Shown here piece after piece: positions 1-64,000 of a stretch of DNA of 64,000 bases; positions within the stretch are counted from its first letter, which is position 1, and each line of letters opens with the position of its first letter. Below the pieces are notes generated by a model. It saw only the letters and a program-made list of their open reading frames with translations. It was not told the DNA's origin and did no database searches. The DNA is from Sphingomonas sp. SUN039 (GTDB lineage Bacteria > Pseudomonadota > Alphaproteobacteria > Sphingomonadales > Sphingomonadaceae), in assembly GCF_024758725.1 (NCBI RefSeq), contig NZ_CP096972.1, positions 1,470,001 to 1,534,000 on the forward strand, read 5' to 3'. The position numbers were made by a program, and so were the translations under genes.

Positions 1-1
1 C

Positions 2-1159
2 TCGGCGGTGGTGATCGACTGCCTGACCGGCGAAATGCTCGCGATGGTGTCGGTCCCGTCCTACGACCCCAATGCATTCTCCGATGGCATCGGGCGGCGC
101 GAATATAAGGCGTTGGTCGACAACGACCATATCCCGCTGATGAACAAGACACTGCAGGGACTCTATCCGCCAGGCTCGACGGTCAAGCCGATGAACGGCC
201 TCGCGCTGCTCGAGGCCGGAATCAGTCCGACCGACCGGATCAGCTGTTCGGGATCGCTGCGCGTCGGTTCGGGCATTTTCCACTGCCACAAGCGACGCGG
301 GCACGGGCCGCTCGACCTCGAACAGGCGATCAAATACAGCTGCGATATCTATTTCTACGAGATGGTCCGCCGCCTTGGCTATGACCGCGTTGCGCCGATC
401 GCGCGCATGGTCGGCCTTGGCGAAAAATATGAATTGCCGTTTTCGACGCAGCGTTACGGCACCGTCCCCGACAGCGTGTGGAAAGAACGCAAGTACAAGC
501 AACCCTGGCTCGTTGCCGATTCGCTCAACGCGTCGATCGGGCAGGGATACGTGCTGGCCAACCCGCTGCAACTCGCGGTGATGGCAGCGCGGATTGCCTC
601 GGGCAAAGCGCTCGTGCCGCACCTGCTCAAAGGACAGAATAAAGGAAACGCGGCTGCCTTGCCGGTTTCTGCCGAGCATCTCGCGCATATTCACAAGGCG
701 ATGTGGGGTGTCGTCAACGGCGGCGGCACAGGGGGTGCCGCACGGCTGCAGATCCCCGGCATCTCGCTCGGGGCAAAAACGGGTACCGCGCAGGTCCGGC
801 GCATCACCATGGCCGAGCGCGGAACAGGCGTGCTCGGCAATTCGTCGCTGCCCTTCAAACTGCGCGATCATGCGCTGTTCGTGTGCTTCGCGCCGGTCGA
901 AGCGCCGCGCTATGCCGCTGCCATCGTGCTCGAACACGGCGGCCACACCGTCCGCAACCTCGACACACCGCTGACCGGCCGCGACATCATGACCTATTTG
1001 TTCGACCCCGATCTGGCGATGAAGAATCTGAACGATGTCGAGGCGAGCTGGGGCGGCGATATCGCGACGCGCATGGCAGCGGACGCCGCGACCGCAAACG
1101 CGCCGGAGCCTCTGCCGATGCCGGCAGACGCCAATGTCACCGGGGAGCTTCCCGATTGA
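2..1159 (+). CDS. mrdA: Penicillin-binding protein 2 (peptidoglycan transpeptidase), C-terminal part
   Basis: This is the class B PBP that cross-links peptidoglycan during lateral wall growth, working in the periplasm with RodA. Only the transpeptidase half lies in the window; the frame is open at the left edge. Three catalytic motifs are visible: SxxK as STVK (serine codon at 176-178), the SxN-type motif as SCD near 338-346, and KTG in GAKTGTAQV at 776-784. The tail is Ala/Pro-rich, as is common for alphaproteobacterial PBP2. The stop overlaps the TTG start of rodA (TTGA), so the two are translationally coupled. Family assignment is secure from motifs and the adjacent rodA; the N-terminal anchor and pedestal domain lie outside the window. 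Confidence 0.95.
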   Translation, partial: SAVVIDCLTGEMLAMVSVPSYDPNAFSDGIGRREYKALVDNDHIPLMNKTLQGLYPPGSTVKPMNGLALLEAGISPTDRISCSGSLRVGSGIFHCHKRRGHGPLDLEQAIKYSCDIYFYEMVRRLGYDRVAPIARMVGLGEKYELPFSTQRYGTVPDSVWKERKYKQPWLVADSLNASIGQGYVLANPLQLAVMAARIASGKALVPHLLKGQNKGNAAALPVSAEHLAHIHKAMWGVVNGGGTGGAARLQIPGISLGAKTGTAQVRRITMAERGTGVLGNSSLPFKLRDHALFVCFAPVEAPRYAAAIVLEHGGHTVRNLDTPLTGRDIMTYLFDPDLAMKNLNDVEASWGGDIATRMAADAATANAPEPLPMPADANVTGELPD

Positions 1160-2274
1160 GCGCGCAACCCGGCATCGTTCCTGCCCCGCTGCGGTCGCTG
1201 CCGTGGCGCGTGCTGTTGCTGATCCTCGCGATCACCGGCTTCGGGCTGGTCGTGCTTTATTCGGCGGCGGCGGGGCATGTCCGGCCCTGGGCATTCAGCA
1301 ACGGCACCAAGTTCGCTGCGTATCTTGTCATGGCGCTGGTGATGTCGCGCATGCGCGTCGATTTCTGGAAAGACATTGCCTGGCCGGGCTATGTCATCAT
1401 CCTCGGGCTGCTGGTCGTCGTCGAGCTGTTCGGCTTCGTCGGCGGGGGCAGCCAGCGCTGGCTCGACCTCGGGTTTATCAGGTTGCAACCCTCCGAATTG
1501 ATGAAGCTGATGATCGTGCTGGCGCTCGCCAAATTCTACGACCAGCTGCCCGCAGGCGAGATCAGGGGGTGGAACGCGCTGTGGCCGTCGGGCGTCGCGA
1601 TTGTCGTGCCCTTCGCGCTGGTCCTGCTCCAGCCCGACCTCGGCACCGGCCTGATGATCGCGCTGGGCGGCGTCGTCATCGTGTTTCTCGCAGGCGTCCC
1701 GATAAGGCTGTTCGTCGGCGCGGGTGCCGCCCTCGCCGCTGCCCTTCCGGTCGTCTGGATCGGCATGCACGACTACCAGCGCAACCGGGTGCTGATCTTC
1801 CTCAATCCGGAAAGCGACCCGCTCGGCACCGGCTATCACATCACCCAGTCGAAGATCGCAATCGGATCGGGCGGCATTTTCGGCAAAGGGTTCCTGCAAG
1901 GATCGCAATCGCACCTCAGCTATTTGCCCGAACCGCAAACCGATTTCGTCTTCGCCACCATGGCGGAGGAATGGGGCTTGCTCGGCGGGCTGTTCATCAT
2001 CGGCGCGTTCCTGATGCTGTTCCGCTGGGGCATGCGGGTGTCGAACCGTGCACCGTCACGCTTCGGCCAGTTGAGCGCCGCCGGGCTGACCGCGACGATA
2101 TTCTTTTACGTCGCGATCAACCTGTCGATGGTGATGGGCCTTGCCCCGGTCGTCGGTATCCCGCTGCCGCTGGTCAGCCATGGCGGCACCGCGATGCTGA
2201 CCGTGATGCTGTGCATCGGTATCCTCATGAGCATCGAGCGCGAGGGACGCTTGCGACGCAGCGGGTTCGACTGA
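1156..2274 (+). CDS. rodA: RodA, SEDS peptidoglycan glycosyltransferase
   Basis: RodA is the polytopic SEDS glycosyltransferase that polymerises lipid II with PBP2 in the elongasome. The 372-residue product has about ten hydrophobic helices. It carries SEDS hallmarks: LQPDLGTGL (catalytic Asp loop), an extracellular segment with QRNRVLIFLNPESDPLGTGYH, and a C-terminal VGIPLPLVSHGGTAML block. The start chosen is TTG at 1156, which overlaps the mrdA stop in a TTGA coupling; in-frame codons upstream lie inside mrdA. Gene order mrdA-rodA is the classical rod-shape arrangement. Confidence 0.95.
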   Translation: MSAQPGIVPAPLRSLPWRVLLLILAITGFGLVVLYSAAAGHVRPWAFSNGTKFAAYLVMALVMSRMRVDFWKDIAWPGYVIILGLLVVVELFGFVGGGSQRWLDLGFIRLQPSELMKLMIVLALAKFYDQLPAGEIRGWNALWPSGVAIVVPFALVLLQPDLGTGLMIALGGVVIVFLAGVPIRLFVGAGAALAAALPVVWIGMHDYQRNRVLIFLNPESDPLGTGYHITQSKIAIGSGGIFGKGFLQGSQSHLSYLPEPQTDFVFATMAEEWGLLGGLFIIGAFLMLFRWGMRVSNRAPSRFGQLSAAGLTATIFFYVAINLSMVMGLAPVVGIPLPLVSHGGTAMLTVMLCIGILMSIEREGRLRRSGFD

Positions 2275-2314
2275 GGGCGTTGCCTCGCATGGCTGCGCCG
2301 ACTAGGTGCACCGG

Positions 2315-3265
2315 ATGATCGACTATCTCGAGTTCGAGAAGCCCGTCGCGGCGCTCGCCCGCAGCGCCGAGGAACTTCGCGCCACCGACACCCCCGAAGC
2401 CGCCGCCGAGGCCGCACGGCTCGACACCCGCGCGGCCAAGATGATCGCGGACCTTTATGCCAAGCTGACGCCGTGGCAGCGCACCCAGGTCGCCCGCCAT
2501 CCGCAGCGCCCACGCTTCTCGGCGTACCGCAACGCCATCGCCGACGACTGGATGCCGCTGTCGGGCGACCGCGCCTTTGCCGACGATCCCGCAATCGTCG
2601 GCGGTTTTGCCTCAATCGGCGGCCGGCGGGTCGTGCTGATCGGCCATGAAAAGGGCCATGACACCACCAGCCGCCTGACCCATAATTTCGGCATGGGTCG
2701 CCCCGAGGGATATCGCAAGGCGATCCGGCTGATGGAACTGGCAGGCAAATTCGGCCTGCCTGTGGTCACATTGGTCGACACCGCCGGCGCCTTTCCCGGC
2801 ATCGACGCCGAAGCGCGCGGGCAAGCCGAGGCGATTGCGCGCGCGACCGAGGCGTGCCTCGCCCTGCCCGTCCCGATGATTGCCGCCATCGTCGGCGAGG
2901 GCGGCAGCGGCGGCGCGGTGGCACTGGCTGCCGCGAACCGCATCCTGATGTTCGAGAACGCGATCTATTCGGTGATCAGTCCCGAAGGCTGCGCGAGTAT
3001 TTTGTGGCGCGCCGACGGGTCGACCACCAACCAAGCCGCGCTTGCCGCCGAAGCGATGAAAGTGACGGCGCAGGATCTGCTGCGCCTCGGCGTCATCGAC
3101 CGTATCGTTGCCGAGCCGACCGGCGGCGCACACCGCGCGCCCGAGGCGGCGGCATCGGCGCTGAAGGCGGCCATCGGCGAAGAACTGGCCGAGCTGTCGA
3201 AGGAAACGCCCGCCGCGCTGCAAGCCGCCCGTCGCCGCAAATTCCTGTCGATGGGTGCGCTCTAA
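2315..3265 (+). CDS. accA: Acetyl-CoA carboxylase carboxyltransferase subunit alpha
   Basis: AccA, with AccD, transfers the carboxyl group from carboxybiotin to acetyl-CoA, the first committed step of fatty acid synthesis in the cytosol. The product (316 aa from ATG 2315) starts MIDYLEFEKPVAAL, typical for AccA, and has the crotonase-like core with IGHEKGHDTTSR, DTAGAFPG and GEGGSGGA oxyanion/CoA segments. A GTG nine bases upstream (2306) is an alternative start. It lies 40 bases after rodA and may be co-transcribed. accD is not in the window. Confidence 0.96.
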   Translation: MIDYLEFEKPVAALARSAEELRATDTPEAAAEAARLDTRAAKMIADLYAKLTPWQRTQVARHPQRPRFSAYRNAIADDWMPLSGDRAFADDPAIVGGFASIGGRRVVLIGHEKGHDTTSRLTHNFGMGRPEGYRKAIRLMELAGKFGLPVVTLVDTAGAFPGIDAEARGQAEAIARATEACLALPVPMIAAIVGEGGSGGAVALAAANRILMFENAIYSVISPEGCASILWRADGSTTNQAALAAEAMKVTAQDLLRLGVIDRIVAEPTGGAHRAPEAAASALKAAIGEELAELSKETPAALQAARRRKFLSMGAL

Positions 3266-3341
3266 ACACCTTGCGCGCGCAAAAGGGCAATGCTAACGGC
3301 GCGCCTCTTCGCAGGAACGCCCATGCGGCGCGCGGCGATAC

Positions 3342-3417
<76 letters not shown>

Positions 3418-3433
3418 CCGCGCAGGTCGCGGT

Positions 3434-3452
3434 GGTTTTGCAAAGCAAAACC
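3434..3452 (+). terminator. Hairpin just downstream of tRNA-Lys
   Basis: GGTTTTG-CAAAG-CAAAACC forms a strong short hairpin 17 nt after the tRNA. It lacks an immediate T-run, so it may be a processing or weak termination signal rather than a canonical terminator. Confidence 0.45.
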
Positions 3453-3461
3453 TCAGACGAC

Positions 3462-3526
3462 CAAGCGCGGACGGCCTTGCGAAGCCAAGGACCGACGCGC
3501 GGCTTTGCCGCGACGCACCTTTTTTT
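3462..3526. repeat. Intergenic repeat, copy 1, with terminator-like hairpin
   Basis: This ~65-bp segment closely matches 32971-33037. Shared blocks are CAAGCnCGGACGGCCTT, an AAGGACCGACG block and GCGGCTTTGCCGCG. The hairpin CGCGGC-TTT-GCCGCG (3498-3512) is followed after seven bases by seven T residues (3520-3526), so it could end transcription from tRNA-Lys. The convergent dehydrogenase gene ends at 3551. The origin of the repeat is unknown; both copies lie in intergenic DNA near tRNA genes. Confidence 0.6.
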
Positions 3527-3550
3527 CCGTAGCGCCGCGACGCAGCCCGC

Positions 3551-4585
3551 CTAACCCCGCCCGATCAGCCCTTGCGCCATCCGGTCCGCCACCTGAGCAG
3601 GTGTTTCGCCGGTTGTGGCGCTCTCTGCCCATACTGCCTCCAGCCGGTCGGGGATGCCCGCGATGCGCGCCTCGACCTCGGCATCGCCGCCCTGCCCCAT
3701 ATGGCGTAGCACGTTGATGATGCCGCCGGCATTGATGACGTAATCGGGCGCGTACAGGATGCCACGCGCGGCAAGCTGTGCCCCTTGCGCCTCGGTCGCC
3801 AGCTGGTTGTTCGCACCGCCCGCCACAGCGGCCACGCGCAGCGCGGCAATGCTGTCCGGCGTCAGGATTGCGCCCAGCGCGCACGGGCTCAGCACATCGG
3901 CGTCGAGCGACATGATTGCATCGACGGGAGCAACCGCTGCCCCGAGTTCGCCCGCCAGTGCCGCGGCGCGCGCGCCATCGACATCGGCAAGCGTCAACCG
4001 CGCACCATCCGCCGCGAGCAGACGCACCAGGCCCCCGCCGACGCTGCCGACACCCTGCACGGCGATATGGACGCCGCGCACGCTGTCGCGACCGAGCGCA
4101 CGCCGTACGGCGGCACAGACGCCGAGATAGACGCCCTTCGCGGTCGAGGGGCCGGGATCGCCGCCCAGGCCCGGCAGGCCCGCGACATGGCGGGTCACCT
4201 GCGAGAGCGCGACCATATCGGCCTCGCTCATCCCGACATCCTGCGCAGTGATGTAGCGCCCGCCAAGACTGTCGACCGCGCGCGCAAAGGCGGCGAGCAG
4301 GTCGGGCGTCTTGGTGCGGTCGGCATCGGCGAGGATCACCGCCTTGCCACCGCCCGCGGGCAGGCCCGCCATCGCGTTCTTGTAGCTCATCCCGCGCGAC
4401 AGGCGCAGCGCGTCGGTGACGGCGTCATTGCTGTCGGCATAGTGCCAGAACCGCGTGCCGCCCGCTGCCGGACCCAACGCGGTCGAATGAACGGCAATGA
4501 TCGCGGTCATGCCGGTCGGGCGGTCGTGGAACAGATGGACGCCCTCATGCGCGTCGAAATCGGGGAGGTCGTAGGCGGCGGGCAT
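3551..4585 (-). CDS. Glu/Leu/Phe/Val dehydrogenase family protein (leucine-dehydrogenase-like)
   Basis: This enzyme family oxidatively deaminates branched-chain or aromatic amino acids with NAD+, giving 2-oxo acids and ammonia. The ~344-residue product shows the dimerisation domain with LGPAAGGTRFW and the catalytic-lysine loop GMSYKNAMAGLPAGGGKAVI. Later come the conserved TAQDVGMSEADM region and a Rossmann GVGSVGGGLVRLL. Length matches leucine dehydrogenase rather than hexameric glutamate dehydrogenase. I chose ATG 4585 (MPAAYDLPDF); an in-frame ATG at 4615 would add ten residues. Neither has a strong Shine-Dalgarno. It converges on tRNA-Lys. Exact substrate cannot be told. Confidence 0.85.
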   Translation of the reverse strand: MPAAYDLPDFDAHEGVHLFHDRPTGMTAIIAVHSTALGPAAGGTRFWHYADSNDAVTDALRLSRGMSYKNAMAGLPAGGGKAVILADADRTKTPDLLAAFARAVDSLGGRYITAQDVGMSEADMVALSQVTRHVAGLPGLGGDPGPSTAKGVYLGVCAAVRRALGRDSVRGVHIAVQGVGSVGGGLVRLLAADGARLTLADVDGARAAALAGELGAAVAPVDAIMSLDADVLSPCALGAILTPDSIAALRVAAVAGGANNQLATEAQGAQLAARGILYAPDYVINAGGIINVLRHMGQGGDAEVEARIAGIPDRLEAVWAESATTGETPAQVADRMAQGLIGRG

Positions 4586-4660
4586 GGCAGGTCTCGACAG
4601 AAAGTTACGCAACATCGTTAGAAAATTACGTCTGCCGAGTCACGGAAAAAGCGGGGGCGC

Positions 4661-4738
4661 TGGGGCGATCGACGGGGATTGAACCCGCAACCTCCGGTAC
4701 CACAAACCGGCGCTCTAACCAATTGAGCTACGACCGCC
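4661..4738 (-). tRNA. tRNA-His (anticodon GTG)
   Basis: Read on the minus strand, the anticodon stem-loop is CCGGT-TTGTGGT-ACCGG, giving GTG. An extra 5' G (G-1, position 4738) sits opposite discriminator C, the tRNA-His identity feature. CCA is encoded (TGG at 4661-4663 on the plus strand). Confidence 0.97.
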
Positions 4739-4817
4739 ATATCCGCATCGATTGCGGTAGAGCGCGCGACGCCCCTACGCGCGGTGCCCTTGAAACGTCA
4801 AGTCGCGAGGCGACCGG

Positions 4818-5513
4818 TCATAGCGCCCCCGAGACGCGAACGGTATAGCCGCCCGGTCCTGCGACGAAACCCGACGACAAAAGCTTGGCCATCAGCACCG
4901 GGTCGGTCGTCCGGATCGACAGATCGGCGCGCCATGCCCCCTTTTCGGCGATACGCAGGTCGATCCGCTCCATGCCCGACTGACCGACAAGCGGCAGCAG
5001 CAGCATCGCCCCGTCGCACCGCACCGCCCCGCTCATCCCGCCGGGCAGCGCGAGTCCGCCGACATCGCCTGCGATTTCGGCCCGGATGCGTCCGCGCGCC
5101 AGGGCACAACGCCCGTCGCGGAAAGAAGTTGTCACCCCGTCGAGATTGAGGCGTGCCAGCGGCAACGGGCGCAGGCGTCCGGCGAGATCGAGGACACCCC
5201 TTGCCTCGGCGATGCCGACACTGCCCGACGACGCCACCAAAGTGCCACGCAATCCGGATGCCGAAAAACCCAGCCGTGCCTCGCCGACCAGCAGCGGCAG
5301 GACGCGGAGGGCCACATGCATGTCGCCCAGCGGCAGTCCGGCGACGTCGACTTCGCGCAGCATCCCGCGCCACACGCTGCCCTCGGCGCGTTTTGCGGCG
5401 ATGCCGCTTTCGTCGGGCAAGGCCAGCGGCAGCACGACCGCGAGCGGCAGCGAGACCAGCGCGATCAGCGCTGCGGCCGCACCGCCCACGATCCAGCGTT
5501 GCCGTTTAGTCAC
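4818..5513 (-). CDS. gspN: Type II secretion system protein N
   Basis: GspN is an accessory inner-membrane protein of some T2SS. The 231-residue product begins with GTG (5513), overlapping the gspM stop as GTGA. It has one N-terminal transmembrane segment (about residues 8-33) followed by a periplasmic beta-rich domain with VWRGML and LPLGDMHV, typical of GspN. It is the last gene of the gspC-N run; tRNA-His follows downstream. GspN is absent from many T2SS, so its role is probably accessory. Confidence 0.82.
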   Translation of the reverse strand: MTKRQRWIVGGAAAALIALVSLPLAVVLPLALPDESGIAAKRAEGSVWRGMLREVDVAGLPLGDMHVALRVLPLLVGEARLGFSASGLRGTLVASSGSVGIAEARGVLDLAGRLRPLPLARLNLDGVTTSFRDGRCALARGRIRAEIAGDVGGLALPGGMSGAVRCDGAMLLLPLVGQSGMERIDLRIAEKGAWRADLSIRTTDPVLMAKLLSSGFVAGPGGYTVRVSGAL

Positions 5514-5989
5514 CGCGCCCGCACCCTGAGCGTCCCTTCGACGGCGAGCGTGGCATCGCTGTTCGTCCGCAGCGTGATCCGCTCGACGATGACCCCCTGA
5601 CGCGCGAGCTGGGCCAGCCACCCGAACAATGCCGGTCCCCGCGCGGTCGAAATGCCGATGTTCACCCGGTCGGGTGCGACCGGATCGAGCCGCGACAGGG
5701 TAAAGCCGGCCGCCTCTGCCGTCGTGCCGACCGCAAGCGGCAGCGGCGACGACAATGCCGGTGCCGGGGTCAGGCGCGACAGGCGGACACGGTCGGCGAC
5801 AGCGGCAACCCTGCCTGCCGCCAGCGTGGCCGCTTCGAGCCGTGCCTCGGCCTGCGCGCGCGCATTGTCGATGGGACGAATGACGATCAACCAGAACAGC
5901 AGGAGCGCGATCAGGGTCCCCATGACGGCGAGCAGCATCCGCTCGCGCTCGCTGCGTCCCGACCACCAGAGGAGGGCCTGTGCGATCAT
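5510..5989 (-). CDS. gspM: Type II secretion system protein M
   Basis: GspM is the bitopic assembly-platform protein that binds GspL and GspC. The 159-residue product has a short cytoplasmic N-terminus with WWSGRSERER, one hydrophobic helix (about residues 20-40) and a periplasmic coiled-coil/ferredoxin-like domain ending LAVEGTLRVRAR. ATG 5989 overlaps the gspL stop in an ATGA junction. Size and position between gspL and gspN fit the family well. Confidence 0.88.
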   Translation of the reverse strand: MIAQALLWWSGRSERERMLLAVMGTLIALLLFWLIVIRPIDNARAQAEARLEAATLAAGRVAAVADRVRLSRLTPAPALSSPLPLAVGTTAEAAGFTLSRLDPVAPDRVNIGISTARGPALFGWLAQLARQGVIVERITLRTNSDATLAVEGTLRVRAR

Positions 5990-7065
5990 CGCGCACGCAC
6001 CGTGATGTCGCGGTAGGGACGCCCCTGGTTGCCGACGACCGGGCCGGGGACGACCTGGAGTCCGCTCGCCGCCAGCCGGGCTTCGACCGCGCCAAGGTCG
6101 GTCGCGCTGGTTGCGCGCACCGTGGCACGCAAGCCACCCTCTCCGTCGAAAACCATCGAGCCCAGCTCGACACCGGGCGTAGCGTTGACTGCCGCGCCGA
6201 CGGCAGCGGCCAGCGACTCGAACCCGCCACCGGCCCCCTGCATCGCGGCCAGCCGCGCCTCGGACTGGAGCACAGCATCGGTGACGGTCGTGCCGGGGGG
6301 CAGCACGGCGGTGGCCTGCGCCAGCGTTTCGGCTTCAAGCGCCGAGGCGCGCGCATTGAGGCGGACGATGGTTACGAGCTGCGTTGTGAGCACCAGCACG
6401 CCGATGATGAGCGCCATCAGGGCATAGCGGCGCAGACGTGCCATATCGACCGGCCAGCGGCGGCGTTTGGCGAACAGGCCATGCCGCAGATCGGCCTCGG
6501 GAAATTCGACAGCAGCGACGAGACCTGCTTCGAGCGCGGGACGATCGAGCGTTTCAAGCGGATCATCGCCGGTGAGCAAGGGTGTCAACACCGGATCGTC
6601 GGCAAAGGCCGTGTCGGTGCCGCGCACGACCGCTTCGGTGCCTAGATCGCCGCGCACGAAACCGGTTTCGGGGCGCGCCAGCAGCAGGGGCGCGGCAATC
6701 AGGTGTTCGGGATCGAAGCCCGCTTCGGCAAGCGCCGCCAGATAGGCTTTCAGGTGGGCCGCAGGCACACCGACCGCAAGTCGATGCCCCTCGGTATCCG
6801 CCGCACCGACCGCGACATGCAGCGCCTCGGGCGGCAACATGCTGACATCGGCGAGCGCGATCCGGGCCGCGCCTTGCGCTTGAAGGTCGGCGAGATCGGG
6901 CAGATCGACAGTGCGGACGATGACGTCGGCGGCGGGGACGATAGCGACGCTGCGTTCGGCGTCGGTTTGCGGCAGGGCGTCGGCCAGCATCTCGCCGCGC
7001 GCCAGAATATCGCCCGCGACGATCCGCAGCCAGCGTCCGTCGGCAAAGACGACCAGCGTGCTCAT
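5986..7065 (-). CDS. gspL: Type II secretion system protein L
   Basis: GspL links the cytoplasmic ATPase GspE to the inner-membrane platform. The 359-residue product has an actin-like N-terminal cytoplasmic domain (about 1-225), one transmembrane helix (about 238-258, ALMALIIGVLVL) and a periplasmic ferredoxin-like domain. The cytoplasmic domain is low in charge and Ala/Leu-rich, like other alphaproteobacterial GspL. ATG 7065 overlaps the gspK stop (ATGA). Assignment rests on architecture plus operon position. Confidence 0.88.
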   Translation of the reverse strand: MSTLVVFADGRWLRIVAGDILARGEMLADALPQTDAERSVAIVPAADVIVRTVDLPDLADLQAQGAARIALADVSMLPPEALHVAVGAADTEGHRLAVGVPAAHLKAYLAALAEAGFDPEHLIAAPLLLARPETGFVRGDLGTEAVVRGTDTAFADDPVLTPLLTGDDPLETLDRPALEAGLVAAVEFPEADLRHGLFAKRRRWPVDMARLRRYALMALIIGVLVLTTQLVTIVRLNARASALEAETLAQATAVLPPGTTVTDAVLQSEARLAAMQGAGGGFESLAAAVGAAVNATPGVELGSMVFDGEGGLRATVRATSATDLGAVEARLAASGLQVVPGPVVGNQGRPYRDITVRAR

Positions 7066-8042
7066 GACGGTTCGCCATAGCTGCGCCGCGCGATTTTGGC
7101 AGGCTTGAGCGCCGCATCGATCAGCGCATGTTCCTCGAGGTCTGCACCCTCCAGCTCGACCATCAGGGTAAGATCGAACCAGCGTGTCGCGAGCTTCACC
7201 TGGCCCCGCCCGCCATCAGCTGCGCTGGCGGCGAGTTGCGGCAGGCTCCAGAACGTCGCGAGCGAGTCCCACCCCGCTTCGGGCCGCGCCTCGACCACGG
7301 CGGCGGCGCGCGCGGTGTCGAGCGTCGGCACCACTGCCGCCAGCAACGGTGCCTGTTCGCGGCGAAGCGTATTGACGTTGATGGTGGTCAGATCGGTCAC
7401 CGGCAGGGCACAGACATAGGGACGAAGCCGCGCATAGAGCGCGGGCGTGACCCCGGCAACCGCGCGCCACTCGCTGGTATCGGCCATCAGAGTGTTGGCC
7501 GGGAGATAGGCGACACGCGCATTGGCATAGGCCGCGTCCTCGGCCCCGCCCGCCAGTGGTATGGCGTCGCTGTCGATCCAGTCGGCGGTCGCATCGGCAA
7601 GGCTGTCGGCATCGCGGCCGGGCACGTCGAGCAGAGTCATCAGTCGGGCGAACTGGGTGACGGCAAAGGGCCGCACGGTCAGTACCCCGTCCTGCGCCTT
7701 GTCGACCAGCGAATTGAGGTTGAAGCAATTGCCGCCGTCATCGATCCGCGCGAGGGCGGTGCCGCCGTCGATGGGGAAATTGGTCGGCTGGCCGGCCCAG
7801 TTCCCGGCAAGCGTGGTCTTTGCCGCGTCGCGCTGGATCAGATCGCCGATGCGGTAACGCGCGACGGTTTCCGCCGCCATCGCATAGGCGCGCGCCTGTT
7901 CGATGCCCCCGCCATTGGCGGTCAGCCGCGTGCCAATCTTCAGCCGTTCGAGTGCGGCAGCAGCAAGCACGGCCATGACCGCCACGATCAGCAGGACGGT
8001 GAGGAGTGCCGCGCCCTCTTCATGATCGGGGGGGCGTCTCAC
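7062..8042 (-). CDS. gspK: Type II secretion system minor pseudopilin K
   Basis: GspK caps the pseudopilus tip with GspI and GspJ. The 326-residue product starts at GTG 8042, overlapping the gspJ stop (GTGA). After a short leader (RRPPDHEEG) comes the pseudopilin hydrophobic helix AALLTVLLIVAVMAVLAAAA. As typical for GspK, the cleavage-site region lacks the standard E+5. The large alpha domain (DGGNCFNLNSLV, ADWIDSD, LNVN-like TINVNTLRREQAP) is the family signature. The prepilin peptidase that would process it is at 48948-49682. Confidence 0.93.
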   Translation of the reverse strand: MRRPPDHEEGAALLTVLLIVAVMAVLAAAALERLKIGTRLTANGGGIEQARAYAMAAETVARYRIGDLIQRDAAKTTLAGNWAGQPTNFPIDGGTALARIDDGGNCFNLNSLVDKAQDGVLTVRPFAVTQFARLMTLLDVPGRDADSLADATADWIDSDAIPLAGGAEDAAYANARVAYLPANTLMADTSEWRAVAGVTPALYARLRPYVCALPVTDLTTINVNTLRREQAPLLAAVVPTLDTARAAAVVEARPEAGWDSLATFWSLPQLAASAADGGRGQVKLATRWFDLTLMVELEGADLEEHALIDAALKPAKIARRSYGEPS

Positions 8043-8638
8043 GGGTAAGCGGGTCCGGTCACGAAAGCCAAAACGAGCGGCGGCTCGCCGGTGCGCTTCA
8101 CCGTCATTTCGACAGCAGCAGGCAGCGTATCGAGCAGTGGATCGTCCCAGCGCGGCCGCCATTCGCCGCGCCGGTCGCGGTAGCGCATCGTCAGTTGCTC
8201 GACCCGGTCGGCAAGGACGATCCCGGCAGGTGCTGCGCTGCCGTCGACCATCGGATAGGCGGTGCGGGTCAGGCGGCCCTCGTTCAGCGTCACGTCGACG
8301 CGCTGGATGCCCGCGCGCGCCGCACCGTCGGGATTGGTCCAGCCGCCCCTGACATAGCCGAGGACAAGGGGGTTGCTGCGCCCGTCATTGCCGGTGAAGG
8401 CGCGCACCGGTTGTCCATCAGGCGCACGGGCAATGCGGGGCAGCGCTTGGGCAAGGTCGTTCGCCATCAAGGTCGAGAAGCGCCGCAAGTCGGCCGTATC
8501 CTCGAGCCGCTGCGTCGCCGCCGCCTGCGCGCGGACGCCGAAGCTGAGCAGCGAAACGCCCGCAGTTGCGAGCATCGCAAAGATGAACAGCGCGACCATC
8601 AGTTCGATCAGGGTGAAGCCCGCGTCGCCCCGCTTCAC
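8039..8638 (-). CDS. gspJ: Type II secretion system minor pseudopilin J
   Basis: GspJ is a tip pseudopilin. The 199-residue product starts at GTG 8638, overlapping gspI (GTGA). The class III leader VKRGDAG precedes FTLIELMVALFIFAML, with cleavage expected between G and F. The C-terminal domain carries GWTNPDG and YRDRRGEWRPRWDD, typical of GspJ. Confidence 0.93.
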   Translation of the reverse strand: MKRGDAGFTLIELMVALFIFAMLATAGVSLLSFGVRAQAAATQRLEDTADLRRFSTLMANDLAQALPRIARAPDGQPVRAFTGNDGRSNPLVLGYVRGGWTNPDGAARAGIQRVDVTLNEGRLTRTAYPMVDGSAAPAGIVLADRVEQLTMRYRDRRGEWRPRWDDPLLDTLPAAVEMTVKRTGEPPLVLAFVTGPAYP

Positions 8639-8994
8639 TGCACGGCCCTCGCCAGCGAGAGTCGCGTCATCGGGCGGCCCGCTGCATCGGTCACCGCGAG
8701 ATCGATCCGCACGATGCGGACGTCGTCGGTACGCTTGGTCTCGCGGGTCCAGCGCCATGTCACGCCCGCATTCGTCACCTCGCCGGCATCGGTCCCGAAC
8801 GCGGGTGGGCGCGGATCGGTGAGCAGGTTCACCGCCAGATTGCGCGCCACGATCTGCGCGACCGTCGTGTCGGCCAGCCGCTGCGTGCTGAACAATGTTG
8901 CACCTTCAAGCCGCAGCAATGCGAGTGCAGCGAGGCTGAAGATCGCGAGCGCGACCAGCATTTCGATAAGCGTAAAACCGTTTTTACGTGACAC
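8635..8994 (-). CDS. gspI: Type II secretion system minor pseudopilin I
   Basis: GspI nucleates the minor pseudopilin tip complex. The 119-residue product starts at GTG 8994, chosen because a GGAG Shine-Dalgarno lies six bases upstream, inside the end of gspH; the genes overlap by 11 bases. Leader VSRKNG is followed by FTLIEMLVALAIFSLAAL. A conserved TxVAQIVARNLA segment and WRWTRE follow, as in the family. Confidence 0.92.
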   Translation of the reverse strand: MSRKNGFTLIEMLVALAIFSLAALALLRLEGATLFSTQRLADTTVAQIVARNLAVNLLTDPRPPAFGTDAGEVTNAGVTWRWTRETKRTDDVRIVRIDLAVTDAAGRPMTRLSLARAVQ

Positions 8995-9454
8995 GGACAG
9001 CTCCGTTCGCGGGAATGTCGATCCGCACCCGCACGGCGTCCTTCGACAGATCGATGGCCGCCGGTTCCGCGACCGCACCGGTGGCGTCGAAGGTCACTAC
9101 AACCCGGCCCGTTTCGCCCGTTGCTGCCGCGACTCCGGCGGGGAAGGCGACAGTACCGAATCCCTTGCCGCCATAGGGCTGCCAGCGCCCGCGCAATCGC
9201 CGCTCGGCGGTATAGCCCCCGGATTCGACCACGATCCGCGTGCTGCGCCCCTCCAATATCGCATCGTCGCGCACCGCCAGAGCGCGCGCGGCGAGCCGTT
9301 CGCCCTCGTCGCGCACCCGTCCGCCGGGATCGGGCATCGCCAGCACGACCGCTGCCGACGCAAGACCGAGGATGACGAGCACGACCATCAGCTCGATCAG
9401 CGTGAAGCCCGCGTCGCGAAGGCTTCGCTTATTGCCAGTTGCCGATATCGGCAT
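8984..9454 (-). CDS. gspH: Type II secretion system minor pseudopilin H
   Basis: GspH is a minor pseudopilin that joins the tip complex to the GspG fibre. The 156-residue product carries the prepilin motif DAG/FTLIELMVVLVILGLAS. ATG 9454 lies 26 bases inside gspG and has AGGCGAAA just before it; this gives an unusually long leader of about 16 residues. The C-terminal beta domain is short and typical of GspH. Confidence 0.88.
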   Translation of the reverse strand: MPISATGNKRSLRDAGFTLIELMVVLVILGLASAAVVLAMPDPGGRVRDEGERLAARALAVRDDAILEGRSTRIVVESGGYTAERRLRGRWQPYGGKGFGTVAFPAGVAAATGETGRVVVTFDATGAVAEPAAIDLSKDAVRVRIDIPANGAVRVT

Positions 9455-9875
9455 TTTCGCCTGTGCCCCCTTCCGCACCGTCCGCGCCCAGCGTGTAGAT
9501 GTCGTACGGCCCGTGCTTGCCGGGATTTTCATATTTATAGTCGCGGCCCCAGGGGTCTTTGGGCAGCTTCTTGATATAGCCGCCCGCCTGGTAGCGCGAC
9601 GGATCGCTCAGCGACGGCGGCGGTGCCTTGAGCGCGCCCAGTCCTTCGGCGGTTGCGGGATAGGTCAGGTTGTTGAGCCGGTAGAGTTCGAGCGCCTGGT
9701 CGAGGGTCGCGATATCGGCCTTCGCCTTCTGGTCGTTCGCCTTGCCGAGCTGCGGCAGCACGGTCAGCGCGACCAGCGTCGCAAGCAGGCCGATGATGAC
9801 GATGACGACCATCAGTTCGACGAGGGTAAAGCCCTCTTCGCTGGTGGCGCGGGCGGGAAGCGACTTTTTCATCAT
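9429..9875 (-). CDS. gspG: Type II secretion system major pseudopilin G
   Basis: GspG is the main pseudopilus subunit. The 148-residue product has the leader MMKKSLPARATSEEG cleaved before FTLVELMVVIVIIGLLATL. The globular part has hallmark blocks DQKAKADIATLDQALELYRLDN-like, YPATAEGLGALKAPP, GGYIKKLPKDPWGRDY and the calcium-site tail DIYTLGADGAEGGTG. ATG 9875 overlaps the gspF stop (ATGA); a second ATG follows at once. Confidence 0.97.
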   Translation of the reverse strand: MMKKSLPARATSEEGFTLVELMVVIVIIGLLATLVALTVLPQLGKANDQKAKADIATLDQALELYRLNNLTYPATAEGLGALKAPPPSLSDPSRYQAGGYIKKLPKDPWGRDYKYENPGKHGPYDIYTLGADGAEGGTGENADIGNWQ

Positions 9876-11104
9876 GTACCAGCCAGTGTTTCGAGTTGGA
9901 GGATCGGGAGCAGGATCGATAGCACGATTGCCGCCACCACGCCGCCCATGACGACGATGATCGCGGGTTCGAGCAGCGACAGCGCACTTGCCGTAAATGT
10001 GTCGAATTCGCGCTCGAGATAGTCCGCCGCGCGTTCCAGCATCGTGTCGAGCTGGCCCGACGCCTCGCCCGATGCCGACATATGGACGAGCAGCGGCGGG
10101 AAGATGTCCGACCGCTTGAGCGCCGCCGACAGGCTGCCACCGGTGCGGACCGATTCCGCGATTTCGTCCGATGCTGCCCGCAACGCACGGTTGTGTACGG
10201 TCGCCGCAGTCAGGGTCAGCCCTTCGAGCAGCGGCAGGCGGCTGCCAACCATCGTCGAGAGTGTGCGTGCCATCCGCGCGGCATGCAGATCGCGGGTCAG
10301 GCGGCCGATCAGCGGGAAGCGCAGAAGCGCGCGGTCGACACGCAGGCGGATCGCCTCGTCTTTCAACGCAAAACTCGCACCGACAGCCAGCAGACCGAGC
10401 GCGATCAGCAGCGCCCACCAGTAACTGGCGAGGAACCACGAAATGCCGATGACAATACGGGTGAGCAGCGGCAGTTGCTGCCCCACTGTATCGAACTGCT
10501 CGACGACCTTGGGGACGACGAAGATCATCAGCGCCATCACGACGAAGGTCGCAACGATGGCAAGGATGACCGGATAGGCAATGGCGGTTGTGATTTTCGC
10601 GCGCATCTGCGCCTGGCGCTCGAGCAAGGCAGCAAGCCGTTCGAGGATCGTCGGCAACGTCCCCGCGCCCTCGCCCGCCTGGACCATCGCGCGGTACAAC
10701 GGCGGAAAGCTGCGCGGCTCGCGCCCCATCGCGTCGGACAGGCGGCGCCCCTCGACGACGCCCGCATGGACGCGGTCGAGGATCGTGCGGACATGATCGC
10801 CTTCGGTCTGGCGGGCAATAGTCCGCAGCGCTTCCTCGAGCGGCGTGACCAGCGACAGCGTCGCGAGCTGGCGGGTGAAAAGGGTCAGCGCCTTTGCACT
10901 CAAGCGGCGCGGGCCGATGAGGGTGTTGAACGAGGCCAGCGGCGAAGCGGTGCGCGGTTTATCGCCCGAGGCGGTGTCGAGCCGCACGATGTAGAAGCGC
11001 CGCGCGCCAAGCTTGACCCGGGCATCGTCGAGACTGGCCGCCGCCAGCGAGCCGCGCCGCTCGCGCCCGGCGGTGTCGATGACGTGATAGTCGAATTCAG
11101 CCAT
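9872..11104 (-). CDS. gspF: Type II secretion system inner-membrane protein F
   Basis: GspF is the polytopic platform protein thought to couple GspE rotation to pseudopilus assembly. The 410-residue product has two T2SSF cytoplasmic domains separated by transmembrane segments (about residues 173-195, 225-250 and 380-405). Family motifs FTRQLATL, PLYRAMVQAGEGAGTLP and the repeated FPPLLVHMSASGEASGQL are present. It is six bases downstream of gspE. Confidence 0.96.
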   Translation of the reverse strand: MAEFDYHVIDTAGRERRGSLAAASLDDARVKLGARRFYIVRLDTASGDKPRTASPLASFNTLIGPRRLSAKALTLFTRQLATLSLVTPLEEALRTIARQTEGDHVRTILDRVHAGVVEGRRLSDAMGREPRSFPPLYRAMVQAGEGAGTLPTILERLAALLERQAQMRAKITTAIAYPVILAIVATFVVMALMIFVVPKVVEQFDTVGQQLPLLTRIVIGISWFLASYWWALLIALGLLAVGASFALKDEAIRLRVDRALLRFPLIGRLTRDLHAARMARTLSTMVGSRLPLLEGLTLTAATVHNRALRAASDEIAESVRTGGSLSAALKRSDIFPPLLVHMSASGEASGQLDTMLERAADYLEREFDTFTASALSLLEPAIIVVMGGVVAAIVLSILLPILQLETLAGT

Positions 11105-11110
11105 CGCCCA

Positions 11111-12595
11111 TCAGCCGTCGTCGCTGCCGCGCCGCGAAATCCGTACTGCTTCCTCGGGGGTAGTCAGCCCTTCGCGGACCAGCGCGCGGGCCGCAGCACC
11201 GAGGTTTGGCGATTTCGCAAAGGCGTATTTCGCAATCGCGTCCTCATCGGCACCATCGTTGATCAGGCGGCGGACGGTGTCATCGATACGAATTGCCTCG
11301 AACACGCCGACACGGCCCTTGAACCCGGTGTTGCCGCATGACGCGCAGCCACCGGGTTCGTAGATGACTGTCCGTTCCTTGACGCCGAGCAGCGCGGCGA
11401 CCGCGGAATCCGCAGGCAGCGCGCGACGGCACTCGGGGCACAGCCGCCGCACCAGCCGCTGCGCGATGACCGCGCGGAGCGTGGACGCCAGCAGAAACGG
11501 CTCGACCTTCATGTCGCGCATACGCGTGATCGCGCCCGCCGCATCGTTGGTGTGGACGGTGGACAGCACCAGATGCCCGGTCAGCGACGCCTGCACGGCG
11601 ATTTCCGCCGTTTCACGGTCGCGGATTTCGCCGATCATCACGACATCGGGGTCTTGCCGCAGAATGGCACGCAGCCCTGCCGCAAAGGTCAGCCCGACCT
11701 TGGCATTCACCTGGGTCTGCCCGACGCCGTCGATGGCATATTCGACCGGGTCTTCGACGGTCAGGATGTTGCGCGTGCCATCGTTGAGCAGGCGTAACCC
11801 GGCGTAAAGCGTGGTCGTCTTGCCGCTGCCGGTCGGCCCGGTAACAAGGATGATCCCGTTCGGTTCGGCAAGCGCATCGCGCAGCAGCGCCAGCGTCCCC
11901 GGTGTCATGCCGAGCACGTCGAGATCGATCCCGGCGTTCTCCTTGTCGAGGATACGCAGCACGACACGCTCTCCCGCGCGGCTGGGCAGCGTGGAGACGC
12001 GTACGTCGAGCAGCTTGCCACCGAGCGTCAGGCCGATCCGCCCGTCCTGCGGAATGCGGCGTTCGGCAATATCGAGCCGCGCCATCACCTTGACGCGGCT
12101 GACGATGACAGGGGCCACATGCGGCGGCATCCGCAAGGTTTCGCGCAGCACCCCGTCGATCCTCATCCTCACGATGAGGCCGCTCTCATACGGCTCGATA
12201 TGAATGTCCGACACGCCCTGCCGCACAGCTTCGGCAATGATGCCGTTGATCAGGCGGATCGCCGGGGCATCGTCAGCGGTGTCGAGCAAATCCTCGGCGC
12301 TCGGGATGCCGCTCGCCAGCGCGTCGATCTCCTCGGCGCCCATTGCCACCGCTGCCGCCTCGCCGTCGGTCATGTAGTGGTCGGATAGCAATCGGTCGAA
12401 AGTCGGGGCACCGACCGGCACGACATCGAAACTCTGCGCCAGATGCCGCCGCACTTCGAGCAACACCTGCGGGTCCGCCCCTTCGCGCAACGCTACCGAC
12501 GGACGATTCCCGGTCCCCGGTTGCATCACCACGCCGAACCGGCGCGCAAAGGCATAGGGAATGGACGGCAGCGTCGGGGCGTCGGCTTCGCTCAT
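11111..12595 (-). CDS. gspE: Type II secretion ATPase E
   Basis: GspE is the cytoplasmic AAA+-like ATPase that powers pseudopilus assembly. In 494 residues it shows Walker A GPTGSGKT (253-260), an Asp box, Walker B DPDVVMIGEIRD (315-326) and a His box near 348. The zinc-binding tetracysteine is present as CPEC (386-389) and CASC (417-420). The N1E-type domain precedes the core. ATG 12595 overlaps the gspD stop (ATGA). All catalytic elements are intact. Confidence 0.97.
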   Translation of the reverse strand: MSEADAPTLPSIPYAFARRFGVVMQPGTGNRPSVALREGADPQVLLEVRRHLAQSFDVVPVGAPTFDRLLSDHYMTDGEAAAVAMGAEEIDALASGIPSAEDLLDTADDAPAIRLINGIIAEAVRQGVSDIHIEPYESGLIVRMRIDGVLRETLRMPPHVAPVIVSRVKVMARLDIAERRIPQDGRIGLTLGGKLLDVRVSTLPSRAGERVVLRILDKENAGIDLDVLGMTPGTLALLRDALAEPNGIILVTGPTGSGKTTTLYAGLRLLNDGTRNILTVEDPVEYAIDGVGQTQVNAKVGLTFAAGLRAILRQDPDVVMIGEIRDRETAEIAVQASLTGHLVLSTVHTNDAAGAITRMRDMKVEPFLLASTLRAVIAQRLVRRLCPECRRALPADSAVAALLGVKERTVIYEPGGCASCGNTGFKGRVGVFEAIRIDDTVRRLINDGADEDAIAKYAFAKSPNLGAAARALVREGLTTPEEAVRISRRGSDDG

Positions 12596-14751
12596 TTGTC
12601 CTTCGGCACGGGTGCGGGGCGGATGACCTGTCGCGAGGTCGTCGACGGAACGATCTGCGGCGGCGGGGGCGGCGGCGCTTCGCCCGGCGCGGCCTGTTGT
12701 GGCACGACCGGACCCGGCGGCTGCACACCCATATAATCGCGCATCAGTTCGTCGATGCTCGGTTCCTGATCGGGATTACCTAGCAATTGCTGCGAGCGGA
12801 CATAGCCATAGCGGCGCTCGGCAAACGCCTTGGCGTCCTCAGCCGTCCGCAGAATCGTCGGGCGGATGAAGACCATCAGATTGGTCTTGCCGCGCGAGCG
12901 GCTGCGCGACCGGAATAGCTCGCCCAAAAGTGGAATGTCCCCGAGCACCGGGGTCTTCTCCAGCGTGCGCCGCTCATTGTCATCGAGCAGCCCACCGATG
13001 GCCATGATCTGCCCGTCGTCGACCGTCATCGTCGTCTGGATTTCGCGCTTGTTGAGGATCAGGTCGGACGAGTTATTGGTGACGGCCCCGGCAATTGAAC
13101 TGACTTCCTGCCGCAGGAACAGTTTGATCGCCCCGCCCTCGCCTATCTGGGGCTTCACTTCCAGCTGGATACCGACATTCTGGCGCTGCACGGTACGGAA
13201 CGCATTGTCGAAATTACCGGACAATGCCTCGCCGGTGGTCACCGGGATTTCCTGCCCGACCAGGATTTTCGCCTCCTGATTGTCGAGCGTGACCACCGAA
13301 GGCGTCGAGAGCAGGTTCGACTGGTTATCCTGCGATACCGCATTGATGATCGCGCCGAGATACAGGTTGTTGCCGAGACCGAACGCTGCCCCTGCCGTAC
13401 CACCGGTCGCGCTGTTGACGGCGCTCAGGGCACCCTGAAGCAATGTGCTGCCGTTGCTGTTGCCCGTCGTCGTGGTCGTCGTCGTCCCGTTGACCGTCGT
13501 GGTGGTCGTCGTCCCGCCGCTCAGCTGGTTCTGGAGCAGCCCGCCTGCGATCGGGACGATGCTCGGCGTGACGTTCGAATAGGTCGTGAACGCACCGCCG
13601 TTCGGACCGCCGAACGCGAGCTGGATGCCGAGTTTCTTGGCCGCCGTGTCCGAAATCTCGACGATGATCGCCTCGACCAGCACCTGCTCGCGACGGGTGT
13701 CGAGCTGGCGGATGACTTCGCCAAGTGTCCGCTGCACATCGGCCGATGCCGAGATGATGATCGCATTGGTGCCCTCGTACCGCGCGATGATTGCAGGCGA
13801 GCGGCTGGTACCTGAGACTCCGGCACTTGAGGTCGCGGCGGGCGTGGCGGCAGGAGCCGCGGTCGTTCCAGGCAGGCTGCGCGTCTGCGCGTTCGATACG
13901 ACTTGAGGCGTGATGCTCGGCGTCTGGCCGACGAGGGTTTGCAGCACCGGCAGCAGTTTTTCGGCATCCGCATGTTGCAGGAACACGACCCGGATTTCGG
14001 ACCCTGCCGCCGCGCGCCGGTCGAGATCGGCAATGATCTCGGCAAAACGCGCCACCGCCCGCGCATCGCCGCGCAAGGCAATGGCATTCGAACTATCGAC
14101 CGGTGACACCGCCACCGTCCCGCGCGGGCCGCCGACGCTGGTCAGCGCCTGCAGCGCGGTCGCGATTTCGCGGGCTCCCGCATTGCGGAGCGGCACGATG
14201 CGCGTCTCGGCGGAATCGCTGTCGATCCGCGCGATGACGCTGCGGATGCGGCGGATATTGTCGGCGTAATCGGCGACGACCAGGCTGTTGCCCGCCGCAT
14301 TGGCGGTCACCGATCCCTCGCGGCTGACCAGCGGGCGCACGGTCTCCACGGCTTGTGCGGCGTCGATCGAGCGCAGCCGGAACACTTCGGTGACGAAGCT
14401 GTTGCGCGCGGCACCCTGCGATCCGACCCGGCCCGGCTGGGCGGCGGCGCCGTCCACCGGCTGGATGCGGTAGGCGCCATTGCCGGTCGGTACCGCGACC
14501 AAGCCGTTGGCGCGCAAGGTCGAAAGGAACACCTCGAAATATTCGGAACGACTCAAGGCGCGATCGGTCACGACCGACACTTTCCCCGCCACGCGCGCGT
14601 CGATGATGAACGTGCGACCGGTCACCCGAGCCGCGTCTTGGATGAACGCGCGGATATCGGCGTCGCGCAGGTTGAGTACCTGCTGCGCGAGAGACACCGT
14701 GGGTGCGGCTCCTGCGAGCGCAATCGCGGCGATCAGGCCCAGACGCTTCAC
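12592..14751 (-). CDS. gspD: Type II secretion secretin D
   Basis: GspD forms the outer-membrane secretin pore. The 719-residue product has a signal peptide (MKRLGLIAAIALAGAAPTVSLA), an N0 domain, three N-domains (RNAGAREIATALQALT and related repeats) and the C-terminal secretin core with VPVLGDIPLLGELFRSRS. A Thr-rich low-complexity insertion (runs of six and seven Thr, about 13452-13525) lies before the core. The C-terminal tail is Pro-rich. No pilotin gene is recognised nearby. ATG 14751 overlaps the gspC stop (ATGA). Confidence 0.97.
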   Translation of the reverse strand: MKRLGLIAAIALAGAAPTVSLAQQVLNLRDADIRAFIQDAARVTGRTFIIDARVAGKVSVVTDRALSRSEYFEVFLSTLRANGLVAVPTGNGAYRIQPVDGAAAQPGRVGSQGAARNSFVTEVFRLRSIDAAQAVETVRPLVSREGSVTANAAGNSLVVADYADNIRRIRSVIARIDSDSAETRIVPLRNAGAREIATALQALTSVGGPRGTVAVSPVDSSNAIALRGDARAVARFAEIIADLDRRAAAGSEIRVVFLQHADAEKLLPVLQTLVGQTPSITPQVVSNAQTRSLPGTTAAPAATPAATSSAGVSGTSRSPAIIARYEGTNAIIISASADVQRTLGEVIRQLDTRREQVLVEAIIVEISDTAAKKLGIQLAFGGPNGGAFTTYSNVTPSIVPIAGGLLQNQLSGGTTTTTTVNGTTTTTTTGNSNGSTLLQGALSAVNSATGGTAGAAFGLGNNLYLGAIINAVSQDNQSNLLSTPSVVTLDNQEAKILVGQEIPVTTGEALSGNFDNAFRTVQRQNVGIQLEVKPQIGEGGAIKLFLRQEVSSIAGAVTNNSSDLILNKREIQTTMTVDDGQIMAIGGLLDDNERRTLEKTPVLGDIPLLGELFRSRSRSRGKTNLMVFIRPTILRTAEDAKAFAERRYGYVRSQQLLGNPDQEPSIDELMRDYMGVQPPGPVVPQQAAPGEAPPPPPPQIVPSTTSRQVIRPAPVPKDK

Positions 14752-15575
14752 TTGGCCCCTCCCGCCGACACGTTCATCGTCGTCCCGTTGCGTTCGATCA
14801 TGAACGTCAGGCGACCTCCGGGCGGCACCCGCACCACGGCATTGGCGATATCGTCGACCGAGCGCACCGGCTGTCCATTGATTTGCGTCACGACATCTCC
14901 CTGCACCAGCCCGGTCTGTGCGAACAACGTGCCGCTCCCCTTTGGTGCGACAACGAAGCCGGGGGCAGCACCCTTCTCGCTTCGTGGCGCAAAGGCGATG
15001 CCCTCGGCAAGGGCCTGCGGCGAGATTTGCGCCGAAGGTACCGGCGCACCGGGCAGGCCCGGAGGCGGAGGAGGCGTTCCGGGCGCTCCCGCAACAGGGG
15101 CAGCTACCGACTGGTCGAGGAACAATTGCTCGTCGACGCCACCGCGTTCGAGAACGACATGGTCGAAGGCCACCGACTTCAGCTTCACGCCGCCGACGAT
15201 CTCTTCACCGACCGCATAGCTGCTCTGCACCCCGGCAGGCGTCGCAATGATCGCCGAACCACGCCCCATCGCCTGGTCGAGCCGGATCCCGTAGAGCTTC
15301 AGGGGCAGCGAGGTGACGGCAGAGGGACCGCCGCCTCCGGCGTTGCGGAAAAATGGATCGAAGCGGGTCAACAGCGTCGGGTCGGTGACCACCACCGATC
15401 CACCAGGCGCGTGCCAGGGCCCGACCGGCCCGAGCGGACGGAAGAGCGCCCAGAAAAGCGCGACCGCAGCGCCAGCAATGCCGAGGATCAGCAGGAGTTC
15501 GGCGAACGTCGTCGCCGAGAACCTCGTCGTGCCGCGCAGGGCGGGAAGCGGCCACGCACCGCGGTTGAACTGCAT
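14748..15575 (-). CDS. gspC: Type II secretion system protein C
   Basis: GspC is the bitopic inner-membrane protein that contacts the secretin N0 domain and helps select substrates. The 275-residue product has one transmembrane helix (about 26-46), an HR domain (SLPLKLYGIRLDQAMGRGSAII, KSVAFDHVVLERGG), a Pro-rich linker (about 172-190) and a C-terminal PDZ domain (QTGLVQGDVVTQINGQPVRS). It is the first gsp gene; 92 bases separate it from the receptor gene upstream, so it may be read through or have its own promoter. Confidence 0.94.
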   Translation of the reverse strand: MQFNRGAWPLPALRGTTRFSATTFAELLLILGIAGAAVALFWALFRPLGPVGPWHAPGGSVVVTDPTLLTRFDPFFRNAGGGGPSAVTSLPLKLYGIRLDQAMGRGSAIIATPAGVQSSYAVGEEIVGGVKLKSVAFDHVVLERGGVDEQLFLDQSVAAPVAGAPGTPPPPPGLPGAPVPSAQISPQALAEGIAFAPRSEKGAAPGFVVAPKGSGTLFAQTGLVQGDVVTQINGQPVRSVDDIANAVVRVPPGGRLTFMIERNGTTMNVSAGGAK

Positions 15576-15667
15576 GTCGCGCCGATGCCCTTCCGCCCTT
15601 CGATCAGCGTCGCTCTATGCCGGAACCGCCGGTGACATGCGACAAGATTGTGATCGTGCGCTGTCCG

Positions 15668-18355
15668 TTACTGGAACTTGACCGTCGCCGACAGCGCGAG
15701 CGTCGTGCCCACCGAATAAGTGTTGATGTCGATGCGGTTGTTGCCCGAACGCTGGAATTCCTCGTGGCGCTGGCCGGTGATGTTGCGCGCCTCGAACTTC
15801 AGTTCGATTTCCTTGCCGAGCACTTCGATCCCCTCGCGTGCGACAAAATCGAGGCGGAAGCCGGGGCGTTCGATCACATCGGGCTGCGGCACCGAACCGT
15901 TGAGGCCGCGGCTGACGACACGGTTGCTGGCATAGCTCAGCAGAATCGTCTGTTGCGACAGACGGTCGGGATGTTCGAGGCCGATCTGGAGGTTGGCGAC
16001 ATGGTCCGACTGGCCGGTCAGCGGCCCCCCGTCGCGGAAATAGTCGGACGCCCTAGAGGAGAACGCCCCGAACACCGTGGTCGTGTCGCCCGCCGCCACT
16101 TTGATCTTCGATTTGGTGTAGGTGTAGTTCGCGGTCAGCACGATGCGGCGCTCGGCAAGGCTGCCCGATTTGAACAGCCCGTCGAGGTTGAAGTTCTTCT
16201 GCAACTCGAACTCGGCCCCGTACAGTGTCGCCGTGGGCGCATTAGCGAACGACGTGACAAGGTCGCCGCCGGTGATGAACGCCTCGATCGGTTTGTCGAT
16301 TTTCTTGTAGAACGCCGAAACCGACAGGCGCTGTTCGGGCGCGAAATACCATTCGAAGCGCCCTTCCGCATTATAGAGCTGGCTGTCCACCAGCAGCGGA
16401 TTGCCGCGGTACTGCCGGTTCGAATCGGGGTCGAAATACGGCTGGTTGATCAGTTCGCGGAATTGCGGACGGGCAATGGTCTTGGACGCGCTCACGCGCA
16501 CCTGCATGCCGTTGGCGACTTCCCAGGTCAGCGTTGCGGCGGGCAGCCAGTAGTTGCGCTTGAGGCTGGTTCCCGCCGTCGATGCGCCGGGTGTGGTGAA
16601 CACCTGGATCGGCGTGACCGTCTGTGTCGCACTCTCGTAGCGGACACCGGCATCGAGGCTTAGCGTGTCGGTGAACTTGGCGTTGACCTTCGCGTAGCCA
16701 GCGTAGTTTCGCAGGCGCGCGAAAAACGCCGGATTGCCTTCGTCGGTTTCGATCAGCGCGATCCGGAAAGCGTTGATCACGTTCGCGCCGAGCAGCAGGT
16801 CGGGCCGCAACAGGCCGACGCCGACCGGAAAATTGCTCGGTGCCTGAAACTGGAAATCGCGACGCGAGCTGGTGCGCTTGGTGTCCGACCACGCCCCGCC
16901 GACGGTCGCGCTCAGCCGGTCGTTGAACCGGTAGCTGAGATCGCCGCTCGCCGAATAAAGGTCTTCGTTGAGGTCCGAATAGGTGATGCGCGCATCGCCA
17001 CGGTTGCCGTTGTTCAGCGTGTTGATGAACAGAGCACCATAGGGATCGACGGCGGCGTTGGTGCGGACATATTCGAGGAACAACTCGCCCGGTGCCTCAC
17101 GCTGCGAATTGGCATAGGCGCCGCGCAGGTCGAGACTGAGGCCGTCGGCCAGCTTGAACTCGCCGACGAACTGCGAATTGATCAGCTGGCGTTCGTACCA
17201 GGCAGTCTTTTGCTGCATGTAATCGACGCCCGTCCCCTGCCGGTTGCCGAGCGACAGGCGTGCCTGCTTGATCGTGTCGCGGATATACAGGTTGGTGACG
17301 CGAATTTTGTTGGAGTCCCACTCATAGCCGAGACCGAGCAAGCCGTTCACGACGACGCGCTGGTCGGTGTTCACCTGGGTGAAGTTCGATTCGAGCGTCG
17401 AGACATCGGCGCTGAGCGAAGCCTGGTTGAGCGACTGGCGCGTGGTGTATTTGTTGCTGTAGCCTGCCGCGAGGATGATGCCGAGATCGCCTGCACCGAC
17501 CGCGAACGACCGGCCGCTGGTGATGTTGGCCGAGAAATTGGGCACAACCTGCCAACGCTGGACGACGGCATTCTGCCCCGTAACCAGGCCATTGGCGATC
17601 GCCGAGGTGTTGACGGTGCCCGAGCTGGTGCGTGCGCCGCTGCGGATGAAGGCGGCGAGCGGTGCAGGCATGTCGCGCACGCCATTGTCGAAGCCGGTAT
17701 TGTCCCAGCGCGCGCCGAAATAGCTATAGCCGACATGCCCGGTCGTTTCGCTGTCGCCCGACAGGCCGATGCCGATATTGAAGAACGGCTCACGCGGCAC
17801 AGCGCGGGTGGTCAGGTTGATCACGCCGCCGCCGAATTCGCCCGGGTAGTTCGCCGAATAGCTTTTCTGGACGAGCGACGACGCGATCACGCCGCTGGGG
17901 AAGATGTCGAGCGGGACGACGCGGCGCAGCGGTTCGGGGCTGGGCAATGGCGAGCCGTTGAGCAGCGCCAGCGAATAACGGTCACCGAGACCGCGCACAT
18001 AAACGAAACCGCTGCCGACGACGCTGAGGCCCGTAACGCGGCCCAGCGCGCCTGCGATATTGCCTTCGCCAGTCCGCGCGATTTCCGCCGTGCCGAGCAC
18101 CGACACGACCTGGTCCGACGTCTTGGCGATGTTACGGTCGCGGCGACCGGTCACGACGATCTCGTTCGCGCCGGGGGCCGAAATGTCGACTTCTTCCTGC
18201 GCCGGGAGTTCCGCCGCCGGCTCGGGTGCTGTCGCGGGCGCTTCGGCAGGCGGTGTTGTGCCGAGCGAGGTCGTCGCCTGGGCCAGCGCCAGCGACGGTG
18301 CCGCCAGCGCCGACGAAGCCAGCAGGATCCGCGCGAGGTGCAGCGGCTTCAACAT
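15668..18355 (-). CDS. TonB-dependent outer-membrane receptor of the T2SS locus
   Basis: The 895-residue product is a TonB-dependent receptor: signal peptide (residues 1-26), Ala/Pro-rich linker, TonB box EIVVTG (about 65-70), plug domain (RVTGLSVVGSGFVYVRGLGDRY, GEFGGGVINLTTR) and a 22-strand-type barrel ending in LSATVKFQ. ATG 18355 is preceded by GGGGGACCG. The substrate is unknown. It sits between the lipoprotein gene and gspC on the same strand. I recall a similar receptor/lipoprotein/T2SS neighbourhood in Caulobacter, where the lipoprotein ElpS is secreted by the T2SS under phosphate starvation; homology is not verified here. Confidence 0.88.
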   Translation of the reverse strand: MLKPLHLARILLASSALAAPSLALAQATTSLGTTPPAEAPATAPEPAAELPAQEEVDISAPGANEIVVTGRRDRNIAKTSDQVVSVLGTAEIARTGEGNIAGALGRVTGLSVVGSGFVYVRGLGDRYSLALLNGSPLPSPEPLRRVVPLDIFPSGVIASSLVQKSYSANYPGEFGGGVINLTTRAVPREPFFNIGIGLSGDSETTGHVGYSYFGARWDNTGFDNGVRDMPAPLAAFIRSGARTSSGTVNTSAIANGLVTGQNAVVQRWQVVPNFSANITSGRSFAVGAGDLGIILAAGYSNKYTTRQSLNQASLSADVSTLESNFTQVNTDQRVVVNGLLGLGYEWDSNKIRVTNLYIRDTIKQARLSLGNRQGTGVDYMQQKTAWYERQLINSQFVGEFKLADGLSLDLRGAYANSQREAPGELFLEYVRTNAAVDPYGALFINTLNNGNRGDARITYSDLNEDLYSASGDLSYRFNDRLSATVGGAWSDTKRTSSRRDFQFQAPSNFPVGVGLLRPDLLLGANVINAFRIALIETDEGNPAFFARLRNYAGYAKVNAKFTDTLSLDAGVRYESATQTVTPIQVFTTPGASTAGTSLKRNYWLPAATLTWEVANGMQVRVSASKTIARPQFRELINQPYFDPDSNRQYRGNPLLVDSQLYNAEGRFEWYFAPEQRLSVSAFYKKIDKPIEAFITGGDLVTSFANAPTATLYGAEFELQKNFNLDGLFKSGSLAERRIVLTANYTYTKSKIKVAAGDTTTVFGAFSSRASDYFRDGGPLTGQSDHVANLQIGLEHPDRLSQQTILLSYASNRVVSRGLNGSVPQPDVIERPGFRLDFVAREGIEVLGKEIELKFEARNITGQRHEEFQRSGNNRIDINTYSVGTTLALSATVKFQ

Positions 18356-18384
18356 TCTTCGGTCCCCCGGATATGGGTGCAGGC

Positions 18385-18414
18385 GCGGGAACAGCCGCAA
18401 CAGGCTGCTCCCGC
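18385..18414 (-). promoter_or_regulatory. Intercistronic hairpin between lipoprotein and receptor genes
   Basis: Near-perfect 12-bp stem (one mismatch) with a 6-nt loop: GCGGGAGCAGCC pairs with GGCTGTTCCCGC. There is no T-run. It lies between the lipoprotein stop (18435) and the receptor start (18355). It could protect the upstream mRNA or reduce read-through, giving more lipoprotein than receptor. Confidence 0.5.
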
Positions 18415-18434
18415 CGGTATCGTGACGTTCGGGA

Positions 18435-20036
18435 TCAGGTGGTCGGCAGCGACGTGCACGACGTCGAGCCCGTACCGAAATTCACCGTTGCGCTGTTGCA
18501 GGCCCAGCCCGCGTACCAGGTGTCGGTGCTGTTGCGGACGGCACCGATCCATGTCGTTGCATCGAAGAAGGTCGACAGCGCAGTCGCGTTGAACCCGGTC
18601 ACCGCTGTCTCGTTCGCGCCGTTGATGAACACGCTGGTCAGCGAGGGGGTGAAGGCATCGCTATTGAAGTTCGTCCCCGTCGCGAAAGCCGCCGCAACCT
18701 GCGCCGCCGTCAAGGTGCCCGAACCGAGATATTTGGTCGCGTTGCACTGGAGCACCACCGACCGCGCGGCGAGCGTCGCCGGGGTCGCCCCCGATCCGTT
18801 CATGCGGATGCATTCGTTGTTCGGCGACAGCAGGATGCCGTTCGCAAGCGTCGTGTCGGAATTGCCGCGGAACAGGCCCGCCGCGAGGTCGTTCGCCTCG
18901 TTATCGGCGCTCGCAACCGGCTGGATCGCAGTCCAGTTGACGACGTTGAGGCGCGTGCGCGGCGTATCGGTTTCGAGCCCGTTGCTGTCGATTTCGAACA
19001 GCGCATCGCCACGGCCCGAGCGGGGCAGCAACAGCGCATACTGAACGTTCATCTGCGCGCCGGTATCGACGTCGAGGCTGTCGTCGTCCGCGCCCGTCGC
19101 AATATAATATTTCAGGTTGACGCCGCCGCCGAAGAATTCGGCCCCGTCATCCGAACTGTTGTGCGACTGGATATGGTCGAGGGTCGTTCCAGTCCCGATC
19201 GCTTCTGTCGTCAGCGCCTGCAATTCGCGGTTCGCACCGAGGACAAAGCCCGAATAGCGGATCTGGACATAGCTCATGCGGCCCGCGTCATAGGCGTTGT
19301 TGGTGCCGCCGAAGCGCGCGAGGTCGGCCGCGCCTTCGGTGTCGCGCTCGCAGGTGTTCGACGCGACTGAACCGACGTTGCAGTCGGTGGTGACGCCGCG
19401 ACCCAGTAGCACGACGCCGCCCCACTGCCCCTGCGATGTATCGTCGTTGAGGCCGAGGATGTTGTCGCGGCTGGTAAAGACAATGGGCGCAGCAGCAGTG
19501 CCGATAGCGCTGATTTTGTTGCCGCGATTGACGGCAAGCCACGACTGACCGGTGTTACCGAACAGGATGACACCCGGATTGATCGTCAGCGTCACATTGG
19601 TGTCGGCGGTCAAAGGCGTAGTGCAGCCGACCGTCGTCGAGGTGACCGGAGCCGCCGCCGTCGGCGCGGTGAAGCCGCCGTCGCAACCGACGTTGACCCG
19701 GCCATTCATGGCATAGACCAGACCCGTGATCTTCGGCAGCGTGATCGACGTGCGGATGACCGACGGCAGCGTGCAGACACGATAGCTGCCAGTCGGACCC
19801 GAAATCGTGCCGCTGTCGGTGAGCCCCTGGGGATCGAGAATTGTCGGGCAGCCCGAGGCGGCGGCGACTGTGGTCGGAGTCGGGGTAGGTGTCGGGGTCG
19901 GTGCGGGCGTTACATTATTGATCGTCACATTGCCGCCGGTGCCGGGCGAGGCGATATCGCTGGCACCACATGCGGCGAGCGCCGCAAACGAGGCACCCGA
20001 CAGCATGACTTGAGTAAGGCGTTTGAACGAGGCCAT
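18435..20036 (-). CDS. Cys-rich, probably surface-exposed lipoprotein
   Basis: The 533-residue product has a lipoprotein signal peptide with lipobox LAAC (cysteine about residue 22), then a Thr-Pro repeat tether (PTPTPTPTPT) and a large domain rich in Asn, Thr and Gly. At least ten cysteines beyond the lipidated one suggest disulfides, so the protein folds outside the cytoplasm. Segments such as VTLTINPGVILFGNTGQSW and GQWGGVVLLG resemble right-handed beta-helix surface proteins. ATG 20036 has GGAG upstream. Position next to a TonB receptor and the T2SS suggests it is a T2SS client like Caulobacter ElpS (from memory, untested). Enzymatic function is unknown. Confidence 0.75.
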   Translation of the reverse strand: MASFKRLTQVMLSGASFAALAACGASDIASPGTGGNVTINNVTPAPTPTPTPTPTTVAAASGCPTILDPQGLTDSGTISGPTGSYRVCTLPSVIRTSITLPKITGLVYAMNGRVNVGCDGGFTAPTAAAPVTSTTVGCTTPLTADTNVTLTINPGVILFGNTGQSWLAVNRGNKISAIGTAAAPIVFTSRDNILGLNDDTSQGQWGGVVLLGRGVTTDCNVGSVASNTCERDTEGAADLARFGGTNNAYDAGRMSYVQIRYSGFVLGANRELQALTTEAIGTGTTLDHIQSHNSSDDGAEFFGGGVNLKYYIATGADDDSLDVDTGAQMNVQYALLLPRSGRGDALFEIDSNGLETDTPRTRLNVVNWTAIQPVASADNEANDLAAGLFRGNSDTTLANGILLSPNNECIRMNGSGATPATLAARSVVLQCNATKYLGSGTLTAAQVAAAFATGTNFNSDAFTPSLTSVFINGANETAVTGFNATALSTFFDATTWIGAVRNSTDTWYAGWACNSATVNFGTGSTSCTSLPTT

Positions 20037-20142
20037 AGTATCTCCGCTCCGGCGCACCGGCTTCGAGTGAATATCGAGGTTGCGGAGATGGCCGACTCAC
20101 CCGGCCCCCTTTTCCGCCCCGCCGGTCGGTTAGGCGGGACGT

Positions 20143-20204
20143 GTGACAGGACGGCGCAGTTACGGCGACAGATCGGAGACTCTGGCGTTACGGCAATGTG
20201 ACAC
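20143..20204 (-). promoter_or_regulatory. Candidate Pho-box array (11-bp phased direct repeats)
   Basis: On the minus strand, toward the lipoprotein gene, CTGTCAC-like heptamers lie at exact multiples of 11 bp. Plus-strand starts are 20143 (GTGACAG), 20165 (GCGACAG), 20176 (GAGACTC, weak), 20187 (GTTACGG, partial) and 20198 (GTGACAC). PhoB sites are direct repeats of CTGTCAT every 11 bp, in the same direction as transcription, as here. The array is ~107 bases upstream of ATG 20036. PhoB binding is inference. Confidence 0.5.
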
Positions 20205-20214
20205 TGGGGATGGC

Positions 20215-20353
20215 TTAGAGTTTGATCACGCCAAGCTGATTTTTTCTTCGAGCGTCAGCGAGATAACGCTCTCAGCCTGAGAGAGTTCTCGCTACCGCTC
20301 GAACGAGCTTCTCGCTGGCGCTCGAAGAAGAAGAACCTGAAAACATGCTCTAA
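20215..20353. repeat. Structured 139-bp intergenic repeat element
   Basis: Bounded by inverted TTAGAG (20215-20220) and CTCTAA (20348-20353). Inside are three copies of TCTCGCTNNCGCTCGAA: one inverted (20247-20263) and two direct (20287-20303, 20310-20326). The outer copies form 20-bp arms (20244-20263 and 20310-20329, one mismatch). Extra hairpins are GCTCGAACGAGC (20297-20308) and CTCTCAG/CTGAGAG (20269-20283). The right end supplies the stop codon of the exporter gene at 20350. It looks like a REP or MITE-like repeat and separates the T2SS and sulfonate loci. No ORF is present in 20037-20349. Confidence 0.7.
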
Positions 20354-21399
20354 ACGAGCAGCAACGCCGCCCCGAGCGCCAGCACGAACGACACGATCGT
20401 CGCGGCGATGACCGGCATCGATGCGCGCCAGCCCTGTTCGAGCAGCAGGTTCATCGGCGAGCGGATGCCGGTCGCGGTGACAGCGAGCAGGAGCAGCGCG
20501 GTGGCGGTCGGTTTGGCGATGTCGAGCACCGGCTGCGGGAGCGTGACGAGCGAGTGCAGCGCACATAGCGCAAGGAAGCCCAACACGAACCACGGCACGC
20601 CGACGCCGCTGCGCTTCACACCGTCTTCGTCGCGATAGGCATAAGCGACCACCGCCAGCGCGGGCGCGAGCAGGGCCACGCGGGTGAGCTTCACGACTGT
20701 CGCGGTCGCGCCCGCCTCGGGCGAATAGCTGTAGCCCGCCCCCAATGCCTGCGCGACGTCGTGGATCGACGCCCCCATCAGGAACCCCGCCTGCCGGTCG
20801 GTGAGGTGCAGCATGTGCGCGAGCGCGGGATAGAGCGACATCGCAAGCGCGCTCGCCGCTGAAACTGCGACCAGAACAAGTGTCAGCTGGGCCTGCGACG
20901 CGCGCTTCTCGCCGAGCACGCTCGACAGCGCCAGCGCAGCTGACGCACCGCAAATTGCGACAGCGCCGCCCGCCAAAGTGCCGAACGCCGCGCCGCGCCC
21001 GATCCATTTCGACATGACGGTGCCGCTCAACGTCACCAGCGCAACCATTGTGGCAATCGCGGCAAAGGCGGGCACGCCCAGACCGGCAATCTGGCCGAAC
21101 GTCACTTGCAACCCGACGAGCACAATGCCCCAGCGCAACAGGGTCTTCGAAGCGAACCCCAGCCCCGCGTGGAGCCGCGCATCGGCATTGGCGAAATTGA
21201 ACGCGAGGCCGATCAGCAGCCCCATCAGCATTATCGGCGCACTATAATGTTCGGAGAGATACGCCGCCGCCAGCGACGCAATCCCGGTCAGCAGCAGGCC
21301 AGGCAGATAGGCGCGAACGCCCTGCCGCTCGGCGGGCGCGGTGTCCAACACGTCGCCGTACAGGTCGGCGGCCAGCGGCAAGCGCCGCGTATCGCTCAC
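20350..21399 (-). CDS. YeiH-family putative sulfate/sulfite exporter
   Basis: The UPF0324/YeiH family comprises ~10-helix membrane proteins annotated as putative anion or sulfate exporters. The 349-residue product has family blocks GLLIGLAFNFANADARLHAGLGFASKTLLRWGIVLVGLQV (only partly quoted features), AICGASAALALSSVL and GASIHDVAQALGAGYSY. GTG 21399 is chosen; it starts 8 bases after the stop of the upstream MFS gene, with TGAGGG before it. As the last gene of an arm with a sulfonate-sugar signature, it plausibly exports sulfite released by the monooxygenase. That role is inference; biochemical proof for the family is thin. Confidence 0.82.
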   Translation of the reverse strand: MSDTRRLPLAADLYGDVLDTAPAERQGVRAYLPGLLLTGIASLAAAYLSEHYSAPIMLMGLLIGLAFNFANADARLHAGLGFASKTLLRWGIVLVGLQVTFGQIAGLGVPAFAAIATMVALVTLSGTVMSKWIGRGAAFGTLAGGAVAICGASAALALSSVLGEKRASQAQLTLVLVAVSAASALAMSLYPALAHMLHLTDRQAGFLMGASIHDVAQALGAGYSYSPEAGATATVVKLTRVALLAPALAVVAYAYRDEDGVKRSGVGVPWFVLGFLALCALHSLVTLPQPVLDIAKPTATALLLLAVTATGIRSPMNLLLEQGWRASMPVIAATIVSFVLALGAALLLV

Positions 21400-21406
21400 G
21401 CAACCC

Positions 21407-22690
21407 TCAGTGCGCAGCGACCGGCGTCGACCCTGCATCGGGTGCGCGACGGATTACGGGAATGAACAGTTGAAGCCATCCGAGCGCCAACAGATAGGAG
21501 AAACCGGCAAAGACGAACAGCGGCAAATAGCCGAGCCCAGCCCCGAGCACGGCGGCCGTGACGGGCTGGATCAGGCCGCCGCCGACATTGCCGACAAACG
21601 CGCCGAATGCAGTCAGCCGCGCGACCTTCGCCCGCGGGGCGATGTCGGTGATCGTCGAGAAGATGCTGAGCGAAAAACCCTGATGCCCCGCGAGCACAAA
21701 GGCCATCATGATCGCGACCGGCCAGAATTGCCCGATATACAGAACGAACGGAACCGGGAGCACGACCAGCGCCGAGGCGAGCATCACGCCCTTTCTGACC
21801 CGGTTGAGGTTCCAACCGCGATCGAGCAGTCGGGTCGACAGCCAGCCCCAGAAGAAGGCGCCGACGCCCGAACCGATGAAGGCGATTGCCATCGCGACGG
21901 CAAGATCGGTACCCTTCAGCCCGAAAGTCTTTCGATAGAAATCGGGCAGCCAGTAAAGCATCAGCCACCAGGTCGCGTCCGACAGCGCTTTCGCGACCGC
22001 AATGCCCCACGTCTGGCGATTGGCGAGGATCGGGCCATAGCTGTCGCCCGTCGTGCCGCCGTCGGCAACGACCGTTTCGTGGCCGTCGTCGACCTTGATC
22101 GTTCCGAACGCGCCCAGCCACAGCACGATGATGACGATCCCGCTGAGTCCGGCCAGAATGAAAGCCCCGCGCCACCCGACCAGGCTTTCGAGCCAGGGAA
22201 TGACGAACGGCATCGATACCAGCCCCACCGCTGCGATCAGGGTTAGCAAACCGACCGCGAACGACCGCCGGTCCGGCTCGAACAGGGTCGAAATCGTCTT
22301 GATATTCAGCGGCGTGCCCATCGACTCGGTCGCACCGAGCCCGATCCGGCAAGCGATGAACTGCCACATGCTCGACGCCCAGCCATGCGCAGCGGCGGCA
22401 ATGCTCCAGGCGCCGACGCCCACAACGTTGCCCCATTTCACGCCCAGCCGGTCGACCAGCCAGCCAGTGAACAGGAAGGCGGCGGCCGATGCATATTGGA
22501 AATAGGCGGCGAGATTGGCGTAGTCTTGGTCGGTCCAGCCGAGATCGCCAGACATCTCGAACTTCAGCAACGCAATGATCTGACGATCCATTGCGTTCGA
22601 AATCCCCGCAAGCGCGAGAATGACGAACAGGATCCAGCGACGTGCCGGGGTCAGGAGCGTAGGAGCCCCGCCGCTCCCGACCCCGGCCAC
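21407..22690 (-). CDS. MFS transporter, hexuronate/anion:cation symporter-like
   Basis: A 427-residue, 12-helix major facilitator with the N-terminal DRQIIALLKFEM motif typical of ACS-family (ExuT-like) transporters. Other segments are GWLVDRLGVKWGNVVGVGAWS (loop 2-3 motif) and RIGLGATESMGTPLNIKTI. The GTG start at 22690 is three bases after the receptor stop, so it belongs to the same operon. ACS members carry organic anions such as hexuronates, so import of an anionic sugar such as sulfoquinovose or its glycoside is reasonable, though not shown. Confidence 0.85.
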   Translation of the reverse strand: MAGVGSGGAPTLLTPARRWILFVILALAGISNAMDRQIIALLKFEMSGDLGWTDQDYANLAAYFQYASAAAFLFTGWLVDRLGVKWGNVVGVGAWSIAAAAHGWASSMWQFIACRIGLGATESMGTPLNIKTISTLFEPDRRSFAVGLLTLIAAVGLVSMPFVIPWLESLVGWRGAFILAGLSGIVIIVLWLGAFGTIKVDDGHETVVADGGTTGDSYGPILANRQTWGIAVAKALSDATWWLMLYWLPDFYRKTFGLKGTDLAVAMAIAFIGSGVGAFFWGWLSTRLLDRGWNLNRVRKGVMLASALVVLPVPFVLYIGQFWPVAIMMAFVLAGHQGFSLSIFSTITDIAPRAKVARLTAFGAFVGNVGGGLIQPVTAAVLGAGLGYLPLFVFAGFSYLLALGWLQLFIPVIRRAPDAGSTPVAAH

Positions 22691-22693
22691 GCC

Positions 22694-25081
22694 TTATTTG
22701 CTCCCGAAATTGAAGCGCGCTGTCACGCCGAAATAACGGTCGGCATCGCGCGGGATTTGATAGAGCAGCGTGCCGCCCGGTCCGCCTGTCCCGATCGTCG
22801 ACGGGTAGGCATTGCCGAGCACGTTCTTTACGATGAACGACACCCGGTATTTGTCGTCGGCACCGACCGCCGCCAGCGTGAAGTCGATCTGCTCATAGGC
22901 AGGGATCGTAACTGCGCTTTGCGTCTGAATCTGCGCGACCGTGTTCAGCGCCTGCAGCTGCGACAGTTGCTTGTCGGTGAAGGTTGCCTGCGCGCCGAGT
23001 TCGATGCCGAAGGGCAGCGAGGCCGGTTCGATGGTGTACGTCACACCCAGCGAACCTTTGAACTTCGGCGCGAAGGCGAGCGGCGTTCCCGGCAGGATCG
23101 CATTGCCAGCCTGGGCGGCGGGTGGCGGGTTGAACGCATCGACGCGCGCCTCGGCATAGGCGATGCCGCCGCTGATCGTGAAGTTGCGCGACGGGCGCAC
23201 CAGCCAGTCGGCCTCGAACCCGCGGCTCGACACGTCGCCCGCATTTATGATCGTCGTCGTCACCGCGCCGTTGACGGTCGTGGGGAAGTTCGACTGGTAA
23301 TTCTTCACCTTCACGTAAAATCCGGTGAGGTTCAGGATCACGCGACCGCCGAACATGCTGTTCTTCAGACCGACTTCGAACGAGTCGGACAGCTCTGGCG
23401 CGATCGGCGCGGTGTTGAAGAACTGCATGTTGAAGAACGTATTGAACGCAGGTCCCTTATAGCCGCGTGCATAGCTGGCATAGACCATGTGGTCGGGGTT
23501 GATGTTGTAATTCAGCGCGACCTTGCCCGACAGGTTATTGGCGCTGGTTGACGCGGTAAACGGCACGCCGTTGGCACCGGTACCGGTGGAGTTGAGCGCC
23601 GCATTGACACCGGCGTCGAACGCTGCACCGATCCCCGCCGGAGCACCGACGCCCGGGAACGTGGTTCCGGTGAAGTTGGTGGTACGGATATGGTCGGTGC
23701 TGACATTATCGTGCGTGTAGCGCAGACCCGCGATCAGCTTCAGCTGCTGCGAAATGTGCAGCGTGCCCTGGCCGAAGAATGCGTAGTTTTCGAAGATCGA
23801 TCCGAAATCGGCAGTACCGCGCGGATTGACGATGGTCGAGCCTGCCGGGCACGGGATGAGCCCACTGGGCAGCGCCACGCCGGTCGATGCGGTGCAATAA
23901 GTGTCGGTACGCGTAAAAATGCGCCGTGCCTTCGCCTTATAATAGAACGCCCCGAGGACATAGTCGAAGGTGTCGCTGACCGGCGAGGTCAGGCGCAGTT
24001 CCTGCGTGAACGTCGACGAACGCTGCGGGCCATCATCATAGATCAGCGGAATCGTCGTATAGACCTGATCGACCCAGCTGCCGTCGCGGATCTCGGTGTT
24101 GTTCCACTTGCGATACGAGGTGATCGAGGTCAGCGTGTGCTCGCCGAGCGACAGGTCGGCCTGCAGCGATGCGCCCCAGGTTTCCTCGGTCGTGCGCGTG
24201 TTGCGGCTCTGGACGATGCGACGGGTGTCGGCACCCTGGATCGGCGCGAGCACCGCCGTCACCGCGGGAATCGTCGCGGCGGTCGGGTTCAGCGCGCCCA
24301 CGACAAAGGCACAGCAATCGTCATCGGCGCGGCGGTAATCGGCCAGCACCTTGATCCGCAGTGCGTCGGTCAGCTGGCCGATGAGCTGCAACCGGCCGCC
24401 GTAGTGCAGATACCCGTTCACATATTGCCGCGTCGTCGCATTGTAGAGATTACCGTCGTAGTTGCCGTAGAAGCCGGTGATCCCCGCCTTCCAGTTTTCG
24501 CCGATCGGGCCGCCGATCGACGCCTTGGCCTTGAACTCGCTGCGGTCGAAATAGCCGACATCGACATAGCCACCCAGCGTGTCGCCGGGTTCGCGCGTGA
24601 CGATGCTGACGACACCGGCCGAGGCGTTCTTGCCGAACAGCGTGCCCTGCGGACCGCGCAGCACTTCGATGCGCTCGATGTCGTAAAGGTCGCCGAACGC
24701 CTCGCCCGCGCGCGCCAGCACGACGCCGTCGAGCACTGCCGACACGCTGGGCTCGGCCGCGATCGAGAAATTGGTGGTACCCAGACCGCGCAGGAACAGC
24801 GCGGAGTTGAGGCCCGTCGTCCCCTTGACGAAGGTCAGCGCGGGGACGAGCCGCGTCGAATCCTCGATGTTGTTTGTCGACAGGCGTTGCAGATCCTTGC
24901 CGCTCACGACCGACACCGCGACCGGCACGTCCTGCAGACGCTCGGTGCGCTTTTGCGCGGTAACGACGATTTCGGTGGGCGCGCCGTCATCGGCAGCCGG
25001 TGCAGGCGTCTGCGCGAGCGCGGGGCTGGCGGCGATCATCGCGAAACCGGCGGTACCTGCCAGCATCAGGGTCTTGGTCAT
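22694..25081 (-). CDS. TonB-dependent receptor of the sulfonate-sugar locus
   Basis: The 795-residue product has a signal peptide (1-24), TonB box EIVVTAQKR (37-45), plug domain (VPVAVSVVSGKDLQ, LFLRGLGT, DIERIEVLRGPQGTLFGKNASAG) and a barrel ending RYFGVTARFNFGSK. ATG 25081 follows a strong AGGAAGGAAGA. It is second in an operon behind a Gfo/Idh/MocA gene, with an operator 20 nt upstream of that gene. It would bring a ligand too large or scarce for porins across the outer membrane, for example sulfoquinovosyl glycerides. Substrate is inferred from context only. Confidence 0.88.
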   Translation of the reverse strand: MTKTLMLAGTAGFAMIAASPALAQTPAPAADDGAPTEIVVTAQKRTERLQDVPVAVSVVSGKDLQRLSTNNIEDSTRLVPALTFVKGTTGLNSALFLRGLGTTNFSIAAEPSVSAVLDGVVLARAGEAFGDLYDIERIEVLRGPQGTLFGKNASAGVVSIVTREPGDTLGGYVDVGYFDRSEFKAKASIGGPIGENWKAGITGFYGNYDGNLYNATTRQYVNGYLHYGGRLQLIGQLTDALRIKVLADYRRADDDCCAFVVGALNPTAATIPAVTAVLAPIQGADTRRIVQSRNTRTTEETWGASLQADLSLGEHTLTSITSYRKWNNTEIRDGSWVDQVYTTIPLIYDDGPQRSSTFTQELRLTSPVSDTFDYVLGAFYYKAKARRIFTRTDTYCTASTGVALPSGLIPCPAGSTIVNPRGTADFGSIFENYAFFGQGTLHISQQLKLIAGLRYTHDNVSTDHIRTTNFTGTTFPGVGAPAGIGAAFDAGVNAALNSTGTGANGVPFTASTSANNLSGKVALNYNINPDHMVYASYARGYKGPAFNTFFNMQFFNTAPIAPELSDSFEVGLKNSMFGGRVILNLTGFYVKVKNYQSNFPTTVNGAVTTTIINAGDVSSRGFEADWLVRPSRNFTISGGIAYAEARVDAFNPPPAAQAGNAILPGTPLAFAPKFKGSLGVTYTIEPASLPFGIELGAQATFTDKQLSQLQALNTVAQIQTQSAVTIPAYEQIDFTLAAVGADDKYRVSFIVKNVLGNAYPSTIGTGGPGGTLLYQIPRDADRYFGVTARFNFGSK

Positions 25082-25133
25082 CGGTCTTCCTTCCTGCGTG
25101 ATGCGCGGCCTGTGGCCGTCGCCTTTTGTGTCG

Positions 25134-26210
25134 TTAGAAACCCAGTTCACTCATCTCGACAACGCGGTGTTCGCGCGCGCTGATTTCGGCGGCGGTACCG
25201 ATGGCAACCGCCATCATCCCGTCGGTCGCGGTCACTTCTACCGGCGTTTCACCCTTCACCGCTGCACAGAATTTCTGATGCTGGTAAAAGGTCGCGCCAT
25301 GGTGGTGCCCGGCATTCAGCGCATGGGCCTCGACCGCGACATGTTCGCGCGTCACCGCCTTGGGCTGATGGAAACCGGTGCGTGGGGAAAACACCAGGTC
25401 GCCGGTCGGAATCAGGCAGTCGAGCCGCGCCTTGTCGCCGACCGCAGTGATCTCTTCCTGGTTCTCCGCCCCTTCCGCAAACATCGACAGGTCGAGCATC
25501 GCGCGGACGCCATTGGCGAAGTCCACGGTCGTGTAGCTGTTGTCGATGATGTCGGGCGTGCGGCCGTCGTAGCGCTCGTCGAGATGGTTCACATCCATCG
25601 CGCCCGAACAATAGACGCGCACTGCCTCGGCACCCACGATCAAGCGCATCAGGTCGAAGAAATGGCAGCATTTTTCGACCATTGTGCCGCCGGTGTTGGC
25701 GCTGAAGCGGTTCCAGTCGCCGACCTTCGGCAGGAAGGGAAAACGGTGCTCGCGGATGCTCAGCATCTGCAACCTGCCGGTGCGTCCGTCATGCACCTGC
25801 CGCACGAACTCGGCGGCGGGCGGCATGAAGCGATACTCCATGGCGGTCCAGAAGATGCCCGGCGATTGAGCGGCACGCTCGACGATCCAGCGCGCGTCCT
25901 CGAGCGTCGTCGCGACCGGCTTTTCGCAAAGGATGTTCAACCCCGCATCAAGCAACGGCTCCAGCACGTCGCGGTGGGTGTAATTCGGGCTGGCCACGAT
26001 GACCGCGTCGAGCTCTGCTTTCGCCAGTTCCATGCTGCTGCCGAAGACCTGCGGGTTAGCCTCGGCCCCCAGCGCGCCTTTTGCCCAGCCGAGCGACGTC
26101 CCCACTGGATCGGCGAGCGCGACGATCTCCGCACCCGGCGTAATCGCGACATTGTTGATGTGCTCGACGCCCATCATGCCGGTACCCACAAGGCCGTAGC
26201 GCAACGTCAT
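25134..26210 (-). CDS. Gfo/Idh/MocA family protein; candidate NAD-dependent sulfoquinovosidase (GH188-like)
   Basis: The 358-residue product has a Rossmann fold with GLVGTGMMG (7-14) and CEKPVATT (lysine 97), and a C-terminal domain with GGTMVEKCCHFFD (His183, Asp186), the usual Gfo/Idh catalytic region. ATG 26210 has a strong GGGAGAG site. It leads the receptor-MFS-exporter arm. I recall GH188, a family of NAD+-dependent sulfoquinovosidases with a Gfo/Idh-like fold found in sulfoquinovose loci; that would fill the missing glycosidase step, since no GH31 is present. A plain sugar dehydrogenase is the alternative. Family is certain; GH188 membership is not verified. Confidence 0.75.
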   Translation of the reverse strand: MTLRYGLVGTGMMGVEHINNVAITPGAEIVALADPVGTSLGWAKGALGAEANPQVFGSSMELAKAELDAVIVASPNYTHRDVLEPLLDAGLNILCEKPVATTLEDARWIVERAAQSPGIFWTAMEYRFMPPAAEFVRQVHDGRTGRLQMLSIREHRFPFLPKVGDWNRFSANTGGTMVEKCCHFFDLMRLIVGAEAVRVYCSGAMDVNHLDERYDGRTPDIIDNSYTTVDFANGVRAMLDLSMFAEGAENQEEITAVGDKARLDCLIPTGDLVFSPRTGFHQPKAVTREHVAVEAHALNAGHHHGATFYQHQKFCAAVKGETPVEVTATDGMMAVAIGTAAEISAREHRVVEMSELGF

Positions 26211-26230
26211 CGTCTCTCCCGATCGCCATT

Positions 26231-26246
26231 TATGACAGCGATGTCT
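26231..26246. promoter_or_regulatory. LacI-type operator, left arm
   Basis: TATGACAGCGATGTCT, with the palindrome GACA-NCGN-TGTC around a central CG, as in LacI/GalR operators. The exact reverse complement is at 27377-27392. This copy lies 20 nt upstream of ATG 26210 and in the 136-bp divergent region before the regulator gene. Confidence 0.85.
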
Positions 26247-26346
26247 GAAAGCGCTCTTCGCACGGACGGATACGCTTCTGCAAGGCCCGAGATTCGTTGC
26301 ATGGAGCGGTGTTGCGCGGTTACAACAATGCCGACAGGGGAAGCCG

Positions 26347-27351
26347 ATGGCATCGCGCAACACGATCAACGACGTCGCGAAAGCAGCGGGCGTGTCGATC
26401 AAGACGGTCAGCCGTGTCCTTAACAAGGAACGCTATGTCCGCGCCGATACGCGCGCCAAGGTCGAGGCGGCGATGGCAGCACTGTCGTTTTCACCCAGCC
26501 TTGCCGCGCGGTCGCTGGCGGGGAAAAGGTCGCACCAGATTGCGCTGATCTATGACAACCATTCGCCCTATTACATCCATGCCGTGCAGGAGGGCGTGTG
26601 GGCGCGGTGCCGCGAGGCAGAGGTGCGGATGCTCGCGCAGCCGGCCGATGTCGCCTCGCCGACGATCGCGGCGGAGGTCGGCGGGCTGATCGACGAAACG
26701 CATGTCGACGGAATCATTCTGTCGTCGCCGGTCACCGACTGTCCGCAGGTGCTCGACGAACTCGAACGCCGCGGCATCCCGTTCGTCCGGATTTCGCCCG
26801 GCACCAACCACGCGCTGACCTCTTCGGTGTATATGGACGATGTGCAGGCGGCGGATGACATGACGACGCACCTGATCAACCTCGGTCACCGCGTCATCGG
26901 TTTCATCGTCGGCCACCCCAACCATATGGCGAGCGAGCAGCGCCTGTTCGGTTACCGCCGCGCGCTCGACCGCGCGGGCATCGCCTATGAGCCGGGGCTG
27001 GTCCACCCCGGCGAGTTCGACTTCGCGAGCGGCGTGGTCGCAGCACATTCACTGCTCAGCTACCCCCGCCGCCCGACCGCGATTTTCGCTTCGAACGACG
27101 ACATGGCGGCAGGTGTGCTGACGGTGGCGCACAGCAAAGGATTGGCCCTGCCCGACGACCTGTCGGTGGCGGGTTTCGACGACACCCCCCTCGCACAACT
27201 CGTCTGGCCCCCGCTGACGACAATCCGCCAACCGACCCGCGATCTGGCGCACGCGGCAGCCTCATTGCTGTTCGAAAAGCTCGACGGGGTCGAACACCGG
27301 CGGTTGCAGCACGAACTGGTTGTGCGAGGGAGCACTGCGCGGGTGGCTTGA
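26347..27351 (+). CDS. LacI-family transcriptional regulator of the sulfonate-sugar locus
   Basis: The 334-residue product has a LacI helix-turn-helix at the N-terminus (TINDVAKAAGVSIKTVSRVLN), hinge helix SLAARSLAGKRS and a periplasmic-binding-like sugar domain (IALIYDN, GIILSSPVTDC, IFASNDDMAAGVL, SVAGFDDTPLAQLVWPPLTTIRQP). ATG 26347 follows AGGGGAAG. It is divergent from the Gfo/Idh operon and upstream of the AKR gene. Both arms carry an identical 16-bp operator, so it most likely represses both until an inducing sugar binds. The effector is unknown. Confidence 0.92.
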   Translation: MASRNTINDVAKAAGVSIKTVSRVLNKERYVRADTRAKVEAAMAALSFSPSLAARSLAGKRSHQIALIYDNHSPYYIHAVQEGVWARCREAEVRMLAQPADVASPTIAAEVGGLIDETHVDGIILSSPVTDCPQVLDELERRGIPFVRISPGTNHALTSSVYMDDVQAADDMTTHLINLGHRVIGFIVGHPNHMASEQRLFGYRRALDRAGIAYEPGLVHPGEFDFASGVVAAHSLLSYPRRPTAIFASNDDMAAGVLTVAHSKGLALPDDLSVAGFDDTPLAQLVWPPLTTIRQPTRDLAHAAASLLFEKLDGVEHRRLQHELVVRGSTARVA

Positions 27352-27378
27352 CCCCGCCCCCCTCTCCGCGCCTATAAG
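27348..27378 (+). promoter_or_regulatory. Promoter of the AKR-monooxygenase arm
   Basis: TTGACC at 27348-27353 overlaps the lacI stop codon. The -10-like CTATAA (27372-27377) or TATAAG (27373-27378) lies 18-19 nt downstream. The -10 abuts and overlaps the operator at 27377, so a bound repressor would block polymerase. Confidence 0.6.
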
Positions 27379-27392
27379 ACATCGCTGTCATA
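27377..27392. promoter_or_regulatory. LacI-type operator, right arm
   Basis: AGACATCGCTGTCATA is the exact reverse complement of 26231-26246. It overlaps the -10 and predicted start of transcription, 18 nt upstream of ATG 27411. Equal placement in both arms supports control by one regulator. Confidence 0.85.
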
Positions 27393-27410
27393 CCGGAGCG
27401 CGTACAGAAT

Positions 27411-28325
27411 ATGTCCACCCTGCCCCCTGTTCCCGCGACACGCCTGCTCGGCAAGAGCGGCATTGTCGTGTCGTCGATGGCCTGGGGCATGTGGCGCTTT
27501 GCCGGGCGCAGCGTTGCCGAGGCGCGGACACTGGTCGAGGCGGCGCTCGACAGCGGCATTACACTGCTCGACACCGCCGACATCTACGGCTTCGACGGCA
27601 AGGGCGGGTTCGGCAATGCCGAGGCGCTGCTCGGGCAAGTGTTCGCCGAGGCCCCTGCCCTGCGCGACCGGATGGTGCTGGCGACCAAGGGCGGGATCAT
27701 GCCGCCGCTGCCCTATGATAGTTCGCCCGCCTATCTCGACACCGCGCTCGACGCCTCGCTCAAGCGTATGGGCGTACACCGCGTCGACCTCTACCAGATC
27801 CACCGGCCCGACATCCTGACCCATCCGCACGAGATCGCGAAGTTTGCGGAGAAAGCCTATGCGCTCGGCAAGATCGGCGCGTTCGGCGTGTCGAACATGA
27901 CGGTAGCGCAGACCGCGGCGCTGCTGGCGTTCATGCCGCGCGATTTGCCGCTGTCGACGATCCAGCCCGAACTATCGCCGCTGTGCCTCGATGCCATCAC
28001 CGATGGGACACTCGACCTCGCGCTCCAGCACAATCTCGCCCCGATGGCTTGGTCGCCGTTGGGCGGCGGGCGCATCGCGAGTCCGACCGACGCCCGCGCG
28101 ACAGCCGTTGCCGCTGCGCTCGACGCCGTCGCACAGACGCACGGCGTATCGCGCACGGCAGCAACCTATAGCTGGATCATGGCGCATCCTGCGCGCCCCA
28201 TTCCCATTGTCGGGTCGCAGCAAGTCGACCGCATCCGCGAGGCAGCGGACGCGTACAAGGTCACCTGGACGCGTGAGGACTGGTACAAGGTACTGGTCGC
28301 GTCGCGCGGGGAGAAATTGCCATGA
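27411..28325 (+). CDS. Aldo-keto reductase; candidate 6-dehydroglucose reductase (SmoB-like)
   Basis: The 304-residue (alpha/beta)8 protein has the AKR tetrad Asp54, Tyr59 (LLDTADIYG), Lys93 (ATKGG) and His131 (YQIHRPD). C-terminal VGSQQVDRIREAADA binds the NADPH phosphate region in related enzymes. It overlaps the SsuD-like monooxygenase gene by four bases (ATGA). That pairing is the signature of monooxygenase-type sulfoquinovose catabolism, where SmoB reduces 6-dehydroglucose to glucose. The specific substrate is inferred; the family is clear. Confidence 0.82.
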   Translation: MSTLPPVPATRLLGKSGIVVSSMAWGMWRFAGRSVAEARTLVEAALDSGITLLDTADIYGFDGKGGFGNAEALLGQVFAEAPALRDRMVLATKGGIMPPLPYDSSPAYLDTALDASLKRMGVHRVDLYQIHRPDILTHPHEIAKFAEKAYALGKIGAFGVSNMTVAQTAALLAFMPRDLPLSTIQPELSPLCLDAITDGTLDLALQHNLAPMAWSPLGGGRIASPTDARATAVAAALDAVAQTHGVSRTAATYSWIMAHPARPIPIVGSQQVDRIREAADAYKVTWTREDWYKVLVASRGEKLP

Positions 28326-29386
28326 CGTCACCGGTGGAAGTCAGCTGGTTCTCGGCACTGTGCGACGACGATTACGAATTTCTGGGGCAACCAGACCCTG
28401 CGCTGGCTTCGAGCTGGGAGCATTGCCGCAATATCGTGTTGACCGCCGAAAAAGGCGGGTTCGACAACATCCTGTTGCCGAGCGGTTACCAGCTCGGGCT
28501 CGACACGACTGCGTTCGCCGCAGCGATTGCTGCACTGACGAGCCGCATCCGCCTGCTGATGGCGGTCCGCATCGGCGAGAGCTGGCCGCCGCAATTGGCA
28601 CGCCAGATCGCAACGCTCGACCGCATTACGGGCGGGCGGATGACGATCAATATCATCTCGTCCGACCTGCCCGGCGAAAAGCTGGCGAGCGCGCCGCGTT
28701 ACGCCCGCACGCTCGAGGTCATGCAGATCCTGAAGGCGCTGCTCAACGGCGAGCACCTGGTCCATCACGGCGAACACTATGATATCGAGATCGATCCGCC
28801 CCGCATGACGACGGTCGGCGGCAAATGCCCGCCGCTGTATTTCGGCGGCCTGTCGGAGGATGCGCGCGAAGCTGCCGCGCAGGGGTGCGACGTCTATCTG
28901 ATGTGGCCCGACACCATGCCCGCCGTCCGCGAGATTATCAGCGACATGCGCGCCCGTGCTGCGCGGCATGGCCGGACGCTCAAATTCGGCTACCGCGCCC
29001 ACGTCATCGTCCGCGAGACCGAGAGCGAAGCGCGCGCCTATGCGTCACGGCTGCTGTCGAAGCTCGATGCCGATACCGGCGACGCGATCCGCGCCAAATC
29101 GCTCGATTCGACCAGCGTCGGCGTTCAACGCCAGGCAGAATTGCGCGCATCGGCGGGCGACGAGGGTTTCGTCGAGGACAATCTGTGGACCGGCATCGGT
29201 CGTGCGCGTTCGGGTTGCGGTGCCGCCATTGTCGGCGATCCCGGTCAGGTGTTGGCGAAACTGCGCGCCTATCAGGCCGAGGGGATCGAAGCGTTCATCC
29301 TGTCAGGCTATCCACACGCCGCAGAAGCAGACCTGTTCAGCCGACATGTGCTGCCGCATCTCGACCATGGCCCGTTGATGCTGTAA
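28322..29386 (+). CDS. SsuD-like FMNH2-dependent sulfonate monooxygenase; candidate sulfoquinovose monooxygenase (SmoC-like)
   Basis: A 354-residue bacterial-luciferase-like (LLM) TIM barrel. Conserved SsuD positions are visible: Arg225 and His227 in GYRAHVIVRET, Arg296 in RARSGCG and Tyr330 in FILSGYPH, nearly the numbering of E. coli SsuD. SsuD enzymes cleave C-S bonds of alkanesulfonates with reduced FMN and O2, releasing sulfite and an aldehyde. With a coupled AKR and the shared operator, the likely substrate is sulfoquinovose rather than a simple alkanesulfonate. The partner flavin reductase is not in this locus and must be supplied elsewhere. Confidence 0.85.
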   Translation: MTSPVEVSWFSALCDDDYEFLGQPDPALASSWEHCRNIVLTAEKGGFDNILLPSGYQLGLDTTAFAAAIAALTSRIRLLMAVRIGESWPPQLARQIATLDRITGGRMTINIISSDLPGEKLASAPRYARTLEVMQILKALLNGEHLVHHGEHYDIEIDPPRMTTVGGKCPPLYFGGLSEDAREAAAQGCDVYLMWPDTMPAVREIISDMRARAARHGRTLKFGYRAHVIVRETESEARAYASRLLSKLDADTGDAIRAKSLDSTSVGVQRQAELRASAGDEGFVEDNLWTGIGRARSGCGAAIVGDPGQVLAKLRAYQAEGIEAFILSGYPHAAEADLFSRHVLPHLDHGPLML

Positions 29387-29397
29387 ACGATTGCCGC

Positions 29398-29667
29398 ATG
29401 AGACCCGCCGCCGCGCTCGCCCTGCCCGCTTTGTTGCTGGGCGGCTGCGTTTCGACGGTGGCGTCGGTGGTCACGGCACCGGTGCGCGTCGCCGCAAAAG
29501 GTGTCGACTGGGCAACCACCAGCCAGTCCGAGGCCGACCGCAATCGCGGTCGCAAACTCCGCAAAGCCGAAGAAAAGGCGCGCAAAGAATGCCGCCGCGA
29601 CTATGACAACGGTTACGACCGCGACGAATGCGTCCGCGCAAGGATGCGCGACGAAGGATTATATTGA
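29398..29667 (+). CDS. Small lipoprotein with charged C-terminus
   Basis: The 89-residue product has a lipoprotein signal ending LLLGGC (cysteine 17), a short apolar segment and a strongly charged tail (RNRGRKLRKAEEKARKECRRD). It starts 11 bases after the monooxygenase stop on the same strand. Function is unknown. The highly basic/acidic tail suggests a helical periplasmic or envelope role. It may be only a neighbour of the sulfonate genes rather than part of the pathway. Confidence 0.7.
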   Translation: MRPAAALALPALLLGGCVSTVASVVTAPVRVAAKGVDWATTSQSEADRNRGRKLRKAEEKARKECRRDYDNGYDRDECVRARMRDEGLY

Positions 29668-29808
29668 CGGCAGCGAAGGGTTTTCACGAACCGTGCGTTG
29701 TCAGGTGCAACAAGTTGTTAAGGAACGACGGGCAGAGTTCCGCCGGTCGTGATGCAAGCGGACAGAGATCCGCCGTTATGGACTCGATCGCCAAAACAGG
29801 GGGTGGCC

Positions 29809-31542
29809 GTGCACGACGACGCCGAATTCCGGACCGATACCGATACGCTCTTCGCGCCTGCCCTTCCCGACGGCGCGCCGGACGAAATCGCCGTGCCGAA
29901 ATCGCTGACGGGGATCGTCACAGCGACCCTTCCGGCGCTTGCGCTGGCGGCATGCGGCGGTGACGGCGGCAGCGCGCCAACGTCGGTAACCCCGACCCCG
30001 ACGCCCACCCCCACGGTGGTCGCCCCGACCAAGACGCAGGCGTCACGCTTCCTCGGCCAGACGACGATGGGGGTGGCGAGCGCCGACGTCGATAAGGTCG
30101 TCGCGCAAGGCTATGATGCCTGGATCGCCGAGCAGTTCGCAACGCCGCGCGCGACGACTTTCTGGGACTGGCTGGTGGCGGGCGGCTATAATGCGGCGGC
30201 GAATATCAACGGACAGGCCGGCTTCGATCCGGCAGTCTGGAAACAGCTGATCTCGGGGCAGGACCAGCTGCGCCAACGTACGGGGATGGCGCTGCTCAAC
30301 ATGCTGGTCGTCGGCATCGACGGGTTGAACACCAACTGGAAAGCGTTCGCCCAGGCAGGTTACATGGATGTCCTGTGGGACAATGCTTTCGGCAATTACC
30401 GCGACATCATGGACAAGATTTCGCTGAACGCGGCGATGGGGTACTGGCTGACCTATATCGGCAACCGCAAGGCCAACACGACCACCGGTGCGCAGCCCGA
30501 CGAGAATTACGCGCGCGAACTAATGCAGCTTTTCACCATCGGCCTGTACAAGCTGAACGCCGACGGGACGCAGCAGCTGACGGGCGGCAATCCGGTCGAA
30601 ACCTATACGCAGGACGACGTGCAACAGCTTGCCCGCGTTTTCACCGGCTTCACGCTCGACTCGACAGATTCGACGACGCCCGACCGGCTGCGGCGTCCGC
30701 TCATCAATGTAGCGGCTAACTACGAAACCGGGGCCAAGGCTTTTCTCGGGGCGACGATCCCGGCCGGAACGACAGCTTTCGAAAGCCTGCGCCTCGCGCT
30801 CGATGCGATTTTCGCGCACACCAATGTTCCTCCGTTCGTGTCGAAGCAGCTGATCCAGCGCTTTGTCACGAGCAACCCGTCCGCCGCCTATGTCGGGCGC
30901 GTTTCGGCGGTGTTTACGAACAACGGCAGCGGCGTGCGCGGCGACATGAAAGCGGTGATCCGGGCGATCCTGACCGACACTGAGGCACGCAGCGACACCA
31001 ACCTCACCAATGCCAATTTCGGCCATCTGCGCGAGCCGGTCATGCGCCTGACGAACTGGGCGCGCGCGTTCGGGGTGACGTCGGCGTCGGACGCCTGGGC
31101 GATCGGCAACACCAGCTCCTCGCTCAATCGCCTTGCAGAATCGCCGGGCCACAGTCCCAGCGTCTTCAACTTTTTCAGGCCCGGTTATGCGCCGCCGAAT
31201 ACGGCCATCGCAACGGCCGGGCTGGTCGCACCGGAAATGCAGATCACCAACGAACCCAGCGTCATCGCCTATGTCAATTACATGCAGACGCTGATCCAGT
31301 CGGGCACCGGCGACGTCCGCGCCGATTATACCGCGATCCTGACCAAGGCCACCGATACCAACGCCCTGGTCGATGAGGTCAACCTGCTCGTCGCCAACGG
31401 CCAGCTCGGGTCGGCAACGGTATCGGCGATCCAGACCGCCGTCGCCAGCATCGGCACGACAACGGCGGCGCTGCTCAATAACCGAGTATACACCGCCATC
31501 CTGCTGACGATGGCATCGCCCGACTATCTGGCGCAGAAATAA
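29809..31542 (+). CDS. DUF1800 family exported protein
   Basis: The ~577-residue product belongs to the DUF1800 family, usually found beside a DUF1501 gene, as here. After a long N-region come a hydrophobic stretch ending LALAAC, a probable lipobox, and a TPTPTPTPT tether. The domain contains ASRFLGQTTMG, NYARELMQLFTIGLY and FNFFRPGYAPP blocks. GTG 29809 is chosen because GGGGTGG precedes it; GTG 29749 or ATG 29752 would add about 20 residues. Biochemical function is unknown. The pair is probably exported and acts at the cell envelope. Confidence 0.78.
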   Translation: MHDDAEFRTDTDTLFAPALPDGAPDEIAVPKSLTGIVTATLPALALAACGGDGGSAPTSVTPTPTPTPTVVAPTKTQASRFLGQTTMGVASADVDKVVAQGYDAWIAEQFATPRATTFWDWLVAGGYNAAANINGQAGFDPAVWKQLISGQDQLRQRTGMALLNMLVVGIDGLNTNWKAFAQAGYMDVLWDNAFGNYRDIMDKISLNAAMGYWLTYIGNRKANTTTGAQPDENYARELMQLFTIGLYKLNADGTQQLTGGNPVETYTQDDVQQLARVFTGFTLDSTDSTTPDRLRRPLINVAANYETGAKAFLGATIPAGTTAFESLRLALDAIFAHTNVPPFVSKQLIQRFVTSNPSAAYVGRVSAVFTNNGSGVRGDMKAVIRAILTDTEARSDTNLTNANFGHLREPVMRLTNWARAFGVTSASDAWAIGNTSSSLNRLAESPGHSPSVFNFFRPGYAPPNTAIATAGLVAPEMQITNEPSVIAYVNYMQTLIQSGTGDVRADYTAILTKATDTNALVDEVNLLVANGQLGSATVSAIQTAVASIGTTTAALLNNRVYTAILLTMASPDYLAQK

Positions 31543-31555
31543 GGAGGACGGACAG

Positions 31556-32926
31556 ATGTTCGAAGATCAATCGCGTCGCGCCTTCCTGCAACGCTCCAGC
31601 TCGCTCGGTATCGTGGGTGCCGCCAGTCCGTTCGTGATGAATCTCGCGGCGATCGGTGAGGCGGCAGCCTCGGTCAATACCGACTACAAGGCACTGGTGT
31701 GCATATTCCTGTTCGGCGGGAACGACTGGGCCAACACCCTGCCCCCCTATGACCAGGCAAGCTACAACGCCTATCAGGCGCAGCGCAGCGCGCTCGCTTA
31801 CCTTCGCACCGACCTTGCGCCGACCCTGCTCAATCCGACGACGGCGCTGCCCGGCGGACGCCAATTCGCGCTGTCGCCGTCGCTCGCCCCTCTGCTGCCC
31901 GTGTTCGATGCGGGAAAAATGGCCCCGGTGCTCAACGTCGGCACCTTGATGCAGCCGACGACCAAGGCCCAGTACACCGCGAAATCGGTGCCGCTGCCGC
32001 CGAAACTGTTTTCGCACAACGACCAGCAGTCGTTCTGGCAGGCGAGCAATCCCGAAGGCGCGAATTCGGGCTGGGGCGGTCGCATCGGCGACCTGATGCA
32101 GGCCGGGAACGGCAATGCGACGCTGACCTGCATCAATGCGAGCGGCAATGCCGTATTCCTGACCGGACGACAGGCCGTGCAATATTCCGTCGGCACCAGC
32201 GGGCCCATTGCGCTGAGCGCGCGCACCACGCTCTACGGATCGACGGCGGCCAGTACGGCACTCCAGAATCTGATGGGCGGAACAAATGCCGGCCTGCTGG
32301 CGAACGAGCATGCCAAAGTCAGCAAGCGGTCGCTCGATGCCTATGCCCAGGTCTCGACAGCGCTTACCGCAGCCCCCGTACTGACGACCGCATTCCCGAC
32401 GAGTTCGCTGGGTCAGCAGCTGAAGGTGGTGGCGAACATGATCTCGATGTCGAGCCAGCTCGGCGCGCGGCGGCAGGTATTTTTCGTCTCGACCGGCGGC
32501 TTCGATCTGCACGACAATCTCGTCGCCCTGCATCCCGGGCTGCTCAACGGCGTCGCGACCGCCGCGCGCGCGTTCTACGATGCGACGGTGGAACTCGGCA
32601 TTTCGGACAAGGTCACTGCGTTCACCGGCTCCGATTTCGGGCGGACTTTGCTCGCCAACACCGACGGCTCGGATCACGGTTGGGGATCGATGCACTTCGT
32701 CATGGGCGGCGCTGTGAAGGGCAAGCAACTCTACGGCACCGCCCCCGAATACGGCAACAATACCCCGAGCGACGTCGGCCAGGGGAGGCTCCTGCCGACC
32801 ACCTCGGTCGATCAATATGCATCGACCTTGGCCAGCTGGTTCGGGGTTGCGAATTCGGACATGACGACGGTGTTGCCCAATATGGGGAATTACAACGCGT
32901 CGACGTGGAATTTGGGCTTCGTTTGA
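31556..32926 (+). CDS. DUF1501 family Tat-exported protein
   Basis: The 456-residue product starts with a twin-arginine signal (SRRAFLQRSSSLGIVG, then an apolar stretch to about residue 38). The alkaline-phosphatase/sulfatase-like DUF1501 fold shows LVCIFLFGGNDWANTLP, FFVSTGGFDLHDN and FTGSDFGRTLLANTDGSDHGWGSMHFV, with Asp/His clusters that could bind metal. It begins 13 bases after the DUF1800 gene with an AAGGAGG site, so they are co-transcribed. The Tat signal implies folding, perhaps with cofactor, before export. Substrate is unknown. Confidence 0.85.
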   Translation: MFEDQSRRAFLQRSSSLGIVGAASPFVMNLAAIGEAAASVNTDYKALVCIFLFGGNDWANTLPPYDQASYNAYQAQRSALAYLRTDLAPTLLNPTTALPGGRQFALSPSLAPLLPVFDAGKMAPVLNVGTLMQPTTKAQYTAKSVPLPPKLFSHNDQQSFWQASNPEGANSGWGGRIGDLMQAGNGNATLTCINASGNAVFLTGRQAVQYSVGTSGPIALSARTTLYGSTAASTALQNLMGGTNAGLLANEHAKVSKRSLDAYAQVSTALTAAPVLTTAFPTSSLGQQLKVVANMISMSSQLGARRQVFFVSTGGFDLHDNLVALHPGLLNGVATAARAFYDATVELGISDKVTAFTGSDFGRTLLANTDGSDHGWGSMHFVMGGAVKGKQLYGTAPEYGNNTPSDVGQGRLLPTTSVDQYASTLASWFGVANSDMTTVLPNMGNYNASTWNLGFV

Positions 32927-32943
32927 GGCGTAGCGCGGGGCAA

Positions 32944-32960
32944 GATTAGCGGCGCTAATC
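32944..32960. terminator. Palindrome after the DUF1800/DUF1501 pair
   Basis: GATTAGC-GGC-GCTAATC forms a short stable hairpin 17 bases after the DUF1501 stop. There is no long T-run. It belongs to a group of TAGC..GCTA palindromes also seen at 33113-33131 and 37169-37197. Confidence 0.45.
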
Positions 32961-32970
32961 GCCCCTCTTG

Positions 32971-33037
32971 CAAGCCCGGACGGCCTTCGCGCAGCCGAAG
33001 GACCGACGACGCGGCTTTGCCGCGGCACGCAATTTTT
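32971..33037. repeat. Intergenic repeat, copy 2
   Basis: Closely related to 3462-3526: CAAGCnCGGACGGCCTT, an AAGGACCGACG block and a GCGGC-TTT-GCCGC hairpin followed by a five-T run (33033-33037). In this position it may terminate the DUF1800/DUF1501 transcript. The rest of the 222-bp gap up to tRNA-Val holds further inverted repeats and no convincing ORF. Confidence 0.6.
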
Positions 33038-33108
33038 GGCGAGAGGCGGCGTCGCGGCCAAGCCGCGCCGTCAGTCGAAACTTCGTTTCGCTGGCCGCGC
33101 TTGCGCGT

Positions 33109-33137
33109 GGGCAAATTAGCTCCGCTAATTTGTGCCC
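33109..33137. terminator. Palindrome downstream of tRNA-Val
   Basis: AAATTAGC-TCC-GCTAATTT (33113-33131), extended by GGGC/GCCC on its flanks with a small bulge. It lies 12 bases beyond the 3' end of the minus-strand tRNA-Val and could end that transcript. Confidence 0.5.
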
Positions 33138-33148
33138 GCGCGGCGCGG

Positions 33149-33223
33149 TGGTGGGCGCGACAGGGATTGAACCTGTGACCCCTCCCGTGTGAAGGGAGTG
33201 CTCTACCGCTGAGCTACGCGCCC
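33149..33223 (-). tRNA. tRNA-Val (anticodon CAC)
   Basis: Minus-strand cloverleaf of 75 nt with encoded CCA. The acceptor GGGCGCG pairs with CGCGCCC. The anticodon stem-loop CTCCC-TTCACAC-GGGAG gives CAC, reading GTG. It lies downstream of hup. Confidence 0.97.
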
Positions 33224-33339
33224 GGTCCCGACCGGTCATGAGACCCGGAGCCGAGCGGCGCTGATAGCGTTGCCGGTCGGCGGGTCAATGGGAATATGTG
33301 CGGGTGCCGCCTGACCGGCGGGCCGACACGACGCCATCC

Positions 33340-33618
33340 TCAACGTCCGGTACAGGCGTCCTTCAGGCCCTTGCCCGATTTGAACTTCGGCTGGACCGAC
33401 GCCTTGATTTCCATCGGCTCGCCGGTGCGTGGATTGCGGCCCGTCGACGCCTTGCGCTTGGAGACCGTAAACGTGCCGAAACCGACCAGACGGACTTCGC
33501 CGCCTTTTTTCAGCGTTGCGGTGATCGTGTCGAACACCGCCTCGACGGCCTTGACGGCATCGCCCTTCGACAGGCCCGCGACGTCCGCAACATGACCGAT
33601 CAGCTCCTGTTTATTCAT
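33340..33618 (-). CDS. hup: DNA-binding protein HU
   Basis: A 92-residue nucleoid protein that bends DNA as a dimer. It has the HU signature GFGTFTVSKRKASTGRNPRTGEPM and the N-terminal MNKQELI. It is 151 bases downstream of lon on the same strand, the usual lon-hup order. The gap 33619-33769 is A/T-richer and probably holds its own promoter. The subunit type (HU-alpha or beta) cannot be told. Confidence 0.96.
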   Translation of the reverse strand: MNKQELIGHVADVAGLSKGDAVKAVEAVFDTITATLKKGGEVRLVGFGTFTVSKRKASTGRNPRTGEPMEIKASVQPKFKSGKGLKDACTGR

Positions 33619-33769
33619 GCCCTGTGAACCCCTGTTCTATGTCAATGCACCCCTACGGAATCGGGCGCGAAGGCGCGACATAACGCCGACTCGCGCCGAC
33701 CTGTCAAAGCAAAAACGTCACAAAGGATGGAATAACCGGTTAGCGAACGCAGACAGTGTTTTGCAGCGG

Positions 33770-36166
33770 TCAGTGGCGGACCGCCTCCTCGCCGACCACA
33801 GCTGCAATCGGCGGCTGCGCGGCGAGTTCGTCGGCCTCTGTCCACTCGATCGCGATCAGCGGCTCGGTGAGCGCCAGCGCCAGTACTTCGTCGACATGGC
33901 GCACCGGCACGATCTTCAGCCCGTCGCGAATGTTCGCGGGGATTTCGGCCAGATCCTTCTCGTTCTCCTGCGGGATCAGCACCGTCGTGATGCCCCCGCG
34001 CAACGCCGCGAGCAGCTTTTCCTTCAGCCCCCCGATGGGGAGCACCCTGCCCCGCAACGTCACTTCGCCGGTCATCGCAACATCGCGGCGCACCGGCGTG
34101 CCGGTCAGGGTCGAAACCATGGCGGTGACCATGCCGACGCCCGCCGACGGGCCATCCTTCGGCACAGCCCCTTCGGGCAAATGGATGTGCAAATCCTTGC
34201 GCGCAAACAGGCTGGGCTTGATGCCATAGGAGGGCGCGCGTGCCTTCACATAGCTCAGCGCAGTCTGGATCGATTCACCCATGACGTCGCCGAGCTTGCC
34301 GGTCGAACGCACCGCGCCCTTGCCTTGCACCGTCACCGCTTCGATCGTCAGCAACTCGCCGCCGACTTCGGTCCAGGCGAGACCAGTGACCGCGCCGATC
34401 TGGTTTTCCTCTTCGCCAAGACCGTGCGTAAACTTCCGCACGCCCGCGAACTCGTGAAGGTTGTCGGCCGTTATCGTGACGCCCGTCACCTTCTTTTCGA
34501 GTATCTGGCGCAGCACCTTGCGCGCCAGCTTGGCGATCTCGCGCTCTAGCGTGCGGACGCCGGCTTCACGGGTGTAGTGCTGGATCAGCGAGCGCAGGCC
34601 TTCATCGGTCAGAACGAATTCCTTGCCCTTCAACCCGTGCGCCTCGATCTGCTTTTCGATCAGATGGCGCTTGGCAATCTCGACCTTCTCGTCCTCGGTA
34701 TATCCTTCGAGCCGGATAATCTCCATGCGGTCGAGCAGCGGCTGCGGCAGGTTAAGCGTGTTCGCGGTCGTCACGAACATCACGTCGGACAGGTCGATAT
34801 CGATCTCGAGATAATGGTCGTTGAACTTGCCGTTCTGTTCGGGGTCGAGCACTTCCAACAGCGCCGACGCCGGGTCGCCCCGGAAATCCTGGCCCAGCTT
34901 GTCGATCTCGTCGAGCAGGAAAAGCGGATTGCTGGCCCCGGCCTTTTTCAGGTTGGTGACGATCTTTCCCGGCAGCGAGCCGATATAGGTGCGCCGATGC
35001 CCGCGAATTTCTGCTTCATCGCGCACACCGCCCAGCGACTGGCGGATGAACTCGCGCCCCGTCGCCTTGGCGATGCTCTTGCCCAGCGACGTCTTGCCCA
35101 CACCCGGCGGGCCGACTAGGCACAGGATCGGACCCTTCAACTTGTTGGTCCGCGCCTGCACCGCGAGATATTCGACGATGCGGTCTTTGACCTTGTCGAG
35201 CGCATAATGGTCGTCATCGAGCACCGCCTGTGCCGCGACCAGATCCTTTTTCACCTTGGATTTCTTGCCCCAGGGCAGCCCCAGCAGCACGTCGAGATAA
35301 TTGCGGACAACGGTCGCTTCGGCCGACATCGGTGCCATCGTCTTGAGCTTTTTGAGCTCGGCCGTTGCCTTGATCCGCGCTTCCTTCGACAGTTTCAGCT
35401 TGGCAATCTTTTGCGTCAGCTCGACAATCTCGTTGCCATCGCCTTCCTCGCCGTCGTTGCCCAGCTCGCGCTGGATCGCCTTCAACTGCTCGTTGAGGTA
35501 GTATTCGCGCTGAGTCTTTTCCATCTGGCGCTTCACGCGGCCACGGATCTTCTTTTCGACCTGAAGCACGCCAAGCTCGCCTTCCATGAAGGCGAACACC
35601 ATCTCGAGCCGCTTGGCGGGATCGGCCTCGGCAAGCAGCGCCTGCTTGTCGGCAACCTTGACCGAGATATTCGCCGCGACCGCATCGGCAAGCCGCCCGG
35701 GTTCCTCGAAATCGGCAAGCTGCACGGCGGTTTCGGCCGGCAGTTTCTTGTTGAGTTTGGCGTAATTGTCGAACTGGTCGACGACCGAGCGCATCAGCGC
35801 GGTAACCTCGTCACCTTCGGCGTCGAGATCTGCAACTTCGGCAATCGTTGCGCTGAGATGCCCGTCGGTGCCCATCAGTTCGACCAGCTTCGCGCGCCGC
35901 TTACCCTCGACCAGCACGCGCACGGTGCCGTCGGGCAGTTTCAGCAGCTGCACAACGCTCGCGACCACACCCAGATCGTACAGATCGTCGCGGTCGGGAT
36001 CGTCCTCGGCCGGGTCGAGTTGAGCGACAAGAAAAATCTCCTTGTCGGCTGCCATCGCTGCTTCGAGCGCCGAGACGGACTTGTCGCGACCGACGAACAG
36101 AGGGACGATCATCTGCGGGAACACGACGATGTCGCGCAGCGGGAGGACGGGAAAGGTTTCGCTCAT
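33770..36166 (-). CDS. lon: ATP-dependent protease Lon
   Basis: Lon degrades misfolded and regulatory proteins in the cytosol. The 798-residue product has the N-terminal substrate domain (VLPLRDIVVFPQMIVPLFVGR), a coiled-coil helical region (about 190-320), AAA+ Walker A GPPGVGKTSLGKS and Walker B LFLLDEIDKL. The protease domain carries the catalytic serine in KDGPSAGVGM and lysine in GLKEKLLAA. ATG 36166 gives MSETFPVLPLRD, the usual start. Length matches the family; all catalytic elements are intact. Confidence 0.97.
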   Translation of the reverse strand: MSETFPVLPLRDIVVFPQMIVPLFVGRDKSVSALEAAMAADKEIFLVAQLDPAEDDPDRDDLYDLGVVASVVQLLKLPDGTVRVLVEGKRRAKLVELMGTDGHLSATIAEVADLDAEGDEVTALMRSVVDQFDNYAKLNKKLPAETAVQLADFEEPGRLADAVAANISVKVADKQALLAEADPAKRLEMVFAFMEGELGVLQVEKKIRGRVKRQMEKTQREYYLNEQLKAIQRELGNDGEEGDGNEIVELTQKIAKLKLSKEARIKATAELKKLKTMAPMSAEATVVRNYLDVLLGLPWGKKSKVKKDLVAAQAVLDDDHYALDKVKDRIVEYLAVQARTNKLKGPILCLVGPPGVGKTSLGKSIAKATGREFIRQSLGGVRDEAEIRGHRRTYIGSLPGKIVTNLKKAGASNPLFLLDEIDKLGQDFRGDPASALLEVLDPEQNGKFNDHYLEIDIDLSDVMFVTTANTLNLPQPLLDRMEIIRLEGYTEDEKVEIAKRHLIEKQIEAHGLKGKEFVLTDEGLRSLIQHYTREAGVRTLEREIAKLARKVLRQILEKKVTGVTITADNLHEFAGVRKFTHGLGEEENQIGAVTGLAWTEVGGELLTIEAVTVQGKGAVRSTGKLGDVMGESIQTALSYVKARAPSYGIKPSLFARKDLHIHLPEGAVPKDGPSAGVGMVTAMVSTLTGTPVRRDVAMTGEVTLRGRVLPIGGLKEKLLAALRGGITTVLIPQENEKDLAEIPANIRDGLKIVPVRHVDEVLALALTEPLIAIEWTEADELAAQPPIAAVVGEEAVRH

Positions 36167-36308
36167 GCGCCGGTATATGGGGAAGCGATGCGAGGGGCGC
36201 AATGCGGGGGTAAGGTGGTCGTCGGGAGGGATTGGAATCCAAGACGTTTTCGCGCTCTGGCGATGTCCAAAATTGAGCGCAAGGCTGTCACCGCGCTCAG
36301 GTGTGCGT

Positions 36309-36950
36309 TCAGTTGGCCGTCGCTGGATCGAGCTTGATCGCGAAACTGTATCGCGGCGCAAAACAGATGCGCGAAGGCGGGCGACCGGCATGCGGAATCG
36401 CGCCGTCGAACAGAACGAGCCGCCCGGGCCTGGGACTCACGCAGAACATCGCGTCGCCCGAGGCGTCGAAGAACATGGTCTCGCCGCCCCATTCGGGCTC
36501 CCAGTGGTTCGACAGAAACCAGAGCGCGGTGAGCCCGCGCCGATCGGGCGGGCAATCGACATGCGTATAGAGCATGTCGCCGTACGCAGCGTAGTTCGTA
36601 TAGGCGCGATACGGCCGGTAAGCCTCGCCCGGCCGCGCATGAGCGACCGCGCGCTCGGTGGCGGGCCATAGCGGCAACCGGACCGCGTTCGCGAGAGGCA
36701 TCTCGCTGGCCCAATGTTTGTAGTCGACGGTTTCGGGCTTCGCGAACTCGGTGCGTGTGAACGACGCGCGTCCGAGTGCTTCGGCGTAGCTGCCGAGGTC
36801 TGCGTCCGCGATCAGTCCGTCGAACACGAAGACGTCGCGGCCTTCGACCTGGGCGTGCCGCGTTGGCGAAATTTCAGTACCCACAGCTGGCACGTGCGAG
36901 GGCGTTGCTCGGCAGACTTGCAAGCAGCCCGGACGACGTGCGCAAAACAA
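36309..36950 (-). CDS. 2-oxoglutarate/Fe(II)-dependent oxygenase (prolyl-hydroxylase-like)
   Basis: The product (~190-213 residues) shows the facial triad HxD in THVDC and a distal His in IPHAGRPP, followed by RYSFAIK, whose Arg would bind 2-oxoglutarate. Such enzymes hydroxylate protein or small-molecule substrates in the cytosol. The start is uncertain: TTG 36950 gives the longest frame, and GTG at 36893 or 36884 is possible; none has a clear Shine-Dalgarno. It lies 142 bases upstream of lon on the same strand. Substrate unknown. Confidence 0.72.
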   Translation of the reverse strand: MFCARRPGCLQVCRATPSHVPAVGTEISPTRHAQVEGRDVFVFDGLIADADLGSYAEALGRASFTRTEFAKPETVDYKHWASEMPLANAVRLPLWPATERAVAHARPGEAYRPYRAYTNYAAYGDMLYTHVDCPPDRRGLTALWFLSNHWEPEWGGETMFFDASGDAMFCVSPRPGRLVLFDGAIPHAGRPPSRICFAPRYSFAIKLDPATAN

Positions 36951-37141
36951 AAAGCCGTGAAGTCAAAACGAGAGCCCCCTCCCTGTTGGACACCGCCCAA
37001 AGCACGCGTCGCTCCGATTGCAAACCTCACGAGCGACGAGAGACACTGACGTGCGGACCCAACCCGGACATGATTGGCATGTCCGCAATTGGGCCGCAAG
37101 CCGCCCGTGGCATCTCGCCGCCGCAGAGCCGCGCCGCCGGT

Positions 37142-37170
37142 CCTCGCCCTTCGGTAAGCTCAGGGCGAGG
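37142..37170. repeat. REP-like inverted repeat
   Basis: CCTCGCCCT, then TCGGTAAGCTC, then AGGGCGAGG gives a 9-bp stem. The core resembles the CCTTCGnnAAGCTCAGGG family of dispersed inverted repeats common in sphingomonad-type genomes (recalled, not searched). It adjoins a second palindrome at 37169-37197. Confidence 0.6.
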
Positions 37171-37197
37171 CCGTAAATAGCGCCGCTATTTACGGCC
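37169..37197. terminator. 29-bp palindrome after the M2 peptidase gene
   Basis: Almost perfect palindrome with 13-bp arms around GTAAATAGC..GCTATTTAC, flanked by GGCC. It ends nine bases before the peptidase stop at 37206. It probably terminates the minus-strand peptidase transcript. The rest of 36951-37205 shows no gene. Confidence 0.5.
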
Positions 37198-37205
37198 GCC
37201 TCTGC

Positions 37206-39023
37206 CTACCAGCTGCAATTGCGTCCCTTGTTCTGCGTTTGCAGCCAGGTCATCAGCGGCTTGAAGTACGCAATCATCGACTTGCCGCTCATTTCGCGGC
37301 TGCCGGTGAAGGCTTGCAGCGCGTCGGGCCACGGCTTCGATGCGCCCATTTCAAGCATCGCGTTGAACCGCTTGCCGACTTCCTTGTTGCCGTAAAACGA
37401 ACAGCGATGCAGCGGTCCCTTCCACCCGGCCTGCTTGCACGCCGCCTCGTAGAACTGGAACTGCAGCAAGCGGGCGAGGAAATAGCGGGTGTAAGGCGTG
37501 TTACCTGGGATGTGGTATTTGGCCCCGGGGTCGAAGTTCGCCTCGGTCCGCTCGACCGGTGGTACGATGCCCTGATATTGGCGGCGCAGATCGGTCCACG
37601 CCTTGTTGTAACTGGCCGGCGCGATCTGGCCCGAGAACACACCCCAGCGCCATTTGTCGACGAGCAAGCCGAACGGCAGGAACGCGACCTTGTCCATCGC
37701 CTGTTTGAGCAGCAGCCCGATATCCTTGTCGGGCGCGGGCACCTTGGCGGCGTCGAGCAGCCCGATCTGGACGAGATATTGCGGGGTGATCGACAGCGCG
37801 ATGGTGTCGCCGATTGCCTCGTGGAATCCGTCGTTCGCCCCGTTGAGATACAGGTAGGGCTGCTTGTTATAGGCGCGCTGGTAGTAATTGTGGCCGAGTT
37901 CGTGGTGGATGGTCACAAAATCATCGCCATTGACCTTGATGCACATCTTGATGCGGAGGTCGTCCTTGCTGTCGATGTCCCAGGCGCTGGCGTGGCAGAC
38001 GACCTCGCGGTCGCGGGGCTTCACGAACTGCGAGCGTTCCCAGAAGGTCGCGGGGAGCGGCGCGAAGCCGAGCGACGAGTAGAAACCCTCCCCGGTCCTG
38101 ACCATCTTGAGATGGTCGTACCCCTTGGCGACGAGCAGATCCCCGGTATCGAAGCCGAGATCGCCCGCACCCTTCGGCGCGACGACGTCATAGATATTGC
38201 CCCATTCCTGCGCCCACATATTGCCGAGCAGGTCGGCGCGGATCGGCCCGGTTTTCGCCTGTACGCGGTCGCCGTATTTCTCGTTGAGCTTGGCGCGCGT
38301 GTAGCAATGGAGCTGGTCGTAGAGCGGCTTGACCTCTGCCCATAGCTTGTCGGTCAGCGTCGCGAATTGCTCGGGGGTCATGTCGTACCCGGAACGCCAC
38401 ATCGCGCCGACGTCGGCGTAGCCGAGCTCCTTGGCCCCCTGATTGGCGATCTCGACCATGCGGGCATAGTCGTTCTTCATCGGCGCCCCGACATTGGTGT
38501 GCCAGCTGACCCACATTTCCTTGAGTTCGTCGGGGTTGCGATCGGTGCCCATTGCGGCTTCGATGTCCGACCCGTTGACGGGCTGGCCCCTCAGCGTCCC
38601 CTTCCCCTTGCCGTAAGTCGAGTTGAGCCGCGTCGCGATGGTGTTGAGCTCGGTTGCCGCGCCAGGAATCGAGGGTGCGGGCAGGACGAGGCCGTTGCGG
38701 AGCATGTCGAGCTTGCGCTTCGTATCGTAGGATAGCCCCTGCACCGCGTTGAACCGCGCAGCACCCTTGGCGTATTTCACACCCAGTTCGGTGCCCTCCG
38801 CGCCGACACGTGCGTTCAGCGCGTCGGTATCGTCGGTGATATAGGTGTTGTTGACCCAAGCAACCTGGCTGCCGAATACGCTATAATCGAAATATTCCTT
38901 TTCGGCAGCGGCAACGAAGGCATCTGCCTCGGCGACGGTCGGGGTGGCGGCGGGTGCCGCATTTTGCGCAACGGCGGGCGTCGCGATGGCCAGCGCCAAC
39001 GCGGAGACGAAAATCGGTTTCAC
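37206..39023 (-). CDS. M2-family peptidyl-dipeptidase (ACE-like zinc peptidase)
   Basis: The 605-residue product has a signal peptide (MKPIFVSALALAIATPAVAQ) and the M2 gluzincin core: HHELGH (zinc ligands, catalytic Glu) and the third ligand in NDGFHEAIGD. Other conserved blocks are CHASAWD and FQFYEAACKQAGW. M2 enzymes remove C-terminal dipeptides; a periplasmic bacterial enzyme would help use peptides. Length equals one ACE domain. It is probably monocistronic, with an AGGACT site before ATG 39023. Confidence 0.92.
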   Translation of the reverse strand: MKPIFVSALALAIATPAVAQNAAPAATPTVAEADAFVAAAEKEYFDYSVFGSQVAWVNNTYITDDTDALNARVGAEGTELGVKYAKGAARFNAVQGLSYDTKRKLDMLRNGLVLPAPSIPGAATELNTIATRLNSTYGKGKGTLRGQPVNGSDIEAAMGTDRNPDELKEMWVSWHTNVGAPMKNDYARMVEIANQGAKELGYADVGAMWRSGYDMTPEQFATLTDKLWAEVKPLYDQLHCYTRAKLNEKYGDRVQAKTGPIRADLLGNMWAQEWGNIYDVVAPKGAGDLGFDTGDLLVAKGYDHLKMVRTGEGFYSSLGFAPLPATFWERSQFVKPRDREVVCHASAWDIDSKDDLRIKMCIKVNGDDFVTIHHELGHNYYQRAYNKQPYLYLNGANDGFHEAIGDTIALSITPQYLVQIGLLDAAKVPAPDKDIGLLLKQAMDKVAFLPFGLLVDKWRWGVFSGQIAPASYNKAWTDLRRQYQGIVPPVERTEANFDPGAKYHIPGNTPYTRYFLARLLQFQFYEAACKQAGWKGPLHRCSFYGNKEVGKRFNAMLEMGASKPWPDALQAFTGSREMSGKSMIAYFKPLMTWLQTQNKGRNCSW

Positions 39024-39079
39024 GTAAGTCCTCCGGCAAACTTGTTATGCGCGCAGCTTGGGCGCGCGCCGGAGCGGAA

Positions 39080-39841
39080 TCAAGCGGTCAGAAAATCGGC
39101 GATCGCCTGCCCCAGTTCGGGTTTGGTGACGGCGCTCATATGCCCGCCGGGCGTACGGACGACGGTCGTATCGGTCAGCAGCGCAGCCAGAGCCTCGACC
39201 GACCCATTATCGCTGTCATCCTCGCCCGACAGGACCAAGGTCGGGACCGAAATTTTTGCAATCGATTCCGCTGAAGTGTCAACAAATGTGTCAAGCAGCA
39301 GCCGAAGTGCACCCGAATCACCCCGAGTCGTCTTGAGGAACGAATCGGCATTCCATTCGGGTGTGAACTTCTCGAACGTGCCCCGGTTATCGAGAATATG
39401 CTTGAAATGATCGGTGCGCGGAGAGGTGTCGGTGAGCCCCGAAAGGCCCATACCGGACACCACCAGACGGCGCGGCGCAGCCCCCCGCACCACCATCCGC
39501 ACGACCGTTCGCCCGCCCAGCGAATAGCCGCCCAAGTCATAGTCGATGAGGCCAAGATGCGCGACCAACGCCAAGCCATCATCGGTCAATACATCGACCG
39601 GATAGGCTGCAGGATCATGCGATTTCGTGCTCGATCCATGCCCACGCAGGTCAGGCAGAATTACCCTAAATCCGTTGTTTACCAACAGCTTGGCTTGGCC
39701 GTAGCGGATCCAGTTGGTCTGCGCGTCGGAGAACAGGCCGTGCAGCAGAACGACCGGTCGCCCCTGCCCTGCTTCGTGGAAAACCAGCTCGGCCCCGTCG
39801 GGCGCGGCGAATCGGCGGAGTGTGAAATCGGACGCAGTCAT
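39080..39841 (-). CDS. Alpha/beta hydrolase
   Basis: A 253-residue cytosolic hydrolase fold. Visible features are the oxyanion block VVLLHGLFSD, PDLRGHGSS, nucleophile elbow GYSLGG (Ser about 107), acid in GEDDSD and catalytic His in GGHMS. The specific substrate cannot be predicted. It lies 56 bases upstream of the M2 peptidase gene on the same strand; no functional link is evident. Confidence 0.85.
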   Translation of the reverse strand: MTASDFTLRRFAAPDGAELVFHEAGQGRPVVLLHGLFSDAQTNWIRYGQAKLLVNNGFRVILPDLRGHGSSTKSHDPAAYPVDVLTDDGLALVAHLGLIDYDLGGYSLGGRTVVRMVVRGAAPRRLVVSGMGLSGLTDTSPRTDHFKHILDNRGTFEKFTPEWNADSFLKTTRGDSGALRLLLDTFVDTSAESIAKISVPTLVLSGEDDSDNGSVEALAALLTDTTVVRTPGGHMSAVTKPELGQAIADFLTA

Positions 39842-39856
39842 GGACGCCAGATACAG

Positions 39857-39884
39857 AAAAGGCCCCGGGTTACCGAGGCCTTTT
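39857..39884. terminator. Bidirectional intrinsic terminator
   Basis: AAAAGGCC at one side and GGCCTTTT at the other enclose a GC stem. On the minus strand it immediately follows the 25-codon small ORF (39897-39974) and precedes the alpha/beta hydrolase gene. Confidence 0.75.
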
Positions 39885-39896
39885 CCTTAATCCCGG

Positions 39897-39974
39897 TTAG
39901 TTGCGGCCACCAGCGTTACCGTCTCCGAAGAGCCAGTCCCAGAACCCGCGCGCCGGGCGATTAACCTTACGCAT
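39897..39974 (-). CDS. 25-residue small protein, uncharacterised
   Basis: ATG 39974 opens a 25-codon frame, with GGGGTCC upstream and an intrinsic terminator just after its TAA. The peptide begins MRKVNRPARGFWDWLFG and ends GGRN. A basic head, a Trp/Phe-rich amphipathic middle and a Gly/Asn tail suggest membrane association. The unit has its own terminator, and the 97 bases upstream up to the EAL gene stop could hold a promoter. It is too short for routine annotation. Function unknown; it could also be part of a small RNA. Confidence 0.55.
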   Translation of the reverse strand: MRKVNRPARGFWDWLFGDGNAGGRN

Positions 39975-40060
39975 TTTGGACCCCTAGTCTTACGGCTCGC
40001 ACATGCGTCCGCAGGGCTTGGTTACCAAAAAGTTAAATGCTTATCAAGTTGTTAAGGAAT

Positions 40061-42409
40061 TCATGCTGCGCGGCGCGACCGAACCTCTGCAGCGAGCGCC
40101 AAAAAAGCTGCAAAGGTTTGCGGTCGACCGATGTGAAATCCCTGCCCCTGGTCGCATCCCATGGCGGTAAGCTGGCGCAGCGTCGCCGCATCCTCGATGC
40201 CCTCGGCAACGACGCGGTGATCAAGTCCCTTCGCCATCTTGATGATCGAGCCGACAATGATCGAATCGGCTGTACGGACGGCTAGCGACTTGACGAACGT
40301 CTGGTCGATTTTGACTTCGGTCGCCGGTATGCGTTGCAGCGTTTCGAGCGTCGAGAAGCCCGTTCCGAAATCGTCGATCGAGATACCGAACCCCGCCTCG
40401 GCAAAGGCATTGAGGTTGGTCATCACGATATGCTCGTCCACCGAAAGGAAGACCGATTCGGTGATTTCGACGGTGAACCGCGACGGATCGAGCCGCGCGC
40501 GTTCGAGTAGCTGCCTGACATATTGCGCGAAGCCGGGTTGGCGCAGTACAGGCACCGAAAGATTGACCGCGACCGAGAGCTTCGACTCCGCAGGCAGCGA
40601 TGCCAGGTCGGCCACCGCCCGTTCGAGGACGAAGCGCGTGATCGTTTCGATGCGGTGGTCGCGTTCGGCGGCCGGAATGAACTCGATGGGCGGAATCGCG
40701 CCGCGCACGGGATGCGACCAGCGCACCAGCGCCTCGGCTCCTACAATGTCCCCAGTACGCAGATCCAGCTTGGGCTGATAGGCAAGCCAGAACTCTCCCC
40801 CGTCAATGCCACGGTCGATCTCGCTGCCGATCGAAAGGTGCCAGGCCGCATCCTCGTTGCCCACATCGTCATAGAATTTCCAGCGCAAGCCCTTTTGCCG
40901 GGCAGATTCCGCACTCATCAGTGCGGCACCGATGCGGCTAGACATCGCTCGCGATGGCTGATCATCGACGCCGAAAGTAATCGAGATATCGACTTGCCGT
41001 TCACCGATCCGGATCGGCTGGGAAAACAGCGCATGCAGGCCGTCGAGATGTTCGGACAGCAACGCACGATCCGTGATCGGCGACAACAGGTAGTAGACGC
41101 CTTCGTCGCCCTGAAAGACCTCAGTTGTCGTATCGCCGACTTTCAAACGCCCGACGATTTCTGCCGCGATCAGCGGCTCGACATCCTTTGCAAAGCTCGC
41201 AACGATTGCGGCATGATTGTCGATGCGAGCGGCGATCAGCGCTTGAGGGCGCTTTAGTTTGACCTCCCTCAAAGCGACCAGGTTGGGGAGGCCGGAAGGC
41301 TCGTGCGTCCGGCTCTTGCGGCGACCGAACGTCAGACGAGCATGTTGAACAGCTACGATTGCAAACAGCAGCAACCCGGGAGCGATGTCGACGGCAACCA
41401 GTCTCCCGTCTAGAATTAAGGGCACGAGGGTAAACCCCGCGAGCGTCGTACCCAGTGTAATGCCTGTCGTAACAACGCGTGTAGTCGATAGGAGGCCCAC
41501 GGAACACAACACAGCCATAATCGCCGCCGGGAGCCATCCAAGATCGATCGGCGTGCCGGTCTTGAGCGTCTGCGCGCCGATAGCGTGTGCAAATACACCT
41601 TGCGCTCGGCCCTGACCCGGGAGGTAGTGTGTATCCTGAAAAGATGGCTCGCCAAGCCCTACAAGAACGTCACGTCCGGCCAATTGGCTCGCAGGGACGC
41701 GGCCGCGTACGATATCTGAGTAGGAATAGACGGGAAACGTCTCGTATCGAATGGCAAAATCGGGACGAAAGAGCCGTGCGTCCGGCTTTCGCTTGCCGGA
41801 CAGGGCCACGGAAATCCCCGGATAACGACCCGGGGACAGCGGACTTTCGGTATAAAGGCGAGACAGCTGGCCTATAGGATTGGTTCGAAAGACGAACGTC
41901 GCGATCTCGACGTGCGGCACATAAGTAGGTGAAGGTTGAAAGGTAGAGGTGGTGGCACCCTTTTCGAAGGTCAACATGCCCGAACCAAAATAAACATCGC
42001 CGCGAAACCGGTCGAGTGTGCGAATGAGTTCGGCGTCATTGCGAGAAGTGTCGGTGTCGGAAAACGACAGATCGAAGACGATCTTCTTTGCACCCGCTTC
42101 CTTGAGACGTTCGATCATTGTTGCATCGACGGTGCGGGGCCAAGGAAATTTCCCCCCCAGCTCGCCGACGCTCTTTTGATCAATTGAGATCACTACGATC
42201 GACCCGTCGGCCTTTACGTAACGAGCAGCGTAACGAATGTTCCGCGCGAAATCGTCGAGCGGATCGAGAAACCCCGTCACCCCACACAGCACCGCCACCA
42301 GCAGTGCATAGGTCATGATCCGTGCGCGCGGCGCGGCCCTGAACCGGCGCCACAGGGCACGGAGCGAAAAGCGCTTCACCGCGCGGTCGCCGCAGGCGGC
42401 TTCGGGCAA
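40061..42409 (-). CDS. CHASE2 sensor with degenerate GGDEF and intact EAL domain (c-di-GMP phosphodiesterase)
   Basis: The 782-residue product has an N-terminal transmembrane helix, a periplasmic CHASE2 sensor (ISIDQKSVGELGGKFPWPR), two or three further transmembrane segments (about 305-370), a GGDEF-like domain and a C-terminal EAL domain. The GGDEF signature is replaced by QGDEG, so cyclase activity is unlikely. EAL residues are intact: AEALVRW, AVNLS, EITE, DDFGTGFS, KIDQTFV, VAEGIED. It should hydrolyse c-di-GMP in response to a periplasmic signal. GTG 42379 is an alternative start. Ligand unknown. Confidence 0.9.
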   Translation of the reverse strand: MPEAACGDRAVKRFSLRALWRRFRAAPRARIMTYALLVAVLCGVTGFLDPLDDFARNIRYAARYVKADGSIVVISIDQKSVGELGGKFPWPRTVDATMIERLKEAGAKKIVFDLSFSDTDTSRNDAELIRTLDRFRGDVYFGSGMLTFEKGATTSTFQPSPTYVPHVEIATFVFRTNPIGQLSRLYTESPLSPGRYPGISVALSGKRKPDARLFRPDFAIRYETFPVYSYSDIVRGRVPASQLAGRDVLVGLGEPSFQDTHYLPGQGRAQGVFAHAIGAQTLKTGTPIDLGWLPAAIMAVLCSVGLLSTTRVVTTGITLGTTLAGFTLVPLILDGRLVAVDIAPGLLLFAIVAVQHARLTFGRRKSRTHEPSGLPNLVALREVKLKRPQALIAARIDNHAAIVASFAKDVEPLIAAEIVGRLKVGDTTTEVFQGDEGVYYLLSPITDRALLSEHLDGLHALFSQPIRIGERQVDISITFGVDDQPSRAMSSRIGAALMSAESARQKGLRWKFYDDVGNEDAAWHLSIGSEIDRGIDGGEFWLAYQPKLDLRTGDIVGAEALVRWSHPVRGAIPPIEFIPAAERDHRIETITRFVLERAVADLASLPAESKLSVAVNLSVPVLRQPGFAQYVRQLLERARLDPSRFTVEITESVFLSVDEHIVMTNLNAFAEAGFGISIDDFGTGFSTLETLQRIPATEVKIDQTFVKSLAVRTADSIIVGSIIKMAKGLDHRVVAEGIEDAATLRQLTAMGCDQGQGFHIGRPQTFAAFLALAAEVRSRRAA

Positions 42410-42517
42410 TCGGGTCGGGTCATCGACAGACGGGCTTTCCTATGCCCGAGCGCACTAACCCGCAGGTTGCGAAAAAATGGTTAGCGAAACGTCGATTTTG
42501 TTTGGTCCGGTGACCAA

Positions 42518-43978
42518 TTATGGATTCATCTCGCGCGCCACGGTCCTGCGTGTCGCCTTGCCATAGGGCGGTTTGAGCCCGGCAAGTTTTGCGACGTCGA
42601 TTTTGGGCTGGCGGTAGATGCTCTTGGCATGACTGAACGTCTTGAACCCGTCATGCCCATGGTAGCTGCCCATGCCCGACGGTCCGACCCCGCCGAACGG
42701 CAGGTCTTCCATGCTGACATGGAAGATCACGTCGTTGACGGTGACACCGCCCGAAATCGTGCGTTCGAGCACGCGGGCCTCTTCGCCGCTGTCTTTCCCG
42801 AAATAATAGAGCCCGAGCGGGCGGTCGTGCGCGTTGACATAGGCGACTGCCGCATCGGTGCTGGCGACACCCTTGATCGGCAGCACCGGCCCGAAGATTT
42901 CCTCCTGCATCACTTTCATGTCGTCGGTGGGGTTGCGGACCAGATAGAGCGGCATCTTGTTGCCGTTCGACGCGGCGAAATCCTCGTTCGCCGGATTGAC
43001 CTCGATCACCTCGCCGCCCTTGGCGCGGGCATCGTCGAGATAGCCGCGCAGCCGGTCGCGGTGGCGCGCGTTCACGACCGAGGTGTAGTCGTCGTTATCG
43101 AGCAACGTCGGGTACATCATCGACACGGCTTTGGTCAGCTCGCCGACGAGCTCCGCCTCGCGGTCTTGCGGCACCAGCAGATAATCGGGGGCAAGGCAGA
43201 TCTGCCCCGCATTCATCATCTTGCCGATGGCGATGCGTTCGGCCGCCTGCTTCATGTCCGCCGATTTGCCGATAATGACCGGCGACTTGCCGCCGAGTTC
43301 GAGCGTCACCGGCGTCAGATTGTCGGCAGCGGCGTGGAGGATGTGCCGCCCCACGCCCGTCGCCCCGGTGAAGATCAGATGATCGAAGGGCAGTTTCGCA
43401 AAGGCCTGCCCGACGTCCGGCCCGCCACTGAAGAACGCCAGCTCGTTCTCGGCAAAAAACTTCGCACCGACTTCCTCGAACAGCGCCGCTGTCACCGGCG
43501 TAAATTCAGACGACTTGACCATCGCGCGGTTGCCCGCCGCAAAAATGCCCGCGAGCGGGGCCATCGTCAGCTGTACCGGAAAATTCCACGGCGAGATGAC
43601 GCCGATCACGCCCTTCGGCTGGTACTCGACCCGCGCACTCGCCCCGAGCAGGCCGAGCGGAAACTGCACGCTGCGGCGTTCGGCGCGCATCCATTTATCA
43701 AGGTTCTTCAGTGCCTGTTTCGCGGGCGTGATCGACGCGGCAATATCGGTCAGCATCGACTGGTCGTGGCTGCGGTGGCCGAAGTCCTCCGACATCGCCC
43801 TAGCAAAATCGTCGCCATGCGCCTGCATCATCGATATGCAGCGTTTCAGCCGGTCGCGGCGCACATCGGCGGAGACGGGCAATTCGGCATCGAAGGCTGC
43901 GCGCTGCGCCGCGCGCACCGATGCGAGGCGCGCCAGCGTCGCGGCCTCGCCCGACAAGCCTGTATCCATATCGGCCAC
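42518..43978 (-). CDS. calB: Coniferyl-aldehyde dehydrogenase
   Basis: A 486-residue NAD(P)+-dependent aldehyde dehydrogenase that oxidises coniferyl and related aldehydes to acids. It shows SPWNFPVQLTMAPLAGIFAAGN, FTGATGVGR, the catalytic Glu in LELGGKSP and catalytic Cys in NAGQICLAPDY, the last typical of the coniferyl group. The GTG start at 43978 is supported by GGAGAGCGAC. It is divergent from zwf across a 129-bp region. Broad-substrate aldehyde detoxification is an alternative role. Confidence 0.85.
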   Translation of the reverse strand: MADMDTGLSGEAATLARLASVRAAQRAAFDAELPVSADVRRDRLKRCISMMQAHGDDFARAMSEDFGHRSHDQSMLTDIAASITPAKQALKNLDKWMRAERRSVQFPLGLLGASARVEYQPKGVIGVISPWNFPVQLTMAPLAGIFAAGNRAMVKSSEFTPVTAALFEEVGAKFFAENELAFFSGGPDVGQAFAKLPFDHLIFTGATGVGRHILHAAADNLTPVTLELGGKSPVIIGKSADMKQAAERIAIGKMMNAGQICLAPDYLLVPQDREAELVGELTKAVSMMYPTLLDNDDYTSVVNARHRDRLRGYLDDARAKGGEVIEVNPANEDFAASNGNKMPLYLVRNPTDDMKVMQEEIFGPVLPIKGVASTDAAVAYVNAHDRPLGLYYFGKDSGEEARVLERTISGGVTVNDVIFHVSMEDLPFGGVGPSGMGSYHGHDGFKTFSHAKSIYRQPKIDVAKLAGLKPPYGKATRRTVAREMNP

Positions 43979-44107
43979 GTCGCTCTCCTACTATTATTCG
44001 ATGAATACGAATGTGCTCTTTCGTCGCAATTCGCAACCGGTTCCCGCCGCCTTGCGGAACGGTTCGCGTGCGCTATGGGAACTGTAAGGGAAATCGGGAG
44101 TTTTGAG
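43979..44107. promoter_or_regulatory. Divergent promoter region, calB / zwf
   Basis: 129 bp between the two starts. An A/T-rich stretch contains ATTC-GAT-GAAT. An imperfect inverted repeat follows, with AACCGGTTCCCGC facing GCGGAACGGTT around 44036-44063. These could be operator sites for the glucose operon; no known consensus was recognised. Confidence 0.35.
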
Positions 44108-45577
44108 TTGCTGCAATCGTTTGCGACAATCGTCATTTTCGGGGCAACCGGCGATCTGGCGCAGCGGATGCTGTTTCCCTCGCTGTACAATCTCGACGCC
44201 GACGGGTTGCTGGGTACCGAAGTGCGTATCCACGGCGCGGCACGATCGAAGCTCGATGACGCGGCATTCCGCGATCAGGTGGCGGCAGCGCTCGACAGCC
44301 ATTTGCCTGAGGGGCAGCTCGACGCCACGGTGAAAGCGCGCTTCCTCGACCGGCTCGGCTATTGCACGGTCGATGTCGATACGCCCGCCGATTTCGAGTG
44401 TCTCGCCGCCAAAATCGGCCCTGCCAAAGGGGCCGGAGTCGCCTTCTACCTCTCCACCCCGCCGTCGCTGTTCGCCCCGGTCGTTGCTGGTTTGAAGGCC
44501 GTCGGACTGACCGGTCCTGCAACCCGCGTCGCCATGGAAAAGCCCATCGGCCACGATCTGCCCTCCTCGCGCGAGGTCAATGCGGCGGTGGCGCACGGGT
44601 TCGACGAAGATCAGGTGTTCCGCGTCGATCATTATCTTGGCAAGGAGACGGTGCAGAACCTGCTCGTCCTGCGCTTCGGCAATATGTTGTTCGAGCCGCT
44701 GTGGAATTCGCAGGGTATCGAACACGTCCAGATTACGGTTGCCGAAACCGTGGGTCTCGAAGGCCGCGTCTCTTACTACGACGGCGTTGGCTCGCTCAGC
44801 GACATGGTGCAGAATCACATGCTGCAATTGCTGGCGCTGGTGGCGATGGAGCCGCCTGCTAGCTATACCGCCACCGCCGTCCGTGACGAAAAAGTGAAGG
44901 TCCTACGGTCGCTGCGACCGCTCGACGCGGCGACTGCAAACACCCACAGCGTCAAGGGTCAGTACCGCTCGGGTGCAGTCGATGGAAAGCCCGTCGCGGG
45001 CTATGCCGACGAACTCGGCAAAGCGTCGGACACCGAGACCTTCGTCGCGGTCAAGGCGCATCTCGACAACTGGCGGTGGAAAGGCGTTCCCTTCTATCTC
45101 CGCACCGGCAAGCGCCTGCCGATGCGGCATTCCGAAATCCTGATCCAGTTCAAACCCGTCCCGCATTCGATCTTCAGCGGACGCGGGCCGGGGCTGGAGG
45201 CGAACTGCCTGCTGATCCGTTTGCAGCCGAACGAGGGCATGTCCCTGTCGATCATGACCAAGGAGCCAGGCCTCGACCGGGGCGGGGTCGCCTTGCGCGA
45301 GGTCGAGCTCGACGTGTCGCTGACCGCGGCTTTTGCCGGACAGCGGCGACGCATCGCCTACGAACGGCTGCTGCTCGACCTGATGGAGGGCGACACCACC
45401 CTGTTCGTGCGTGCCGACGAGATCGAGGCGGCTTGGACCTGGGTCGATTCGATCCATGACGCGTGGACGTCGGCGGGGGTCATCGTGAAGCCCTATACGG
45501 CGGGCACTTGGGGGCCGTCGGCGTCGATGGGTATGATCGAACGCGACGGCGCAAGCTGGCACGAGGGCGCGCAGTGA
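44108..45577 (+). CDS. zwf: Glucose-6-phosphate 1-dehydrogenase
   Basis: Zwf oxidises glucose 6-phosphate to 6-phosphogluconolactone with NAD(P)+. The 489-residue product shows [10 protein letters not shown] (coenzyme), EKPIGHD and the substrate motif [10 protein letters not shown] chose TTG 44108 because GGGAG lies seven bases before it and the resulting length matches the family. ATG 44075 would add 11 residues but has no ribosome site. It is the first gene of zwf-edd-glk-eda. No pgl gene is present here. Confidence 0.96.
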
Positions 45578-47382
45578 TGCATCCCGTGCTTGAGGCGGTC
45601 ACCGCGCGCATCGTCGAGCGGTCGGCACAGACGCGGGCCGCCTATCTCGACCTGATCGAACGGCAGCGCGACAGCGGGACCAACCGCCACAACCTTGCTT
45701 GCGGCAATCTCGCCCACGGCTTTGCCGCATCGGGCGAGGACAAGGACACGATCAAGCGCGGCAAGGCGATGAACATCGGCATCGTCACCGCGTTCAACGA
45801 CATGCTGTCGGCGCACCAGCCGTACGGGCGCTATCCGGAAGCGATCAAGCTCTACGCCCGCGAAGTCGGCGCGACGGCGCAGGTCGCAGGCGGTGTTCCC
45901 GCGATGTGCGACGGCGTGACGCAGGGACAGGCGGGCATGGACCTGTCGCTGTTCAGCCGCGACGTGATCGCTTTGTCGACGGCGGTCGCGCTCAGCCATG
46001 CGATGTTCGAAGGCGCACTGCTTCTCGGCATTTGCGACAAGATCGTGCCCGGCCTGCTGATCGGTGCGCTGCGCTTCGGCCATCTGCCGATGATCTTCGT
46101 GCCTGCAGGCCCGATGCCCTCGGGTCTCGCCAACAAGGAAAAGGTGCGCGTCCGGCAGCTGTTCGCGGAAGGGAAAATCGGCACGGCCGAACTGCTCGAA
46201 GCCGAAAGTGCGAGTTACCACGACGCAGGCACCTGCACCTTCTATGGGACCGCAAATTCGAACCAGATGATGATGGAGGTCATGGGCCTCCACATGCCCG
46301 CTGCTGCCTTCGTCAATCCGGGCACGAAGCTCCGCAGCGAACTCACCCGCGCCGCGACCCACCGCGTCGCCGATATCGGCTGGGACAGCGATGATTACCG
46401 CCCCCTCGGGCGGGTCGTCGACGAGAAAGCCATCGTCAACGCCATCGTCGGCCTGCTCGCCACCGGCGGATCGACCAACCACGCCATCCATCTGCCCGCG
46501 ATGGCGCGTGCGGCGGGGATCGTGATCGACTGGCAAGATTTCGACGAATTGTCCGCCGCCGTGCCGCTGATCGCGCGCGTTTACCCGAACGGGTCGGGCG
46601 ATGTGAACGATTTCCACCAAGCGGGCGGCATGGGTTATGTTATCGGCGAGCTGATCGGTGCGGGACTGCTGCACGATGACGTCATGACGGTCGCGCGCGG
46701 CTCGCTGGCCGATTACGCGGTCGAACCGGTGCTGGTGGACGAGGCGCTGATGTGGACGCCCGCCCCCGCATCGCCCCGCGATCCGGCGATGTTGTCGCCG
46801 GTTGCCGATCCCTTCCTGCCCGATGGCGGGATGCGGCTGTTGCAGGGCAATCTCGGTCGCGCCGTCATCAAGACCAGTGCGGTCCAGCCCGAACGCTGGA
46901 CCATCGAGGCACCGTGTGCGGTGTTCGACCGGCAGGACGATGTGCTGCGCGCGTTCAAGGCGGGCGAACTCGACCGCGATGTCGTCGTCGTGGTGCGTTT
47001 CCAAGGGCCGCACGCCAACGGCATGCCCGAACTGCACAAGCTGACGCCGGCGTTGGGGGTGCTTCAGGACAAGGGGTATCGCGTCGCCCTCGTCACCGAC
47101 GGCCGTATGTCGGGCGCGAGCGGCAAGGTGCCCGCCGCGATCCATGTCACCCAAGAGGCTGCGCTCGGCGGTGCACTCGCCAAGCTGGTCGATGGCGATG
47201 TGGTGCGCGTCTGTGCGGTGACGGGCGCGCTCTCGACGACGGCAGACCTGTCGTCACGCCAGCCCGCGCCGACCCCGCCCGCCGCCGACGGCACGGGCCG
47301 CGAGTTGTTCGCCTTCATGCGCCACGGTGCCGACGATGCCGAGCGCGGCGCGTCGGCCATGCTGGCGGGTGCTGGGCTGTGA
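45577..47382 (+). CDS. edd: Phosphogluconate dehydratase
   Basis: Edd dehydrates 6-phosphogluconate to KDPG, the first Entner-Doudoroff step; it is an Fe-S enzyme of the IlvD/Edd family. The 601-residue product has [44 protein letters not shown] and [15 protein letters not shown] blocks with conserved cysteines. ATG 45577 overlaps the zwf stop by one base (TGATG). Length is as expected. Confidence 0.97.
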
Positions 47383-48350
47383 CACAGGTTGTCGCCGTCG
47401 ATATCGGCGGGACGCACGCCCGCTTTGCGCTCGCCGAAGTCGCGGGCGGTCGCGTTCAGGCGCTCGGTGAACCCGTCACGCTCAAGACCGCCGAGCACGC
47501 CAGTTTTCAAACTGCCTGGGAAGCCTTCGCGGCGGGGCAGCCTGCTCCCCTGCCCCGCGCGGCTGCCATTGCCATCGCCTGCCCGATCAAGGGCGAGGTG
47601 CTGCAACTCACCAACAACCCATGGATCATCCGCCCTTCGCTGATCCCCGAAAAGCTCGGCGTCGACGCGCATGTGCTGGTCAACGATTTCGAAGCTGTCG
47701 GCCATGCCGTGGCACAGGTCGGCGCCGACGATTTGCATCATATTTGCGGCCCCGACGTTGCCCTGCCCGACCGTGGGATCGTCAGCATCGTGGGGCCGGG
47801 GACGGGGCTCGGCGTCGGCCAGTTGTTCCGTGACGGCGCGGCCTATCACGTCATTGCCTGCGAAGGCGGGCATGTCGATTTCGCGCCGCTCGACGCCATC
47901 GAGGATGCGGTGCTCGCCGATCTCCGCAAGACCTTCAGGCGGGTGTCGGTCGAGCGCGTGGTGTCGGGGCCGGGGCTTGCCGCGATCCATGCGGTGCTCG
48001 CCCGACTCGAGGGTCGCGCCATTCCCGAACGCGACGACAAGCAACTCTGGCAAGCCGCGCTCGACGGCAGCGAGAGCCTCGCCGCCGCCGCGCTCGACCG
48101 TTTCTGCCTCACCCTCGGCGCAGTTGCGGGCGATTGCGCGCTCATCAACGGTCCGACGGCGGTCGTCATCGCGGGAGGTGTCGGGCTGCGCCTGAAGGAC
48201 CATCTGCCGCGTTCGGGCTTTGCCGAACGCTTCGCCGCCAAGGGCCGGTTCGAAACGCTGATGCGTTCGGTGCCCGTGAAACTCATTACCCATCCGCAGC
48301 CCGGCCTGTTGGGTGCCGCCGCCGCCTTTGCCCGGGAGCACACGTCATGA
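47379..48350 (+). CDS. glk: Glucokinase
   Basis: Glk phosphorylates free glucose with ATP. The 323-residue product has the phosphate-1 motif [30 protein letters not shown] and EGGHVDFAP, the glucokinase substrate signature. The GTG start at 47379 overlaps the edd stop (GTGA). Placement within the Entner-Doudoroff operon means free glucose is a main entry substrate. This fits glucose released by the proposed sulfoquinovose pathway at 20-29 kb. Confidence 0.96.
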
Positions 48351-48958
48351 ATATCGAAGCGATCATGCGGACCGCACCGGTCATTCCAGTGCTGGTGATC
48401 GACGACATCGCGCACGCCGCGCCGATTGCCGAGGCCTTGGTGGCAGGCGGCTTGCGGGTACTCGAAGTGACTCTGCGAACCCCCGTCGCGCTCGATGTGA
48501 TCGCGGAGATGGCCAAGGTTGACGGCGCTATCGTCGGCGCGGGCACAGTTCTCAACGCTGCCGATTTGGATGCGTCGCTGAATGCGGGCGCGAAATTCAT
48601 CGTCAGCCCCGGTCTGACCGATCCGCTCGCCCGCGCGGCGATTGCCAGCGGCATTCCGTTCCTGCCCGGCACAGCCAACGCCAGCGACCTGATGCGAGGT
48701 CTCGATCTGGGGCTGAACCGGTTCAAGTTCTTTCCGGCGACCGCAAGCGGCGGCCTGCCTGCGCTCAAGGCGCTCGCGGCACCGTTCGGCAATGTGCGTT
48801 TTTGCCCGACGGGCGGAATTACCGAAGCGACCGCGCCCGAGTGGCTGGCCGAGGAAGCCGTGTTGTGCGTCGGGGGGAGCTGGATCGTACCCAAGGGCGC
48901 ACCCGATACGGCAGAAATCCGGCGGCGAGCGGCGGCAGCAGCGGCGCTCAGCGCATAA
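48347..48958 (+). CDS. eda: KDPG aldolase
   Basis: Eda splits KDPG into pyruvate and glyceraldehyde 3-phosphate. The 203-residue TIM barrel has the catalytic Glu in LEVTLRT, GAGTVLNAAD, and Schiff-base Lys in NRFKFFPA. ATG 48347 overlaps the glk stop (ATGA). Its 3' end overlaps the convergent prepilin peptidase gene by 11 bases. Confidence 0.96.
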   Translation: MNIEAIMRTAPVIPVLVIDDIAHAAPIAEALVAGGLRVLEVTLRTPVALDVIAEMAKVDGAIVGAGTVLNAADLDASLNAGAKFIVSPGLTDPLARAAIASGIPFLPGTANASDLMRGLDLGLNRFKFFPATASGGLPALKALAAPFGNVRFCPTGGITEATAPEWLAEEAVLCVGGSWIVPKGAPDTAEIRRRAAAAAALSA

Positions 48959-49682
48959 TCAGCCAAACCGGAAACGCCGCCACCGCCAGCAGCGTCCCGA
49001 ACGGCAGGCGCGTCGTCGCACTCACTGCCCTTCCGCGCAGCATCATCGCGAGAACGGCAATCAGCCCTATCGCACTGGCACCCAAGAGGACGAACGGCAG
49101 CGGCTGCCAGCCGAGCCACAGCCCGACGGCGCCGAACAATTTCGGGTCGCCACCGCCAAGCCCTTCGCGACCGCGCAGCCGACGATAAAGCGTCGCGATA
49201 AGCCACAGGCTGACGAATGCCACCGCGCCGCCGATGACGCGGTCGGTAATTCCCGGCGGATCGACCACCCACGAGGACAGCACCGCCACCATGCCGAGCG
49301 CCGCCGTCAGCACATCGGGGAGCCAGAATTCACGAACATCTAGCGCCGCGAGCGCGACGAGCAGCCAGCCGATGAACATCGCAGTCGCTCCAGCCGCGTC
49401 GGGCGACACGGCAAGGGCAACGAACCCGACCGCTGTGCACAATCCCTCGACAATCGGATGTACCGGATCGATTGGATCACCACAGGTCCGGCACCGCCCC
49501 TTGGCCAGCGCGAACGACACCAGCGGTACCAGATCGCGTGCACCCAGCGGCACATGGCAGGAATCGCACATCGACCGTCCGCCAAGCCCCGCGCCCATCG
49601 GCCAGCGCACGACCAGCGTCGCCAGAAAACTTCCCGCAATCAGGCCCGCCCCTGCGCCAAGCGCGGGCCACAGCCAAATCAT
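48948..49682 (-). CDS. gspO: Prepilin peptidase (type IV leader peptidase)
   Basis: This aspartyl protease cleaves class III leaders of pseudopilins (GspG-K) and N-methylates the new terminus. The 244-residue polytopic protein has the cytoplasmic tetracysteine CDSCH..CRTC, catalytic Asp in ALDVREFWLPD and the second in GGGDPKLFG. ATG 49682 gives MIWLWPALGAGAG. It is the only such gene in the window and is about 33 kb from the gsp operon, so it probably serves that system. Confidence 0.93.
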   Translation of the reverse strand: MIWLWPALGAGAGLIAGSFLATLVVRWPMGAGLGGRSMCDSCHVPLGARDLVPLVSFALAKGRCRTCGDPIDPVHPIVEGLCTAVGFVALAVSPDAAGATAMFIGWLLVALAALDVREFWLPDVLTAALGMVAVLSSWVVDPPGITDRVIGGAVAFVSLWLIATLYRRLRGREGLGGGDPKLFGAVGLWLGWQPLPFVLLGASAIGLIAVLAMMLRGRAVSATTRLPFGTLLAVAAFPVWLIMR

Positions 49683-49692
49683 TTCCGGCAGA

Positions 49693-50184
49693 TCACGGCA
49701 GCTTTTCGTCCGCTGCCACGCCGAACAGTTGCGCGATCTCGATATAGCCTGCGCGGCCGTGGACGTCGAACAGGCACCAGCCCTTGCCGCACTGGCTGAC
49801 CGCGCCGACCACGCCCGGCTCGGCACGCCAGACGATTGCGGCATCGGCAGAGGGCTTCTCACGCAACGGCCTGACATCGCCGACGACCAGCGCGCTGCGC
49901 TTGTCGCTCAGCAAATTGGCCTGCACCCACCCTTCAGCGCCATCGGGATCCTGGATGCGCCGCCATTCGGCATGTTCGGCCTTGTACGCCTTGACCACCT
50001 TCACGGGCAGCCCCTTGCGCTTGTAAAGCCAATCGGCAGGAAAATTACGCCCCGGCCCTTTCCGCATCATCACTTCGCCAGCGTTGAGCGAGGCCCAGTA
50101 CGGCATTTTCTTCGCCGCAAGCGCCGGAGATGCGCTCGCCGCGAGCGCCGTCGCAGCAAGTAAGGCAAGCAATCGGGTTCGCAC
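49693..50184 (-). CDS. Exported SH3-domain protein
   Basis: The 163-residue product has a signal peptide (VRTRLLALLAATALAASASPALA) and two bacterial SH3 (DUF1058-type) units: MPYWASLNAGEVMMRKGPGRNFPADWLYKRKG and a second around LREKPSADAAIV. GTG 50184 has GAGGAGAG upstream. SH3 units often bind cell wall or partner proteins in the periplasm. It is 10 bases from the prepilin peptidase gene and probably co-transcribed. Exact role unknown. Confidence 0.82.
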   Translation of the reverse strand: MRTRLLALLAATALAASASPALAAKKMPYWASLNAGEVMMRKGPGRNFPADWLYKRKGLPVKVVKAYKAEHAEWRRIQDPDGAEGWVQANLLSDKRSALVVGDVRPLREKPSADAAIVWRAEPGVVGAVSQCGKGWCLFDVHGRAGYIEIAQLFGVAADEKLP

Positions 50185-50320
50185 GGCGGTTCTCTCCTCA
50201 CCATCCACGATGCGTGCGACCTGCCAAATCCATAGCGCTACGACAAGTGCGGCACCGTTTTGTTGAAGCCTTAACCCGAACCGCCTAGCAACCACCGGAG
50301 AGCCACGGGAGTTGGGGACG

Positions 50321-51535
50321 ATGCGGATATCCGGTTCGATTGCTGCGGTGGTTGCGGCGCTGGTGACCACACCGGCGTTCGCACAGCCGGTCGTTGTTGC
50401 CGACAGCGGCGACAGTGCCTGGGTGTTGGCGGCATCGATCCTCGGTCTGATTGCCATTCTGCCGGGTCTCGCGATGTTTTACGGTCGGGGCCGCGCCGGG
50501 CCGACGGGGTTCGCCCTGTTCGGCGGGGTAGCGGTTGCGTCGCTGCTGTTCGCCGTCATCGGCTATAGCATCGCCTTCGGCGACGGCAGCCCATATCTGG
50601 GTGGCGCGGGCAATGCGATGCTCGGCAATTTGTCCGAACTGGTCGACGGGCTGACAATCTCCGAACCGGTCTATGTCGTGTTCGAAACGATGCTTGCGCT
50701 GTTCGCAGTCGGCATATTGTGTGCGTCGCTCGGTGAGAATGCGCGTCCGGCATGGCTGATACCCTTTGCAGGCATCTGGATGCTGATCGTTTATGTGCCG
50801 GTGGCCCGCTGGGTGTGGGCGGGGTGGCTCGGCGACCTTGGCGTCATCGACTATGCGGGCGCGCTACCCGTCCAGATTGCGGGAGGCGTGGCCGCGCTGG
50901 CGGTGGCATTCCTGATGCGCGCGCCGTCGTCGACCGAAATCCAGCACGATTCGCGCCTTGCGGTGACCGGCGCGGCGCTGCTGTGGGTGGGGTTCCTGGC
51001 ACTGATGGGGGCGGCGGCGCTGGGCGGCAGCGATGACGCCGCGACCGCAATTATCAACGGACATCTCGCGGCCAGCGCTGCCGTCGTTACCGGCATGGCG
51101 GTCGAACGCTTCACGCATGGGCGTGTGTCGGTTTACGGCGTCGCCAATAATGCGGTGACGGGTCTGGCGGCGGTAACGGCGGGTGCGGGGCTGGTCGGTG
51201 CCGGGGGCGCGATGGCACTGGGCGCGCTCGGCGCAGTGGCAGCGACGCTGGCGGGCATGCTGGTCAGCCGGGCAAAGCTCGGCAGCACCGCTGCTGCCTT
51301 CTCGATCCACGGTGCACCGGCATTGGTCGGGGCGGTCCTGTTGCCAGTGTTCCTCCTGCCGGTCCTCGGCGGGCCCGGATTCGACGAAGGCAGCGGGCTG
51401 GTTGCCCAGCTCGCGGCACAGGGGATCGCCGTGCTGGCAGTGATGCTGTGGACGGCCGTCGCAACCGTGATCGCCGCGCTGCTGGTCTCAACGGTCGCGC
51501 CCATCCGGCTCGCGAAAGTCAGTCGCCCGTCCTGA
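50321..51535 (+). CDS. Amt-like ammonium transporter with a substituted pore histidine
   Basis: The 404-residue product has a signal peptide (1-24) and eleven transmembrane helices of the Amt/Mep/Rh fold: ILPGLAMFYGRG, YVPVARWVWAG and FSIHGAPALVGAV. By alignment with AmtB, the second pore His is kept (FSIHG), but the first (AmtB VVHINAAIAGL) is Gln in LPVQIAGGVAAL. ATG 50321 is preceded by GGGAG. No glnK is adjacent. It may be a divergent transporter or an ammonium sensor rather than a standard channel. Confidence 0.85.
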   Translation: MRISGSIAAVVAALVTTPAFAQPVVVADSGDSAWVLAASILGLIAILPGLAMFYGRGRAGPTGFALFGGVAVASLLFAVIGYSIAFGDGSPYLGGAGNAMLGNLSELVDGLTISEPVYVVFETMLALFAVGILCASLGENARPAWLIPFAGIWMLIVYVPVARWVWAGWLGDLGVIDYAGALPVQIAGGVAALAVAFLMRAPSSTEIQHDSRLAVTGAALLWVGFLALMGAAALGGSDDAATAIINGHLAASAAVVTGMAVERFTHGRVSVYGVANNAVTGLAAVTAGAGLVGAGGAMALGALGAVAATLAGMLVSRAKLGSTAAAFSIHGAPALVGAVLLPVFLLPVLGGPGFDEGSGLVAQLAAQGIAVLAVMLWTAVATVIAALLVSTVAPIRLAKVSRPS

Positions 51536-52937
51536 TCCGGTCGACCAGCTGCTTCACCGTCGGCACGAATCCGTTCGAGTAGAACGGGTCGCGTTTGAAA
51601 TTGAACGCGCCGTGCCCGGCGAATACCAAGTTCTCGTCGAGCGGTCCGCCATGGACGACATCCTGTAAGGTCTTTTGAATACAGAAGCTGCGCGGATCGG
51701 CGAGGTAGCCGGTCGACCAGTCGTCATGGTCCTTCCACGCGGAAAAGCCGCAATGCGACAGGCAGCCCATGCAGTCGGCCTGATCCTTGCGGATCGTCGC
51801 TTTCTCGGCCGGCGTCACGAACACCAGCGTGTTGTCGGGCGTCTTGAGCGCATCGGTATAGCCCAAACCGTACCATTCGCGCGCGCGCATCAGGTCGCCG
51901 CGCGTCACCCAGAAATTCTTGCCCTTCACGCCCACGTCGAGCTGGTGGGTATGGTCGCCCGCCTGTTCGCCCGAAAACGCGATCTGGCGTTCGCTGCGCG
52001 CTTCCAGATTGCGGAGGAACGGGTTGCGGATCGCCGACGAATAAAAGCCGGTCGGCGAGAATTTATGCAGGAGGATATCGCCATCCTCCAGCGTCATCAG
52101 CGCGTCCTTCCACCCCTGCGGGATCGGGCTTTCCTGCGTTAGCAGCGGTCGCGTGCCGAACTGGAACGCAATGCTTCCCAGTTCCGGATTGTCGATCCAG
52201 TCCGCCCAGTCGCGCAAATGCCAGACGCCACCGGCCATGACGATCGGGGTTGAATCGGGAATGCCGCCCTCGCGCATCGTCTCGCGCAGCGCCTTTACGC
52301 GCGGATACGGCGGCTCGGGCACGCGCGGGTCTTCGGCATTGGACAGGCCGTTGTGCCCGCCCGCGAGCCACGGGTCTTCGTACACGACCGCCGACAGATA
52401 ATCCGCCGCCTTCGAATAGGCCCGCTTCCACAGCGCGCGAAAGGCGCGCGCCGAACTGATGATCGGCAGATAGCTGACACCATAGGACGCGCTGATCTCG
52501 CTCAGCTTGTAGGGCATCCCGGCACCGCAGGTGACGCCCGCGACCAGCCCCTTCGTCCGTTCGAGCACGCCGTGCAAAATCGTCTGCGCGCCGCCCATTT
52601 CCCACAGCACGTTGATGTTGATCGCGCCCTTGCCTCCGGCGATATCATAGGCGCGCTTCACCTGTTCGACCGCGCCTTCGATGGCATAGGCGATCAGCTC
52701 CTGATGTCGTTCCGTGCGGGTTCGTGCAGCATAGACCTGCGGAATGATCTTGCCGGTCGGGTCATAGCTGTCGGCGTTGACCGCGCTGACCGTGCCGATC
52801 CCGCCCGCCGCCGCCCAGGCACCTGCGCTGGCGTGATTGGTGGCGGCTACACCTTTGCCGCCCTCGATCAGCGGCCAGACTTCACGGCCCCGATACACGA
52901 TCGGCGATATACCCTTAAACAAGCCGCTAGTCTCCAT
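51519..52937 (-). CDS. Nitronate-monooxygenase-like flavoprotein with Cys-rich C-terminus
   Basis: A 472-residue TIM-barrel flavin oxidoreductase of the 2-nitropropane-dioxygenase/NMO group: GGKGVAATNHASAGAWAAAGGIGTVSAVNAD, GLVAGVTCGAGMP and IVMAGGVWHLRDWADW. A C-terminal extension (after about residue 380) holds CMGCLSHC and a later Cys (SFCIQK), which could bind an Fe-S cluster or zinc; this is unusual for NMO. Its 3' end overlaps the convergent amt gene by 17 bases. The substrate is unknown. Confidence 0.78.
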   Translation of the reverse strand: METSGLFKGISPIVYRGREVWPLIEGGKGVAATNHASAGAWAAAGGIGTVSAVNADSYDPTGKIIPQVYAARTRTERHQELIAYAIEGAVEQVKRAYDIAGGKGAININVLWEMGGAQTILHGVLERTKGLVAGVTCGAGMPYKLSEISASYGVSYLPIISSARAFRALWKRAYSKAADYLSAVVYEDPWLAGGHNGLSNAEDPRVPEPPYPRVKALRETMREGGIPDSTPIVMAGGVWHLRDWADWIDNPELGSIAFQFGTRPLLTQESPIPQGWKDALMTLEDGDILLHKFSPTGFYSSAIRNPFLRNLEARSERQIAFSGEQAGDHTHQLDVGVKGKNFWVTRGDLMRAREWYGLGYTDALKTPDNTLVFVTPAEKATIRKDQADCMGCLSHCGFSAWKDHDDWSTGYLADPRSFCIQKTLQDVVHGGPLDENLVFAGHGAFNFKRDPFYSNGFVPTVKQLVDRIRTGD

Positions 52938-52954
52938 TCCCTAAGATACGGGCG

Positions 52955-54091
52955 TTATAGGGTGCCGGACGCAAAATGCACGCCGTTGCCGAGCGCGTTG
53001 TCGTAAAGCGCGGCATAAGCCGCCACCATGGCCTTCTCGTCGTACGCGGAAGCCGCCAGTTTCTGGTTCGCTGCTCCAAGTTGCGCGCGCAATGCCTTGT
53101 CCGCGACGAGCTGGCGCAGCGCCGCCGCCAGCGCATATTCGTCGCATTCGGCGACCAGCGGCAATTGTTCGGGCGGCAGAATTACCGCAACATCGCCAAC
53201 ATGCGTGGTCGCGACCGGCAACCCCGCCGCCATCGCCTCGACCAGCGCAATCGGGAATTGTTCGCTATCGGACGACAGCGCGAAAATATCGAACAGGCCG
53301 ATATAGCGATGAGGCTCAGGCAGGAAGCCGGGCATCACCAGCCGCTGGAACACCCCCATCTCGCGTGCCTTGGCGGCAATCGCGTCCTTCTCCGGACCCT
53401 CGCCGACAATCACCAGCCGGGTCCCCGGGATCATCAGTGCCGCCTCGACCAGCCGCGGCAGGTTCTTGACCGGGCGCAGGCCCGCCACGGTGCCGATCAC
53501 GATCTCCCCCGCCTTTTTGCGAAGGCCCGGAATGGCATTGGGTTTCGGCTTCACTGCGTAGCGCGCGGTCCGGATGCCGTTGGGGATACGGTGGACGCGC
53601 GCCGGCGGCTGTTTCCACGTCTTGAGCGCGATATCCTCCAGGGTCCCCGACGGCACCGCCACCGCGCTTGCCGCCGGAAAAGCCAGCCGCCGCATCAAGG
53701 TACGCTCGGGCTTCAGCCGTAAGGCCTCGTCGGCATTGAACCCGTCCTCGTGATGTACCAGCGGGGGCAGCGCCTTGCCGAACATCCGCCGCGCCATTAC
53801 CGCGTCCATCGCGCCCCAGTTATAGGTCAGGACCAGATCGAACCCGCGCATATATTCGGCGATGTCGCGATAGCGCGCGACCGAAGTCCGTCCGGTGAGC
53901 GAGGGTACATTGTCGGGGAAGCGCGCGTCGATTCCCGGTGCAATCGACGCGCGCGCATCGAGCGCACCCGGCACCGAACTGACGATGGTATGCCGTGCGG
54001 CATCGCCGAACGCATTCATCAGCGCCACTGCACGAGCTTCCTTGCCGCCGAGCGAAAACGTCGAATGGCAGTGCAATATATTGACCGGCAT
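52955..54091 (-). CDS. Glycosyltransferase family 4 protein
   Basis: The 378-residue product has the two-Rossmann GT-B fold: N-terminal ILHCHSTFSLGGKEARAV, C-terminal IVIGTVAGLRPVKNLPRLVEA, VGEGPEKDAI and the donor-site SDSEQFPIALVEAMAAGLPV (EX7E). It would transfer a sugar from a nucleotide donor to an envelope glycan or lipid. ATG 54091 overlaps the hydrolase stop by one base (TGATG). Acceptor unknown; no larger polysaccharide cluster is nearby. Confidence 0.87.
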   Translation of the reverse strand: MPVNILHCHSTFSLGGKEARAVALMNAFGDAARHTIVSSVPGALDARASIAPGIDARFPDNVPSLTGRTSVARYRDIAEYMRGFDLVLTYNWGAMDAVMARRMFGKALPPLVHHEDGFNADEALRLKPERTLMRRLAFPAASAVAVPSGTLEDIALKTWKQPPARVHRIPNGIRTARYAVKPKPNAIPGLRKKAGEIVIGTVAGLRPVKNLPRLVEAALMIPGTRLVIVGEGPEKDAIAAKAREMGVFQRLVMPGFLPEPHRYIGLFDIFALSSDSEQFPIALVEAMAAGLPVATTHVGDVAVILPPEQLPLVAECDEYALAAALRQLVADKALRAQLGAANQKLAASAYDEKAMVAAYAALYDNALGNGVHFASGTL

Positions 54092-54957
54092 CAGACGATC
54101 CGGGCGAGCAGCGCGTCGATGGCGGCAGCGGCCTCCGTCTCGTCGAGCACCGGCGCATGGCCGACATCGGCGACAGTGACCGTCTTCGCGTCCTTCAGCC
54201 GCCCGACCATCTGTGCGACCGTTGCCGGGGCCAGCAGGTCCGACAGCGCGCCCCGCACGATCAGCGTCGGCACATCGGCCAGCGCATCGAACGCCGGCCA
54301 CAGGTCGATCCCCGCCTCGCCGCCCGGCAGGCGGAACGGCTCGGCAATCTTCTTGTCGTAATCGGGCACGATCCGCCCGTTGCCCGACAGGCGTGACGTG
54401 CGCTTGGCCATCGCCAGCCAGTCGGTCAGGTCGTAGCGCGGAAACACCCCCGCATTGGTCTCGGCAATCCCGCGCGCCGCATGGAGCCAGGTCGGATAGG
54501 CCCCGCCCTTCCCCACATAGCCCCTGATCCGGTCGAGCCCCGCCGCTTCGATCACCGGCCCGACATCGTTCAGCACCGCCCCCGCAATCCGCGCATTGCC
54601 CGTTGCTGCCAGCAGCATTGTCACGATCCCGCCGAGCGAGGTGCCGATCGAAACGAACCGCTCGATTTTCAGTTCGGCCAGCAACCGCTCGACATCCTGG
54701 GCATAGGTCAACGGGACATAGGTCATCGCGTCCTTGGCGTAAGCGCTCTCGCCCCGCCCGCGCAGGTCGACGGCAATCACCCGCCAGTCGTGCGACAGCC
54801 GCGCCGCCACGGTCTCGAAATCGCGCGCGTTGCGGGTTAACCCCGGCAGGCACAGGATCGGAGGACGCGCCGGATCGACACCCCGCCCTGCCGCATAATC
54901 GCGGTAGTGGAGGCGCAAGCCATCGTTCGACCACCAGTAACCGTCGGTAAAACCCAA
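54091..54957 (-). CDS. Alpha/beta hydrolase
   Basis: A ~288-residue hydrolase: LCLPGLTRNARDF (oxyanion), VDLRGRGES, nucleophile GTSLGG, acid near LIVRGALSDLL and His in DVGHAP. TTG 54957 is chosen, with GGAG nine bases upstream; ATG 54996 is possible but overlaps the start of divergent selO and lacks a ribosome site. It overlaps the glycosyltransferase gene downstream. Function unknown. Confidence 0.82.
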   Translation of the reverse strand: MGFTDGYWWSNDGLRLHYRDYAAGRGVDPARPPILCLPGLTRNARDFETVAARLSHDWRVIAVDLRGRGESAYAKDAMTYVPLTYAQDVERLLAELKIERFVSIGTSLGGIVTMLLAATGNARIAGAVLNDVGPVIEAAGLDRIRGYVGKGGAYPTWLHAARGIAETNAGVFPRYDLTDWLAMAKRTSRLSGNGRIVPDYDKKIAEPFRLPGGEAGIDLWPAFDALADVPTLIVRGALSDLLAPATVAQMVGRLKDAKTVTVADVGHAPVLDETEAAAAIDALLARIV

Positions 54958-54994
54958 GACTTGCCGCTCCTGACCCCTGCGTCCATATCGCCGC

Positions 54995-56410
54995 ATGGCC
55001 GCGACACCGCAAGCATTCACACCCGCCCGCGCGATCGAAGAGATTGCGGACTTCATTGCCGACCCTGTCGAAGCGGCGGATTTCCCCGAAGCCCGGCTGC
55101 GCTTCCGCAACGACCGGGCGGCGACGGAAGTCGGACTCGATGGCCTCACCGACGAGGCGTGGATCGAGCATTTCGGGCGGTTCGTCCCCCTCCCCGGTTC
55201 GCTGCCGCATCCGCTCGCGCTGCGTTACCATGGTCACCAGTTCCGCGTTTACAATCCCGATATCGGTGACGGGCGCGGCTTCCTGTTCGGGCAATGTCGC
55301 GACCTGAACGGACGACTGATGGATTTCGGGACCAAGGGGTCAGGCACCACACCCTATAGCCGGTTCGGCGACGGACGGCTGACCCTGAAAGGCGCGGTGC
55401 GCGAAATCCTCGCCACCGAAATGCTCGAAGCCCTGGGCGTGCCCACTTCGCGCACTTTCTCGGTGATCGAAACCGGCGAGAAATTGCACCGGGGCGACGA
55501 ACCTTCGCCGACACGCTCCGCTGTGCTCGTCCGACTCAACCATGGCCACATCCGCATCGGCAGTTTCCAGCGGCTGGCGACGCTGGGGCAAAGGGCCGAA
55601 CTCGAACGTCTCGTCGCGTATAGCCTGAAGCATTATTTCGACGAACACATGGGCGGAGACGGCCCCGTCCGGTTGCTCGGCTTGGTCGCCGAACGCACCG
55701 CCCGCATGGCTGCCGCCTTCATGACCGCAGGCTTTGTCCATGGCGTGCTCAATTCGGACAATATCAACATCACCGGAGAGAGTTTCGACTACGGCCCGTG
55801 GCGGTTTGCGCCGACCTTCGATGCCGGGTTTACCGCTGCCTATTTCGATTCGAGCGGGCTCTATGCCTTCGGGCGACAGGCCGAGGCGATCCACTGGGAC
55901 TTGGTACAGCTCGCCATCGCGCTCGCCGAAATTGCCGACAGCGACGCGCTGGCGGAAGCCGTCGACAGGTTCGGCCCCGCCTATCGCAACGCCATTGTCG
56001 ACCGGATGCTGTGGCGGCTCGGCGTCGTGCCGATCGACAATGGGTCGAACGTCGTGCTGGTGCAGGCGATGGAAGCCGCGCTGGTCGCCACGCAATGTCC
56101 GCTCGACGAATTTTTCTTCGACTGGCGCGGCGGCGATTTGCGGCGCGAAAGCCCCGCCTATGCGGGTGATAAGTTCGCACCGTTCCGGGTGGCCGTTGCA
56201 CCCTTTGCGCCGGTTGCAGACACGGGCCACCCCTATTGGTCGCAACCCGGGCCTTGCTCGATGCACATCGACGAAGTCGAGGACATCTGGGCGCAGATTG
56301 CCGATTGCGATGACTGGACCGCGCTCGAAACTAAGGTTACCGAAATCCGCCGGATGGGCGCAGCACATGGCTTACGCCATGATAACGATAAATCCACGAA
56401 CGCCGGGTAA
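54995..56410 (+). CDS. selO: Protein adenylyltransferase SelO
   Basis: SelO (YdiU/UPF0061) is a pseudokinase-fold enzyme that AMPylates proteins in redox stress. The 471-residue product has LRYHGHQFRVYNPDIGDGRGFLFGQ, KGSGTTPYSR, TRSFSV-like TSRTFSVIETGE and GFVHGVLNSDNINITGESFDYGPW, the active-site block. Length matches E. coli YdiU. The C-terminal tail has no Cys or Sec in its last ~20 residues, where many SelO have a redox Cys. The astD gene starts 13 bases later. Confidence 0.92.
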   Translation: MAATPQAFTPARAIEEIADFIADPVEAADFPEARLRFRNDRAATEVGLDGLTDEAWIEHFGRFVPLPGSLPHPLALRYHGHQFRVYNPDIGDGRGFLFGQCRDLNGRLMDFGTKGSGTTPYSRFGDGRLTLKGAVREILATEMLEALGVPTSRTFSVIETGEKLHRGDEPSPTRSAVLVRLNHGHIRIGSFQRLATLGQRAELERLVAYSLKHYFDEHMGGDGPVRLLGLVAERTARMAAAFMTAGFVHGVLNSDNINITGESFDYGPWRFAPTFDAGFTAAYFDSSGLYAFGRQAEAIHWDLVQLAIALAEIADSDALAEAVDRFGPAYRNAIVDRMLWRLGVVPIDNGSNVVLVQAMEAALVATQCPLDEFFFDWRGGDLRRESPAYAGDKFAPFRVAVAPFAPVADTGHPYWSQPGPCSMHIDEVEDIWAQIADCDDWTALETKVTEIRRMGAAHGLRHDNDKSTNAG

Positions 56411-56423
56411 GACCACCGATCTC

Positions 56424-57836
56424 ATGGCCACCGATATCATCTCGACCGAACCGGCAACCGGCGCGACCCTGTGGCGCGGATCGGCGAGCGATGTCGAAGT
56501 CGAAGTGGAGTTGGCGCGCGGCGCATGGGCCGAATGGGCGGCACGACCGCTCGCGGTCCGCGTCGAAATGCTGCGCCGTTTCGTCAATGTCGTGCGCGGC
56601 CGCGCCGAAGACCTTGCCGACACGATCTCGCGCGAAACCGGAAAGCCGTTGTGGGAAGCCAAGGCCGAGATCGAGTCGGTCATCGCCAAGGTCGATATCT
56701 CGATCTCTGCCTATAACGAGCGGACGGCCCAGCGCCGGATCGACGGCGCGGTGGGCACGCGCACGGCGCTTCGTCACAAACCGCATGGGGTGCTGGCGGT
56801 CCTCGGGCCATATAATTTCCCCATGCATCTGGCGAACGGCCATATCGTGCCTGCCCTGCTTGCCGGAAACGCTATCGTCTTCAAACCCAGCGAAAAAACG
56901 CCGCTGTCGGGGATCAAGCTGGTCGAATGCTATCACGCAGCGGGCATTCCCGGAGCTTTGGTCCGGATCGTCATCGGCGGCCCAGCCGAGGGCAAGGCGC
57001 TTGCCGCCAGCGAAGGCATCGACGGCCTGTTGTTTACAGGCTCCGCCAACACCGGACTGATCCTCAACCGCCAGTTTGCCGACAAGCCGAACAAGATTCT
57101 CGCGCTGGAAATGGGCGGCAACAATCCCATCATCGTCTGGGATGCGCCCGACGCCTACACTGCGGCGGTTCTTGTCGCACAGTCTGCATTCCTGTCGGCG
57201 GGGCAGCGCTGCACGGCGGCGCGGCGGTTGATCGTCAAGGACGGCGCGCACGAGCCGCTGATCGCGGAACTCCGCAAGCTGCTCGCGCGGCTTATCGTCG
57301 CCGAGCCGCACTCCTCGCCCGCCCCGTTCATGGGGCCGGTGATCGACAACGAGGCCGCCGACGGCCTGCAGGAAAGTTTCCTCGCCCTGCTGATGAAGGG
57401 CGGCCGCCCGGTGGTGCAAATGGAACGCCCCATCGAGAACCGCCCCTTCCTGTCGCCCTCGATCATCGATGTGACCGACGTCCGGGACCGGCCCGATATC
57501 GAGCTGTTCGGCCCGATGCTCCAGATGATCCGCGTGTCCGATTTCGATGCCGCGCTTGCCGAGGCGAACAACACCCGCTTCGGCCTGTCGGCCTCGCTGA
57601 TCGGCGGCTCGCCCGAACTGTACGACCGGTTCTGGGCCAACAGCCGCGCCGGCATCGTCAACTGGAACAAGCCGACCAACGGTGCCTCGTCTTCGGCGCC
57701 TTTCGGCGGGATCGGCCTGTCGGGCAACCACCGCCCCTCGGCCTATTATGCCGCCGATTATTGCGCCTATCCGGTGGTTTCGACCGAGGAGGAAAACCCG
57801 CGGGCGAGTATCGGCATCGGGTTGCGGCAGGACTGA
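56424..57836 (+). CDS. astD: Succinylglutamate-semialdehyde dehydrogenase (AstD-like)
   Basis: A 470-residue aldehyde dehydrogenase. AstD oxidises N-succinylglutamate semialdehyde to succinylglutamate in arginine catabolism. It shows GPYNFPMHLANGHIVPALLAGN, FTGSANTG, the catalytic Glu in LEMGGNNP and Cys in SAGQRCTAARR; KPTNGASSSAPFGG is typical of AstD. Other ast genes are not in the window, so it may be distant from them or have another aldehyde as substrate. Confidence 0.86.
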   Translation: MATDIISTEPATGATLWRGSASDVEVEVELARGAWAEWAARPLAVRVEMLRRFVNVVRGRAEDLADTISRETGKPLWEAKAEIESVIAKVDISISAYNERTAQRRIDGAVGTRTALRHKPHGVLAVLGPYNFPMHLANGHIVPALLAGNAIVFKPSEKTPLSGIKLVECYHAAGIPGALVRIVIGGPAEGKALAASEGIDGLLFTGSANTGLILNRQFADKPNKILALEMGGNNPIIVWDAPDAYTAAVLVAQSAFLSAGQRCTAARRLIVKDGAHEPLIAELRKLLARLIVAEPHSSPAPFMGPVIDNEAADGLQESFLALLMKGGRPVVQMERPIENRPFLSPSIIDVTDVRDRPDIELFGPMLQMIRVSDFDAALAEANNTRFGLSASLIGGSPELYDRFWANSRAGIVNWNKPTNGASSSAPFGGIGLSGNHRPSAYYAADYCAYPVVSTEEENPRASIGIGLRQD

Positions 57837-57856
57837 GGTGAAAGCGACGCTGGTCG

Positions 57857-57880
57857 CGTAACAAGTATCGCTATGTTGCG
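57857..57880. promoter_or_regulatory. Inverted repeat upstream of the sulfur-assimilation operon
   Basis: CGTAACA and TGTTGCG separated by ten bases form an imperfect inverted repeat, 30 nt upstream of ATG 57911 in the only gap before the operon. It could bind a LysR-type or other sulfur regulator; the consensus is not recognised. Confidence 0.4.
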
Positions 57881-57910
57881 GTGCGTTACACTCGGGCGCA
57901 GGGGCAACTC

Positions 57911-58699
57911 ATGGCAAGTCTCCTCGATCCCGACGCACGCGGTCGCGTCATCCTCGTCGGTGCAGGGCCGGGCGATCCCGACCTGCTGACCCTGAAGGCC
58001 GTCGCAGCACTGCAATCAGCCGATGTCGTCGTCCATGACGGGCTGGTCGACGACCGCGTGTTCGTGCATGTGCCCGCCACTGCCCAGCGTATCTCGGTCG
58101 CCAAAAAGCGCGACCGCCACACCTTGTCGCAGGACGCGATCAACGCGCTGATCGTCGCGCATGTGAAGACCGGTGCAATCGTCGTCCGGTTGAAGGGCGG
58201 CGACCCGTTCGTGTTCGGGCGCGGCGGCGAAGAGGTCGAGGCGGTGCGCGCGGCGGGTCTGCGCGTCGAAGTGATCCCTGGGGTGTCGGCAGCGCTCGGT
58301 TGCGCGGCAGAGGCGATGCTGCCGCTCACCCACCGCGACTGGTCGTCGGCGGTCAGCTTTGTTGCCGGGACCTGCAAGGGCCTGGCCGAACAGAATTGGG
58401 CGGGCCTTGCGGGCCATGGCCGGACGCTGGTCGTCTATATGGGCGTGACGGCGGCGCGCGCGATTGCCGACAAGCTGATGGCCGATGGCGTCGACCCCGG
58501 CATTGCGGTCGCGGTCCTCGAACGCGGCACGCTGCCCGGCAGCCGCGCAATGCGGACCCTGCTCGCCGACCTCGGCGATTTGGTCGAACGCGAGAACGTG
58601 CTCAGCCCGGCGATCCTCGTGATCGGCGAAGTCGTGCTGTTGTCCGACGCAGAGAACCATTTGAAGACGCTTGCTGTGCAGGCGGAGGCTTTTTCATGA
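57911..58699 (+). CDS. cobA: Uroporphyrinogen-III C-methyltransferase (SUMT)
   Basis: SUMT methylates uroporphyrinogen III to precorrin-2, the first step to siroheme, the cofactor of sulfite reductase. The 262-residue product has VGAGPGDPDLLTLKA, RLKGGDPFVFGRGGEE and GVSAALGCAAEAMLPLTHR. ATG 57911 follows AGGGG. It is the first gene of the operon with cysI, so its product probably serves CysI. It lacks the CysG dehydrogenase/ferrochelatase half, which must be elsewhere. Confidence 0.93.
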   Translation: MASLLDPDARGRVILVGAGPGDPDLLTLKAVAALQSADVVVHDGLVDDRVFVHVPATAQRISVAKKRDRHTLSQDAINALIVAHVKTGAIVVRLKGGDPFVFGRGGEEVEAVRAAGLRVEVIPGVSAALGCAAEAMLPLTHRDWSSAVSFVAGTCKGLAEQNWAGLAGHGRTLVVYMGVTAARAIADKLMADGVDPGIAVAVLERGTLPGSRAMRTLLADLGDLVERENVLSPAILVIGEVVLLSDAENHLKTLAVQAEAFS

Positions 58700-58992
58700 A
58701 ACTGCTCACCGGCAACGACCTCAAAACCGGCGATGTCACCTGGTGGACCGGCAATGGCTGGTCGCGCCATGTCGAAGACGCCGCCGACGTCGGCGACCAT
58801 GGCGAGGCCGTGCGGTCCGCCGAGGAAGGCGCACGCCGCGTCAACGCCTCGTACCTGATCGAGGCGGTCGCCACGCCCGAGGGGCCGCGCCCCGCCCACA
58901 TCAAGGACCGCATTCGCGCCCTGGGCCCCACTGTGCGCCCCGACCTGACACTGAAGCCTGCCGACCCTGCCGCCGGTGAATGGGTGATCTGA
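58696..58992 (+). CDS. DUF2849 protein, sulfite-reductase operon accessory
   Basis: A 98-residue protein of the DUF2849 family, typically encoded beside sulfite reductase in alphaproteobacteria. It begins MKLLTGNDLKTGDVTWW and has no signal peptide or cysteine cluster. ATG 58696 overlaps the SUMT stop (ATGA). No biochemical role is known to me; an assembly or electron-transfer role for CysI is only a guess from context. Confidence 0.8.
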   Translation: MKLLTGNDLKTGDVTWWTGNGWSRHVEDAADVGDHGEAVRSAEEGARRVNASYLIEAVATPEGPRPAHIKDRIRALGPTVRPDLTLKPADPAAGEWVI

Positions 58993-60621
58993 ATGTATAA
59001 ATACGACTCTTACGACCAGGCCATTGTCGACACCCGCGTCGCCGAATTCCGCGACCAGGTGGCGCGGCGTATCGCGGGCGACCTGACCGAGGACCAGTTC
59101 AAGCCGCTGCGCCTTATGAACGGCCTCTACCTGCAGCTGCATGCGTATATGCTGCGCGTCGCGGTCCCATATGGCACGCTCGATAGCCGCCAGATGCGGA
59201 TGCTGGGCACCATCGCGCGCAAGTACGACCGCGGTTACGGGCATTTCACCACGCGCCAGAACATTCAGTACAACTGGATCAAGCTGGAGGACGCGCCCGA
59301 CATTCTCGCCGATCTGGCAACCGTCGAAATGCACGCCATCCAGACCTCGGGGAATTGCATCCGCAACATCAGTTCGGACCAATATGCCGGTGCCGCGGCC
59401 GACGAGGTTGCAGACCCGCGCGTCTGGGCCGAACTGCTGCGCCAGTGGAGCACCTTCCATCCCGAATTCAGCTATCTGCCGCGCAAATTCAAGATTGCGG
59501 TGATCGCCAGCGCCGAGGACCGCGCCGCGATGCGCCTGCACGACATCGGCATCGAGCTGGTGAAGAAAGACGGCGAACTCGGCGGCCGGGTGTTCGTCGG
59601 CGGCGGCATGGGCCGTACCCCGATGATCGCGCCGGAAATCCGCAGCTTCGTCACTGCGGACGACCTGCTCAGCTATGTCGAGGCGTGCCTGCGCGTCTAC
59701 AACCGCTACGGACGGCGCGACAATATCTACAAGGCGCGGATCAAGATTCTCGTCCACGAAATCGGTGCCGACGAATACCGCCGGCAGGTCGAGGCGGAGT
59801 TCCTTCACGTCAAGACGCTGAACCTCGACCCACCCAAGGCCGAGTTCGACCGCATCAGCGCGTTCTTCGCGCCGCCCGCGTTCGAGACGCTGAGCGACGA
59901 ACCCGACCGCAGCGACCCCGACTTCGCCGTCTGGCTCGACCAGAATGTGAAAGCGCACAAGGTGCCCGGCTATGCCATCGTCAACATTAGCCTGAAGCCC
60001 ATCGGCGGCATTCCGGGCGATGCCAGCGCTGACCAGATCGACGTGATGGCCGACCTCGCGGAACGCTACAGCTTCGACGAACTGCGTGTGACACATGCCC
60101 AGAACATCGTCCTGCCGCATGTCGCCAAGCGCGACCTTTATGCGGTTTGGCAGGCGCTGACGGCAGCGGAACTCGCCGACGCCAACCTCGACCTGATCAG
60201 CGACATCATCGCCTGCCCAGGCCTCGATTATTGCAGCCTCGCCAACGCCCGCTCGATCCCGGTCGCGCAAAAAATCGCGACGCGCTTCGCCGACCTCGGT
60301 CGCCAGCGTGAACTGGGCGAGCTCAAGCTCAAGATCAGTGGCTGCATCAACGCCTGCGGCCATCACCATGCCGGGCACATCGGCATCCTCGGCGTCGACC
60401 GCAAAGGCGTGGAGAATTACCAGCTCTCGCTCGGCGGCTCGGGCGCGGAGGACGTCAGCATCGGCAAGATCACCGGCCCCGGCTTCGACGAAGACGGCAT
60501 CGTCGATGCTGTCGAACGCGTGACCGGCAAATACCTCACCGTGCGCGAAGGCGACGAGCGTTTCCTCGACACCTACCGCCGTGTCGGCTTCGAACCCTTC
60601 AAGGAGGCGATCTATGGGTGA
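58993..60621 (+). CDS. cysI: Nitrite/sulfite reductase hemoprotein (CysI-type)
   Basis: The siroheme/[4Fe-4S] enzyme that reduces sulfite to sulfide. The 542-residue product has the duplicated NiR/SiR fold; Cys ligands are in ACPGLDYCSLA and SGCINACGHHH, and GRGYGHFTTRQNIQ-like substrate residues are present as DRGYGHFTTRQNIQ. ATG 58993 directly abuts the DUF2849 stop. It forms an operon with SUMT and cysH, so sulfite rather than nitrite is the likely substrate. The electron donor (ferredoxin or flavoprotein) is not encoded here. Confidence 0.94.
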   Translation: MYKYDSYDQAIVDTRVAEFRDQVARRIAGDLTEDQFKPLRLMNGLYLQLHAYMLRVAVPYGTLDSRQMRMLGTIARKYDRGYGHFTTRQNIQYNWIKLEDAPDILADLATVEMHAIQTSGNCIRNISSDQYAGAAADEVADPRVWAELLRQWSTFHPEFSYLPRKFKIAVIASAEDRAAMRLHDIGIELVKKDGELGGRVFVGGGMGRTPMIAPEIRSFVTADDLLSYVEACLRVYNRYGRRDNIYKARIKILVHEIGADEYRRQVEAEFLHVKTLNLDPPKAEFDRISAFFAPPAFETLSDEPDRSDPDFAVWLDQNVKAHKVPGYAIVNISLKPIGGIPGDASADQIDVMADLAERYSFDELRVTHAQNIVLPHVAKRDLYAVWQALTAAELADANLDLISDIIACPGLDYCSLANARSIPVAQKIATRFADLGRQRELGELKLKISGCINACGHHHAGHIGILGVDRKGVENYQLSLGGSGAEDVSIGKITGPGFDEDGIVDAVERVTGKYLTVREGDERFLDTYRRVGFEPFKEAIYG

Positions 60622-61042
60622 CCCCTTACGCTTCCGCGACGACGAAGCACACGACGAACCCGCGGTCACGCTCGACGCCTTCCTCGCGGGCCAGTCGAAT
60701 GCCAATGCGGTGCGCCTCGAAACTGGTGACGATGCGCGCGAGCTGATTCCACATCTCGAGCAGCTCGCGCTGGTTGAGGTTGCTTTCCCGTCGTTCCGCG
60801 ACGGGCGCGGCTACTCGTCTGCCCGCGTCCTGCGCGAGGCGGGCTATACCGGCGAACTCCGCGCCGAGGGCGACGTGTTACTCGACCAGATCGCCCCGAT
60901 GCGCCGCTGCGGATTCGACAGTTTCGCACCGATGCAGGCCATCGACCGCGCCGCCGCCGAAGCCGTGATCGCGCGTTACGACCATGTCTATCAGCGCGCA
61001 GCCGATGACGCCGTCCCGGTGTGGAAGCTGCGTCATGGCTAA
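60614..61042 (+). CDS. DUF934 protein, sulfur-assimilation operon accessory
   Basis: A 142-residue DUF934 protein, a family always seen between cysI and cysH in many Proteobacteria. It shows SFRDGRGYSSARVLREAGYTGELRAEGDVLLDQ, of which the DGRGYSxAR part is typical. ATG 60614 lies inside cysI (8-base overlap) after a strong AAGGAGG. It may support the reductase or its electron supply; no activity is established to my knowledge. Confidence 0.85.
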   Translation: MGDPLRFRDDEAHDEPAVTLDAFLAGQSNANAVRLETGDDARELIPHLEQLALVEVAFPSFRDGRGYSSARVLREAGYTGELRAEGDVLLDQIAPMRRCGFDSFAPMQAIDRAAAEAVIARYDHVYQRAADDAVPVWKLRHG

Positions 61043-61772
61043 TCCCTTACGCAAACTCGATCTGATCGATATCGCGCCGAAATTCACGCCCGTGTCCGCC
61101 GCCGAAATCAACGCGCGGTTCGACGGCGTCGAAACGACCGAAATGCTGCGCCGTCTGTTCGACGAGCCGCCCTATGACGACCTCGCTTTGGTCTCGTCAT
61201 TCGGCGCGGAAAGTGCGGTGCTGCTGCACATGGTGTCGCAGATCGACAAATCGGTGCCACTGATCTTCATCAACACGCAGAAGATTTTCGGCGAGACTCT
61301 GGCCTATCGCGACGAACTCGCCGAGCGACTAGGCTTCACCGATATGCGCGTCTATCGCCCCGACCCCTATCTGCTCGCGCAGAAGGACGCGACGAGCCTG
61401 CGCTGGTCCTACGACCCCGACGGCTGCTGCGACCTGCGCAAGGTCGAGCCCTTGCGCCGCGCACTCGCCCCGTTCGATGCTTGGATTTCGGGCCGCAAGG
61501 GGTTTCAGGGCAAGACCCGCAATGCCCTGCCCCGCTTCGAGGAAGACGAGGGACGGTTGAAGATCAATCCCCTCGCCGACTGGGACAAGGCACGGCTCAA
61601 CGCCTATTTCGAAGAGCATAAACTGCCCCGCCACCCGCTCGAAGCGCAAGGCTATCCGTCGATCGGCTGCGCGCCGTGCACATCGCAAGTGCAGGCAGGT
61701 GAAGACCCGCGCGCAGGGCGCTGGCGTGGGTGGGACAAGACCGAATGCGGGATCCACGATCCGGTGTTTTGA
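61035..61772 (+). CDS. cysH: APS/PAPS reductase (probable APS reductase)
   Basis: CysH reduces adenylyl sulfate to sulfite with thioredoxin. The 245-residue product has SSFGAESAVLLHM (PP-loop), DGCCDLRKVEPL, GCAPCT and the catalytic ECGIH. The CC plus CxxC pattern binds a [4Fe-4S] cluster, marking the APS-specific type rather than PAPS. It starts eight bases inside the DUF934 gene. ATP sulfurylase genes are not in the window. Confidence 0.95.
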   Translation: MANPLRKLDLIDIAPKFTPVSAAEINARFDGVETTEMLRRLFDEPPYDDLALVSSFGAESAVLLHMVSQIDKSVPLIFINTQKIFGETLAYRDELAERLGFTDMRVYRPDPYLLAQKDATSLRWSYDPDGCCDLRKVEPLRRALAPFDAWISGRKGFQGKTRNALPRFEEDEGRLKINPLADWDKARLNAYFEEHKLPRHPLEAQGYPSIGCAPCTSQVQAGEDPRAGRWRGWDKTECGIHDPVF

Positions 61773-61786
61773 GCGTGACCGGGTTC

Positions 61787-62299
61787 TCAAGCGACGGTCT
61801 GGGGCAGTTCGCCGCTTAGGGCTGCCGCAAACAGCGCATCGGTCTGAGCGTCTATCTTCGCCAGCGCCACGGACGCGCCGAATGGATTGCGGCTGGCCAG
61901 TGCAACATGGGCATCTACAGCCGACAGTTGCAGCAGATGACGAAGGCGATGTTGCAAGCCCCGCACCGCCGCCATCTGGGCCGACCGGTCCAGCCCGGCC
62001 CTTCGGGCATCGAAGCGGATCGTGTCGAGCGCATCGATGACCATCGCGTTGTACGTCCGGTGCGGACCGCGATGGAGGGGTAACCTCGTGGCACAGGCGA
62101 TAGCTTCGTCGGCCGGCAGGAACATGCCGTTCGTGCTGAAATCGTCCATCGAAAAGCCCATCTCGGAGAAACCGGCCAGATAGTCGCGCAGATCGGGATA
62201 ATGCCGAAGGTGGTTCGGCAGCAGGTGGTGGCGATGCCACCCCGGACGCGTGGGCGTCCTGAACGCGTGCCTGTGTCGTCGTCGGTCTGCGTGACTCAT
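61787..62299 (-). CDS. AHH-domain (HNH/ENDO VII-like) protein
   Basis: The 170-residue product contains WHRHHLLP, a central NGMFLPADEA and RGPHRTYN, matching the AHH family of predicted HNH/ENDO VII nucleases (A-H-H core, NG.LP, HxxYN). ATG 62299 follows GGGGGCGG. AHH domains are often toxin tips; here the domain is free-standing and C-terminally extended by a helical part. No immunity gene is evident; 62300-62430 has no ORF. It is convergent with cysH. It could be a nuclease or a degenerate relative; activity is unproven. Confidence 0.65.
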   Translation of the reverse strand: MSHADRRRHRHAFRTPTRPGWHRHHLLPNHLRHYPDLRDYLAGFSEMGFSMDDFSTNGMFLPADEAIACATRLPLHRGPHRTYNAMVIDALDTIRFDARRAGLDRSAQMAAVRGLQHRLRHLLQLSAVDAHVALASRNPFGASVALAKIDAQTDALFAAALSGELPQTVA

Positions 62300-62430
62300 G
62301 ACCGCCCCCGAGGTTCGATCCGTTACGGCAGCATAATGACGGGCGTGGCGTGATAGTCTTTGCAAATCGCATCCGAAACGGATGAGAGGTTTGTTCCTTG
62401 TTTGTTTCTCACAATCGTCTATCGTGAAGT

Positions 62431-63504
62431 ATGCGACCCGTCCGGCCAGCCAGAGGTGCCACGCACAACCAGACCAGCGCCCGGTTCGGGCTGGCAGAGC
62501 GAATTGCCGATGGCGACTGGCTCGACGACGCGCTGCAGATCGACGGTGTGCCCACCCCGTCGCACACGACTGTCACGGTCGAAAGGCCGAAGACGATCCT
62601 CGCCCGCAATTCATCGCCCGACGTGCCGTTCGACCAGTCGATCAATGCCTATCGCGGGTGCGAGCATGGCTGCATCTATTGTTTCGCACGGCCGACGCAT
62701 GCGTTTCACGACCTGTCGCCGGGAATCGATTTCGAAACGAAGCTGTTTGCCAAGCCGGATGCTGCCGACTTGCTGCGCGCCGAATTGTCGAAACGCACCT
62801 ATCGATGCGCGCCCATTGCTATGGGGACGAATACCGACCCCTATCAGCCCATCGAGCGGGATTGGCAGATAACGCGGCAATGCATCGAGGTGCTGGCCGA
62901 ATGCCGCCACCCGTTGATGATCACGACCAAATCGGACCGCGTCGTGCGCGACATCGACCTGCTCGCACCGATGGCGGCAGACGGGCTGACGTCGGTGATG
63001 GTATCGGTGACAACGCTCGATCCGAAAATCGCCATGACGCTGGAACCGCGCGCGCCGTCGCCTAGGAAGCGGCTAGCAGCGATCAGGGCGCTCGCCGACG
63101 CGGGAGTCCCGGTTCAGGTATCGGTCTCGCCGCTGATCCCGGCGATCACCGACCATGAAACCGAAGCGATTTTGCAGGCCGCCGCCGAGGCGGGCGCAAC
63201 GCGCTGTTCGTTCATTCCGGTCCGCCTGCCCCATGAAGTTGCGCCCTTGTTCCGCGCATGGCTCGACACCCATTTCCCCGACCGCGCGGGCAAGGTCATG
63301 TCGATCATCCAGTCGATCCGGGGCGGCCAGCACGACAACGAACCCCTGTTCGGCGAACGGATGCGCGGATCGGGGCCTTGGTACGATCTGATGCTTACCC
63401 GCTTCAAACTCGCGCGGCGGCGCTACGGGCTGGAAGGGCCGAGAGTGGAACTGCGCTGCGACCTGTTTCGTCCGCCACAGGGCGCGCAGGGGCGGCTGTT
63501 TTAG
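62431..63504 (+). CDS. PA0069/Rv2578c-family radical SAM protein
   Basis: A 357-residue radical SAM protein with the cluster motif CEHGCIYC (CxxxCxxC) after NAYRGC, then KLFAKPDAADLLRAEL, GTNTDPYQPIE and ITTKSDRVVRDIDLL. These are hallmarks of the PA0069/SPL-like family, often annotated as DNA-repair photolyase-like. ATG 62431 has only a weak site. The substrate is unknown. It is next to the AHH gene on the opposite strand. Confidence 0.88.
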   Translation: MRPVRPARGATHNQTSARFGLAERIADGDWLDDALQIDGVPTPSHTTVTVERPKTILARNSSPDVPFDQSINAYRGCEHGCIYCFARPTHAFHDLSPGIDFETKLFAKPDAADLLRAELSKRTYRCAPIAMGTNTDPYQPIERDWQITRQCIEVLAECRHPLMITTKSDRVVRDIDLLAPMAADGLTSVMVSVTTLDPKIAMTLEPRAPSPRKRLAAIRALADAGVPVQVSVSPLIPAITDHETEAILQAAAEAGATRCSFIPVRLPHEVAPLFRAWLDTHFPDRAGKVMSIIQSIRGGQHDNEPLFGERMRGSGPWYDLMLTRFKLARRRYGLEGPRVELRCDLFRPPQGAQGRLF

Positions 63505-63513
63505 TCAGCTTAG

Positions 63514-63996
63514 CTACCGAGATGCTCGAGCCACCGACGCATAATATCCTTCCGCATTTGGATCACGTTGGCGGACTAATCGGCATTCATAGATCATACG
63601 GGAAAGTTGCGGAGATGGCTTGAATTCGCGTGCCCAGCCATCATCAGTTTCAAATCGGATTCGCTGACTAGCTTCAACAAAAGCATCGACCATTTCATCG
63701 CTTGGATCGACCATCAAACTGCGGCCGTGTTGACCGTCAAAAGCTGGAAATATCCACCGACGACTATCGATTGTTAATGTGAACTTCTTGACGCCTAAGC
63801 CGTAATCACCATTCACCAGAGTAAAAACTGGCAAGCTGTCACAAACGCCTACGAACCACGCGCCGCTTGAATCGTTTAGCCCATAAATGACCACATTACG
63901 GTACGAGTCCCACTTGTATCGCCAACCCGGATCGACCCGCCAATTAGCGCTGCCAGACTCAGATGGAGCACAAGACGAGACTAAGCATCCCAGCAT
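63514..63996 (-). CDS. Low-GC putative lipoprotein at window edge, possibly partial
   Basis: The frame encodes ~160 residues, starting MLGCLVSSCAPSESG from ATG 63996; a codon TTG precedes it and the frame may extend beyond 64000. LVSSC resembles a lipobox, but the hydrophobic part is short, so the true start may be outside. Two later cysteines are present (VGVCDS, MIYECR). GC content is about 47-50%, well below the ~65% of the rest, and codon use differs, suggesting recent acquisition. No family recognised. Confidence 0.55.
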   Translation of the reverse strand: MLGCLVSSCAPSESGSANWRVDPGWRYKWDSYRNVVIYGLNDSSGAWFVGVCDSLPVFTLVNGDYGLGVKKFTLTIDSRRWIFPAFDGQHGRSLMVDPSDEMVDAFVEASQRIRFETDDGWAREFKPSPQLSRMIYECRLVRQRDPNAEGYYASVARASR

Positions 63997-64000
63997 CAAT

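What the first reader, a model, noticed from the sequence alone, without database searches (positions are those of the whole stretch)
20350..29386. Candidate oxidative sulfoquinovose desulfonation locus with a full uptake-to-export set
One regulator and one operator sequence unite an SsuD-like monooxygenase with intact catalytic residues, a coupled aldo-keto reductase, a Gfo/Idh/MocA protein, a TonB receptor, an MFS carrier and a YeiH exporter. Established: SsuD-type plus AKR is the core of the monooxygenase sulfoquinovose route (SmoC/SmoB), giving glucose and sulfite. I also recall NAD-dependent sulfoquinovosidases (GH188) with a Gfo/Idh-like fold. Inference: this arrangement is a sphingomonad version with its own outer-membrane uptake and sulfite exporter.
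Basis: partly seen in the sequence, partly recalled or inferred. Interest (0 to 1): 0.92.

Follow-up and report, generated by a model that had tools for sequence, protein, structure and literature searches.

The report
Sphingomonad sulfosugar (sulfoquinovose) breakdown gene cluster
This stretch of a sphingomonad chromosome most likely lets the bacterium take up plant sulfolipid sugar (sulfoquinovose), cut it free, and strip off its sulfur to give glucose and sulfite; the pathway is already known, and this is a well-preserved further example with its own uptake, control and export genes.

Summary
20350-29386 carries GH188-TonB receptor-MFS-YeiH on the minus strand and, divergently, LacI then aldo-keto reductase-monooxygenase. 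A 16-base operator lies before both arms; its 12-base core occurs at no third place in the genome.

The monooxygenase separates from SsuD/MsuD by a fully supported branch and shares stretches with two solved chains that I recall as SmoC. The Gfo/Idh protein is nearest to solved NAD-dependent sulfoquinovosidases (SqgA, GH188) and keeps 8 of 8 checked active-site residues. Of 298 genomes of its family, 39 have a close GH188 copy and 38 of these also SmoC. No GH31 was found in the genome, and its only YeiH is here.

It is not new in kind. Sulfo-SMO is published for Novosphingobium, GH188 in sulfo-SMO clusters is published, and a Sphingomonas strain is in that figure's legend. No flavin reductase lies in the locus. 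Function is inferred from sequence; nothing was assayed.

New from this work: among 49 SmoC loci GH188 and GH31 never occur together and mostly share one slot (at least 4 changes on the SmoC tree), and a second sphingomonad group pairs GH188 with a TauD-type dioxygenase.

The parts
20350..21393 (-). YeiH/PF03601 membrane protein, probable sulfite (or sulfate) exporter; the exact start codon is uncertain
   Evidence: PF03601 1e-58; TIGR00698 118.6 bits, below its cut-off 232.6; the only PF03601 found in the genome; a gene annotated 'putative sulfate exporter', 41-44% identical, also sits in Rhizobium/Roseicitreum SmoC clusters
21407..22690 (-). MFS carrier, probable inner-membrane uptake of SQ or SQ-glycerol
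   Evidence: MFS_1 2.1e-41; best NCBIfam hit is TIGR00893 D-galactonate transporter, below cut-off
22694..25081 (-). TonB-dependent receptor, probable outer-membrane uptake of SQ glycosides
   Evidence: PF00593 and PF07715; a relative of this receptor is within 9 kb of SmoC in 46 of 49 named loci
25134..26210 (-). GH188 NAD-dependent sulfoquinovosidase (SqgA type)
   Evidence: Best solved matches 8qc2 and 8qc3, which PMC10755693 names FlSqgA and ArSqgA; 8 of 8 checked active-site residues kept
26231..26246 (.). LacI-type operator before the GH188/TBDR/MFS/YeiH genes
26347..27351 (+). LacI-family regulator
   Evidence: PF00356 and PF13377
27377..27392 (.). Second copy of the operator, before the AKR/SmoC genes
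   Evidence: kept upstream of the AKR in relatives
27411..28325 (+). Aldo-keto reductase, SmoB/SquF role (6-dehydroglucose to glucose)
   Evidence: PF00248 8e-51; best solved match 7bbz; within 1.2 kb before SmoC in 48 of 49 named loci
28322..29386 (+). FMNH2-dependent sulfoquinovose monooxygenase (SmoC/SquD)
   Evidence: Best solved matches 7oh2 and 7olf, 54% identity, against 37% to E. coli SsuD 1m41; tree

Best explanation
The locus is a LacI-controlled pair of divergent gene sets for oxidative breakdown of sulfoquinovose (SQ) and its glycosides. The TonB receptor brings the sulfosugar, probably SQ-glycerol, through the outer membrane, and the MFS carrier takes it into the cytoplasm (both inferred). 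The GH188 enzyme frees SQ by transient oxidation at C3 with bound NAD+ (inferred from family and conserved residues). The monooxygenase, with FMNH2 and O2, breaks the C-S bond to give sulfite and 6-dehydroglucose; the aldo-keto reductase makes glucose (inferred from family). YeiH exports the sulfite (inferred). LacI represses both arms through the shared operator until an SQ-derived ligand releases it (operator shown; repression and ligand inferred). FMNH2 must come from a flavin reductase elsewhere in the genome, for example the RutF-like protein (inferred).
For: Solved-structure matches; 8 of 8 checked GH188 residues; the SmoC side of a 100/100 branch against SsuD/MsuD; co-occurrence of close GH188 and SmoC in 38 of 39 genomes, 36 within 5 kb, Fisher p 5e-25 (from; relatedness not corrected for); shared operator and its footprint in relatives; no GH31 and a single PF03601 found in the genome; the same enzyme set with a YeiH-type exporter in Rhizobium and Roseicitreum plasmids; glycerol kinase within 7 kb of SmoC in 5 of 33 GH31-type relatives and next but one to it in N. 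pentaromativorans pLA3.
Against: No flavin reductase in the locus, and no SsuE-type one found in the genome (the only PF03358 hit is WrbA; that SsuE belongs to PF03358 is recalled). The AKR is only about 36% identical to the AKRs of the Rhizobium and Roseicitreum clusters. YeiH scores under the TIGR00698 cut-off and is present in only 2 of 13 GH188-type relatives. That 7oh2/7olf and 7bbz are SmoC and SmoB is recalled, not shown by a call. No activity or growth data.
Confidence: 0.88

Rival explanations
1. The cluster serves a related sulfosugar (for example sulfofucose) or an SQ-bearing glycoside other than SQ-glycerol, with the same enzyme types.
For: Residues conserved in GH188 bind the sulfonate and ring hydroxyls, which does not by itself prove the sugar; a sulfofucose pathway is reported (PMC12421959, seen only as a search listing with the start of its abstract).
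Against: GH188 residues match enzymes assayed on SQ glycosides; SmoC-type monooxygenase plus AKR is the published SQ pair.
Confidence: 0.07
2. A general alkanesulfonate monooxygenase (SsuD/MsuD) for sulfur supply, beside unrelated sugar oxidoreductases.
For: NCBIfam ranks it nearest to TIGR03565 SsuD, though at 263 bits against a cut-off of 518.
Against: Tree and residues; GH188 or GH31 within 9 kb in 46 of 49 SmoC loci; a LacI gene goes with the operator across loci.
Confidence: 0.03
3. The Gfo/Idh protein is a sugar dehydrogenase (inositol type), not a glycosidase.
For: TIGR04380 inositol 2-dehydrogenase is the top NCBIfam hit, 122.5 bits against a cut-off of 355.
Against: 345 bits to SqgA 8qc2 against 86 to the best inositol dehydrogenase; all eight checked SqgA residues kept.
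Confidence: 0.03

Closest known systems
Sulfo-SMO / sulfo-ASMO pathway of Novosphingobium aromaticivorans (SquD, SquF; Liu et al. 2021 as reported in PMC9594981, passages)
   Same: SmoC-type monooxygenase plus AKR; no flavin reductase (SsuE) in the cluster; also a sphingomonad
   Different: Found by mining gene clusters with the sulfoquinovosidase YihQ (a GH31 enzyme); the window has GH188, and no GH31 was found in its genome. Its sequences were not compared here
GH188 sulfo-SMO clusters (PMC10755693, parts 1-3 of 4 read; Roseobacters, and Sphingomonas sp. Leaf17 in the legend of Figure 5)
   Same: GH188 with the sulfo-SMO enzymes; the plasmid examples also carry a YeiH-type exporter
   Different: Searches show a GntR regulator, a TRAP transporter and a flavin reductase gene; the window has LacI, TonB receptor and MFS, and no flavin reductase
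Agrobacterium tumefaciens smo cluster (SmoA-SmoI; gene list recalled)
   Same: SmoC/SmoB chemistry
   Different: GH31 sulfoquinovosidase and ABC transporter there (an SQGro ABC transporter is mentioned in PMC9594981; the rest recalled)
Sulfo-SDO / sulfo-ASDO pathway (SqoD dioxygenase; PMC12890257, passages)
   Same: Also gives sulfite and 6-dehydroglucose, then glucose
   Different: Uses an iron/alpha-ketoglutarate dioxygenase instead of SmoC; a possible form of it is seen here only in other sphingomonads (L142-L153)

Membership tests
GH188 (NAD-dependent sulfoquinovosidase, SqgA) | Close relation to the solved SqgA enzymes rather than to other Gfo/Idh/MocA proteins | tested here: met
   345 and 341 bits to 8qc2 and 8qc3, 327 to 8zn9 (unnamed putative oxidoreductase), then 86 bits; 8qc2 and 8qc3 named SqgA in PMC10755693
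GH188 (NAD-dependent sulfoquinovosidase, SqgA) | Active-site residues Lys107, Tyr136, Arg166, Leu170, Lys172, Glu189, His193, His321 of ArSqgA | tested here: met
   Window K97, Y126, R156, L160, K162, E179, H183, H303 (letters; residue list; positions placed by reading the alignment). Glu163, also named in the paper, was not checked
GH188 (NAD-dependent sulfoquinovosidase, SqgA) | NAD+-dependent cleavage of alpha- and beta-sulfoquinovosides | not testable with these tools
   Needs purified enzyme
Sulfo-SMO pathway | SQ monooxygenase (SmoC/SquD) distinct from SsuD | tested here: met
   One 100/100 branch parts 1m41 and 7jv3 from the window, 16 loci and 7oh2/7olf; that 7oh2/7olf are SmoC is recalled; the assayed N. 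aromaticivorans SquD was not in the tree
Sulfo-SMO pathway | 6-dehydroglucose reductase (SmoB/SquF) gene with it | tested here: met
   AKR overlaps SmoC by 4 bases; best solved match 7bbz (SmoB identity recalled); AKR just before SmoC in 48 of 49 loci. Identity to the rhizobial AKR is only 36%
[quoted passage not shown]
   None in 20350-29386; candidates elsewhere in the genome. PMC9594981 says N. aromaticivorans also lacks SsuE, and PMC13372026 calls a genome positive on SmoB plus SmoC, so this is not a necessary feature
Sulfo-SMO pathway | Growth on SQ with release of sulfite or sulfate | not testable with these tools
   -
YeiH-type sulfite/sulfate exporter (PF03601 / TIGR00698) | Family membership by profile | tested here: inconclusive
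   PF03601 199 bits, over cut-off; TIGR00698 118.6 bits, under its cut-off 232.6
YeiH-type sulfite/sulfate exporter (PF03601 / TIGR00698) | Export of sulfite | not testable with these tools
   -

The most novel reading that the evidence does not exclude
In sphingomonads oxidative sulfoquinovose use is a modular system with two exchangeable parts: the glycosidase (GH188 or GH31, never both among 49 loci, mostly in the same slot between TonB receptor and reductase, with at least four changes on the SmoC tree) and the desulfonating enzyme (SmoC, or a TauD-type dioxygenase paired with a more distant GH188 and a sodium:solute symporter). The window is a complete GH188/SmoC form with a dedicated TonB receptor and a single LacI operator sequence in front of both arms. 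This would include an alphaproteobacterial sulfo-SDO pathway, which the passages I could read place in Gammaproteobacteria.
Probability: 0.6. Interest if true: 0.5.

Novelty: new member of a known kind. Interest (0 to 1): 0.42.

Why it matters
Sulfoquinovose is made on a scale put at 10 billion tons a year (PMC10755693), and 13C-SQ experiments point to Novosphingobium, with Agrobacterium, as main users in freshwater samples (PMC13372026, passages). A compact GH188/SmoC cluster in a single-contig genome gives testable parts that the printed passages I could read do not describe: the outer-membrane receptor, the inner-membrane carrier, the repressor and its operator. The swap of GH188 for GH31 gives a natural comparison of why two unrelated glycosidases are exchanged: GH188 cuts alpha and beta glycosides, GH31 only alpha (PMC10755693).

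Tried and rejected
Genome-wide operator sites as a regulon: 15 of the 17 sites of GACANCGNTGTC lie outside the locus; 11 are inside a frame of at least 120 aa, three lie between genes (672369, 1724910, 3489957; the second also inside an antisense frame) and one (960820) had no frame that passed the filter. I recognised no sulfosugar gene beside the three, but made no family search on those neighbours. The site at 2514754 near the only PF03358 hit looked like a remote SmoA, but it is inside another gene and the protein is WrbA.

First SmoC tree with own-genome paralogues was discarded: paralogue rows were taken from frames that mostly do not match SmoC and gave branches of 4 to 10. One search leaves them out; its tblastn shows that of the seven other luciferase-like loci fetched (of eight found) none is near SmoC (best 30% over 149 residues).

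Operator in GH31-type clusters: of 38 loci with LacI directly before the AKR (36 GH31, 2 with the SQase not on the contig), 0 reach 9 of 10 in front of the AKR; between receptor and GH31 only scattered weaker copies were seen. The control point of those clusters was not found.

Paper search for PDB codes 7OH2, 7OLF, 7BBZ and 7BC0 gave nothing useful, so their identity as SmoC/SmoB stays recalled. Paper search was too wide (7,386 papers, 5 listed, none of those with sulfoquinovosidase) and says nothing. Structure prediction was not run: the matches to solved enzymes made it unnecessary.
Full report
WHAT IS THERE. The window is bases 1470001-1534000 of a single-contig genome of 3,528,835 bases. 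Seven intact genes fill 20350-29386. On the minus strand, reading away from the regulator: Gfo/Idh/MocA protein (25134-26210), TonB-dependent receptor (22694-25081), MFS carrier (21407-22690) and YeiH/PF03601 (20350-21393), with gaps of 52, 3 and 13 bases. Divergently, on the plus strand: LacI (26347-27351), aldo-keto reductase (27411-28325) and luciferase-like monooxygenase (28322-29386), the last two overlapping by 4 bases. Pfam confirms every family.

THE OPERATOR. The stretch TATGACAGCGATGTCT at 26231-26246 recurs as its reverse complement at 27377-27392; in 20,000 random pairs of window stretches of the same lengths a shared word of 16 occurred once. The pattern GACANCGNTGTC has 17 sites in the genome against 6 for the reversed control; only the two sites in the locus have the core GACATCGCTGTC. 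In related loci I scored the 140 bases around the AKR start (grouping done by reading its rows). Where a LacI relative lies within 9 kb and is not directly in front of a GH31-type or untyped AKR, 16 of 16 loci reach at least 9 of 10 fixed bases. Of 17 loci with no detected LacI relative, 2 do, and both of those contigs are cut short on the side where LacI could lie. Of 38 loci with LacI directly before the AKR in GH31-type or untyped clusters, 0 do. Random 140-base stretches of the same loci reach it in 1.7%. So one regulator and one operator do unite the two arms.

THE GLYCOSIDASE. The Gfo/Idh protein matches 8qc2 (345 bits), 8qc3 (341 bits) and 8zn9 (327 bits, a putative oxidoreductase), then drops to 86 bits for an inositol dehydrogenase. 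PMC10755693 (I read parts 1-3 of 4) gives 8QC2 as FlSqgA and 8QC3 as ArSqgA, founders of GH188. Of the ArSqgA residues that the paper places around SQ, eight were checked: Lys107, Tyr136, Arg166, Leu170, Lys172, Glu189, His193 and His321 are K97, Y126, R156, L160, K162, E179, H183 and H303 in the window, 8 of 8 (positions read from the alignment, letters; Glu163 not checked). PMC11465081 (part 1 of 2 read) gives Arg166, Leu170 and Lys172 as the sulfonate site. No GH31 was found in the genome, so GH188 is its only candidate sulfoquinovosidase.

THE MONOOXYGENASE AND REDUCTASE. The monooxygenase is 54% identical to 7oh2 and 7olf and 37% to E. coli SsuD 1m41. 7oh2 and 7olf carry the names alkanesulfonate monooxygenase and methanesulfonate sulfonatase; that they are the SmoC structures is recalled. 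Supporting this, DNA encoding close 7oh2 relatives (86-87%) on Rhizobium and Roseicitreum plasmids sits in clusters Gfo/Idh-GntR-SmoC-AKR-flavin reductase-TRAP-sulfate exporter, where the Gfo/Idh protein has all eight GH188 residues. In the tree of 21 rows one branch with support 100/100 separates 1m41 and 7jv3 from the window protein, 16 related loci and 7oh2/7olf. The window shares with 7oh2/7olf, and not with SsuD/MsuD, the stretches S-x-Y-x-x-G-x-D-T, M-W-P and G-R-A-R-S-G-C-G. The reductase is best matched by 7bbz/7bby (SmoB, recalled), but only 36% identical to the AKRs of the Rhizobium and Roseicitreum clusters; its role rests mostly on its place.

COMPANY ACROSS GENOMES. Of 298 genomes of the family, 63 have a GH188 relative at E <= 1e-60 and 78 a SmoC at E <= 1e-110; the tool scored at most six candidates per genome. 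They divide sharply: 39 have GH188 at 65% identity or more, 38 of them also SmoC (36 within 5 kb on one contig, 2 on different contigs); 24 have GH188 at 37-55%, none with SmoC; 40 of 78 SmoC genomes have no GH188 (second match of G279 left out). Of 80 named loci, 49 have 9 kb on both sides of SmoC: a relative of the receptor in 46, of the MFS carrier in 29, GH188 in 13, GH31 in 33, both in 0, neither in 3 (within 9 kb of SmoC, not genome-wide); AKR just before SmoC in 48 and a LacI relative within 9 kb in 39. Five proteins of the GH31 slot, all that were tested, hit PF01055. GH31 lies between receptor and AKR in 28 of 33, GH188 in 12 of 13; all 13 GH188 genes are on the minus and all 33 GH31 genes on the plus strand, so by strand GH188 goes with the receptor and GH31 with the AKR and SmoC. 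On the SmoC tree of 63 rows (window and 62 loci with at least 4.5 kb before SmoC and a known SQase; 22 GH188, 41 GH31; 15 shorter loci and 3 without SQase left out) well-supported branches force at least four changes. These loci are the best-scoring 80 of at least 554, so they are not a random sample.

WHAT IS MISSING OR VARIABLE. No flavin reductase lies in the locus, and none like the rhizobial one within 7 kb in any of the 49 loci (a weak 32% hit only in L116, not one of the 49). The genome holds two PF01613 proteins, one RutF-like (137.5 bits, under cut-off 254.75) and one fused to a hydrolase, and one PF03358, which is WrbA. PMC9594981 (passages read) says that N. aromaticivorans lacks SsuE in its cluster. 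YeiH is the only PF03601 found in the genome but a relative is within 10 kb of SmoC in only 22 of 49 loci, 2 of 13 of the GH188 kind. A SorA-like sulfite dehydrogenase lies elsewhere (449 bits, under cut-off 600), so sulfite may also be oxidised. Glycerol kinase lies within 7 kb of SmoC in 5 of 33 GH31-type loci and close by in Novosphingobium pentaromativorans pLA3, which fits SQ-glycerol as a substrate; none of the 13 GH188-type loci and no part of the window has such a match.

HOW IT WORKS. Shown: gene content, residues, shared and conserved operator, linkage. Inferred from families: uptake by TonB receptor and MFS, NAD-dependent glycoside cleavage, C-S cleavage to sulfite and 6-dehydroglucose, reduction to glucose, sulfite export, LacI repression. 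Not shown: any activity, the inducer, the flavin reductase used.

KNOWN OR NEW. The sulfo-SMO route is reported for Novosphingobium aromaticivorans and Agrobacterium tumefaciens (PMC9594981, PMC12890257, passages; the Agrobacterium paper, asked for by a recalled DOI, and a Roseobacter paper were not held; the N. aromaticivorans paper was not looked up). Novosphingobium genomes related to 13C-SQ users are predicted to carry it (PMC13372026, passages). GH188 in sulfo-SMO clusters is reported, and Sphingomonas sp. Leaf17 is named in the legend of the gene-cluster figure, though the legend does not say which pathway it stands for. So this is a new member of a known kind. Searches for sulfoquinovose with TonB, sphingomonads or Novosphingobium listed no paper whose title or shown abstract describes the receptor or operator; subscription papers and supplements were out of reach. 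The sphingomonad TauD-GH188 loci would extend sulfo-SDO beyond the Gammaproteobacteria named in passages of PMC12890257 and PMC13372026; one search found no such report, but PMC10755693 lists further alphaproteobacterial clusters without stating their pathway in the legend, so a printed precedent is not excluded.

Noticed in passing
L142-L153 (12 genomes of the window's family): A more distant GH188 (36-54% identity, all eight checked active-site residues kept) lies with a TauD-family dioxygenase and a sodium:solute symporter in 12 of 12 loci, with an aldo-keto reductase in 7 of 12 and GH42 in 5 of 12; none of the 24 genomes with such a GH188 has SmoC at E <= 1e-110 (12 of the 24 fetched). Candidate sulfo-SDO pathway in sphingomonads.
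   Followed up: partly
L043-L122: GH188 and GH31 sulfoquinovosidases do not occur together in 49 SmoC loci and mostly take the same slot; at least four changes on the SmoC tree.
   Followed up: partly
L158:10093-13133; also L046, L049, L094, L102, L122: Glycerol kinase, in some with glycerol-3-phosphate dehydrogenase, within 7 kb of SmoC in GH31-type clusters, as expected for growth on SQ-glycerol.
   Followed up: partly
L156:2207-9059 (Rhizobium sp. WSM4643 plasmid): A SmoC of the sphingomonad kind (75%) stands beside a LacI gene and a sugar ABC transporter, with no aldo-keto reductase annotated or matched next to it.
   Followed up: no
G007:C1:12533-13423 and 2821299-2822018: In one genome (86% complete, 7% contaminated) the SmoC match is in two pieces near the two ends of a single contig, one with an in-frame TGA; a broken gene or an assembly fault.
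   Followed up: no
genome 1724910 and 3489957 (L131, L136): Two further LacI-like palindromes with AT-rich flanks lie between genes; probably operators of other regulators.
   Followed up: no
window 15668-18397 and 18435-20039, minus strand: A second TonB receptor (nearest TIGR01782, under its cut-off) and a 534-aa protein with no Pfam or NCBIfam match lie just beyond YeiH; not counted as part of the locus.
   Followed up: no
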